Below, in pieces: positions 1 through 35,849 of a DNA stretch of 35,849 nucleotides. Numbering within the stretch: position 1 is the stretch's first letter; each line of letters begins with the position of its first letter. The position numbers and the translations under genes were made by a program. The stretch is from IMG/VR virus record IMGVR_UViG_3300023196_000696, positions 1 through 35,849 of that record, one strand, 5' to 3'. The stretch is from a virus. The notes beneath the pieces were generated by a model. That model did not search any database, was not told the origin of the DNA, and worked only from the letters and a program-made list of their open reading frames with translations.

Positions 1-118
1 AAGCAGGATATGGTCGTGATTTCTTTTCTTTGCCAGACCGACAACATTTTTTGCCAGTCTTTACATCACGCCAATCTTCTTTAAACCATTTAGTTAAGCC
101 GCCCTTAGGTTTAGCCAT
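1..118 (-). CDS. small basic phage protein, partial (runs off left edge)
   Basis: The ATG lies at 118 and the frame stays open to the window edge, giving 39 visible residues. The N-terminus reads MAKPKGGLTKWFKEDW and is followed by a basic stretch with a Cys pair (CCRSGKEKKSRPYP). Similar N-termini recur in marine phage genomes, usually beside the basic protein encoded just upstream here, but I know no assigned function. The ATG shares one base with the stop of that neighbour (TAATG), so translation is probably coupled. The rest of the protein lies outside the window. Confidence 0.7.
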   Translation of the reverse strand, partial: MAKPKGGLTKWFKEDWRDVKTGKKCCRSGKEKKSRPYPA

Positions 119-429
119 TATGCGTATCCACCACCACGTTTCTTATAGGTTCTAACAAGCCAGGCATTTGCGTACGCACTAGGATATACCTTAAATTTAC
201 GTTTTGCTTCTGACTTTACTGAAGCGTATAATTTTGGATTAGAAGGTTTTGAACCGCCTTTTTTTACCTTAGCTCCCCCTTTTTTTAAGCCAATTTTTTT
301 TATTCCTTTTGTTTGATTTTTTAAAGATTCTAATCTTTTTAATTTGTTGGTTCTTCCTATTAGTTCTTTTTCATTAGTTTGATTTTTTAAAGATTCTATT
401 CTTTTTTTAGTTTTATCTTTTCCAGCCAT
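118..429 (-). CDS. small Lys-rich basic protein with internal repeat
   Basis: A 103-residue, strongly basic protein. Residues 10-18 and 32-40 carry near-identical repeats (RIESLKNQT and RLESLKNQT). The C-terminal third (from about residue 62, SNPKLYASVKSEAKRKF, ending in an aromatic and basic tail VRTYKKRGGGYA) resembles a domain seen in many marine phage small proteins. No enzyme motif is visible. The charge suggests binding to nucleic acid or to an acidic virion surface, but that is inference. The start overlaps the end of the DUF1289-like gene by 34 bases and the stop overlaps the next ATG, so it sits inside a coupled late cluster. Confidence 0.8.
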   Translation of the reverse strand: MAGKDKTKKRIESLKNQTNEKELIGRTNKLKRLESLKNQTKGIKKIGLKKGGAKVKKGGSKPSNPKLYASVKSEAKRKFKVYPSAYANAWLVRTYKKRGGGYA

Positions 430-533
430 TCGTATGCTTCCTTTATTTCTTCTATCGTTCTACCGCATCCTATACAGATGTCGTCTTCTAATGTGCAAAC
501 ACCGATGCACGGAGTTATAATCTGCCTGTCCAT
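396..533 (-). CDS. DUF1289-like small Cys protein (45 aa)
   Basis: A 45-residue protein read directly from the minus strand, starting MDRQIITPCIGVC. Four cysteines at residues 9, 13, 20 and 23 form C-x3-C-x6-C-x2-C within the signature TPCIGVCTLEDDICIGCGRT, which matches the DUF1289 family (small proteins, probably metal- or Fe-S-binding, common in Proteobacteria). A short helical tail (EEIKEAYEWLEKIK) follows, as in family members. It overlaps the downstream end of the 147-aa membrane protein gene by 19 bases and the start of the next gene by 34. The role in the phage is unknown. The short overlapping frame would be missed by a 60-aa cutoff, but the motif match is strong. Confidence 0.8.
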   Translation of the reverse strand: MDRQIITPCIGVCTLEDDICIGCGRTIEEIKEAYEWLEKIKLKKE

Positions 534-958
534 TTAGCTACAAACCAAGCTGCTAATCCTGCGAAGAATACTATTATAATAAAACCTATACTGTATCCTA
601 TGTACTCCATTAGTTCTGCTTGGCGTTTAGCTGCCATCTTTTCTTGATAGCGCCTAGACTTTCTTGCTTCTGCTTGGAACTCTTGCCAATCCTGCCACAA
701 TCCAGGTCTACCTAGGTATATCATCATCTTCTTGAGTTCTTCTTCTTTTTCTCTTATTTGCTCAAGAGCCATGAACTCTTCTAAATCTGCACCACCTATA
801 CCTTTGGCTTTTTTCTTTTTAAGGCTTTTCTCTATAGCTTCTTTAGAAAAAACAAAATCTGATATTTGTTTAGCACAACCTGAAAGCTCCTTCCCATTCG
901 ATATAAAACTTTTTATTACTCCGAAGGCTGCATTTGCTGCTGCAAGTTCTGCTAACAT
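515..958 (-). CDS. membrane-anchored protein with charged cytoplasmic-type domain
   Basis: A 147-residue protein. The N-terminus is Ala-rich and mildly hydrophobic (MLAELAAANAAFGVIKSFI). The middle, residues 50-115, is highly charged and helical (ALEQIREKEEELKKMMIY, then GRPGLWQDWQEF and AEARKSRR). A single strong membrane segment spans roughly residues 120-142 near the C-terminus. Close relatives occur in marine cyanophage-like genomes as hypothetical proteins. Its place in a cluster with lysozyme and holin makes a lysis or virion-membrane role possible, but there is no diagnostic spanin or holin motif. The ATG at 958 shares one base with the stop of the upstream gene. Confidence 0.85.
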   Translation of the reverse strand: MLAELAAANAAFGVIKSFISNGKELSGCAKQISDFVFSKEAIEKSLKKKKAKGIGGADLEEFMALEQIREKEEELKKMMIYLGRPGLWQDWQEFQAEARKSRRYQEKMAAKRQAELMEYIGYSIGFIIIVFFAGLAAWFVAKWTGRL

Positions 959-1140
959 TATCTTTTCCTTATTGGCTTACAATATGCAGTTATCTGTAAA
1001 TTAGGTCCTTCCATTTGTGGTATTGAAGGTTGCTTGTGTAACCTCTCTGCAAAGTACAAGCATCTATTTAAATCTTCAAAGGTTTGTGTTTGGTCTACTA
1101 CTCTTAATCCCATCATAAACACTAACACAAACTCAATCAT
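958..1140 (-). CDS. short protein with hydrophobic N-terminus
   Basis: A 60-residue protein. The first 12 residues (MIEFVLVFMMGL) are hydrophobic and could act as a short membrane anchor or export signal. The body has two Cys (CLYFAERLHKQ and ITAYCKPIRKR) and a basic end. Its architecture matches the 71-residue product at 4907-5122 (hydrophobic start, a Cys, an aromatic helix, a Cys near the end), so the two may be distant paralogues. The ATG overlaps the stop of the 8-Cys mini-protein gene by one base, and its own stop overlaps the next ATG. Function unknown. Confidence 0.8.
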   Translation of the reverse strand: MIEFVLVFMMGLRVVDQTQTFEDLNRCLYFAERLHKQPSIPQMEGPNLQITAYCKPIRKR

Positions 1141-1259
1141 TAATTAACAAAGTCCAGCTCCAGCTGTTCCTCTGTTGATTTTTCTTTATGGCACTTACAA
1201 TTACACTCTTCACAATCGCAATCATAACATTCGCAAGTTTTGCATCTATCCTTTTTCAT
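1140..1259 (-). CDS. 8-Cys mini-protein, metallothionein-like (39 aa)
   Basis: A 39-residue frame read directly from the minus strand, ending TAA at 1140-1142. Cysteines fall at residues 6, 9, 11, 14, 16, 19, 21 and 23, with His24 next, giving C-x2-C-x-C-x2-C-x-C-x2-C-x-C-x-CH. This density of CxC and CxxC pairs is what metallothioneins show, so a metal (Zn, Cu or Cd) cluster is plausible. The tail is acidic and plain (STEEQLELDFVN). The gene overlaps the end of the 101-aa gene by 14 bases and shares a base with the next ATG, placing it firmly in the cluster. Metal binding is inferred from composition only. Too short for usual gene-calling cutoffs. Confidence 0.72.
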   Translation of the reverse strand: MKKDRCKTCECYDCDCEECNCKCHKEKSTEEQLELDFVN

Positions 1260-1551
1260 TCTCGTTCTTTCTCTTTAGTTGTTCTTTTGCTTTTTTTGCG
1301 AGTGCTGCTTGTTCGTTTTTCCCAGATACTTTGGCTCGTTGTTCGAGGACAGTAAGGATTTGTATTTTACGAGCATACGGTTTTTTAATCTTTTTAACTT
1401 TAGATATCGTAGCTTTAGCATCCGATACAGTCGCGAACTTAATGCTGACAGTGTCTTTAGGATTCTCATCTGTATATAGCCTCCTACCTGAGCCTTTAGG
1501 TTTTTTACCTGTGCCTACTTTAGGGTCACTTTTTTTTCTTTTTGGTGCCAT
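1246..1551 (-). CDS. conserved basic protein (GTGKKPKGSGRRLYTDENP type)
   Basis: A 101-residue basic protein starting MAPKRKKSDPKVGTGKKPKG, followed by a conserved patch GRRLYTDENPKDTVSIKF and a helical, Lys-rich C-terminus. The N-terminal patch is a recurring signature of marine phage proteins of unknown function that I recognise from cyanophages and virome contigs. High charge suggests nucleic acid or virion association. The start lies 26 bases inside the preceding gene, and the end overlaps the 8-Cys gene, so all three are probably co-translated. Confidence 0.85.
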   Translation of the reverse strand: MAPKRKKSDPKVGTGKKPKGSGRRLYTDENPKDTVSIKFATVSDAKATISKVKKIKKPYARKIQILTVLEQRAKVSGKNEQAALAKKAKEQLKRKNENEKG

Positions 1552-2221
1552 CTGAATACAAATTATTAAAAGTTATTGAAGGGTCTAAGTAAGTCTCATG
1601 AGACTCTGCAGAATGTGTATGCTGTGAAGGTATAAAATCAGGTGCCCCTTCTCCAGTTCTCCATAGTGCAGGACTTGTTGCCCTTACTCTATTATTAGGC
1701 AGGGCTACTACGTTACCTGTCCATTTACCCGCATCAGTTAAATATAATACATGAGATTGTTTATGTTGTGAAGGGTCATCCGCAATATCATTGTCTGTAT
1801 AATCAACTGTAAACAAATACTTACCTTTGTGAAACTGGTTATCTATTTTACATAACCATGGAGAAGAGCTTACTCTATCCATAACTACAACACTGTGTGT
1901 TCGCGATTCGCAGTCCCAGGGCTGGCATAAGTGGTCTTCCATGGGTACTGCCCAGTCTTCGACTGGTATGTCCGCTACAAGGGCTTGTATGGGCATCCTA
2001 GCCCACATTGCTCCCCCATGAACATTCTCATCAGGACAATCTTCTCTGTCTATTTCGCAACCAGTAAAAACAACTTGGAAGCTTAAAGACCTATCTGGGA
2101 TTGTGTTTACTGCTATTACCATTGCATGAAGAAACTCTCCATGGTATCTTTGATGATTACAAGTAAACTCCCTACGCACCCAACACTTAAAATGAGGTAC
2201 GTTACTTATGAGATATGACAT
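1526..2221 (-). CDS. conserved marine phage protein, probable virion component
   Basis: A 231-residue protein without membrane segments, rich in Trp, His and Cys (YLISNVPHFKCWVRREF, VHGGAMWARMP, CQPWDCESRTHSVVVMDR). The region SPWLCKIDNQFHKGKYLFTV followed by DPSQHKQSHVL, LPNNRVRATSPALW and GEGAPDFIPSQHTH is strongly conserved among marine podoviruses and cyanophages as far as I recall, always without known function. It looks like a beta-rich globular fold. Its position in the late cluster favours a structural or tail-accessory role. The ATG overlaps the stop of the 46-aa gene by one base. Confidence 0.9.
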   Translation of the reverse strand: MSYLISNVPHFKCWVRREFTCNHQRYHGEFLHAMVIAVNTIPDRSLSFQVVFTGCEIDREDCPDENVHGGAMWARMPIQALVADIPVEDWAVPMEDHLCQPWDCESRTHSVVVMDRVSSSPWLCKIDNQFHKGKYLFTVDYTDNDIADDPSQHKQSHVLYLTDAGKWTGNVVALPNNRVRATSPALWRTGEGAPDFIPSQHTHSAESHETYLDPSITFNNLYSDGTKKKKK

Positions 2222-2361
2222 TACTTCTTTTTAATAGCTCCGCCTCTGGCATAGCCTTTGGTCATTTTAGAGCCTCCCATCATCATTTTCTTCACTTTAG
2301 CACCGCCCTTAGCGTATCCTTTAGTCATTTTCTTTTTAGTCGCTTTTTTCTTCATAGCCAT
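2221..2361 (-). CDS. 46-aa Lys/Gly/Met-rich repeat protein
   Basis: A 46-residue frame read from the minus strand, with a clear ribosome site (GGAGAT a few bases before the ATG). The sequence contains two copies of MTKGYA-K/R-GGA (residues 12-20 and 33-41) set in Lys-rich linkers, ending KKK. Such tiny Lys/Gly proteins are frequent in marine phage late regions and have no known role. The stop shares a base with the ATG of the 231-aa gene. Composition suggests a disordered polycation. Confidence 0.7.
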   Translation of the reverse strand: MAMKKKATKKKMTKGYAKGGAKVKKMMMGGSKMTKGYARGGAIKKK

Positions 2362-2370
2362 GAGTATCTC

Positions 2371-2772
2371 CTATAGTGCTATTTTCTTCTTCTTCTTCTT
2401 ATTTAATAAAGAAAAAGGTTGGTATTCTTTTCCAGAATATGTCTTTACTGTATCTTTTGTAGTTTTAGTAGATAAACCAGGAACATTTGATATCTCTTGC
2501 CCTTTAAATCTCGTGGGAAGTGCAGGCATATACTCTTTACCTGAGAATTGTCCGGGATTACCTTTTTTATCTACTATAGAGTCCTCTAAATCCTTTGTTA
2601 TCTTTGCAGCTCCATCATCATGAAACTTACTTTCTTTTTTTGACTTAGCTTCTCTCTCAAATCTTTTACGTTTAATCCCATCTAAACTTTGGGCAAACTT
2701 TTGCAAACTAGAACCTTCTTTTAATCTAGGTACATTAGTGGGTAGTTCCATTATGTGCTTTGGCTTCTTCAT
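2371..2772 (-). CDS. basic protein sharing a LPTNVPRL motif with its neighbour
   Basis: A 133-residue, charged, probably disordered protein. Residues 8-17 (IMELPTNVPRL) repeat almost exactly in the upstream neighbour (IMDLPTNVPRL at about residues 94-103 of the 2769-3179 product). An internal motif SGKEYxP occurs twice, at about residues 76-82 and 112-118. The C-terminus is a run of lysines (NKKKKKKIAL). The gene overlaps its neighbour by 4 bases. The shared motif suggests partial duplication or a common binding peptide for one virion partner. No enzymatic motif; function unknown. Confidence 0.8.
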   Translation of the reverse strand: MKKPKHIMELPTNVPRLKEGSSLQKFAQSLDGIKRKRFEREAKSKKESKFHDDGAAKITKDLEDSIVDKKGNPGQFSGKEYMPALPTRFKGQEISNVPGLSTKTTKDTVKTYSGKEYQPFSLLNKKKKKKIAL

Positions 2773-3179
2773 GATTTCATATTCTTAGTAATAGCTTTTT
2801 GTCTAGCTGTTTCGTACCCAGACATCTTTCCATCTTTATCAAGGTCCCCAAGTAAAGCACCTTTCATTAATCTTGGCACGTTAGTTGGTAAATCCATAAT
2901 TGGCTTTTTAGGAAGTTTTGCAGCTCCTCTTTTATTTTTGGAGACTCCCTCATTCTGAAACTTTTTAATAACATCAGCATCAGACATGCTATCTGGTAAA
3001 TTCATTTTAAATCTATATGCACTCGCTAATCCTTTTTTGCCTGCATCAGGACGCATTGTCATTTTACTTGTGTCTATTTTGTCATCACCTTTGCCAATTT
3101 TAGCAACAGCTCTTTTAGACTCTGTCATAGACTTTCTGTCTTTGGCTTTTATTATATCTTTATTTGTAATTCTTTCCAT
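2769..3179 (-). CDS. small protein with an EF-hand-type calcium loop
   Basis: A 136-residue basic protein. Residues 112-123 read DLDKDGKMSGYE, which fits the canonical 12-residue EF-hand loop with acidic ligands at positions 1, 3 and 5, Gly at 6, a hydrophobic residue at 8 and Glu at 12. The motif IMDLPTNVPRL just before it is shared with the downstream gene product. The first half is Lys-rich and probably disordered. A calcium-binding role in a virion or lysis protein is plausible but rests on a single loop without a second EF-hand. The ATG shares a base with the lysozyme stop. Confidence 0.8.
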   Translation of the reverse strand: MERITNKDIIKAKDRKSMTESKRAVAKIGKGDDKIDTSKMTMRPDAGKKGLASAYRFKMNLPDSMSDADVIKKFQNEGVSKNKRGAAKLPKKPIMDLPTNVPRLMKGALLGDLDKDGKMSGYETARQKAITKNMKS

Positions 3180-3634
3180 TATACAGGTACCCCTAATTTA
3201 ATAATTCGTGCTATTAGTCTGTCCGCTCTCGCAGTTGTCTGCTTGTACCATCTGGAATCTTCCATCTCATCGGCAGCACGTGTCCAATCAGAATCATTAA
3301 CAGCAGCTATAAAATTCTTAAATTTACTTAATCTGGGTCTTCCTAATTGAAAACACATATTAGCAATTACTAATTGTGCTTCTTCAGGTAAGTTATCAAA
3401 GTCAGGAAATATAATATTACAATCTCTTATAGTAACATCTATATCTTTGGAGAACCAATCATTAATTTGTTCATGTGAAACTTTAGTACCTATAGGCTGT
3501 TCATAAAACTCTTCATCCCATTCTGTAATAAGGTGTCCTATACCCCCCGTTAAATGCCCTAATGAGCAATGGTATGTTTCGTACATAACGCCTTCATCAT
3601 TGGCTATATCATCTTGTAGTGTAACTAAGTTCAT
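3179..3634 (-). CDS. T4-type endolysin (GH24 lysozyme)
   Basis: A 151-residue muramidase expected to cut the MurNAc-GlcNAc bond of peptidoglycan during lysis. The active-site block reads DEG, then Y-H-C-S, then LTGGIGHL: Glu14, Cys23 and Thr29, an E-8-C-5-T triad equivalent to Glu11, Asp20 and Thr26 of T4 lysozyme. Cys replaces the usual Asp; in T4 lysozyme the D20C change is reported to keep activity, and Cys is natural in several phage endolysins. The C-terminal half keeps the helical GH24 core (VIANMCFQLGRPRLSKFKNF, then SRWYKQTTARADRLI). There is no signal peptide, so release through the nearby holin is likely. It overlaps the previous gene by 4 bases (ATGA). Confidence 0.95.
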   Translation of the reverse strand: MNLVTLQDDIANDEGVMYETYHCSLGHLTGGIGHLITEWDEEFYEQPIGTKVSHEQINDWFSKDIDVTIRDCNIIFPDFDNLPEEAQLVIANMCFQLGRPRLSKFKNFIAAVNDSDWTRAADEMEDSRWYKQTTARADRLIARIIKLGVPV

Positions 3635-4005
3635 TTACTCATCCTTAAATTCTTACTTCTCTCGCCTGCTTTTTTGCCCATAGTCTTATATTGAGTTTTT
3701 AAGTTAGCCGTGGGGTTGCCTGTTGCCTTATTAGTTAAATTGACTTTACTTACATTTGTTGGTTTTATAAGTCCTTCATCCAACATTGCCCTTAACTCTG
3801 GAACTTTAAATTGATACCCTCTATGTATAGTTGGTATATTTATTACTTTGTTATTATACTTAAATGTTCTGGACTGCTCAGATACTCTTTCGCCATCTTT
3901 ATTTATATATACAGGTCTATTTACAGGTTTACCTTTATACGTAGTTTTTAAATTGGTTTTTCTACCTACAGACTTTTTACCTTTTATATAATCTTTGAAT
4001 GCCAT
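3631..4005 (-). CDS. basic conserved phage protein
   Basis: A 124-residue, strongly basic protein. The central block (PVYINKDGERVSEQSRTFKY, then INIPTIHRGYQF and VPELRAML) resembles a segment I have seen in marine phage virion-associated or hypothetical proteins: a short 'GExVSExSxTxxY' strand pair followed by 'N(I/V)PTI'. Both ends are Lys/Arg-rich. No catalytic motif. It sits between holin and lysozyme genes, with overlaps on both sides (one base with the holin stop, four with the lysozyme start). Function unknown. Confidence 0.85.
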   Translation of the reverse strand: MAFKDYIKGKKSVGRKTNLKTTYKGKPVNRPVYINKDGERVSEQSRTFKYNNKVINIPTIHRGYQFKVPELRAMLDEGLIKPTNVSKVNLTNKATGNPTANLKTQYKTMGKKAGERSKNLRMSK

Positions 4006-4397
4006 TACTTCTTCTTGAACATCTTTGCAGCTTGTCCAACTCCCTTGATTCCGAAGCTTGCACTAATTGCAATATATAATAAGTACTGATACCACTCTGG
4101 AAGAGTTGCCAGTATTTTAAATCCATGTTCCACATATTCCGTCATCCCTGGAATAAAAACTAATACCGCTGGGGTAAGTAGTACAACTAACGCAAACTCG
4201 TCTTTCCAAGAATCCACCGAAGCATCAGCCATCTTGCCTTCCCATTCGACCTCTCCTGCCGCAACTTTTTCTGCAACAGTAGCACGAGCTCTAGCCTCTG
4301 CGACCTTAGCCTGTCCTTCAGCCTTTGTTTTCTCAACTTTGTTTTCAAACCATGTACCAGCTAAATTAGCTATAGGTCCAATTAACGCTGCGAGCAT
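4005..4397 (-). CDS. probable holin (GTA-type, three-TM family)
   Basis: A 130-residue membrane protein. An N-terminal hydrophobic start (MLAALIGPIANLAGTWF) is followed by a charged Ala/Lys/Glu helix (about residues 18-55), then WKDEFALVVLLTPAVLVFIPG (about 63-84) and YQYLLYIAISASFGIKGVG (about 103-121), both good membrane segments, and a Lys-rich tail MFKKK. This order, with the W-K-D-E-F entry to the second segment and the terminal basic patch, resembles the holin family named after gene transfer agents and the holin-like proteins of cyanophages. The neighbouring lysozyme supports a pore-forming role in the inner membrane. Confidence 0.75.
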   Translation of the reverse strand: MLAALIGPIANLAGTWFENKVEKTKAEGQAKVAEARARATVAEKVAAGEVEWEGKMADASVDSWKDEFALVVLLTPAVLVFIPGMTEYVEHGFKILATLPEWYQYLLYIAISASFGIKGVGQAAKMFKKK

Positions 4398-4528
4398 TTA
4401 CATTCCTTTTTATCAAATCTATTGTCTATCCAGACTTTACCGTAATATAATATAAATAACCAAACTGTAAAAAGAGCACCTTCTAAGTAAGATAAATCAT
4501 TCCATGCATCTAATACCATGTTTTCCAT
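4382..4528 (-). CDS. 48-aa single-span membrane protein
   Basis: A 48-residue frame read directly from the minus strand, starting MENMVLDAWNDLSYLE. A single hydrophobic segment covers about residues 17-33 (GALFTVWLFILYYGKVW). A charged tail with two Cys (KKECKCSQR) ends the protein. It overlaps the start of the putative holin by 16 bases. Short one-span proteins in this position, with a GALF-x-VW-x-F-x-x-YYGKV core, occur in marine podoviruses; antiholin or a lysis accessory role is possible but unproven. An A/G-rich ribosome site (GGGAGAAG) precedes the ATG. Confidence 0.75.
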   Translation of the reverse strand: MENMVLDAWNDLSYLEGALFTVWLFILYYGKVWIDNRFDKKECKCSQR

Positions 4529-4628
4529 TATCTTCTCCCTTGAGACTCATGTAGTAGTTTTACGTATCTCATGTAACAATTATTACTGATACGACTAAAA
4601 AATTTAAATAATCTAAAATTAACTTCTA
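4529..4628. other. 100-base gap in the late cluster
   Basis: One of the few real gaps on the minus-strand arm. It contains two short direct copies of CATGTA/CATGAG-type sequence (around 4548 and 4570) and an AT-rich stretch. A weak minus-strand promoter could lie here, but no convincing -35 and -10 pair is visible. The ribosome site GGGAGAAG for the 48-aa gene is at its left end. Confidence 0.3.
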
Positions 4629-4907
4629 TTAACACTTCCATCTTCTCCTTGCTTGTCTTAAACGACTATTAGGATTCTTAGCTGCTTTAGGAAACTGTTT
4701 CATCTGACCAGCACTTCTAGCACAGAATGACTTTCTCCTCTTTGCTGATTTACTTCCTGGTTTTACTTTACCAGTGACAGCAGTCTTTAATTTACTACCA
4801 GGGTTCTCTCTACGATACTTAGCCACACCTTTTTTGGTCATACCTGCGCCAGACTTAGTTGGTCGCTTATGCCCCCCCTTTATAGTATGCCCTTTCATCC
4901 CTGCCAT
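4629..4907 (-). CDS. DUF6321-like basic Cys protein
   Basis: A 92-residue, highly basic protein. The core reads MTKKGVAKYRRENPGSKLKT, then PGSKSAKRRKSFCARSAGQM, then FPKAAKNPNSRLRQARRRWK and a final Cys. This order matches a small protein family common in ocean phages that I recall as DUF6321. Residue 61 or so (FCARS) and the terminal Cys are conserved. The composition suggests nucleic acid binding, but the family has no assigned function. The ATG shares a base with the upstream stop (TAATG). Confidence 0.88.
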   Translation of the reverse strand: MAGMKGHTIKGGHKRPTKSGAGMTKKGVAKYRRENPGSKLKTAVTGKVKPGSKSAKRRKSFCARSAGQMKQFPKAAKNPNSRLRQARRRWKC

Positions 4908-5122
4908 TATATATTCTCTTTATCCATTCTTTTATCTAAAGAGTCCTTGCACTTGTACTTCATAGGAACATACCCAGGCATATGCTCTGGTAACTCTTTA
5001 GCTATTTCATACGCTCTTTGTGCACATTGCTTCTTAGTATCATATGGTCCATACAAATCAGACAAGGTATGACATAGATTTGGATTACTCACCATACATA
5101 CTAAAACAAATGTTTCAAACAT
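4907..5122 (-). CDS. small protein with export-like N-terminus and conserved Cys
   Basis: A 71-residue protein. The N-terminus (MFETFVLVCMVSNPNLCHTL) is hydrophobic with two Cys, followed by DLYGPYDTKKQCAQRAYEIA and a basic tail with another Cys (MKYKCKDSLDKR). It resembles the 60-residue product at 958-1140 in plan. Similar short proteins are frequent in marine podoviruses. Export to the periplasm with disulfide pairs is a reasonable guess, given four Cys after a hydrophobic start. The ribosome site AGGAAG lies 5-6 bases before the ATG and directly follows a strong hairpin (5143-5173). Confidence 0.85.
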   Translation of the reverse strand: MFETFVLVCMVSNPNLCHTLSDLYGPYDTKKQCAQRAYEIAKELPEHMPGYVPMKYKCKDSLDKRMDKENI

Positions 5123-5142
5123 ATTACTTCCTAAAAGTAAAC

Positions 5143-5173
5143 GGACGAGACCGACATCGGTATAATCTCGTCC
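5143..5173 (-). other. hairpin at the 5' side of a ribosome site
   Basis: An 8-bp perfect stem (GGACGAGA at 5143-5150 with TCTCGTCC at 5166-5173) carries an inner CCGA/TCGG stem with a two-base loop and a TATAA bulge. On the minus strand it sits in the leader of the 71-aa gene, just before its AGGAAG ribosome site. It is followed by only a weak U-rich run, so it could be an RNA processing site or a partial terminator rather than a full one. Confidence 0.6.
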
Positions 5174-5177
5174 TAAA

Positions 5178-5253
5178 CTTGAGTAACTGCATCGAACCCC
5201 GCAGGAATAAGTACAGTATCAAGCTACCCTTTGCTGATAGAGATTACTCTCTA
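5178..5253. other. structured intergenic segment
   Basis: This 3' flank of the 66-aa gene contains a two-part stem (CTTGA 5178-5182 with TCAAG 5219-5223; ACTG 5186-5189 with CAGT 5214-5217), a competing CTGC/GCAG stem (5187-5190 with 5201-5204), and a separate perfect 6-bp stem TAGAGA/TCTCTA with a 4-base loop (5238-5253) that overlaps the stop codon of the minus-strand gene. On the minus strand the last loop is GUAA, a GNRA tetraloop. Together with 5143-5173 it may be a processed non-coding RNA or leader, but no known RNA family is recognised. Confidence 0.35.
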
Positions 5254-5451
5254 CACATACTGCGACATACCCTCCGCTACCAATGCCTTTTCTATATCCT
5301 CAACGCTGAAGTCTTTCCCAGTACGTCCTTTTAGAGCCGCACGTATATAAATAACGTGGTGGCTCGGTATATGTGTTTTAAATCTACCATATTTCTCATA
5401 CTCGTAGCAGATTTGTTCTAATAAAGAACCATATTCTGTTTCTGAACTCAT
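5251..5451 (-). CDS. 66-aa protein of unknown function
   Basis: The open frame extends to 5490, but the upstream part (MYNYSIVWYN) lies across promoter-like sequence and reads like noise, so I place the start at the ATG at 5451 (MSSETEYGSLLEQICYEYEK). The product is a compact mixed-charge protein with a helix, then IPSHHVIYIRAALKGRTGKD and DIEKALVAEG. No motif recognised. There is no clear Shine-Dalgarno, and a TATAAT box (5466-5461 on this strand) lies very close to the start, so a leaderless or short-leader mRNA is possible. It is the first gene of the left minus-strand cluster. Confidence 0.65.
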   Translation of the reverse strand: MSSETEYGSLLEQICYEYEKYGRFKTHIPSHHVIYIRAALKGRTGKDFSVEDIEKALVAEGMSQYV

Positions 5452-5475
5452 AATATACATATTATACCACACAAT

Positions 5476-5503
5476 GCTATAATTGTACATAAATTAGTGT
5501 CAA
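5476..5503 (-). promoter_or_regulatory. candidate promoter for the left minus-strand cluster
   Basis: Reading the minus strand, TTGACA (5503-5498) is followed after 16 bases by TATAGC (5481-5476). A second, better -10-like element, TATAAT at 5466-5461 preceded by TGTGG, has no good -35 at normal distance. One of these probably starts transcription of the genes from 5451 leftwards. Divergent from the plus-strand promoter at 5529. Confidence 0.45.
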
Positions 5504-5528
5504 TAAATATTTATTTTTATTTAGGGGG

Positions 5529-5557
5529 TTGACAAGGTGCCAAAAACTTGGTATAAA
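5529..5557 (+). promoter_or_regulatory. sigma70-type promoter, plus strand
   Basis: A near-consensus promoter: TTGACA (5529-5534), exactly 17 bases, TATAAA (5552-5557) continuing as AAT. Transcription should start near 5563-5566. It faces an unusual leader that ends in a terminator about 60 bases later, and is divergent from the minus-strand promoter. Confidence 0.8.
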
Positions 5558-5561
5558 ATCC

Positions 5562-5600
5562 ATGTTTTTCTTTTTTGCCCTTTTTTCTTTTTCAGGGTGA
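5562..5600 (+). CDS. possible Phe-rich leader peptide (12 aa)
   Basis: An ATG almost at the predicted transcription start opens a 12-codon frame, MFFFFALFSFSG, with six Phe codons, ending TGA ten bases before a terminator-like hairpin. That layout mimics amino-acid attenuator leaders. The stretch is simply pyrimidine-rich, which by itself yields Phe codons, and there is no Shine-Dalgarno, so translation would need a leaderless mRNA. Listed as a possibility only. Confidence 0.15.
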   Translation: MFFFFALFSFSG

Positions 5601-5609
5601 CACTTATAT

Positions 5610-5630
5610 GCTCCATCAGGAGCTTTTTTT
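5610..5630 (+). terminator. leader terminator with an embedded ribosome site
   Basis: GCTCC (5610-5614), loop ATCA, GGAGC (5619-5623), then seven T (5624-5630). The stem is short but GC-rich and the T run is typical. The 3' arm contains AGGAG (5618-5622), which sits 8 bases before the ATG at 5631, so folding would also hide the ribosome site of the next gene. The same stem recurs at 5898-5920. Confidence 0.6.
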
Positions 5631-5855
5631 ATGTCTGGAGAAACCCCCGTGGTCCATATATTCAGAAAAACTACAAATACCCCCAAAAGATACTTTAGAA
5701 AAGAGTATAAATCACCCCTGTTGTATCAACGAGGAGAATATGTCATTACGAAAATCCCCCAGAAGCAGAAACCCGATAGCGATACAGCTGCTCTCATACA
5801 AAAGTTCCGTGAAGAAGAACAAAAAGAAAGAAATTCCAAGAAAAAGAAGAAATAA
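5631..5855 (+). CDS. 74-aa basic protein, first plus-strand gene
   Basis: Starts at the ATG directly after the T run, with AGGAG in the terminator stem at correct spacing. The 74-residue product is basic (TTNTPKRYFRKEY, SPLLYQRGEYVITKIPQ) with a charged helix ALIQKFREEEQKER and a final run of lysines. The sequence looks like a real small protein rather than noise and resembles small hypothetical proteins of marine phages. A competing frame, 5740-5877, has a good ribosome site (GAGGAG) but an odd low-complexity product. Function unknown. Confidence 0.55.
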   Translation: MSGETPVVHIFRKTTNTPKRYFRKEYKSPLLYQRGEYVITKIPQKQKPDSDTAALIQKFREEEQKERNSKKKKK

Positions 5856-5897
5856 GCCCCCTGGTATAAGGGCTTAAACCCTTGATTTTACTACGAT

Positions 5898-5920
5898 AGC
5901 TCCTATATGGAGCTTTTTTT
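5898..5920 (+). terminator. rho-independent terminator
   Basis: Stem AGCTCC (5898-5903) with GGAGCT (5909-5914), loop TATAT, and a T run 5914-5920. It is the same GCTCC/GGAGC stem plus seven T as at 5610-5630 and closes the short transcript carrying the 74-aa gene. Confidence 0.75.
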
Positions 5921-5984
5921 GTCTCTAAAGCAAGTAGCCGCCCTCTGGTATATGAAACTATTTACCTGATTTTAGGTCATTGCT

Positions 5985-5996
5985 GTACACGTGTAC
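5985..5996. repeat. perfect 12-bp palindrome GTACACGTGTAC
   Basis: GTACAC (5985-5990) followed directly by its reverse complement GTGTAC (5991-5996). It is flanked by an ACCT/AGGT inverted pair (5964-5976). A dimeric regulator could bind it; no promoter is clearly positioned around it. Confidence 0.5.
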
Positions 5997-6182
5997 GGGC
6001 ATACCCCCACTGGGTCATGCGTACCCTCTAAAATCACACAATATTTATATAATAAAATCAATGTGTTACCTAAGATAAAGCCTTTTATAGCCTTGTACAG
6101 CGACAAAGTTTTATTTTCGGTTAGCCTTAGCCACTTTTTTTCTTTAGCTCTGTATAAAAAGATTATAGGACTATGCAGGCAT

Positions 6183-6208
6183 GATTAATTTTGTACTTAA
6201 AATTAATC
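6183..6208. repeat. perfect 10-bp inverted repeat
   Basis: GATTAATTTT (6183-6192) and AAAATTAATC (6199-6208) flank a GTACTT loop. It lies immediately before the first TGTCAA-N4-TTGACA palindrome. No T run follows, so it is not a normal terminator; a protein site or cruciform is more likely. Confidence 0.7.
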
Positions 6209-6213
6209 TATAA

Positions 6214-6275
6214 CGTCAATTATTTGACTATATCTATGTCAATTTATTGGCAATAGATTTGTCAGATTATTGACA
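6214..6275. promoter_or_regulatory. array of three operator-like palindromes, 23-bp period
   Basis: Three sites fit TGTCAA-N4-TTGACA: 6214-6229 (CGTCAA/TTGACT), 6237-6252 (TGTCAA/TTGGCA) and 6260-6275 (TGTCAG/TTGACA). Their starts are exactly 23 bp apart, close to two helical turns, so bound dimers would lie on about the same DNA face. The third contains the -35 box of a candidate promoter (TTGACA 6270-6275, 18 bases, TATAGT 6294-6299). A fourth site lies at 6384-6399. Confidence 0.65.
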
Positions 6276-6299
6276 ATGCCTGCGGATGATAGATATAGT
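6270..6299 (+). promoter_or_regulatory. candidate promoter overlapping operator 3
   Basis: TTGACA (6270-6275), 18-base spacer, TATAGT (6294-6299). The -35 is the right half of the third palindrome, so a bound protein would compete with RNA polymerase. The -10 is only moderate. Confidence 0.35.
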
Positions 6300-6406
6300 C
6301 TTTAGTCCTTTGATAGTAGTACAAGTATGATAGTAACAGAATAATATCTGATAGTAATGTAAGCGAAAATTTTTATGATAGTTTGTCAATGTTTTGACTG
6401 ATAGTA
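6287..6406 (+). repeat. six TGATAGTA-type direct repeats
   Basis: Copies at 6287 (TGATAGAT), 6311, 6328 and 6349 (all TGATAGTA), 6376 (TGATAGTT) and 6399 (TGATAGTA), with steps of 24, 17, 21, 27 and 23 bp. All point the same way. The last one begins on the final base of the fourth palindrome (6384-6399). Inverted copies occur after the next gene at 7600-7689. Confidence 0.7.
6384..6399. promoter_or_regulatory. fourth TGTCAA-N4-TTGACA palindrome
   Basis: TGTCAA (6384-6389), TGTT, TTGACT (6394-6399). It lies 124 bp after the third copy and is wedged between two TGATAGT repeats, so the two repeat families are physically interleaved. Confidence 0.6.
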
Positions 6407-6490
6407 AGTCCTTGTATTTACTAGGTTTTATTTCTCGACGTCGTGGAATTTAATTCAATAAAATCAGCTACTTATAATTAATATTATTGT

Positions 6491-6519
6491 TTGCATAACT
6501 TGTCATAATTTCGTATATT
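6491..6519 (+). promoter_or_regulatory. early promoter P1 (TTGCAT-17-TATATT)
   Basis: TTGCAT (6491-6496), 17 bases, TATATT (6514-6519). It shares with three other promoters (7765, 8841, 9511) the preceding gT, the following AA, the exact spacing and a T/A-rich discriminator; with the 9511 promoter it also shares AACT after the -35 and ATTTCG before the -10. It should drive the 317-aa gene at 6580. Confidence 0.7.
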
Positions 6520-6579
6520 TAATTATGAGTTTTGAATTGTTCGAAACTCTTTAACTTAATATCTTTGAAAGGATATATT

Positions 6580-7533
6580 ATGACAAACTTAATAAACGAA
6601 GATTTCAAAAAATCAGTAATTGAAACTGATATTAATAAAATTAATCATATCATTGTTGGCGTTTTAAAGCCCATGTATGAGGGGGAAAAATCCCAAGCTA
6701 AGTTAGGCGTTACTCTTGGGCTTGCCGTCGCTGATTGGGTTGTGTTGGCTATGTCAGGAGAAAATACTGCAAACCAATTACCAACTCTAGACCAATGCAA
6801 GAGCCATTTAAAAGATTTAATAAAATCTTTTGTTCCTAAGGTTGAAAATGCAAAAGGTGAATCTGTGCCTGATATGAACGAGGTTAATAAATTAAATTCT
6901 CATGTTCAAGATGCTTGCAAAATGGCTCTCCTTGTTGCTGGTGCTAATACTGGATTTATTAAAGGTATCAGGAATGAAGAAAGAGCAGAGATTGTGCCAT
7001 TAAATAAAGCCTTTGATAATAAGGGAAAATTAAAAACTGGATTAGTTGAAGATATTTTCTGGAGTCCAATTTCTACTTTTCCAAGACGAAATGATGGCAC
7101 AGAAAAAGCCCCTATAGATGTAGAAAATTCTGCTGTTCATAGACCAACAACAATTAAATCTGTTCGTGATTGTTTTGGGGTTCATTTCGAGGGTAAAAAA
7201 TTAAACTCTGGAAGATATGCTTTAGATGTTATCAAAGACACAAGAGATAAAACGGAGCAAGGTTTTGTTTTAACGACTCCTGAGGGTGGTTTAAAAGTTT
7301 CAGGTTTAAAAGATGCTATTCAATTTATTACCAATAGATTTGAAGATGGCGACGTTGAAATGATGCTAGTTAAAGATGATAATTCTAGCAAAAATTGTTT
7401 AAATGCTATTGAACAATTTATCAAAGTATTTCAGCAAAAAAAATCAAATGCTTTAGCAGAGATTAAATCTTTAGAAGAAAATGAAAAAGCAGAAATAGAA
7501 ATGAAAAAAGCAAGATTTAAAAAATCAGCTTAA
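6580..7533 (+). CDS. 317-aa early protein of unknown function
   Basis: I start at the ATG at 6580 (MTNLINEDFKKSV), because AAAGGA lies a few bases upstream; a longer frame to 6532 has no ribosome site. The product is soluble and mixed-charge, with an N-terminal helical region (to about 150), a middle part containing FWSPISTFPRRNDG and HRPTTIKSVRDCFGVHFEGK (about 155-200), and a Lys/Glu-rich coiled tail from about residue 285 (IKSLEENEKAEIEMKKARF). No known domain is recognised. It stands alone between P1 and a strong terminator, flanked by TGATAGTA repeats on both sides in opposite orientation. It could be the protein that binds them, for example in replication start or early control; that is inference. 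Confidence 0.85.
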   Translation: MTNLINEDFKKSVIETDINKINHIIVGVLKPMYEGEKSQAKLGVTLGLAVADWVVLAMSGENTANQLPTLDQCKSHLKDLIKSFVPKVENAKGESVPDMNEVNKLNSHVQDACKMALLVAGANTGFIKGIRNEERAEIVPLNKAFDNKGKLKTGLVEDIFWSPISTFPRRNDGTEKAPIDVENSAVHRPTTIKSVRDCFGVHFEGKKLNSGRYALDVIKDTRDKTEQGFVLTTPEGGLKVSGLKDAIQFITNRFEDGDVEMMLVKDDNSSKNCLNAIEQFIKVFQQKKSNALAEIKSLEENEKAEIEMKKARFKKSA

Positions 7534-7548
7534 AAAACTTTATTCCCC

Positions 7549-7586
7549 AAGCCCAAGATTATTAATTTAATCTTGGGCTTTTTTTT
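7549..7586 (+). terminator. strong rho-independent terminator
   Basis: A 13-bp perfect stem, AAGCCCAAGATTA (7549-7561) with TAATCTTGGGCTT (7568-7580), loop TTAATT, followed by a T run to 7586. It ends the transcript of the 317-aa gene 16 bases after its stop. Confidence 0.93.
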
Positions 7587-7599
7587 ATGTAATTTTAAT

Positions 7600-7689
7600 T
7601 ACTATCAAAATTTGTTTTTTGTTCCAAAAAACTATCATGGAATCCTTCGGATACCTTCTATCATATATGTTTAGTCGACACTACTATCA
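7600..7689 (-). repeat. four inverted TGATAGTA-type repeats
   Basis: On the plus strand these read TACTATCA (7600-7607), AACTATCA (7630-7637), TTCTATCA (7656-7663) and TACTATCA (7682-7689), that is TGATAGTA, TGATAGTT, TGATAGAA and TGATAGTA on the minus strand. They mirror the direct copies at 6287-6406 around the 317-aa gene. The remaining 7590-7830 gap holds only promoter P2. Confidence 0.65.
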
Positions 7690-7764
7690 GTGGCTGTGGC
7701 TTAATAAAGGAGAGGATTTTTAGTTCACATATTTTTTATACTTAGGTTGCCGCCACGACTCTGT

Positions 7765-7793
7765 TTGCTTAACTATGTTGTTATTGGTATTAT
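7765..7793 (+). promoter_or_regulatory. early promoter P2 (TTGCTT-17-TATTAT)
   Basis: TTGCTT (7765-7770), 17 bases, TATTAT (7788-7793) followed by TAAGGA. Same family as the promoters at 6491, 8841 and 9511. It precedes the run of five small genes starting at 7831. Confidence 0.7.
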
Positions 7794-7830
7794 TAAGGAT
7801 ACTAAAAATTAACTTTAACAAGGAGAAAAA

Positions 7831-8061
7831 ATGGAAGTGCAATACGTTGTTCAGTATCTCTGTGATGATTATGATTATGCCAGAAGTATGGCTACACCAG
7901 CACAGATAAAAAATGATACTGTTGAGTTCGTAACTTTATCTCGTTACAGAACTCGTGAGTTAGCCGAGCAAGGCTATGGTCGTTACATGAAAGTGTTTCA
8001 AAATCTATTTAGAATTACTATTGAGGAGGTCAACTATGACACCAGAGCTAAACGCTGTTAG
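7831..8061 (+). CDS. 76-aa early protein
   Basis: Good ribosome site (AAGGAG) before the ATG. The product (MEVQYVVQYLCDDYDYARSM) is a small alpha/beta-looking protein with an acidic Tyr-rich start and a helix RTRELAEQGYGRYMKVFQNL. No known domain. Its last 26 bases overlap the next gene, whose ribosome site (GAGGAGG) lies inside this one. First gene after promoter P2, so probably expressed early; host-takeover function is a guess. Confidence 0.85.
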   Translation: MEVQYVVQYLCDDYDYARSMATPAQIKNDTVEFVTLSRYRTRELAEQGYGRYMKVFQNLFRITIEEVNYDTRAKRC

Positions 8062-8236
8062 AGTCTATCGTATCATATATACGTCAGGCTCTAGTCCACA
8101 AGCCCACGAGTTTACCACAGATAAACCTATGGAAGCTCGAAGGAAGTATGAGTTTTTAACTTCAGATATTGCAAAAGATTTACTTCAAGCAAAGATTTTG
8201 TATTCTGGTTTCGATGGAGAATTAAGTCATGAATGA
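8036..8236 (+). CDS. 66-aa early protein
   Basis: The ATG at 8036 (MTPELNAVRVYRIIYT) is chosen over an earlier in-frame one at 8021 because GAGGAGG lies about six bases before it. The product looks like a beta-hairpin plus helix domain (YRIIYTSGSS, then TTDKPMEARRKYEFL and KDLLQAKILYSGF). It has similar size and design to its upstream neighbour (strand, turn, helix, strand), so the two may be paralogues. Its end overlaps the 28-aa membrane gene by 8 bases. Confidence 0.82.
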   Translation: MTPELNAVRVYRIIYTSGSSPQAHEFTTDKPMEARRKYEFLTSDIAKDLLQAKILYSGFDGELSHE

Positions 8237-8315
8237 GTGGCTTATAGCCCTGCTAATGTCAGTGGCTTTCGTGGGAGGTTTTATCGCAACCTTCTTACTT
8301 ATTGTACTTTATTAA
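8229..8315 (+). CDS. 28-aa membrane mini-protein
   Basis: A short frame, MNEWLIALLMSVAFVGG and onwards to LLIVLY, almost wholly hydrophobic and long enough for one membrane span (about residues 4-27). A GGAGA ribosome site lies 8 bases upstream, inside the preceding gene, and the start overlaps that gene's stop. Tiny membrane proteins in early phage regions often act on host membrane enzymes or exclusion of other phages, but nothing here fixes a role. Too short for usual cutoffs. Confidence 0.65.
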   Translation: MNEWLIALLMSVAFVGGFIATFLLIVLY

Positions 8316-8328
8316 CATAGGAGAAATC

Positions 8329-8601
8329 ATGAGTACATTCGATATAAATAAGTTTGATATTCGCAAACGTGAATATGATAACAAATACGTAATCTGGTCT
8401 AAACAGCGTTACGTTCACAATGATGGCAAATTGCCTGACACATTCAATGGCATACCATTAGTCGTTGTTAATTCACATCATGACGCCACAGAGTTTCTAA
8501 AGAAAGCTCAACAACACGCTGACAACTACCAAGAAGTTGCCAGTAAGTATGGCGTTCCTGATGAAGTTGAGCGTTTTGTAATAGGTGATACAAATGGCTA
8601 A
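8329..8601 (+). CDS. 90-aa early protein
   Basis: The start is ATG 8329 (MSTFDINKFDIRKREYDNKY), with GGAG seven bases before it; an upstream in-frame codon at 8302 lies inside the membrane mini-gene and lacks a ribosome site. The product has a charged N-terminus, then LPDTFNGIPLVVVNSHHDAT and a helix EFLKKAQQHADNYQEVASKY. No known domain. The stop overlaps the next ATG region by 8 bases. Confidence 0.82.
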   Translation: MSTFDINKFDIRKREYDNKYVIWSKQRYVHNDGKLPDTFNGIPLVVVNSHHDATEFLKKAQQHADNYQEVASKYGVPDEVERFVIGDTNG

Positions 8602-8806
8602 GTTCACACATAAACACTATGAGGAGATTGCCAAGATAATTGGCAACTCCAATATCTCTGATGCAGATGTTACTTTGCTGACTGGGTTCTTTAAAACAGA
8701 CAATCACAAATTTGACTGTGGTCGATTCCTAAATGCAATAGCAAAACAAAGAGATTCAAACTTCTGCAGTTCACTCGAAGGTTCGGTCACTCGCGACCAA
8801 CTATAA
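8594..8806 (+). CDS. 70-aa early protein
   Basis: I choose ATG 8594 (MAKFTHKHYEEIAKIIGN) over GTG 8585. The sequence pattern FTHKHYEEIAKIIG, then LLTGFFKTDNHKFDCGRFLN, is a small helical protein type that I recognise from many marine phages ('HYexIAxIi ... dNprFdxxrFxxA'), with no function assigned. The last 20 residues (RDSNFCSSLEGSVTRDQL) look less conserved. Last gene before the terminator at 8828. Confidence 0.85.
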   Translation: MAKFTHKHYEEIAKIIGNSNISDADVTLLTGFFKTDNHKFDCGRFLNAIAKQRDSNFCSSLEGSVTRDQL

Positions 8807-8827
8807 TCAATTCACACTCACAACACT

Positions 8828-8861
8828 AGCCCTGTCTTGTTTGCACAAGATGGGGCTTTTT
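8828..8861 (+). terminator. terminator with a promoter built into its hairpin
   Basis: A 13-pair stem (8828-8840 with 8845-8857, two G-U pairs), TTGC loop and a T run to 8861. The loop and first bases of the 3' arm are TTGCAC, the -35 box of promoter P3. One short element therefore stops the upstream operon and starts the next. Confidence 0.85.
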
Positions 8862-8869
8862 GCTATTAT
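8841..8869 (+). promoter_or_regulatory. early promoter P3 (TTGCAC-17-TATTAT)
   Basis: TTGCAC (8841-8846), 17 bases, TATTAT (8864-8869) followed by TAAGAA. It matches promoters at 6491, 7765 and 9511 in the -35 element and spacing, although its spacer is made of terminator stem and T run. Confidence 0.65.
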
Positions 8870-8903
8870 TAAGAATAATCACAATAAAACAAGAGAGGAA
8901 CGT

Positions 8904-9152
8904 ATGTTTTATGAATGTAAGAAATGTGGGGATAACGTCCCAATCAAACGAAAGACTGTGGCAAAATTCTTCACTGATTATTGTGTTGGCTGTGCTTCTA
9001 CTATGGATTCTGGTATCAAAGCTATTTATTCGCTTGTACCTACCCATAAGGGAGCGTATCAACCAGTAACTAACAAGAAGCAAATTTATGATGCGACTTG
9101 TAATCCTAAAAACTTTGACTTTAACTTATCGGAGGCTTTAAATGGCAAATAG
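8904..9152 (+). CDS. 82-aa zinc-ribbon-like protein
   Basis: Start ATG 8904 follows GAGAGGAA. The product begins MFYECKKCGDNVPIKRKTVA and continues to FTDYCVGCASTMDSG: two CxxC pairs (residues 5 and 8, then 27 and 30) spaced as in a zinc ribbon. The rest (AIYSLVPTHKGAYQPVTNKK) is plain. Small zinc-ribbon proteins of phages often bind nucleic acid or host transcription machinery, but no family is recognised. It overlaps the next gene by 11 bases. Confidence 0.82.
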   Translation: MFYECKKCGDNVPIKRKTVAKFFTDYCVGCASTMDSGIKAIYSLVPTHKGAYQPVTNKKQIYDATCNPKNFDFNLSEALNGK

Positions 9153-9495
9153 AAGTTTGTTTGGTAAATCAACCAAACCAGAAAATGCGTACGCAACATA
9201 CAGAGTAGATAATCCTAGTAATGGTATGTACTTTGAATGGAGAGTGCTTAAGACTTATCAATCCAAAGAGAACGAGGATAAAAACCAATATGCTCGTTGG
9301 TATTGTGCAGTCAAATCCCCAATGACTCACGACCAGTGGGAGTATGGCGATACATACATCAAAGACATCATGTCTGTTGGTGCTAAACTTGTTAGTTCCA
9401 CTGGCAAGTGGCGTGAGCATTACAATGATGATTTGTTGTATAATGTTGCTGACAATCTCAAAAAAGTTGGCTTGAACGTAATCACATTCGATTAG
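9142..9495 (+). CDS. 117-aa conserved marine phage protein
   Basis: Ribosome site GGAGG before the ATG. The protein (MANRSLFGKSTKPENAYATY, then YFEWRVLKTYQSKENEDKNQ, then YARWYCAVKSPMTHDQWEYG) is a Trp/Tyr-rich beta-looking protein type that recurs in marine podovirus and cyanophage early regions as I recall. No function known. It is followed directly by a promoter and a tRNA gene. Confidence 0.88.
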   Translation: MANRSLFGKSTKPENAYATYRVDNPSNGMYFEWRVLKTYQSKENEDKNQYARWYCAVKSPMTHDQWEYGDTYIKDIMSVGAKLVSSTGKWREHYNDDLLYNVADNLKKVGLNVITFD

Positions 9496-9510
9496 CCACT
9501 ATTCACTTGT

Positions 9511-9539
9511 TTGCACAACTAAGTGCAATTTCGTATAAT
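9511..9539 (+). promoter_or_regulatory. early promoter P4 (TTGCAC-17-TATAAT)
   Basis: TTGCAC (9511-9516), 17 bases, a perfect TATAAT (9534-9539). The -35 box is also half of an inverted repeat, TTGCAC/GTGCAA (9511-9516 with 9523-9528). Transcription should begin near 9546, only a few bases before the tRNA. Confidence 0.85.
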
Positions 9540-9549
9540 TAAAGAAATC

Positions 9550-9623
9550 GGGAGTTTCGTCTAATGGAAAGACTCCAAGTTCCAACCTTGAAGATGTGGG
9601 TTCGATTCCTACAACTCCTGCCA
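9550..9623 (+). tRNA. tRNA-Trp (anticodon CCA), 3' CCA encoded
   Basis: A 74-base cloverleaf. Acceptor GGGAGTT (9550-9556) pairs with AACTCCT (9613-9619) with one G-U. D stem GTCT/AGAC (9559-9562, 9570-9573) with loop AATGGAA. Anticodon loop TTCCAAC (9580-9586) gives anticodon CCA at 9582-9584; its stem CCAAG/CTTGA has one mismatch at the base. T arm GTGGG-TTCGATT-CCTAC (9596-9612). Discriminator G73, as in bacterial tRNA-Trp, then encoded CCA (9621-9623). It reads UGG and lies directly after promoter P4. Confidence 0.9.
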
Positions 9624-9648
9624 ACAATTAAATAGAAAGGATAAGCTA

Positions 9649-10065
9649 ATGCCTAGAGCATTCAATGACTATGAAATTGTCATAGTCCAATATCGTACTC
9701 GCTCTGACGACATAACATTCCTCGGTGAGGTTATGGGTTACAGCGATAAGAAATATACAGTTCGTACACTTGCTTCACTTGATGGCTATTACAGAGTATC
9801 ATGTGACTTCTTCATTCAGTGTCATGTGTATGAACTTCGACGAGCTTCACAAGCTGACATTGATAATATGACAAACAAACAAAGAGCCGTTCTTAACGGT
9901 ATTTTGAAAGATTGGAGTTATTACGATGGTAATACTTATCGCAATGGCAGCATGAAGAAGGGTCTTGCATACACATCTTTCGCCTTAAAGCGATTGATTG
10001 ATGCAGACTACAAACGACGATACGCTCACACTAAACCAAGAGAAAGGAATCGCTATGTTTACTAG
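9649..10065 (+). CDS. 138-aa basic protein
   Basis: Ribosome site AAAGGA before the ATG. The product (MPRAFNDYEIVIVQYRTRSD) begins with a beta-rich half (FLGEVMGYSDKKYTVRTLAS, YRVSCDFFIQCHVYELRRAS) that may form a small barrel, followed by a helical basic half (MTNKQRAVLNGILKDWSYYD, LAYTSFALKRLIDADYKRRY). No known domain. Co-transcribed with the tRNA from P4. Its 3' end overlaps the next gene by 11 bases. Confidence 0.85.
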   Translation: MPRAFNDYEIVIVQYRTRSDDITFLGEVMGYSDKKYTVRTLASLDGYYRVSCDFFIQCHVYELRRASQADIDNMTNKQRAVLNGILKDWSYYDGNTYRNGSMKKGLAYTSFALKRLIDADYKRRYAHTKPRERNRYVY

Positions 10066-10627
10066 CACAGATAAAAAAGTCCCGACATATAATGTAGGGC
10101 AAACAATACAACGACGTCATGTATCAACTGGTCATGTATTTCGTTATACTCCTAGTAGTGGGGAAGGCTACATGTATGCTCACTTAGATATGTATCAAGG
10201 TGCATATTATTCTTTGAAGTTCAGCAGAAACGCTAAAGAAAATGCTACAGCAGTTCCTCTGAACTTTACATCAACTCCCTCTGGAAGTGACAGACTTAGT
10301 AATAATGTTCAGATTATTGGTCATTTTCAGTTTAATATTGACTTAAACCAAACACCTCTGTTGTCCACAATAAGTGGTGCAACTGATGGTCGTACTGTTA
10401 TTTCATTACGTGATGACGTTGATGATAAAGGCTATCCTCATCTGTACTTAGTGCTTGGTAGAACTCACACCAGTAGTAACGAGGCAACTAATGTGCTAAT
10501 TTTGCAGTTGACTAAAACAACTGGTAACAACACTCGAGAGTGGAGTGCTTTTCGTACATTGCCCCTCGATACTATGGTTGCAATTAGAGGTAATTCTGAT
10601 GTCACAATTTATGAAGGAGGTGAATGA
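10055..10627 (+). CDS. 190-aa protein of unknown function
   Basis: I start at ATG 10055 (MFTSTDKKVPTYNVGQTIQR), which follows AAAGGA; the frame is open further upstream, but that part lies in the previous gene. The product is rich in Thr, Ser and Asn with regular beta-like segments (TGHVFRYTPSSGEGYMYAHL, YSLKFSRNAKENATAVPLNF, HLYLVLGRTHTSS). It looks like a beta-sandwich or virion-surface type fold, but no family is recognised. The TGA overlaps the ATG of the large gene that follows. Confidence 0.82.
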   Translation: MFTSTDKKVPTYNVGQTIQRRHVSTGHVFRYTPSSGEGYMYAHLDMYQGAYYSLKFSRNAKENATAVPLNFTSTPSGSDRLSNNVQIIGHFQFNIDLNQTPLLSTISGATDGRTVISLRDDVDDKGYPHLYLVLGRTHTSSNEATNVLILQLTKTTGNNTREWSAFRTLPLDTMVAIRGNSDVTIYEGGE

Positions 10628-12579
10628 TGCCCTATGCACTTAAAGAAACTTCTGGTAGAGGCTCACAAGTCCTGACATCTAAGTATATGCAGAATCTTGC
10701 AGAAACTGTGAACACAGAACTAGACAACCTAGCCGCAGAACTACAGTTACCTAAAGGACACTTTGCTAAAGTATCAACAGATGTACACCCTCTGGTTATA
10801 TCTGCGGCTCGTAAGTTTCGTATACTTGCTCAACCAGTCCGAAAGTTTGCTGATGAAATACAGAATGCTCACCTAGGTATGTCAGGTAACAGATATGGCA
10901 GGTGTGAAGTCAAACTTTCTAAGCCAATCATGTGGGCTAGTGCAAAACCGGATACCTCTGGTTTGCAGTGTATTGCTTTTCTAAATTTAGATATGCACTC
11001 TGTCTATAATATGTCAGTGGAGAATCCTTGGACTCCTGATAATTGTATCGGTGTATCCAATTCTTTGGAACATGACTTACAGCATGAAGATAGGAAACAA
11101 GCATGGTTGCCTTTCTCACGAGGTCGTAGGCGATTGAATGTGAGAAAATCCATGTCACTTACTCGTGTGTTGGCTAGGTATGTTACAATCAATGACAATC
11201 CTATTGACCCAAAGACTGTGGATAATCTTGCACAGAAAATGCTTGATGTATACAAACCAATGCAGATGTATGAAGCCAATGACATAGAGAGTATGAGAAA
11301 GATGTACACAAAGTACAGCTCGGACACTCCTGGTTCTTGCATGGATAGCACTCACGGTTTCTACATGGATAGACCAGCTCAACCTGTTGATTGGTATGCT
11401 CTATGTCCTAACACTAAAGGCTATTATGTTTGTCGTGGAGATACAGTGCTTGCTCGTACCATTGTCAATCTTAATCAGAAAGATAACAAGTGGTACTACA
11501 CTAGGATATATGCTACAAGAGATGTTTACACTGACGAACTAAAGAATCGTCTGAGAGACATTGACATTGTCAGAGCAGATAGCCCGTTGCAACTTGAGAT
11601 TAAAACCAGTGTCAAAGACGTTATGTTTGAGATACCTCCTGCAAAAAGTGGTGATAATGTGGCTTGTCCTTTTCCATACTATGATTTTGTTCCTGCATCA
11701 TCTATATGGATAATGCAAGACATTGATGCTAAAGGCGAGAAAGTTATTCGTTGTTGGTTAAGACCAAATGGGAGTCAGCCCGAGAACAGAAAGTGGGTTA
11801 TGCCTAATGTTTCAAGTACAAATGGTTCTCATGTATTCGGTGAATGTGATGAGTATGCTAATTGTAGTAATTGTGACCATGAGTTATATCTACATGATGA
11901 TGATTATTTACGAGCCGCAGACGGAACTATATTCTGTGAGGATAACTGTGCCGCAGAAAGAGACTACATCAGATGGCAAACATCAGATAACTGTGAGTGG
12001 AGACCTCTCAGCGGTTACGACATAAATAGTGGTGGCATAACTTGTGTATATGACCCTACTATATTTAGTAACACTGAAGCTGCGATGCGTTCTGGAGAAG
12101 GTATATTCTTTTACTGGCACCCGTGGGCAGACACAGAAGGAGTTTGCATGAGAAGTAGATGGGCAAATGATGCAGAATGGGGTATGACTACATCAATTAC
12201 ATTACCTTTGTATTTGACCAATCCTATTACTGGTAATCCTTATCGTGGTAACGAAACTGTTGGTACATGTTTCTCTCATCAATACAGAAACTGTTTTGGT
12301 GGTTATCAAGAATTGACAGCTAGTGGTCTTGCACCTAAGTTCCTTTCTATTCAAGCTACTCTTAAACGAGGTGATTACTCTTGTAATACGTCAAACCATG
12401 ACTTCGTTAAGATAAACAAATCCAAAATATCCAAGTGGGATATTACGGGCTATGAAGCTGGACAAGTAAGCAATCTATTTGCTAATGCGTACAGAAACTT
12501 CATTGGTACAGACAATGCCTTAGGCTGTGCCGAAACTAACCAAGGCGTAATACTAATCGACAATAAACTTAACAACTAA
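10624..12579 (+). CDS. 651-aa conserved phage protein with Cys-rich ribbon
   Basis: Start ATG 10624 or the next codon, ATG 10627, which is better spaced from AAGGAGG. Two regions stand out. Around residues 238-310 the pattern PGSCMDSTHGFY, then DWYALCPNTKGYYVCRGDTV, then LARTIVNLNQ and YYTRIYATRD recalls a widespread phage protein type ('SCM ... aRt(v/i)v ... RiY') with no known function. Around 408-450 a Cys cluster (GECDEYANCSNCDHELY, then FCEDNCAAERDY) could hold zinc. A long C-terminal part is Tyr/Asn-rich. It sits between early genes and the M20-like peptidase gene. Function unknown; it may be an early host-interaction or replication-accessory protein. Confidence 0.85.
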   Translation: MMPYALKETSGRGSQVLTSKYMQNLAETVNTELDNLAAELQLPKGHFAKVSTDVHPLVISAARKFRILAQPVRKFADEIQNAHLGMSGNRYGRCEVKLSKPIMWASAKPDTSGLQCIAFLNLDMHSVYNMSVENPWTPDNCIGVSNSLEHDLQHEDRKQAWLPFSRGRRRLNVRKSMSLTRVLARYVTINDNPIDPKTVDNLAQKMLDVYKPMQMYEANDIESMRKMYTKYSSDTPGSCMDSTHGFYMDRPAQPVDWYALCPNTKGYYVCRGDTVLARTIVNLNQKDNKWYYTRIYATRDVYTDELKNRLRDIDIVRADSPLQLEIKTSVKDVMFEIPPAKSGDNVACPFPYYDFVPASSIWIMQDIDAKGEKVIRCWLRPNGSQPENRKWVMPNVSSTNGSHVFGECDEYANCSNCDHELYLHDDDYLRAADGTIFCEDNCAAERDYIRWQTSDNCEWRPLSGYDINSGGITCVYDPTIFSNTEAAMRSGEGIFFYWHPWADTEGVCMRSRWANDAEWGMTTSITLPLYLTNPITGNPYRGNETVGTCFSHQYRNCFGGYQELTASGLAPKFLSIQATLKRGDYSCNTSNHDFVKINKSKISKWDITGYEAGQVSNLFANAYRNFIGTDNALGCAETNQGVILIDNKLNN

Positions 12580-12595
12580 CTAAGGAGGACATATA

Positions 12596-14074
12596 ATGTC
12601 TCAATATAACTTTGCGAACTGGAAAACAGTCGAAGAACCAAAAGTCGAAACAATGACTAAAGTAACTCGTGGTAAACAAGTGGACAATCTACTCTACGAT
12701 TTACTGACTACAGTGACACCTCATGGCAGAGAGAATTTGATAAGTGATATAATTATACAAGCACTTACAAGTGGCACTAATAAACGTAAGAGAAACTTTA
12801 CTACTCACTTAGATGTTAAAGGTAATCTTATCGTTAAGGTGGGAGACTACAAAAAATCTAAAGTAATGTTCAGTTCCCATATGGACACTGTACAAAGTAA
12901 AGCCTTGGTCAAGACTGACTTACGTCTTACAGATGAAGGTCATATCTATGCATCATACGACAAGGAAATTACTGAGTATGTTGATAAAGATGGTAAAGTC
13001 ATAACCAAAGATGAGATTGGTGATTTTGCTGAGCAGTCAGGATTCAAGTATCCAAACTATATTCTCATGGGTAAAGGCAAAAGCAAACGTGTCTATGGCT
13101 CGTACAATGAGTTTGATGGTTGGAAAGCCACTGAAGTAGTTGTTGGTACTCAGACAAGTATTAAACCAGTATCAAGTGTTCTAGGTGCAGATGACAAACT
13201 AGGTTGCTACATTATGTGCAAACTAATACTCAATAACACAGATGGTCTATATATATTTCATGTTGGTGAAGAGTGTGGTGGTATCGGCTCAAGTTACATT
13301 GCTACATCAACTCCGGAAGTTGTTGAAGGTATGAACTACTGTATTGCTTTTGACCGATATGAGTATGGACATATCATCACTCATCAGTCTGGTGGTCGTT
13401 GTTGTTCAGATGACTTTGTTGATGGTCTGGCAGGAAAGCTGAATCCATTGCTTCCTCCAAAGCAACAAATGTCTGGTAACAGTGGTGGCTCATTTACTGA
13501 CTCTGCTAACTACACTACACTAATACCAGAGTGTACTAATGTTTCTGTCAGTTACAAAAGTCAGCACACAAGTCGTGAGCACTTTGACTTGATATGGTTC
13601 AATGACATTTTGATTCCTGCTTTGATGAAGATAACATGGCATGACTTGCCAGTAGTCAGAGACCCGAACGAGGTGTCTACACCCTACAGTTCGCGTTACG
13701 GTTCGAGGTACACGAGCTCGCTTTACGACAGAACATATTCCTCGCACAAGAGTGAGAGGTCTGTGGTTTCAACAAGGAGCACTCTCACGAACTCAGAGCG
13801 AATGAATCAGTCTACTATAGACAAGTGCAATCATCTGCTTGACGATAAGTTTGATGGCTATGACCCTGAGGAAGGTCTGCCACAACATATGAGTGCTAAA
13901 CAAAAAGTTGACTTTGTCAAATACACCTTTGTCAAAAACAATCTTAATCTTGAAGATATGGCTGAAATGGTCGTTGATGCTGAAGAAGAAGCTAACAAGA
14001 GATTGTTTGAAGATGAGAGACTAGATACTCTAGGCTTCAACTCTTCTTTTGATGCAAGGCGTTTTGACTACTAA
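12596..14074 (+). CDS. M20-like zinc metallopeptidase with Ser/Tyr-rich extension
   Basis: A 492-residue protein with a strong ribosome site (AAGGAGG). Motifs fit a two-zinc peptidase of the M20/M28/M42 clan: SHMDTV (His95, Asp97), GADDKLG (Asp199/200), HVGEECGG (Glu225, Glu226, the base and a ligand), AFDRYEYG (Asp253) and SQHTSREHF (His324). SGGSFTDSANY (about 296-306) fits the substrate pocket region. The likely reaction is removal of N-terminal residues from small peptides in the cytoplasm, although the true substrate is unknown. After about residue 355 a non-catalytic tail follows, first Ser/Tyr/Arg-rich (YSSRYGSRYTSSLYDRTYSS) and then acidic. An insert between the first two motifs (about 105-190) is longer than in PepT-like enzymes. 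Last gene before a terminator and the primase promoter. Confidence 0.85.
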   Translation: MSQYNFANWKTVEEPKVETMTKVTRGKQVDNLLYDLLTTVTPHGRENLISDIIIQALTSGTNKRKRNFTTHLDVKGNLIVKVGDYKKSKVMFSSHMDTVQSKALVKTDLRLTDEGHIYASYDKEITEYVDKDGKVITKDEIGDFAEQSGFKYPNYILMGKGKSKRVYGSYNEFDGWKATEVVVGTQTSIKPVSSVLGADDKLGCYIMCKLILNNTDGLYIFHVGEECGGIGSSYIATSTPEVVEGMNYCIAFDRYEYGHIITHQSGGRCCSDDFVDGLAGKLNPLLPPKQQMSGNSGGSFTDSANYTTLIPECTNVSVSYKSQHTSREHFDLIWFNDILIPALMKITWHDLPVVRDPNEVSTPYSSRYGSRYTSSLYDRTYSSHKSERSVVSTRSTLTNSERMNQSTIDKCNHLLDDKFDGYDPEEGLPQHMSAKQKVDFVKYTFVKNNLNLEDMAEMVVDAEEEANKRLFEDERLDTLGFNSSFDARRFDY

Positions 14075-14089
14075 CAGTTGCCTCCCCTG

Positions 14090-14126
14090 CCCCCATTGGC
14101 TTTTGTCAGTGGGGGTATTTTTTTTT
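14090..14126 (+). terminator. rho-independent terminator after the peptidase gene
   Basis: CCCCCATTG (14090-14098) pairs with CAGTGGGGG (14107-14115) with one G-U, loop GCTTTTGT, then TATTTTTTTTT. It ends the early operon 16 bases after the peptidase stop and lies directly before the replication promoter. Confidence 0.9.
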
Positions 14127-14127
14127 A

Positions 14128-14156
14128 TTGACGTAATTTAAAAGCTGTGATATAAG
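14128..14156 (+). promoter_or_regulatory. replication-operon promoter (TTGACG-17-TATAAG)
   Basis: TTGACG (14128-14133), 17 bases, TATAAG (14151-14156). It begins right at the end of the terminator T run and drives the primase, helicase and polymerase genes. It has no TTTGC-A/T-C/T-AA element, so it may belong to a different expression class from P1-P4. Confidence 0.8.
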
Positions 14157-14200
14157 CGAGAAACTTGCCGAGGGGTAAACCCTTAGAGAGGAACATGAAG

Positions 14201-14968
14201 ATGAACATTAGAAATTTTATACAACAAAATGAACCTATGGACAATAGCTCTAACAGAATTAATTGTCCTGAGTGTGGTGGGAGAAATACGTTTACAATTA
14301 CCAAGGAGTACGGAAAACTTCTTTGGAATTGTTATAAAGCCTCATGCAGGATAAAAGGTGCTAAAGATGTAGCTCGAACTAAAGATGACATCAGAAGTTT
14401 GGTCAGTTCGCAAAACTATCATTCTATCTATCATCTTTCAGAGCATTTCGTTCCAGTTCACAACCATTCACAATCTATGGCTTATTTGACTAGGAATAAC
14501 TGTATCCATGCTTTAGAAGATAGGCTTGCCAAAATACTATATGACCCTAAACAAAATAGGACTGTCTTTATAGTCCAAGATGATTCACAAGTTTACGATG
14601 CTATCGGCAGAAGTTTCAGTAATAAAGTTTTGCCTAAATGGTATAGGTACGGCAACTCATCAAAGTTATTCACTTGTGGTGAACATGATACTGCTATACT
14701 CGTAGAAGATGCGGCTAGTGCTTGTGCAGTTTCACAAGTAGCAACTGGTGTGGCACTTTTAGGCACTAACTTAAAAGATGCCGACCTCACACCATTACGT
14801 AAGTACAAACACGTTCACATTTGCCTGGATGCAGATGCTACCCGCAAGTCGCTTGACATACACAAGTATTTGTCGTATTTTGTACCTTGTAGTGTAATTC
14901 GTCTTAAAGATGATTTAAAATATTTTAACAAAGAGGAGATTAAGAAATTAGTATGGAACAACAATTAA
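14201..14968 (+). CDS. TOPRIM DNA primase
   Basis: A 255-residue primase expected to make RNA primers for lagging-strand synthesis. I choose ATG 14201 (MNIRNFIQQNEPMDN), 8 bases after AGGA; the ATG at 14195 is too close and an upstream TTG is unlikely. An N-terminal zinc ribbon has CPEC at residues 22-25 and Cys44/Cys49. The TOPRIM core shows ILVEDAASAC (Glu169) and HVHICLDADA (Asp210, Asp212). There is no helicase domain: the helicase is encoded separately just downstream, with a 16-base overlap, so unlike T7 gp4 the two activities are split between adjacent coupled genes. Confidence 0.93.
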   Translation: MNIRNFIQQNEPMDNSSNRINCPECGGRNTFTITKEYGKLLWNCYKASCRIKGAKDVARTKDDIRSLVSSQNYHSIYHLSEHFVPVHNHSQSMAYLTRNNCIHALEDRLAKILYDPKQNRTVFIVQDDSQVYDAIGRSFSNKVLPKWYRYGNSSKLFTCGEHDTAILVEDAASACAVSQVATGVALLGTNLKDADLTPLRKYKHVHICLDADATRKSLDIHKYLSYFVPCSVIRLKDDLKYFNKEEIKKLVWNNN

Positions 14969-16164
14969 TTAAACTCCTGATGCATAAAGAGTTTTTTGAT
15001 GCAAATAAAACTCGTGTCATGCGTTCAATGTTTCCTAATGAGTTGACAGACTTATATGATACCATTGTAAATGGACACGAGAGTTACGAAAGGGACTTAT
15101 CTTCACAAGAAGTGAGGGAAATATACAGAGTTAGTAATCCAACTGCCACTCGTGCAAAACGAGAAGCTGTGGCTGAAGTATTACAAGACATTGAGCATTT
15201 ACCCGCAATAGGTTCTGACGTAGCTACTGATGTATTGAAGAAGATGTGGCAACAGGAAATAGGACGTAACATCGCAGATATGGGTCTTGCTATTATGGAA
15301 GGCTCACCTGAAAAGATTCACGAAGTAAAAGCATTGTTAGATAAATCAGAGCAAGGCTTTGTACCAGAAGATGATGTTGTACCGATTACAACTGACCTTG
15401 ATGCATTACTAGAGTATGCACAGAATGAGAACTGTTGGGAGTTCAATGTACCAACATTAGGTAAGGCAGTTCGTGGTGGTAAGGCAGGAGAGTTTATGAT
15501 TGCTTTTGCTAGACCTGAGATTGGTAAGACTGCTTTTTATGTTTCACTTGTGGCATCACCAAACGGGTTCTGTTCACAAGGTGCAGATGTTCACATCATA
15601 ACTAATGAAGAGCCTGCACGTAGAACTATGCTCCGTGCAGTAAGTGCATACACTGGATACAGTGAAGACGATATATACAAGAACCGTTCACAAGCTAAAC
15701 AAAAGTTCGTAGACATTGCACCTAATATAACTATGATTGACAATGTAGATGCATCTATTGAATGGCTTAATAAATATTGTGAGGATAAAAAGCCTGACAT
15801 ATTAATTGTTGACCAACTAGACAAAGTTGATGTGATGGGTTCTTATGCGAGAACAGATGAGAAGTTACGTAGCATATACACAAAGTTTCGTGAGATATGT
15901 AAACGTCACAATCTGTTTGGTATTGGTATCAGTCAAGCTAGTGCTGATGCTGAGGGTAAGACAAGTGTTACTTATGCTATGATGGAGAACAGTAAAACTG
16001 GTAAAGCTGCAGAAGCTGACTTAATCGTAGGCATCGGTAAATCTGATATTACTGACAATACTGATAAGAAAAGATACTTAACTATATCAAAGAATAAATT
16101 AACAGGTTTCCATGGCAAAATCATTTGCAATTTGGATACAGATTTGAGTAGGTATACAGCATGA
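14953..16164 (+). CDS. DnaB/T7 gp4-like replicative helicase
   Basis: A 403-residue RecA-fold helicase predicted to unwind the fork 5'-3' as a ring. The Walker A motif reads FARPEIGKTAF (residues 185-195), with Ala-Arg-Pro before the loop as in DnaB-type enzymes. Glu219/220 (ITNEEPA) matches the catalytic Glu region. Walker B is ILIVDQLDKV (Asp287). GIGISQASADAEG (around 325) corresponds to motif H3 with the sensor Gln, and AAEADLIVGI plus YLTISKNKLTG (about 350-385) to the arginine-finger region. The N-terminal 150 residues are helical and probably bind the primase. It overlaps the primase by 16 bases and the polymerase by 4 (ATGA). Confidence 0.95.
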   Translation: MEQQLIKLLMHKEFFDANKTRVMRSMFPNELTDLYDTIVNGHESYERDLSSQEVREIYRVSNPTATRAKREAVAEVLQDIEHLPAIGSDVATDVLKKMWQQEIGRNIADMGLAIMEGSPEKIHEVKALLDKSEQGFVPEDDVVPITTDLDALLEYAQNENCWEFNVPTLGKAVRGGKAGEFMIAFARPEIGKTAFYVSLVASPNGFCSQGADVHIITNEEPARRTMLRAVSAYTGYSEDDIYKNRSQAKQKFVDIAPNITMIDNVDASIEWLNKYCEDKKPDILIVDQLDKVDVMGSYARTDEKLRSIYTKFREICKRHNLFGIGISQASADAEGKTSVTYAMMENSKTGKAAEADLIVGIGKSDITDNTDKKRYLTISKNKLTGFHGKIICNLDTDLSRYTA

Positions 16165-18305
16165 CAATAACGTATTTAGACGTAGAGACTACCTTTATGG
16201 TGGGGGAAAATAGGAGAACAGACCCATCACCATTTAATTCTAATAATAAATTAGTATCAGTTCAATATTCACATGATAATGGACCGATACAGTTTAACTG
16301 GTTTTATCACAAGGACATGGATGAAATGGCATCCGAGTTGACTGTGGGAGAATCATTTAATTTAGTACAAGATGTATTAGATAACACTACTGTGCTCATA
16401 GGTCACAACATTAAGTTTGATTTGATGTGGCTTTGGGAGAGTGGATTTAATTATGACGGACAAGTGTACGATACTATGATTGGCGAATACACTTTGTTGC
16501 GTGGGCAGAAGTGGGGGCTAAGTTTAGCTGACTCCTGCATACGTAGAAAAGTAGCTATGAAGAAGTCCGATTTAACTCACGATTATTTGAAAGATGGCAT
16601 TGGTTTTGATGCTATGCCTATGGATACTGTGCAGGAATATGGTATTGCAGATATTGAATCTACTAAACAGTTGCATCTTGCACAAGAAGAGATTTTTAAA
16701 AATTCACACAACTCACCGATGCGAAAGCATTTGGCATTGATGAATAAGTTTCTTCCTATATTAGCAGTGATTGAACGTAACGGCATTAAGATTGACTTCA
16801 CAACTCTTGAGAAAGTTCGTGTTGATTACGAGATTGAACAGAAAGACCTTAAAGCTAAGATGGAAGAAATATGTCGTGAAGTTATGGGGGATACAAATGT
16901 AAACTTTGCATCTCCAGAACAAGTAAGTCAGTTGATTTACTCACGTAAAGTAATTGATAAGAAGAAGTGGGCAGAAGCATTCAATATAGGTCTTAACGAA
17001 AAAGGGAAACCTTTGATGAGACCTCGTATTGGATTTCCACAATTTGCATCAATGATTAAAGCTATGACAACTCGTGTTCACAGAACTAAAGCACAACATT
17101 GTCACAAGTGTCATGGTAAAGGCGAGTTCTTCAAAACTAAGAAGGATGGACAGAGATGGAAGAAGGCTACAAAGTGCCCTGCCTGTTATGGTGCAGGTTA
17201 CATTTATATACCTCTTCCTAAAATTGGCGGACTCACAATGAATCCTAGGGATATTTTTGATGCGTCTGCTAACGGATTTGCTACTGACAAAACAACATTA
17301 GTGAGATTACTAGGAATTGCCAAACATAACGGAAATATTAAAGCACAAGAGTTCCTAAAATCTACTGTGAGGTTAAATGCGGTTGACGTATATTTATCTA
17401 GTTTTGTTGGTGGCATATCTCGTAACACTAGAAGTAATGGTTTACTACATCCAAAGTTCAATCAGTGTGTTACTAGGACTACTCGCTTGTCTTCTTCTGA
17501 CCCTAATTTTCAGAATCAGCCAAGAGGTTCTACTTTCCCAGTGAGAGCTGTGGTTGTATCTAGGTTTGAAAATGGTTCTATTCTACAAGCAGATTATAGC
17601 CAATTAGAATTTAGAATTGCCGCCCAACTATGTGGTGATGAAACTATGATTAAGGACATCATGAAAGGAAGTGATGTTCACAAATATACTGCTTCAATTA
17701 TATTTAACAAGCCTGAAGCAGAAGTAACTAAAGAAGAACGTACTGAAGCAAAAGCACATACATTCAAACCTCTATATGGTGGTACAACAGGTACACCAAG
17801 TGAAATGGAATACTATAAAGCTTTTGTTAATAAGTACCCAAAGCTAGGAAAATGGCATGATACTTTACAGACTGAGGCTATATCGACTGGTGTTGTTACT
17901 ATGTATACGGGTCAGCAATTCGCTTTTCCAGATACTAAACGACTTTCCAACGGAAATGCATCAGGAGCACCGTCTATTAAGAATTATCCTGTGCAAGGTC
18001 TTGCAGGTGGTTGCGTTGTACCGTTGGCACTTATTCATTTACAAAATGAACTTGTGCGTAAAAGAGTTACATCTAAGATTATTAATACAGTCCATGACTC
18101 GATTGTTTTAGATGTATATCCTGGCGAAGAAGAAGTTGTAGCACATATGACACATGAGGCTATGACTAAAGTAGACAAGCAGTTTGAGGAGCAATACAAC
18201 GTAAGTTGGCAGGTTCCTTTAGCTGTGGATTTAGAAATAGGTAAAGATTGGTTAAATATGCAAGAATATAGCTTGACTAACTCTACCGAATGTAATATAA
18301 ATTGA
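16161..18305 (+). CDS. family A DNA polymerase with a DnaJ-like zinc insert
   Basis: A 714-residue replicative polymerase. The 3'-5' exonuclease has YLDVETT (Asp7, Glu9), GHNIKFDLMW (Asp87) and YGIADIEST (Tyr160, Asp164), so proofreading looks intact. The polymerase domain has motif A LQADYSQLEFR (Asp478), motif B R-x3-K-x3-F-x3-YG (Arg527, Lys531, Phe535, Tyr539) and motif C TVHDSIVLD (His645, Asp646). Phe535 aligns with E. coli Phe762. Between the two domains, residues 314-342 hold CHKCHGKGEF and CPACYGAGY, two CxxCxGxG zinc knuckles as in the DnaJ central domain; this hybrid is described for HMO-2011-type phages. There is no 5' nuclease domain. Confidence 0.97.
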   Translation: MTITYLDVETTFMVGENRRTDPSPFNSNNKLVSVQYSHDNGPIQFNWFYHKDMDEMASELTVGESFNLVQDVLDNTTVLIGHNIKFDLMWLWESGFNYDGQVYDTMIGEYTLLRGQKWGLSLADSCIRRKVAMKKSDLTHDYLKDGIGFDAMPMDTVQEYGIADIESTKQLHLAQEEIFKNSHNSPMRKHLALMNKFLPILAVIERNGIKIDFTTLEKVRVDYEIEQKDLKAKMEEICREVMGDTNVNFASPEQVSQLIYSRKVIDKKKWAEAFNIGLNEKGKPLMRPRIGFPQFASMIKAMTTRVHRTKAQHCHKCHGKGEFFKTKKDGQRWKKATKCPACYGAGYIYIPLPKIGGLTMNPRDIFDASANGFATDKTTLVRLLGIAKHNGNIKAQEFLKSTVRLNAVDVYLSSFVGGISRNTRSNGLLHPKFNQCVTRTTRLSSSDPNFQNQPRGSTFPVRAVVVSRFENGSILQADYSQLEFRIAAQLCGDETMIKDIMKGSDVHKYTASIIFNKPEAEVTKEERTEAKAHTFKPLYGGTTGTPSEMEYYKAFVNKYPKLGKWHDTLQTEAISTGVVTMYTGQQFAFPDTKRLSNGNASGAPSIKNYPVQGLAGGCVVPLALIHLQNELVRKRVTSKIINTVHDSIVLDVYPGEEEVVAHMTHEAMTKVDKQFEEQYNVSWQVPLAVDLEIGKDWLNMQEYSLTNSTECNIN
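18273..18301 (+). promoter_or_regulatory. promoter inside the end of the polymerase gene (TTGACT-17-TATAAA)
   Basis: TTGACT (18273-18278), 17 bases, TATAAA (18296-18301). It overlaps the last codons of the polymerase and would give extra mRNA for the ssDNA-binding candidate and the genes after it. Confidence 0.7.
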
Positions 18306-18334
18306 TTTCCAAACATCAACAAGGAGTGTAAAAC

Positions 18335-19195
18335 ATGGAAACATTACCAGTTGTAAATTCAAATACAAATTTTGAAGATATTGCTAAACTAATAGGACAG
18401 GAAGAGCCATCAGGTTCTGCCACTAATATGTTCTATCTAAAAATAAACAGAGACCACGAAGATGATTCAGGTAATTCTTTACCTGCTGGTTCTTGGTCTG
18501 TGTCGCTACCCGATAAGATGGTGTATGCAAAAGAAATTGACTTTCAAGTATTTGCTCAAAGATATCAGTATCTTCACTATGATGCTGAGGTAAACGAGAT
18601 GGTCAATAAATCTGTTATGGCTAAGAATTTATATCCACAAACAGAGATACCTGATATGCTAGGTACTTTCAGATGTGGGTCAGTTCCTGCTAGTCAGAGA
18701 GATACCTTGTCAGCTGATAAGGCTTTACAGCAAAAGGAGATTAAATGTTTCCGTATGCTATTTGGTAAAGCTACATTTCTTAATGCAGTTGATGAGACAG
18801 GTAAAAAGGTAGATGATGCAGTAGATGTTCCTATTCTATGGAGAGCAAGAGGCAGTAACTTTATGCCTATCTCTGTTCCTATGGATGCTTTGACTGCACA
18901 GAAGAAGCCTTTTATTTTCTATAAACTACGTGCTTCTTTGGATAAGAAGAAGAATGGTGGTTTGGTTTATTATGTTGGTAAATTTGATAATGCCCCAAAG
19001 CTAGTCGATTTTACTCCTGAGGACCAAGATACTTTAGCGTACTTTATGGATTACATAAACGGAGAGAACACTAAGGTTATCAAGGAATACGATAATTCAC
19101 TGCGTAAGCAGGGAAGAATGGTAGACCAAGAAGCCACTACTGTTACCTCCGACGACGTTCTAAATGATGACTTACCTGAGTCATTAACAGGATGA
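18335..19195 (+). CDS. probable single-stranded DNA-binding protein
   Basis: A 286-residue protein with a good ribosome site (AAGGAG). It lies between the polymerase and a nuclease gene and has its own promoter, as expected for an abundant replication protein. The middle is beta-rich with aromatic residues (KEIDFQVFAQRYQYLHYDAE, FIFYKLRASLDKKK, GGLVYYVGKF), which could form an OB fold. The C-terminus is acidic (TSDDVLNDDLPESLTG), like the protein-contact tail of many SSBs. The assignment rests on context and composition, not on a clear sequence signature. The stop overlaps the next ATG by 4 bases. Confidence 0.5.
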   Translation: METLPVVNSNTNFEDIAKLIGQEEPSGSATNMFYLKINRDHEDDSGNSLPAGSWSVSLPDKMVYAKEIDFQVFAQRYQYLHYDAEVNEMVNKSVMAKNLYPQTEIPDMLGTFRCGSVPASQRDTLSADKALQQKEIKCFRMLFGKATFLNAVDETGKKVDDAVDVPILWRARGSNFMPISVPMDALTAQKKPFIFYKLRASLDKKKNGGLVYYVGKFDNAPKLVDFTPEDQDTLAYFMDYINGENTKVIKEYDNSLRKQGRMVDQEATTVTSDDVLNDDLPESLTG

Positions 19196-20079
19196 ACACA
19201 AAACAAGCCGCTATAGTTTCGTTCCTTTCAAAGGCGGTTAAGGGGGAGGCAGAAATGCCTCCTCACATCTTGGACGAATTTGCAGATAACTGTAGACAAG
19301 CATTAAATAAACAATTTAATGAACAGAGAGGTGACTTTAGATTACGTATGAGTAATGTAGGTAAACCACTTTGCCAACTACAGATGCAAGCAAAAGGTGT
19401 TAAAGAAGATACTCCTACTTACGATTTTAAGATGCGTATGGCAATGGGAGATGTACTAGAGGCTCTTATGATTGCAGTTATACAATCAGCAGGCATAGAG
19501 ATAAAAAGTAAACATGGTAAAGTAAAGTTACCAATTAATAAAAAAGATTCTATTGAGGGCGAATTTGATATTGAATTAGACGATGGTATCTATGATATAA
19601 AGACTGCATCGCCTTTTGCATTTGAAAATAAGTTTAAGCCCGATGACGCGTACGATAAAATAAAAAGCTCAGATGCTTTTGGTTACATTACACAAGGTCA
19701 TGGATATGGCATGGCTAGCAATAAACCTTTTAAAGGTTGGATTGCATTAAATAAATCTACTGGCGAAATAGCGATTGCAGAAGCAACGAACACAACAAAA
19801 GAAAAGGAGGAAGTTCATGCTAAAATCCAACACGCTTTTAAATCAATATCTAAAGGAAAGCCTTTTCAACGGTGTTTCACCGATGTCGAGGAAGTATTTT
19901 ATAAGAAACCTACGGGCAATAGGACCTTGGGGATTGAGTGTAGTTATTGTCCCTACAAAACACACTGTTGGAAAGACCTCGAGTTCAAGAGGCAGTTACC
20001 GAGCAAAGGAAGAAACCCAAAGTGGGTCTGGTACACACATATCACAGACTCGTGGCGTGACAATGACGCTTCAGTATAA
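19192..20079 (+). CDS. Cas4/RecB-like PD-(D/E)XK nuclease with Fe-S cysteines
   Basis: A 295-residue nuclease candidate. Residues 123-137 (GEFDIELDDGIYDIK) give Asp126 and Asp135-x-Lys137 of the PD-(D/E)XK core. Gln168-x3-Tyr172 (YITQGHGYGMA) is the QxxxY motif of the RecB family, and Asp87/Glu90 in GDVLEALM lies in the first motif region. Four Cys (61, 250, 253, 259) follow the pattern C...C-x2-C-x5-C that binds a 4Fe-4S cluster in Cas4 and AddB. The likely role is DNA end processing or recombination during replication. It is coupled to the SSB candidate by a 4-base overlap. There is no CRISPR array or cas1/cas2 in the window, so a CRISPR role is unlikely. Confidence 0.88.
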   Translation: MNTKQAAIVSFLSKAVKGEAEMPPHILDEFADNCRQALNKQFNEQRGDFRLRMSNVGKPLCQLQMQAKGVKEDTPTYDFKMRMAMGDVLEALMIAVIQSAGIEIKSKHGKVKLPINKKDSIEGEFDIELDDGIYDIKTASPFAFENKFKPDDAYDKIKSSDAFGYITQGHGYGMASNKPFKGWIALNKSTGEIAIAEATNTTKEKEEVHAKIQHAFKSISKGKPFQRCFTDVEEVFYKKPTGNRTLGIECSYCPYKTHCWKDLEFKRQLPSKGRNPKWVWYTHITDSWRDNDASV

Positions 20080-20308
20080 GGGTACTGATGGCTCACCTAT
20101 TGCAAAAATAATTAAAATAAGTAGAGAGAGAGCCAATGCCTTTATCGAAGACCTCAACAACAAAGTCCCTTTTCCGAGCCTCGAAGCGGAAGGTCAAACA
20201 ATCACCATCCCAGCAAACAACATCACAGAAATCCGTGTTGAAGAAGAAGAAGATGTCCACAAGGTCAGCGAAAGCCAAGGGAAGAAAACTTCAGACGTGG
20301 GTAGCTGA
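20063..20308 (+). CDS. 81-aa protein of unknown function
   Basis: I start at ATG 20063 (MTLQYKGTDGSPIAKI); the frame is open further back, but that part overlaps the nuclease gene in another frame. The product has a charged helix (ISRERANAFIEDLNNK), a strand pair (AEGQTITIPANNITEIRVEE) and a Lys/Ser tail. It overlaps the upstream gene by 17 bases and the next by 56, unusually deep even for this phage, with a poor ribosome site. It may be a real adapter protein; no family is recognised. Confidence 0.65.
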   Translation: MTLQYKGTDGSPIAKIIKISRERANAFIEDLNNKVPFPSLEAEGQTITIPANNITEIRVEEEEDVHKVSESQGKKTSDVGS

Positions 20309-20603
20309 TAAACTTCTAGGTCTACTTAAGAGTGTAACTGAATTGGATATTAAGTCTACTCCTATGGGAGTTAATGGAGTAGACGTTCAATTATCTACTG
20401 TTGCATATAAGCAGTTTCCGTACAATATCGAATGTAAGAATACTGAGAGAATGACAACCATCTATAATTATTATGAGCAAGCCATCAGTCACAAGCACTC
20501 TGGGGAGCCTTTACTTATTATAAAAATGAATAGGCAGAAACCCCTGGCTATCGTAGATGCAGAACATTTTATGGAGAAGGTCGCATGTCAGAAAACAAAA
20601 TAA
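20253..20603 (+). CDS. Holliday-resolvase-like PD-(D/E)XK nuclease
   Basis: The ATG at 20253 (MSTRSAKAKGRKLQTWVADK) is preferred because the upstream in-frame part (to 20136) is low-complexity and lies inside the previous gene. The 116-residue product has Asp44 in MGVNGVDVQL and Glu60-x-Lys62 in YNIECKNTE, the D...ExK core of small PD-(D/E)XK enzymes, followed by YEQAISHKHSGEPLLIIKMN and PLAIVDAEHFM. Related proteins in cyanophages are annotated as endonucleases or resolvases. It probably debranches or cuts replication intermediates. It overlaps the next gene by 19 bases. Confidence 0.72.
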   Translation: MSTRSAKAKGRKLQTWVADKLLGLLKSVTELDIKSTPMGVNGVDVQLSTVAYKQFPYNIECKNTERMTTIYNYYEQAISHKHSGEPLLIIKMNRQKPLAIVDAEHFMEKVACQKTK

Positions 20604-20836
20604 AATTAAACAAAGGTGATTCTGCTATTATAATCAGACACTTAGACGAAGGTTTTGATGTAGAGATTTACCATAGTCATGATAGAAATTTGTTGACAGA
20701 AGAAGACACTATGTTTTATGCTCTACTCACAAGGGGCATGGTGTATACTGCTGTAACAGATACCGACCAAGTCCTAGAAGATGGACGCTTAAGTATAAAT
20801 GAAGAAACAACTAATTCACAAGTAACAATACATTGA
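20585..20836 (+). CDS. 83-aa protein of unknown function
   Basis: Ribosome site GGAG about 8 bases before the ATG, inside the resolvase-like gene. The product (MSENKIKLNKGDSAIIIRHL) looks like an all-beta start (DEGFDVEIYHSHDRNLLTEE) followed by a helix and an acidic tail. Similar small proteins sit beside DUF3310 genes in other marine phages, as I recall. The stop shares a base with the next ATG (TGATG). Confidence 0.85.
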   Translation: MSENKIKLNKGDSAIIIRHLDEGFDVEIYHSHDRNLLTEEDTMFYALLTRGMVYTAVTDTDQVLEDGRLSINEETTNSQVTIH

Positions 20837-21195
20837 TGAGACATATGGAGTACATGAAGATGATGGAAGAAAAGCATAAGCCAAGACGTAGAATTATAGG
20901 CAGTCTAACTACTAAAGTTCACTCTAAAAAAGATTTAGAAGAACTTGAGAATAAAAATAAAACTGATATGGTCAATAGCCCTTCACATTATAATGAATTT
21001 GGTATTGAGTGTATTGATGCTATACAAGCTGCCACTGGTGCAGGATTTGAGAGTTACTTGCAAGGTAACATAATGAAGTACTTGTGGAGATATAAATACA
21101 AGGGCAAACCTCTTGAGGATTTGCAGAAAGCCGAGTGGTACTTATCTCGCTTAATTAGTACGGTGAAAAATGCCAAAATCAAAAATAACAATTAG
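20836..21195 (+). CDS. DUF3310 protein (T7 gp1.7-related family)
   Basis: A 119-residue protein. After a basic N-terminus (MRHMEYMKMMEEKHKPRRR) the DUF3310 signature is plain: VNSPSHYNEFGIECIDAIQA, then ATGAGFESYLQGNIMKYLWR and PLEDLQKAEWYLSRLI. The family contains T7 gp1.7, reported to be a nucleotide kinase, so a role in dNMP metabolism fits its place next to ribonucleotide reductase; whether all DUF3310 members share that activity is not settled. The ATG at 20836 overlaps the upstream stop by one base. Confidence 0.92.
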   Translation: MRHMEYMKMMEEKHKPRRRIIGSLTTKVHSKKDLEELENKNKTDMVNSPSHYNEFGIECIDAIQAATGAGFESYLQGNIMKYLWRYKYKGKPLEDLQKAEWYLSRLISTVKNAKIKNNN

Positions 21196-21337
21196 AGTAT
21201 CTGCAGAAGTAGATACAGAAGAATTTACACTAGACAAAGACGAACTTCCGTATATTATGGAAGATATGCTAAATGACCTATTTCATGAGATAATAGGTAT
21301 GAAAACTAAAGATATAACTGTAAAGGTATTAAGATGA
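21170..21337 (+). CDS. 55-aa acidic protein
   Basis: A frame read directly from the sequence: MPKSKITIRVSAEVDTEEFT, then LDKDELPYIMEDMLNDLFHE and IIGMKTKDITVKVLR. It looks like a strand-helix-strand mini-domain (ITIRVSAEV and DITVKVLR as edge strands). It starts 26 bases before the DUF3310 stop and its TGA overlaps the ribonucleotide reductase ATG (ATGA), so it fills the gap exactly and is probably co-translated. No family is recognised. Confidence 0.72.
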   Translation: MPKSKITIRVSAEVDTEEFTLDKDELPYIMEDMLNDLFHEIIGMKTKDITVKVLR

Positions 21338-23268
21338 AAAGTAACATAACCCTACCAACGTATTACCAACAATTTATTCACAAATCTAGGTATGCTCGTT
21401 GGCTTGATAACGAAAATAGAAGAGAAGAATGGCATGAGACAGTAAACAGATATGTATCCTATATGGATTCACATCTTATGAAAAAACATAATTATGCTAT
21501 GTCTGAGCAAGTTAAAGAAGATGTCACAGAGGCTATACTGCATTCTGAAGTTATGCCTTCAATGAGAGCAATGATGACTTCTGGTAAAGCATTAGAGAGA
21601 GATAATACTGCAGGATATAACTGTTCTTATCTTCCTGTGGATGACCCTAAGGCATTTGATGAAGCTATGTACATATTAATGTGTGGCACGGGCGTAGGTT
21701 TTTCTGTGGAGAGAGACTCTATAAACAAACTGCCCGAAGTTCCAGGTTTGTTGTTTGATACAGAAGAAACTATTATTGTTAAAGACAGTAAAGAAGGTTG
21801 GGCTAAAGCTTTCCGTAAGCTATTGGCTTTACTATGGGCAGGAGAGATTCCACAGTGGGACTTGTCTTTGATTAGACCTGCAGGTGCAAAGCTAAAGATA
21901 TTCGGTGGTAGAGCATCTGGACCAACTCCCCTAGATAATTTGTTTAGGTTCACAGTTCAGGTGTTTAAAGAAGCTAAAGGTAGAAAGTTATCTAGCCTTG
22001 AGTGTCACGACCTTATGTGTAAAGTTGGGGAAGTGGTTGTGTCTGGTGGTGTAAGACGTTCTGCTATGATTAGTTTGTCTAACTTATCTGACGATAGAAT
22101 GAGACACGCTAAGACTGGGGAGTTCTATAAGACTGAGCCACAGCGACAGATGTCAAATAACTCAGTTGCATATACAGAGAAGCCAGACCCTTACACATTC
22201 ATGAGAGAATGGCTTTCATTAGCTGAGTCTGGCACTGGTGAAAGAGGTATGTTTTACCGTGGAGCGGCACAGAATAAAGCAGCTGAGAATGGTAGAAGAG
22301 ATGCCGATTATGCTTTCGGTACTAATCCTTGTAGTGAAATTATATTACGTCCATACCAATTCTGTAATCTCTCTGAGATAATTGTACGTGGTACAGACAC
22401 TGTTAAGGATTTACAAAAGAAAGTTCGTATAGCTACAATAATAGGTACTTTTCAATCTACCCTTAATCATTTTCCTTATTTACGTAAAATATGGAATGCT
22501 AATACTTCTGAGGAGAGACTACTAGGTGTTTCTATGACAGGTATTATGGACAATGCTATTACCAATGGTAAAGATGACAAGACTAACTTGGAGAAAGTAC
22601 TAACTAAACTTAAGCAAGTAGCCGTGGATACTAACAAAGAGTTTGCTGAAGCTATTGGCATACCACAATCCACTGCTATTACTTGTGTAAAGCCATCAGG
22701 AACAGTTTCACAACTCACAGATTCTGCGTCTGGTATTCATGCAAGGCATAGCCAGTATTACATACGTACTGTTCGCGGAGATAAAAAAGACCCACTCACA
22801 CAATTTATGATGGACCAGAATATTCCTTGGGAAACTGATGGGTGGAGCCAGAGTAATGCTGTGTTTAGTTTCCCAGTTAAGGCTCCTGATATGTGCATAA
22901 CTAGAGATGATATGTCAGCTATTGAACAACTTGAGTTTTGGAAAGTGTATGCTATGCATTGGTGTGAGCACAAACCATCTGTAACTATATCTGTTGGTAA
23001 AGAAGAATGGTTAGAGACTGGTGCGTGGATATATAAAAACTTTAATATAGCTTCAGGCTTGTCTTTCTTACCAAGAAGTGATATGGTTTATGAGCAAGCT
23101 CCTTATCAAGATTGTAATGAGCAACACTATAAAGAGTTTTTAACTAAGATGCCTGAGTTTATTGATTGGTCAAAACTAGCTGAGTATGAGCAAGAAGATA
23201 ACACTATAGGTAATCAAACATTGGCTTGCACAGCAGATAGCTGTGAAATAGTTGATATAGTTAATTAG
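21334..23268 (+). CDS. nrdJ: adenosylcobalamin-dependent (class II) ribonucleotide reductase
   Basis: A 644-residue single-chain reductase that makes deoxyribonucleotides from ribonucleotides using coenzyme B12. It resembles the monomeric Lactobacillus leichmannii type: YNCSYLPVDDP carries the first redox Cys (Cys97), CGTGVGFSVE follows, NPCSEIILRP carries the thiyl-radical Cys333 and Glu335, and the C-terminal pair CTADSC (Cys632, Cys637) is the re-reduction relay. SGGVRRSAMI and CVKPSGTVSQL are further family blocks. No partner subunit gene is seen or needed. In the replication operon it supplies dNTPs. It implies that the host imports or makes cobalamin. Confidence 0.96.
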   Translation: MKSNITLPTYYQQFIHKSRYARWLDNENRREEWHETVNRYVSYMDSHLMKKHNYAMSEQVKEDVTEAILHSEVMPSMRAMMTSGKALERDNTAGYNCSYLPVDDPKAFDEAMYILMCGTGVGFSVERDSINKLPEVPGLLFDTEETIIVKDSKEGWAKAFRKLLALLWAGEIPQWDLSLIRPAGAKLKIFGGRASGPTPLDNLFRFTVQVFKEAKGRKLSSLECHDLMCKVGEVVVSGGVRRSAMISLSNLSDDRMRHAKTGEFYKTEPQRQMSNNSVAYTEKPDPYTFMREWLSLAESGTGERGMFYRGAAQNKAAENGRRDADYAFGTNPCSEIILRPYQFCNLSEIIVRGTDTVKDLQKKVRIATIIGTFQSTLNHFPYLRKIWNANTSEERLLGVSMTGIMDNAITNGKDDKTNLEKVLTKLKQVAVDTNKEFAEAIGIPQSTAITCVKPSGTVSQLTDSASGIHARHSQYYIRTVRGDKKDPLTQFMMDQNIPWETDGWSQSNAVFSFPVKAPDMCITRDDMSAIEQLEFWKVYAMHWCEHKPSVTISVGKEEWLETGAWIYKNFNIASGLSFLPRSDMVYEQAPYQDCNEQHYKEFLTKMPEFIDWSKLAEYEQEDNTIGNQTLACTADSCEIVDIVN

Positions 23269-23276
23269 GAGATAAT

Positions 23277-23483
23277 ATGGCTACTGTTGACAGATTTTTT
23301 GTACAAGGGCAGAGAGACTTTTACAGAACCAAGAAGACTAGGTCTATTATACATGAGTCCACTAACCCATTTAGCCCCTCTTCTTTTAGGGGGAAAGAAT
23401 GGTTAAGAGGCTTTAACAAAAGTTACTTTAATAACAAGGAGAAGACAAGTGAGAGAGCTAGTAGTAAACGCACTAAAGTCTAA
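23277..23483 (+). CDS. 68-aa basic protein
   Basis: Ribosome site GGAG before the ATG. The product (MATVDRFFVQGQRDFYRTKK) contains NPFSPSSFRGKEWLRGFNKS, a pattern (NP(F/Y)...W..GF...Y) that recalls small phage and ribosome-modulation-factor-like proteins with a conserved Trp-Gly-Phe core. The tail is Lys/Arg/Ser-rich. RNA or ribosome contact is a speculation from that resemblance. It overlaps the next gene by 35 bases. Confidence 0.78.
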   Translation: MATVDRFFVQGQRDFYRTKKTRSIIHESTNPFSPSSFRGKEWLRGFNKSYFNNKEKTSERASSKRTKV

Positions 23484-23691
23484 GCTAATAGGACAAATGA
23501 ATGGGCATGCCGCCAACATAGAGGTTATGCTTAGCAATCCTGTAGGGTTAGGCGACCATGCTAATTTGGTAGATACTGTAGCAAAAGAACTTCAGGCTAT
23601 GTCAGATATAAATGGTCAACTGAATACATTAGTTAGGTATTTTGAGCCTGCCAAAGAACAACAACTTCAAGAAAATAAAAAGGATAAATAA
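23449..23691 (+). CDS. 80-aa helical protein (GTG start)
   Basis: The start is GTG 23449, with AGGAG seven bases upstream. The product (MRELVVNALKSKLIGQMNGH, then NIEVMLSNPVGLGDHANLVD, then KELQAMSDINGQLNTLVRYF) looks like an all-helical bundle with a Gln/Lys-rich tail. Such short helical proteins are common in marine podovirus genomes without known function. The stop shares a base with the next ATG. Confidence 0.8.
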   Translation: MRELVVNALKSKLIGQMNGHAANIEVMLSNPVGLGDHANLVDTVAKELQAMSDINGQLNTLVRYFEPAKEQQLQENKKDK

Positions 23692-24107
23692 TGGAGCCTT
23701 CTGTAGCCGACCGCAAGAAATTTGACTTGGACTTACAATATGGGAAAGTACGTGAACAACTTGTGGCAGATATGTTACAGGATAAGAAAATTGAGGTTAA
23801 ATCCGAACGAGGAATGTGGCAAAAAACAGGCAATATTGCGATAGAGTACCAAAGTTATGGTAAGCCCAGTGGTATTGCCGCCACGGAATCGGACTACTGG
23901 TTTCACAACTTATGTGTAGGAAATGATACTTTCTGCACGTTAGTATTTGATACTAAGAGTTTAAAGAAAATAATAAAGAACCTGGATTCAAAGAAGTCTG
24001 TATCTGGGGGAGATAATAATGCATCAAGAATGTATCTATTAAATTTACAAAAATTGTTTTCTTCAGATGTTATTAAAACATTTGTTGATGAAGGTATTTG
24101 TAATTGA
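23691..24107 (+). CDS. putative PD-(D/E)XK endonuclease
   Basis: A 138-residue protein. FDLDLQYGKVREQLVADML (Glu22 in the first helix) is followed by DKKIEVKSERGMWQKTGNIA (Asp31, Glu35, Lys37) and IEYQSYGKPSGIAATESDYW. The ExK strand followed by a TGN and KPSG block matches a nuclease-like protein type I recognise from T7-like cyanophages. It may act in host DNA breakdown, recombination or packaging preparation. It is the third PD-(D/E)XK-type candidate in this operon. The stop overlaps the next ATG (TGATG). Confidence 0.78.
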   Translation: MEPSVADRKKFDLDLQYGKVREQLVADMLQDKKIEVKSERGMWQKTGNIAIEYQSYGKPSGIAATESDYWFHNLCVGNDTFCTLVFDTKSLKKIIKNLDSKKSVSGGDNNASRMYLLNLQKLFSSDVIKTFVDEGICN

Positions 24108-24223
24108 TGGATATTGAAGCTTGGCAATGGTGGTTACTTACGGCAGTAACCATCAATACTATAATAAATTTAATAGTATTCTTTAGAGGAAGAAAAATAA
24201 AAGATGTCGACAAAAAGAATTGA
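24107..24223 (+). CDS. 38-aa single-span membrane protein
   Basis: A short frame read directly: MDIEAWQWWLLTAVTINTII, then NLIVFFRGRKIKDVDKKN. Residues 5-26 form one membrane span with three Trp near its start, and the tail is basic, which predicts the C-terminus inside the cell. It shares a base with the upstream stop and overlaps the next gene by 20 bases, so it is embedded in the operon. Role unknown; it could tether replication proteins to the membrane. Confidence 0.65.
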   Translation: MDIEAWQWWLLTAVTINTIINLIVFFRGRKIKDVDKKN

Positions 24224-24503
24224 ATTAATAAATGATTTAGACTTAGACCTTTCACTAACCTTGAATGGTATCGGTGCTATTATTGCACCTGAAAATGACG
24301 ACCCCTCCTTCAGCGAATATCATTGGGATGAACTCATTGATACTCTTATAGACAGCCACACGATAGCCGTCCTTAGAAAAAGCGATGTACGTATCAGCGG
24401 CAGTAGTAAAGAGTTTTTAATCAGAGTTGCAAAACAACTACGTTCACAAGCTCACAAGATAGAGCAGAGACTTAATGGTATGGAAGTTATAGATAAGAAT
24501 TAA
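24204..24503 (+). CDS. 99-aa protein at the end of the replication operon
   Basis: The product (MSTKRIELINDLDLDLSLTL) has an acidic start, then AIIAPENDDPSFSEYHWDEL and a C-terminal helix pair (SSKEFLIRVAKQLRSQAHKI). No known domain. The TAA at 24501-24503 shares the TTAA with the stop of the opposite-strand 1292-aa gene, so there is no room for a terminator between the converging operons. Confidence 0.82.
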   Translation: MSTKRIELINDLDLDLSLTLNGIGAIIAPENDDPSFSEYHWDELIDTLIDSHTIAVLRKSDVRISGSSKEFLIRVAKQLRSQAHKIEQRLNGMEVIDKN

Positions 24504-27500
24504 GTAGCACCCATCTCTTCTTCACTTTTTTCTTCGAAGCTAGGGATTGGCATGTACTGAGAGTACAAGTCTATTTCTGTTTTGTTAAGTCTCTCTAGTA
24601 GAGCTTCTTTTTCTGCCGCAGTCTCACCAAGATTAACCTCAAGAAAAGTAAACGGATTATCTTCATCTGGTCTAATTACCTTAGGCTCTAGTCCTAAACT
24701 TTCTAGTGCCTTTATTTTGTATTTCCCATATTGCACTGAAAAACCTAAATTCTTTTGTTTAACTTCTCCATCACTATTTGTATAAGGCATTTTAGATACT
24801 AATTCATCTAACTCCCTATCGCTTGGCATTCCGTATTTTAAGTAGAATGGGTTATATTTTCTCTCTGCATAATATGCTAAGGGGGATGACCCTACAGGAG
24901 GTTTAAAATATTGTATTATTCTAACTCTGTTAGATGCATCAACTAACGCCTGAAGATATTCTTCATCGTTATATCTAGAGTTAGAAAATAAACTGTCAGT
25001 TTTTTGAAAGTGCTTGTATATATTTTTAGACTTTTCTTTACTGAATAAATCTAAAATTTCTTGTGTGTTTGAGTACTTGTTGTATGATGTCATAGTTACC
25101 CCCGAGAGAGCGACCTCGTGTTTTCTAGTAAAATTATCAACAAAATACTTTGCAAATTCTCCGTTTCTATCTGTCATATCTTCTTTTATAAACTTTCCTA
25201 CTAATTCATCAAGATTAAATTTTTCATTATATAAATTCCAAAATTTTTGAAATGCATTTCTTTCTTGAATATTACTTTTCTTTGCTAAATCTGGTAACTT
25301 ATTAAACATGTTAGTTAGTGTTCCTAACTCTTCAAAATCTTCTGTTACTAGTTTATATAGAGCTTTATCACTTGTAGATATTTTACCTTCAAACGGGCTT
25401 TCTAAATATCTTTTACGAGTAACCGCATCATCAAATACTCCAACATTCCAACGTGCTAATTCAGCCATTGTAGTAAACGTATTAAACTGTAATTTATCAA
25501 AGCCATCTTGTATAGCCTGTTTTACATTGTGTAATGTGCTTATCTCTATTAATTTATCAGGGCGTTTTTGTAAGTTAGCAAACGCTTTACTTGTGGCGGT
25601 ATCTGAATATGCAAAAGCACGAGTTGTATCTATTTCTTCATCTAAGTTATGAGCAAATTCAAATCGTTCCATTTGTTGCTCTGGGGTGAGTATTGCATCC
25701 CCTCTTTGCTGCATTCTCATATTCTCTAACATTATCTCTGGAGATTTGAATTGAGATTTCTTAAAAGTATCAAATTGCTCTTCCCCTAATCTTTTTATTC
25801 TTTTTCCTTTGCCCCAGTTTAATTCTATTGACTTTAACCTATCTCTAAGTTCTGAAGGAAAATTAACAGATGTCAGTGACTTAGGATTCCCTGCAGCACT
25901 TGCTCTATATAATTTGTATAACTCTGGTCCTTTTAAGTCGTTCCATGATATTAAGTCTCGTATATTATTAATAACACCTGTGTCATTTATTATAGCTGAT
26001 GCTTCCCCATCTATATCTAGAATTTGGTTGGTATTAATAGCATCTTGTATTTCATCAAGTCTATCTGCTGCAGGAGTGACAGGTACAGGTTCAAACATTC
26101 CTGTTTCATTGTTTAATCTTATCTTAGGGCGAGAGGCAAATCCAGGAACATCCTGTAATTTATATTTTGAAGTTAACTTTTGAGTACCTAAAATTAAACT
26201 CTGCGCATCAATTTTAGCTAACGTGTGTATATAATCAATTAAATTTTCTATTGTAACAGGCTCTCCTGCTCTTCCTTTAAACTCTTTTACAGTTTGAGAA
26301 AATTCACCAACCCCAGTATTAATATATATATTAGGCAGTTGGGAGTTTACTTCTTTTGAAAGTCCTGGAAGAAACATCTCCCCTGTTATAGGCTTCATAT
26401 TTACAGAAGAAAAACTGTTATGTATTGCTACTTTAGCATATTTGCTAATAGAATCTTCTATAGCTCGCAGTATTTTAGTATTACTTGAGGAGCTATCTAA
26501 TAAATTTGATACTGAAGGAGTTCCTTTTGCATAATCTTGAAAAACTTCTTCACCTTTGATGAATTGTAATACATCATCTATGGTCATTCTATTATTTTCT
26601 ATGCCCCCACGTAATAATGTACCAAAATTGCCACTGTCTTTAATGCGTGCCTGCAAAGAAATATTTGGCACAGGTACTAACTGTAGTAACGCATTTATTT
26701 TTTGCATTCTTTGCTTAAAGGTTAACAAGCTTTCAACTGTTGAGGAATTGAGAATACTTAAATTTTTAGGATATTGGACTATGAAGTCTCCTATAAAATC
26801 ATCTTCTTCCGTTCCAGATTTTATGCCATAGTTATTAAAACCTGCAGTGCTTTCATCATAAATTGATGCATCTTCCCCACCCCTAGTAATTTTTTCAAGT
26901 CGTACTTTTTTAGAAGAATCTAGCATACCATAATCTTCTAAGTCTCTCATTTGTGAGTAAGCACCAGGAAGCTTTGCTAATGGAAACCGTTGGGAATCTC
27001 CAAATTTAGACGCAATCTCTTCTCCTGTAAACGGATGTACAGTGTCCTCAGCTAACTCTTTTAGCTCTAAACTCCTTACATGCCCATACAAAGGTGCATC
27101 TCCTTCCCCACCTACGACTCCAGGATGTTTATAGGTTTTTGAAAGACCATAAGGACTAGTTACTCCCTTTGCTTTTAATCCAACGCCCTGTTCTGAGAAG
27201 GCTACTTTAAATGCAGGTATTCCTCTCTTGTATCCCACACTCTCAAATCCATTCTTCTCAGGATACTTACTAAAATATGCAGCTACATTATCAATAAAGA
27301 AAGGGCTTTTCTTTGTTTCAGATACACCAAGACCACTTAGGTCTTCTTTCATCATTAAGTCTTTTACTCTTAACACAGGTAAATTCTTAGGATTTCCCTT
27401 TGCAAGTGCTTCTTTTATAACTTTACTATTCTCAGGTAGGTTTGTATCAAACTCAGGAAGCGTAATTTTTACCTCTGTTCCATCATTTATAAATTCTCCT

Positions 27501-28378
27501 TTGGGATACTGCTCACGTAATTCTACGGATTCCTCCAACGATAAGTTTTTTTTGTTCGTTGGTTGAACTTTAAATCTATCTTTTATATCCACACCTTTTA
27601 ACTCTAAGGCATCTTTAAGAAGTGCTTTACCAGTCTCATCACTATTTTTCTGGATATTAGCTACAATACTTTTAGTTAAGTAAGATTCTGGGTCAATCCC
27701 TTTCATACCTTTTAAGTTAAACCCAAAGCCTGAACCTAAGGAACCTGAAGGCTTTACTAAAGGATTAGTAAATTGTGCAGCTCCTGCAAAACGCAATAAT
27801 CCTCCTGCAGTAGGTCCAGTTTCACTTGGTCCAGTTAAACTAAAGAAGGGTAGATTATTTATATCTGTGGGTTTATCAGGTGGGGGAGCTATAGGACCAT
27901 CTGTTAAACCTGGAGGAGATATGGGTGTGAAATCAGATGTATTAAGAGACTTCAACAATTCTCTTGGACTCATCAGTCCTAAGTTAGGAGGGGGTTTGCT
28001 TGATAAGGATGCTTTATAGTCTTCTTTTTGTTGAGCAATATCTAATTGTTCAGCTATGAGTTTATCTTTTATAGCTGTATTACTTTGTGTGTAGAGACCA
28101 GGGAGTATAGGTAATTTTTCATTATAGTCCAAAGATAGTCTAGGACTATAAGACTCTTCTAAAATAGTTTTAGTAAGACCGAGAGCACCAGCTTTCTTTT
28201 GTTTTTTAGTGGCAGCTTTGCGTCTTTTTATAAAACCTTTTATATCTTCTTCAGTTAGCTGTAAGTCTTCTGCAGCACGAGAGGGAGAACCTATACCAGA
28301 GTAATACATTTCCTCTGCTATAGGAGATAAATTCTTTTTAATATTTTGAAGAGGGCTTCCCGGCTTAAATTCTACCAT
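24500..28378 (-). CDS. 1292-aa probable internal virion (ejection) protein
   Basis: A very long, soluble, mostly helical protein in the position where podoviruses encode their large inner-core proteins. The N-terminus has a small basic helix-turn region (LQLTEEDIKGFIKRRKAATK), then a Pro-rich stretch (about 150-195). A globular segment around residues 385-490 (SPFFIDNVAAYFSKYPEKNG, GVTSPYGLSKTYKHPGVVGG, APLYGHVRSLEL, PGAYSQMRDLEDYG) could be an enzyme-like domain, but no catalytic motif is certain. The end is acidic (SFEEKSEEEMGAT). The ATG shares a base with the upstream stop (TAATG). Its length is similar to T7 gp16 (about 1300 aa), but no lytic transglycosylase motif is seen. Confidence 0.7.
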   Translation of the reverse strand: MVEFKPGSPLQNIKKNLSPIAEEMYYSGIGSPSRAAEDLQLTEEDIKGFIKRRKAATKKQKKAGALGLTKTILEESYSPRLSLDYNEKLPILPGLYTQSNTAIKDKLIAEQLDIAQQKEDYKASLSSKPPPNLGLMSPRELLKSLNTSDFTPISPPGLTDGPIAPPPDKPTDINNLPFFSLTGPSETGPTAGGLLRFAGAAQFTNPLVKPSGSLGSGFGFNLKGMKGIDPESYLTKSIVANIQKNSDETGKALLKDALELKGVDIKDRFKVQPTNKKNLSLEESVELREQYPKGEFINDGTEVKITLPEFDTNLPENSKVIKEALAKGNPKNLPVLRVKDLMMKEDLSGLGVSETKKSPFFIDNVAAYFSKYPEKNGFESVGYKRGIPAFKVAFSEQGVGLKAKGVTSPYGLSKTYKHPGVVGGEGDAPLYGHVRSLELKELAEDTVHPFTGEEIASKFGDSQRFPLAKLPGAYSQMRDLEDYGMLDSSKKVRLEKITRGGEDASIYDESTAGFNNYGIKSGTEEDDFIGDFIVQYPKNLSILNSSTVESLLTFKQRMQKINALLQLVPVPNISLQARIKDSGNFGTLLRGGIENNRMTIDDVLQFIKGEEVFQDYAKGTPSVSNLLDSSSSNTKILRAIEDSISKYAKVAIHNSFSSVNMKPITGEMFLPGLSKEVNSQLPNIYINTGVGEFSQTVKEFKGRAGEPVTIENLIDYIHTLAKIDAQSLILGTQKLTSKYKLQDVPGFASRPKIRLNNETGMFEPVPVTPAADRLDEIQDAINTNQILDIDGEASAIINDTGVINNIRDLISWNDLKGPELYKLYRASAAGNPKSLTSVNFPSELRDRLKSIELNWGKGKRIKRLGEEQFDTFKKSQFKSPEIMLENMRMQQRGDAILTPEQQMERFEFAHNLDEEIDTTRAFAYSDTATSKAFANLQKRPDKLIEISTLHNVKQAIQDGFDKLQFNTFTTMAELARWNVGVFDDAVTRKRYLESPFEGKISTSDKALYKLVTEDFEELGTLTNMFNKLPDLAKKSNIQERNAFQKFWNLYNEKFNLDELVGKFIKEDMTDRNGEFAKYFVDNFTRKHEVALSGVTMTSYNKYSNTQEILDLFSKEKSKNIYKHFQKTDSLFSNSRYNDEEYLQALVDASNRVRIIQYFKPPVGSSPLAYYAERKYNPFYLKYGMPSDRELDELVSKMPYTNSDGEVKQKNLGFSVQYGKYKIKALESLGLEPKVIRPDEDNPFTFLEVNLGETAAEKEALLERLNKTEIDLYSQYMPIPSFEEKSEEEMGAT

Positions 28379-31300
28379 TATTGTACCTGTAGTGTTTGAG
28401 TTTGTTCCCTTAAACTTTTTATAGTTTTATCAAGTTCTGGGGAATTATTCATCATCCGATTTGTCTGGTCAGACTCAGGACTACGTTGGGTTCCTACAGT
28501 AAATCCAGCAATTATATTACCGATTGCTCCCGCCCCTGTGAAGTATCTTAATAACTTTTTAGATTGTGTTTGAGGTTTACCTATGCCAGTCATAGCATCC
28601 GAGAATGCTTTACTAGCAAATAACTTAGCAACTCTACCTTGAGCACTTAATCTTGCCATACCAGATATAAATTTCTTTGGGTCTAGCGTAAACATGTTAC
28701 CAATAATCTGTGCACCCGCTAATGCTGAACCAGCATCTGCACCAGCAGTCTGTATTACACTGACATAATTCTGCATACCTGATAATAGTTCTTTGTCTGT
28801 AGAAGTTAAAATTTTATTAAAAATACCAGAACCATCCAGTTTTGTTATAATTTGATTTAATGCTGAAGGGTCTATAATGAGGTCCCCAACTTCGGAGTAA
28901 GCACTATTTTTTTCTGTTACCTCTTTGTATACACCACTTTGTTTAGAGAATACATAATCAAGCAATCCTGCTCTCATATTTTCTATTTCTAATTTTTGTT
29001 GAGGTTTAGGCATCTTACTTACTATGTCCATCATAGTATCAACTGTTTTAGTTAAATCTAATTCGTTTCCTTTGGCAACAATATTATCAAATACAGTTTT
29101 CAATTCTGTATTTTTAATACGTGAACCAAGAGCTAATTGAGAAGCTACATCAGCACTTTCAAGTTTTGCTATTGTTTCTAAGTCTTTAAATATTGATGCT
29201 TTGTTTATACCTAAACTTTGTATTTCCCTAGGACTATAAGATTCAATATATTTCTTTATATCTGCTGCAGAATCAATTTTGACTCCGCTCACATCTGCTG
29301 CACCTTTTAGCTTATTACTTATAATATCAGCAAAAGCTATTTTTATTTTAGACATAGGACCAATAGGGGTATTTTTCCCTTTGAAGTTCTTTAATATATA
29401 GTCTTCTTGGAATGCTATATTACTAAGAGTCTTCTGTACAGGTTGCTTTCTGCCTCCTGACCCAGGGGCTATGCCTATAGCTTCTGGTATAGTTGTACCC
29501 TCATCACCAGTCTTGGCAGCTATCCTAGATTGTATCTGCACTCCTGTTTCTGTTACTTCAAAGGTTTTCTTATAAAATGCATTAGCACTTCCTATTAGTT
29601 CCTTTAGTCCCGTAATAGCAGGTTTATTTTTAGGTGTAATCGGATTAGCTATTTCTTCCAATAGCGCTGTTCTTAATCCTTGTGTAAAAGAAGCTAATTG
29701 TGGATTGGCGGCTGTACCAACATCTTTACCAAATACTCCTTTTGACATTTGCCCTAACAACACGGCATATCCATGTAATAATTGAGCAGGAGTTTTTATT
29801 TCTATATCATTAGTTTCTAAGTACTTTGCGTATTCGGGGTGATTTTTCTTTAGCTGTATAACAGCTTTTTCTACACTTTTTCCTGAAAGAACTCTAGTTT
29901 TACCACTAAGCGCACCTAAGTTCATTAAATCAGCTACTATAGAGTCTACTTTAGGTTCTCCTGTAGCTATGGGAGTGCTCCCAGCTTGAATAGGGCTTCC
30001 TGCAGTTTGCTTACTAACAGGAACAGTAGTTTTCACTTCTCTGCTTACAAGTAAGCTTCTTATCTTCTCTAGGTTAAAAGAGCTATTGCCTATCTTATCA
30101 AATATATCTTTATACATACCCCTGGATTCAGTCATACGTAAATTAAAAAATAAATCCTCTAATTCATTTAATTTTAGCCCTAATCCTTCATAATCTACAA
30201 CAGTCTTTCCCTCTTTCATATTCTTAAGCATAGTACCCATGCCTGCCATAGCAGACCTGAATTGAGAAAAGTTGCCTGCTCCTATGTTACCTCTAAACTC
30301 TTTAAGATAATTAACAGCACTCTGCATCTGTGAACGAAGCACTTTAGGTATAATCACAGAAGTTTGTTCAGCTAGTGATGCCAACCTAGATATTTTTTTA
30401 TCCATAGTTCTCTGCGGAAGAATAGTTGGAACTAATCCTTTTTTATCTGCAAAATCTTCTGCTTTAATTGCAGATTCATAAATGTTACTACTTTCAGGTG
30501 TAAAATTTTCTCTAAGCCTGCCTAAAGAACCTTTTAGTTTATCTACTAAAGCTAATGGAAATGATATCACTGTGCCAAATATACCACGTAGTTCCATATT
30601 AAATTCTTCCTGAGATATATCTGCTTTTTTACCCATTAGTTTTTTAAATGCTTCTCCTGCTTTTGGGTCAGTTATTATCTTTTTTACATTCTCCACAAAT
30701 GAACCGAACTCTTCAGCATCTTCTCCTCGCAACCCAAGTTGCTCTTGTATGAACTGTCTGCCTCTTTCTGCACCTTTGTTAGTTGTATATAACAAGTACC
30801 CTAATCCCGCTATAGCAATTACAGGAGCAGCTACGGCTCCTACTAAAGCAGGAGTTAAAGCAGCTAAAGATGTTAATGCTGTTGTTGTTAGTATAGATGT
30901 TCCAACTGCAACTGAATCAGATACTACTTCATACCCTAACATAGGAAAATATTTTTGTACGTAATCAAGAGTGTTTTGTGTTGGACTCGTAAAAGGTGTA
31001 AAACTACCGTCAGCCTTCTTAAGACTTACATAATATTTATCTTGAAAGAAATCAGCATCTTTATCTTCAATAACTTTATAATTACCTTCTCCTACTTGTG
31101 CTTTTAGGGCATTTTCAAATTGGTCTTTATTATCAGCAAAGCCTGTTATAGCTTGACCATCAAAGCCTAGTATATTAGACACTTCCTCATTATTCATCTC
31201 AAAAGTGCCCCCCATATCAGTAGCAACTTTTGATATACGGTCAATACGTGCAGCGTCCATTTTTTCTTTATTACGTTGCACAGCATCAGCATCCATTGTT

Positions 31301-31488
31301 TTCATTTCAAATGGTGTGGCATCTCCGCCTATGCCAAATGGCAGCTCAAAGGGACCAACATAAGGTTCATTAAATATAGGCTCAAGGTCTGGTTTTTTTT
31401 CAGTGACTGCAATGCCTTGAGGAACTTGAGCAGTAGTACCCATTTGATTCTGTAAACTTTTTATAGTCTTATCTAATTCATTATCCAT
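28378..31488 (-). CDS. 1036-aa probable internal virion protein with membrane segment
   Basis: A long helical protein. Residues about 192-234 are strongly hydrophobic (SVAVGTSILTTTALTSLAAL, then VGAVAAPVIAIAGLGYLLY), enough for two spans, which would suit a protein that inserts into the host envelope during DNA delivery. The motif ELDKTIKSL occurs at both ends (residues 4-12 and 1018-1026), with the DNA also conserved. The rest is rich in Lys, Ala and Gly helices without catalytic motifs. It lies between two other large late genes and overlaps both by one base. Function is inferred from size, place and composition. Confidence 0.7.
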   Translation of the reverse strand: MDNELDKTIKSLQNQMGTTAQVPQGIAVTEKKPDLEPIFNEPYVGPFELPFGIGGDATPFEMKTMDADAVQRNKEKMDAARIDRISKVATDMGGTFEMNNEEVSNILGFDGQAITGFADNKDQFENALKAQVGEGNYKVIEDKDADFFQDKYYVSLKKADGSFTPFTSPTQNTLDYVQKYFPMLGYEVVSDSVAVGTSILTTTALTSLAALTPALVGAVAAPVIAIAGLGYLLYTTNKGAERGRQFIQEQLGLRGEDAEEFGSFVENVKKIITDPKAGEAFKKLMGKKADISQEEFNMELRGIFGTVISFPLALVDKLKGSLGRLRENFTPESSNIYESAIKAEDFADKKGLVPTILPQRTMDKKISRLASLAEQTSVIIPKVLRSQMQSAVNYLKEFRGNIGAGNFSQFRSAMAGMGTMLKNMKEGKTVVDYEGLGLKLNELEDLFFNLRMTESRGMYKDIFDKIGNSSFNLEKIRSLLVSREVKTTVPVSKQTAGSPIQAGSTPIATGEPKVDSIVADLMNLGALSGKTRVLSGKSVEKAVIQLKKNHPEYAKYLETNDIEIKTPAQLLHGYAVLLGQMSKGVFGKDVGTAANPQLASFTQGLRTALLEEIANPITPKNKPAITGLKELIGSANAFYKKTFEVTETGVQIQSRIAAKTGDEGTTIPEAIGIAPGSGGRKQPVQKTLSNIAFQEDYILKNFKGKNTPIGPMSKIKIAFADIISNKLKGAADVSGVKIDSAADIKKYIESYSPREIQSLGINKASIFKDLETIAKLESADVASQLALGSRIKNTELKTVFDNIVAKGNELDLTKTVDTMMDIVSKMPKPQQKLEIENMRAGLLDYVFSKQSGVYKEVTEKNSAYSEVGDLIIDPSALNQIITKLDGSGIFNKILTSTDKELLSGMQNYVSVIQTAGADAGSALAGAQIIGNMFTLDPKKFISGMARLSAQGRVAKLFASKAFSDAMTGIGKPQTQSKKLLRYFTGAGAIGNIIAGFTVGTQRSPESDQTNRMMNNSPELDKTIKSLREQTQTLQVQ

Positions 31489-33038
31489 TATGTTCTACTA
31501 CCGCCTGCTTGAAGTAAGAAAGGATTAGCTGTTGCTCTCTCTTTATAATCATCTAGGCTTTTATAACGAGGGTCTAAAGATGCTTGATATGCTGCAACAG
31601 AGTTTTTAGCTAATATCATGGCTTGGGCAACCTGCCTTTGCATTGCTGGGTCTGCTGAAGCAACATTTAATTGTTGAGATTTCACCAATTCATCAAATAC
31701 CATCTTTGCCACTGAAGGTTTATTAATTGCCAGTACCTCATCTTCTCCCACCTCTATTATTTTCATGCCTCCTGGCTTACCAGCACCTGTGTTAACAGCA
31801 AAAGCACTAGCCATAGATGTTACAAATTGTCTTTCTAATCCTGTTATAGCAGCCATTGCACGTGTGCTACCTATAGTTTTGTCATTTAGTATACCTAAAT
31901 ACTTTTCAATTAATACTTTATCTTGGTCAGATATTCTAGGGTCTTTAAATATAGCATCTTTTGCCCCTTTAAAGAATAGTATAGCACTTTGTAAAGAATC
32001 TTGCAACTCTCCACCTCCCAACGCATCAGATAGTACATTGGCTCCTGCCATATCACTGAAGTCTGTGAGCTTCATTCTTAACTGTCCAATAAAGTTAAAT
32101 GCGTTAGGATACTTAGCTAAAGTTTTTCTTATCTTACCAACTCTTTCAAGGTTGCCGTAGTTTGTTTTTATTAACTCTTCGTTGTCTCCTTCTATTGTTG
32201 CACTTGGAGCAGCTAATTTACCACCTACATATCTAGGTATAGTTTCAAGTCTAGGTCCGTCTTCACCATACATTATTATTCCCATCTCTCCTTTTGCACC
32301 TTTTTGTGGTGGGTTGAGGACTGCTTGTTCTGCCAATGCTCTTAGTTCTGCTTCAGATTTATTTTCATTCCCTGGTTGGGAACGTATGACATTTATCATA
32401 CTACTTAATCTCTGTTGGAACGGGCTACCGCCTGAAGGAGGACCTGATATTCCTTTAGATAATGCTTCTGGAGTTGCTCTTTGAGTTACATTCAACTCTG
32501 GCATATCAAATGTATTTGATAATACTTTTTTAACTTGGTCTACTGGTAAGTTACTTCTTTGAGCAAACATCTCGACCACTTGGTCTGGAGAGTAAAACTT
32601 AAATAAATTTTTAAATGAATTAAATACGGAATCATTGGATGCATTTTTAGGAGCAATATCCACAGATTCTGTTTTAGTAACTTCTGGCATAGCAACTGGG
32701 GCTAATTTATCAACATCAACTTTAGATACAGGTATATTATTATTATAAGATGACAACATATTTGTAACTATTTTACTAGCTTTATCTACGCTTTTGCCAC
32801 TTAACTTATATGCTTGTTCAGCTATACCTGTATCAACATTAAAAGATGCAGCTATAGTTTTTATTTTGTCTGCATCCGATAAAGCCGCTTTTTGTTTTTC
32901 TTGTATAGAGGAAGCTCTAGCATTATAAATCTTGCCTATATTATCCATACGTTCAACAGCATTTTGCATCGGAGCCTCTAGTCCCTGTTGTAATACAGGT
33001 AATGCCCCTCTCATTATACCACCTAGTGTTATTCCCAT
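31488..33038 (-). CDS. 516-aa probable virion structural protein
   Basis: Starts MGITLGGIMRGALPVLQQGL and continues with a helical, Ala/Lys-rich body. A region around residues 45-95 (KIKTIAASFNVDTGIAEQAY, SGKSVDKASKIVTNML) and 150-175 (YSPDQVVEMFAQRSNLPVDQ) looks like repeated helical hairpins. The C-terminal third includes ERQFVTSMASAFAVNTGAGK and DPRYKSLDDYKERATANPFL. No enzyme motif. It is linked by TAATG to both neighbours. Probably part of the inner virion or tail complex together with the two larger downstream products. Confidence 0.75.
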   Translation of the reverse strand: MGITLGGIMRGALPVLQQGLEAPMQNAVERMDNIGKIYNARASSIQEKQKAALSDADKIKTIAASFNVDTGIAEQAYKLSGKSVDKASKIVTNMLSSYNNNIPVSKVDVDKLAPVAMPEVTKTESVDIAPKNASNDSVFNSFKNLFKFYSPDQVVEMFAQRSNLPVDQVKKVLSNTFDMPELNVTQRATPEALSKGISGPPSGGSPFQQRLSSMINVIRSQPGNENKSEAELRALAEQAVLNPPQKGAKGEMGIIMYGEDGPRLETIPRYVGGKLAAPSATIEGDNEELIKTNYGNLERVGKIRKTLAKYPNAFNFIGQLRMKLTDFSDMAGANVLSDALGGGELQDSLQSAILFFKGAKDAIFKDPRISDQDKVLIEKYLGILNDKTIGSTRAMAAITGLERQFVTSMASAFAVNTGAGKPGGMKIIEVGEDEVLAINKPSVAKMVFDELVKSQQLNVASADPAMQRQVAQAMILAKNSVAAYQASLDPRYKSLDDYKERATANPFLLQAGGSRT

Positions 33039-33589
33039 TACATAGCTCCTTGTTTAGCCATTAGTCCTTGAGGCTGTTCCATAGGAAGTTCCTCTGTATT
33101 ATCTTCTTTCATTTTATCTGAAAATCCTTTTACTGATTCTGCCTCGAAATCACCTTTATCTTTCTTAAATTGCGCTATCTGTTGTAATCCTTTGTCAATC
33201 ATAGAATCTTGATTCTTTATAACTTTATAATCTACTCCAGCCTGTTCCGATAAATGCATAATTAACATAGTCAAATCCTCACCAACTAGTATAGCTGTAT
33301 CAGGGGTCATAAGTCCTTCAGAGAATCCTGCTAATAATAAAGAATCTACAATAGTAGCAATAGGTATCTGTGCATCAACTAAACTTATTAATTTATCCGC
33401 TGTAGCATCCTCTTCAAATTTATCCATAAAGTAGTCCATAACTTCATCTGGACTATTTAACATTGCAGGTTTATCCCACGGATAAATACCTGGAGTTTTA
33501 GTTAAAGATTGTCCTGGGATAGCAGTATCGAACGAAGAGCGTTCTTTACCACTAGGAAGTGCCATAGTGTCGTTTAATTGAATATCCAT
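33038..33589 (-). CDS. 183-aa probable structural or chaperone protein
   Basis: The product begins MDIQLNDTMALPSGKERSSF and has the block PGQSLTKTPGIYPWDKPAML (about residues 25-44), followed by a helical domain (VMDYFMDKFEEDATADKLIS, IVDSLLLAGFSEGLMTPDTA). The 'GQSLT..PG.yPWD.P' plus 'gf.eGlmtpD.a' pattern is shared with marine myo- and podovirus proteins of unknown function. The tail is acidic and Met/Gln-rich. The stop shares a base with the next ATG, and three bases separate it from the upstream gene. Confidence 0.82.
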   Translation of the reverse strand: MDIQLNDTMALPSGKERSSFDTAIPGQSLTKTPGIYPWDKPAMLNSPDEVMDYFMDKFEEDATADKLISLVDAQIPIATIVDSLLLAGFSEGLMTPDTAILVGEDLTMLIMHLSEQAGVDYKVIKNQDSMIDKGLQQIAQFKKDKGDFEAESVKGFSDKMKEDNTEELPMEQPQGLMAKQGAM

Positions 33590-33591
33590 TT

Positions 33592-33855
33592 TTATGCCTT
33601 AGATGTTAGTAGACCTAGTTGTTTTTTGAGGATAGAGTTATATATACTTTGAGGTCCATACGCTCCTGTGTTTACAGCAGCAGGTTTAGATTTCTGTCCA
33701 TAGTAGCTAGACCTTCTTCTTTGAGGTCTGCCAAATTTTTCATATATGTTTACGTCTGGTGGAGTTTTTAATGCTTCTTGTTTTGGAAGTTGGCTGCTTT
33801 TTCCAAACTTACTCATTACTAAATTGGTAGCTATTGGTGCGATAAGGCTCATCAT
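33592..33855 (-). CDS. 87-aa small protein
   Basis: Starts with ATGATG (either codon may be used; MMSLIAPIATNLVMSKFGKS). A short hydrophobic start is followed by a Pro/Arg/Tyr-rich disordered part (PPDVNIYEKFGRPQRRRSSY) and a helix at the end (SIYNSILKKQLGLL). No family is recognised. It lies between the Gln/Asn-rich repeat protein gene (12 bases away) and the 183-aa gene, so it is probably a minor virion or assembly component. Confidence 0.75.
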   Translation of the reverse strand: MMSLIAPIATNLVMSKFGKSSQLPKQEALKTPPDVNIYEKFGRPQRRRSSYYGQKSKPAAVNTGAYGPQSIYNSILKKQLGLLTSKA

Positions 33856-33867
33856 CTTTAGGTTTTC

Positions 33868-35733
33868 CTAGCTTGCGTTAATTGCTGCAATACCTAAAGC
33901 AGATATGAAACCACCTATAGCATTAGATGATTTCTCATCTAAGTATTGATTATATAAATCAGAAGTAACATCTGCGTCTAGTATTGCCATAGCATAATTA
34001 AATGCTCTATCTTGTGAGTTTTCAGCAGAAGTATATGCATAATCTGCCTCATCTCTGTATTGTTGCCAAATGTTATTTAGTGCAGTATTAGATATGTTAA
34101 GATAATTAGCTGCATTTAATTGATTAGCTGCATTTACCGCAGCAGTATTAGCAGTGTTAACATTTCTACGCCATGTGGCGTTAGATTGTGCAATCTCTAT
34201 AGCATTTTTAGTATTAAATTGCTCCCTACTATTTTGCATTGTAGCACGAAATTGATTTAATGCATTTGCTTGCCCTGAGTTAAACTGTTGTTGTGCATTA
34301 AATTGACTTGAGTTTAACTTATTTATATCAGCAGTCAAAGACTCAAAGAATTGATTTACTTGATTCTGGCTTGTAGCATTAAAGTTTTGTGCTGCATTCT
34401 GTGCAGCTTGGTCTGATAATAAAGACTGTAGCTTCGCTTGTTGGTTCAAAACTTCTGTCTGCTGTGAATTAGTCAAGTTAGACATATCCATTTGCATAAA
34501 GTTTTGAGCATTCATAACTTGTGCTTGTTGTCTATTATTAAGATTTGCCATATCCATTTGAGCAAAAGTTGCAGCATTAGATAAGGCGGTTGCTTGTGAG
34601 TTGTTTAAATTTTGAAGATTAACTGTTTCCATAACCTTCGCATTTGCAAACACACGTTGTTGCTCTTGAGTAAAGTTCACGTTAGCGGCTTCAGCATATT
34701 TTTCAGCGTTGAGGATATTTGCTTGCTGTTGGTTGGAGAGTGATTGTCCAGCTAGAGCGGCTTGAACTTGCATCTTTGCAAGAGCGGTTTGTTGTCTATT
34801 GGAAGTATTAGCCAATGACACATTTAAGTTATTTTGAGTATTTGTTAAGTTAGCCTGCTGTTGATTGTCCATTATCTTTACAGCAGTTTGGTAGTATGTC
34901 TGGGCATCAGCTGTTGCTATTGGTACAGAAGCTTCTAATACAGCTTGTGTTATAGCTGCTCCAGCCATTGATGATGCAGCGAGTCCTCTTTGAGCCATCT
35001 GTGCAGTTGCATTACGAACTATTCCAGCAGCCCACGCTGGTACTTGACCATTATCAAATTGTTGGGATATACGAGTAAGTTGTCCTTGGACAGTCATATC
35101 ATCTGTGACTGTCATAGTTGCACCTTGTACATTACTTACAAAGTCTGATTGTGCCGCTGTGGTATCACCTAAGAAAGATGTGTCTGCTACAGCACCAGAT
35201 ATAACTTCTGGTGAGGTTACTGCTCTTGCTGTAGTGCCTGCTTGATTAATTTGTCCCTGTGCAACTCCTTGTTGTGCTTGTGCTTGTGCATCAGTAGAAA
35301 CTGTGCCTTGTTGTCCTGTTGCTTGTGCTCCCTGGGATACAGTTCCTTGTTGTGCAATTGCAGTTGGTGTTGTTGTTCCTATTAAGCTAGGGTCAACAGT
35401 AGCCGCAGGAGATACTGTTGGACCTGTTGCCATAGCAGTTTGAGCTTGAGATATAGGTACATCAGGTGTTCCTTGAAGAGCATATGCCTCTGGAGATATT
35501 TCTTCTCCTGGTTGTATGCTTTGTGATTGAGGAGTATATTGTCCTTGGGCAGGCATCACAGGGTTAGTAACCTGTTTACCCATGTATTCATCTACATTTT
35601 CATTGGTGGTTGTTGCCATATCTCTTCCTGTACTACTATTACCGAATGTACTAAAATCAAAGTTTGGTGAACTAGGGTCTGTGCCCTCTCTCATTGCCTT
35701 ATCATAAGCTTCTCTACTTGTATAAGAACTCAT
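33868..35733 (-). CDS. 621-aa Gln/Asn/Ala-rich repeat protein, probable virion protein
   Basis: I start at the ATG at 35733 (MSSYTSREAYDKAMREG), because the longer GTG frame to 35820 runs through the coding end of the upstream gene. No strong ribosome site is visible. The N-terminal third is low-complexity Gln/Thr/Ala (QGTVSQGAQATGQQGTVST). The middle has at least six imperfect repeats of about 22 residues with the pattern NLNNRQQAQVMNAQNFMQMD, likely a long coiled or solenoid rod. The end has WRRNVNTANTAAVNAANQLN and a Tyr/Trp-containing block. This protein type is common in uncultured marine phages, presumably virion-associated. Confidence 0.8.
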   Translation of the reverse strand: MSSYTSREAYDKAMREGTDPSSPNFDFSTFGNSSTGRDMATTTNENVDEYMGKQVTNPVMPAQGQYTPQSQSIQPGEEISPEAYALQGTPDVPISQAQTAMATGPTVSPAATVDPSLIGTTTPTAIAQQGTVSQGAQATGQQGTVSTDAQAQAQQGVAQGQINQAGTTARAVTSPEVISGAVADTSFLGDTTAAQSDFVSNVQGATMTVTDDMTVQGQLTRISQQFDNGQVPAWAAGIVRNATAQMAQRGLAASSMAGAAITQAVLEASVPIATADAQTYYQTAVKIMDNQQQANLTNTQNNLNVSLANTSNRQQTALAKMQVQAALAGQSLSNQQQANILNAEKYAEAANVNFTQEQQRVFANAKVMETVNLQNLNNSQATALSNAATFAQMDMANLNNRQQAQVMNAQNFMQMDMSNLTNSQQTEVLNQQAKLQSLLSDQAAQNAAQNFNATSQNQVNQFFESLTADINKLNSSQFNAQQQFNSGQANALNQFRATMQNSREQFNTKNAIEIAQSNATWRRNVNTANTAAVNAANQLNAANYLNISNTALNNIWQQYRDEADYAYTSAENSQDRAFNYAMAILDADVTSDLYNQYLDEKSSNAIGGFISALGIAAINAS

Positions 35734-35744
35734 CTGTACACTGC

Positions 35745-35849
35745 TTACTTCATTACTATTGCGACAACCAAAGCTACCACACCTAAAGTTCCCACCATAG
35801 ACATAGCTTCTATTCGCCACATTCTTTTGTCTAAACCTTCTAGTTTATC
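35745..35849 (-). CDS. C-terminal end of a small membrane protein (partial)
   Basis: The minus-strand frame entering from the right edge reads DKLEGLDKRMWRIEAMSMVG and ends in TLGVVALVVAIVMK with TAA at 35745-35747. A charged helix with Arg-Ile-Glu followed by a single C-terminal membrane span is the layout of haemolysin XhlA-type phage proteins and some tail or lysis accessory proteins. Only the last 34 residues are visible, so the family is uncertain. The stop lies 11 bases before the ATG I chose for the repeat protein. Confidence 0.65.
   Translation of the reverse strand, partial: DKLEGLDKRMWRIEAMSMVGTLGVVALVVAIVMK

Follow-up and report, generated by a model that had tools for sequence, protein, structure and literature searches.

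What is a dense, ordered set of repeats doing directly before an early gene of a phage? The question is raised by the window analysed here, the whole 35,849 bases of IMG/VR virus record IMGVR_UViG_3300023196_000696. Its primase, DnaB-like helicase and family A polymerase genes follow each other in this order, and the block has 35-46% identity to that of Pelagibacter phage HTVC033P and 34-40% to that of HMO-2011, both with the same order (46% and 40% for the DNA polymerase). By this homology test, the window is assigned to an HMO-2011-type phage. Like HMO-2011, HTVC033P and the CRP phages, it has homologous primase, helicase and DNA polymerase genes in matching order and carries its early and late blocks on opposing strands: minus-strand genes, including a lysozyme, lie left of the repeats and plus-strand early genes lie to their right. 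Unlike the window, the HMO-2011-type isolates have neither the 317-aa protein family encoded by the early gene, nor the repeat arrays, nor the avoidance of the word CTATCA described below. A search for array carriers among cultured phages found neither a k-mer cluster nor a homologue, and a scan of the genome collection with the polymerase found no relative. The early region also includes a tRNA-Trp gene (anticodon CCA, 9550-9623).

The initial annotation had described a 10-bp perfect inverted repeat, four TGTCAA-N4-TTGACA palindromes and six TGATAG-type direct repeats, and had read them as two interleaved families of sites in exact helical phase. All of these elements are present (Table 1). 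Three of the palindromes lie exactly 23 bp apart, with 1-2 mismatches apiece, and the fourth is indeed wedged between two repeat copies. The phasing holds for the palindromes only; the TGATAG copies, which we call array A1, follow each other at 24, 17, 21, 27 and 23 bp. Four of these copies read TGATAGTA, the one at 6376 TGATAGTT and the one at 6287 TGATAGAT. Two further arrays had been missed: A2, an inverted partner of A1 beyond the 317-aa gene, and A3, a pair inside the primase gene. TGATAGT occurs nine times in 35.8 kb, against 7.1 expected window-wide, and all nine copies are in A1, A2 or A3.

Table 1 Features of the repeat region, the early gene and the additional arrays (window coordinates unless stated otherwise)
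Feature	Position	Strand	Remarks
10-bp perfect inverted repeat	6183-6208	.	GATTAATTTT-GTACTT-AAAATTAATC; left of the operator palindromes
Three TGTCAA-N4-TTGACA palindromes, type A	6214-6229, 6237-6252, 6260-6275	.	from scripts and alignment
Array A1, six TGATAG (6287, 6311, 6328, 6349, 6376, 6399)	6287-6404	+	
GCGAAAATTTTT between two A1 sites	6363-6374	+	unchanged in six aligned relatives
Fourth TGTCAA-N4-TTGACA palindrome	6384-6399	.	wedged between the TGATAG copies at 6376 and 6399
Promoter P1 of the 317-aa gene	6491-6519	+	TTGCAT-17-TATATT, conserved; weak by consensus scan
317-aa early gene between A1 and A2	6580-7533	+	
Terminator of the 317-aa gene	7549-7580	+	
Array A2, CTATCA at 7602, 7632, 7658, 7684	7602-7689	+	inverted partner of A1
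Promoter P2 of the next early operon	7765-7793	+	TTGCTT-17-TATTAT, conserved; from alignment
Array A3, CTATCA pair at 14416, 14428	14416-14433	+	inside the primase gene (14165-14968)
Inverted 317-aa homologue, L227 (G014)	6551-7649	minus	contig coordinates
Inverted 317-aa homologue, L410 (G022)	1053-2204	minus	contig coordinates

Are the repeats conserved? In uncultured relatives of the window they are: the repeats, their order and the 23-bp step are kept, and every relative with a homologue of the 317-aa gene has A1, and A2 as well where the contig extends that far. The conservation that the initial annotation proposed to look for among HMO-2011-type phages thus extends to these uncultured marine phages, hereafter the array clade, and not to the known isolates. 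The 10-bp inverted repeat is only partially conserved in the A1 alignment. Three relatives (L003, L006 and L007) retain the TGTCAA palindromes and the 23-bp step between them, whereas three others (L004, L005 and L099) have, at the same positions, type B palindromes of the form TGTTGCA-N4-TGCAACA or TGTTGTA-N4-TACAACA; upstream these are also 23 bp apart, and TGTTGTA-N4-TACAACA replaces the fourth palindrome between the TGATAG copies. Because the two types swap at identical positions, the palindromes and the TGATAG repeats are separable families, in agreement with the two site families originally proposed. The palindromes may be the sites of a putative regulator with changeable specificity, or else hairpins. 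A comparison of palindrome type with 17 neighbouring genes, in a window that is short of about 20 kb of genome, gave no signal that marks a regulator. We considered the 317-aa protein as the binder and rejected it, as none of its residues follows palindrome type. L006 is a mosaic at 5660-5800, where an A-type cassette sits in a backbone otherwise like the B-type L004 and L005, which shows a recent exchange of a segment of roughly 200 bp.

The surroundings of A1 hold other conserved elements. After the terminators, a non-coding element (5950-6015) contains a perfect palindrome, GTACACGTGTAC, at 5985-5996, a conserved GGGTCATGC and an ACCT/AGGT-type stem that covaries by eye; it is altered in L003. 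Beside the region, a small Lys-rich gene of 74 aa (5631-5855) is conserved and restricted to the array clade, and in L096 it has a near-consensus promoter, TTGACA-17-TATAAA.

Within A2 the copies are 30, 26 and 26 bp apart and the gaps are palindromic, mostly with TTC loops (GAA on the TGATAG strand). Perfect stems of at least 4 pairs were found in 19 of 22 A2 gaps, and in 12 of these the loop, read on the TGATAG strand, is GAA, although many of these phages are close kin and the gaps are therefore not independent events. The stem sequences vary from phage to phage. Short DNA hairpins with a GAA loop, of the GCGAAGC kind, are extraordinarily stable.

A3 lies in coding sequence. In the primases of the clade a CTATCA pair recurs at one position with a spacing of about 10-19 bp. 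In one frame the codons are AAC-TAT-CAT (Asn-Tyr-His), TTC-TAT-CAT or TAC-TAT-CAA (Tyr-Tyr-Gln); in other primases the word is read in another frame, as ACT-ATC-ACT or ACT-ATC-ATG. The word is thus retained despite amino acid changes and in two frames, which shows selection at the DNA level. Across array sites the base before CTATCA is A in 70 cases and T in 25, never C or G. In the relatives G001 (52 kb) and G013 (49 kb), closely spaced CTATCA pairs are confined to A1, A2 and A3. The CTATCA strand is the minus strand of the window in A1 and the plus strand in A2 and A3.

Outside the arrays the same word is rare. In 318 kb of clade DNA we counted 58 copies of CTATCA, against 132 expected from a maximal-order Markov model and 210 from a dinucleotide model, which ranks it second in avoidance among 1,923 hexamers; words that differ from it by one base occur about as often as expected. 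ACTATCA occurs three times outside the arrays in the same 318 kb. The avoidance is absent from the cultured relatives (98 observed, 105 expected) and from the 42-47% polymerase group (194 observed, 163 expected). A host restriction enzyme is a poor explanation, since HMO-2011 is also free of GATC and yet does not avoid CTATCA. GATC itself has no copies in about 480 kb of array-clade DNA and none in HMO-2011, and is frequent in HTVC033P and the CRP phages; GGCC is absent from the window. The lack of GATC suggests that the host has a defence directed at GATC, and could be a sign of a SAR116-like host.

A further line of evidence comes from where the contigs break. Among 101 contig ends of the array clade, six begin exactly at the ^ATCA of an array site, where the density of the motif predicts 0.016 (P about 2e-14 before correction for the choice of cut position). 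The motif had been set beforehand by the initial annotation and the cut position had not, which calls for an about ten-fold correction of P. Each of the six comes from a different metagenome. Two of them, L014 and the 55.6-kb G005 (L041), begin with the ATCA of the last CTATCA of A2, and four (L009, L016, L021 and L045) with that of the last, second, CTATCA of A3. No starting tetramer other than ATCA is common to more than three contig ends. On the opposite side, the sequences of L003 and L005 follow that of L004 exactly as far as the CT of the first A2 site, after which come CTT and CCTTCC. These short tails, of 3 and 6 bases, would fit Accel-NGS 1S libraries if that kit was used for the two samples. 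In such libraries a mostly C/T tail of about 8 bases is put on 3' ends (PMC9699676), and the kit was employed for JGI viromes (PMC6511391). The breakpoints thus comprise eight contig ends in all, six starts and two stops; the majority of clade contigs run straight through the arrays. A1 has a single near miss, G029, which starts one base off the predicted cut, and a search with the DUF6321 gene for contigs ending at A1 returned other phages that lack the genes next to it. G005 does not have its right end at the motif. The two ends of this contig (L041, L240) flank the module of A1, gene and A2, with TGTCAA-type palindromes left of the right end.

Taken together, the computed clustering of the word, its strand-oriented conservation across reading frames, its avoidance elsewhere and the exact breakpoints fit a cut site, (A/T)CT^ATCA. 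We consider it probable that a sequence-specific activity, most likely that of a nicking endonuclease encoded by the phage, cuts the DNA at TGATAG/CTATCA. The CTATCA strand would be cut as (A/T)CT^ATCA, and the phage would keep its sites clustered at three places and avoid the word elsewhere. Several nicks on the same strand would leave a gap which, once polished during library making, would give left-hand pieces that end at the first CT and right-hand pieces that begin at the last ATCA. As the putatively cut strand is minus in A1 and plus in A2 and A3, the 3' ends from cutting would be directed away from the gene on both sides. We further infer cutting of a single strand, an enzyme that belongs to the phage, and a role of the outward 3' ends in priming or processing replication. 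Cutting or nicking is the stronger reading of TGATAG, and neither an operator nor an iteron that is only bound predicts it.

What would such cutting be for? It may serve a replication origin, packaging or cassette exchange. One guess, which we prefer and hold with low confidence, is outward-primed replication. The A1-gene-A2 module and A3 would form a nick-primed origin, the early protein sandwiched between the arrays would direct the cuts, and strand-displacement synthesis would start from the 3' ends at clustered nicks on opposite strands and run outward both ways. We regard this fuller scheme as unlikely. A simple outward-priming model does not explain why A1 is on the opposite strand to A2 and A3, or why it is flipped, with CTATCA orientation, in L095 and L096.

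No nickase gene was recognized. The family of the 317-aa gene is fast-evolving and confined to array-bearing phages. The protein had no match in Pfam, PHROG or NCBIfam, and no nuclease motif or known fold was detected in the family. A first structural model was poor; a second AlphaFold model (pLDDT 77, usable for residues 1-210) gave no convincing fold match in the PDB and viral libraries. HTVC033P gp12 (340 aa), considered as a homologue, did not match in a profile search. The 317-aa family is one of several found only in the array clade, together with a 492-aa protein, a 651-aa protein and a zinc-finger protein; any of the four could be the cutting enzyme or its partner. Two phages, G014 and G022, carry the homologue (profile E 1e-13 and 3.5e-16) inverted between the arrays, with its terminator adjoining A1 and its 5' end adjoining A2; in G022, where the gene sequence has no gap, it shares only about 21% identity with its window counterpart. 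A 27-bp stretch of the window gene (7316-7342) is 89% like the second palindrome region, likely by chance. In Rfam we found just two sub-threshold sRNA matches, at the terminator, and an RNA motif in the leaders is weakened as a candidate by the flipped A1 of L095 and L096.

How do other explanations fare against these observations? An iteron-type replication origin, with TGATAG bound but left uncut on either flank of the gene by an initiator of the phage (possibly the 317-aa protein), would account for arrays that flank a clade-specific gene in both orientations, and a phage with its own primase, helicase and polymerase needs a loading site. On such a reading, neither the contig ends exactly at CT^ATCA nor the pair in the primase gene would be expected; the copies are 17 to 30 bp apart, and the initiator fold was not found in the 317-aa model. 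The region is AT-rich, and the extreme of GC skew that the initial annotation proposed to look for does fall here, as a cumulative minimum at about 5.5-6.5 kb; it coincides with the switch from minus- to plus-strand genes and thus gives no independent support for an origin. A replication origin at the repeats is possible, and nothing points to the DnaA or IHF that had been suggested with it; an origin of the binding-only kind is, in our judgement, decidedly unlikely. Site-specific recombination or cassette exchange, with the arrays as crossover sites of a recombinase or homing-type enzyme and mixed populations breaking the assemblies, draws on three observations: G014 and G022 carry the homologous gene reversed between these inverted arrays, its terminator by A1; the 55.6-kb G005 ends on both sides of the module; and L006 is a mosaic in A1. 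Against it, both orientations were found only between diverged phages, and the low identity of the G022 gene means that no inversion within a population is seen. A3 has no cassette yet accounts for four breaks, no recombinase was found in the window, and branching of an assembly graph should not make contigs begin at a single exact base that nothing precedes. We rate recombination as quite improbable.

If the breaks were an assembly or library artefact of hairpin-rich, AT-rich arrays that are hard to sequence, the palindromic A2 gaps would be the natural culprit, and most contigs are fragments anyway; but A3 has no hairpin and still gives four starts at an identical base in diverged lineages, no other tetramer recurs as often, and the avoidance is independent of assembly. 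We therefore hold an artefact to be very unlikely. Least likely of all is transcriptional control, in which TGATAG and the palindromes would be operators of the early promoters P1 and P2 and form a genetic switch, as the initial annotation had proposed. In most relatives both arrays do precede conserved TTGC-17-TATAAT-like promoters, and the palindromes are exchanged as a cassette in the manner of immunity regions. In G014 and G022, however, A1 abuts the terminator and not the promoter, which also weakens an activator role for TGATAG; together with the flipped A1 of L095 and L096, the inverted gene makes a solely promoter-bound role of A1 unlikely. A3 lies within coding sequence, none of the 17 neighbouring genes compared was seen to vary with palindrome type as a regulator would, no integrase or repressor was found, and both the genome-wide avoidance and the exact breakpoints would be left unexplained. 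The switch finds no support.

If (A/T)CT^ATCA is indeed a nick site, relatives of the abundant marine HMO-2011 phages have made nick sites into conserved arrays. These would surround one early gene and sit inside the primase gene, which makes their purpose testable. Existing metagenomes would also reveal such sites without a culture, through the ends of their contigs and the words that the phages avoid.

The arrays can be compared with several known systems. Plasmid iterons occur on both sides of rep, as in P1 oriR/incA and F ori2/incC. As in those plasmids, the window has several direct repeats, about two helical turns apart, flanking an early gene linked to the arrays and to the clade. It differs in its variable spacing (constant helical spacing is absent from A1 and A2), in the lack of a detected Rep fold, in the extra pair in the primase gene and in evidence for cutting, not binding alone. 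Site-specific interruptions of virion DNA are a second point of comparison, with nick sites R/GCGCRGG in T5 and CGACxxxxxCCTA/CTCCGG in phiKMV-like phages (reviewed in PMC3517423). They resemble the putative nick sites of the array clade as site-specific breaks without a known purpose, but their sequences are unrelated, they lie on one strand only and they form no gene-flanking arrays.

The nearest known case is Pseudomonas putida phage tf, which has localized single-strand nicks at 14 sites with the consensus TACT/RTGMC (PMC3517423); putative tf-like sites, TACTATGAC, are found in LUZ24 and PaP3 (PMC3517423). The tf consensus TACTRTGMC has no match in the window, whose motif is (A/T)CTATCA. 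In tf, and by our reading in the array clade, a short fixed sequence is cut after CT and before AT or GT; both have sites at conserved places and extra sites nearly absent. The tf nicks were measured, whereas those of the array clade are deduced; DNA ends at fixed positions are seen here indirectly, as six starts at ^ATCA and two ends at CT^. The nicks of tf are single, dispersed and all on one strand, whereas the clade has arrays of 2-6 sites on both strands around one gene; in the window and in both G001 and G013, A1 lies on the strand opposite that of A2 and A3. Phage nicks were already known in the 1960s and still have no agreed purpose, which the authors of the tf study call unknown (PMC3517423); a nick-primed origin, if that is what the arrays form, would supply one for these localized nicks.
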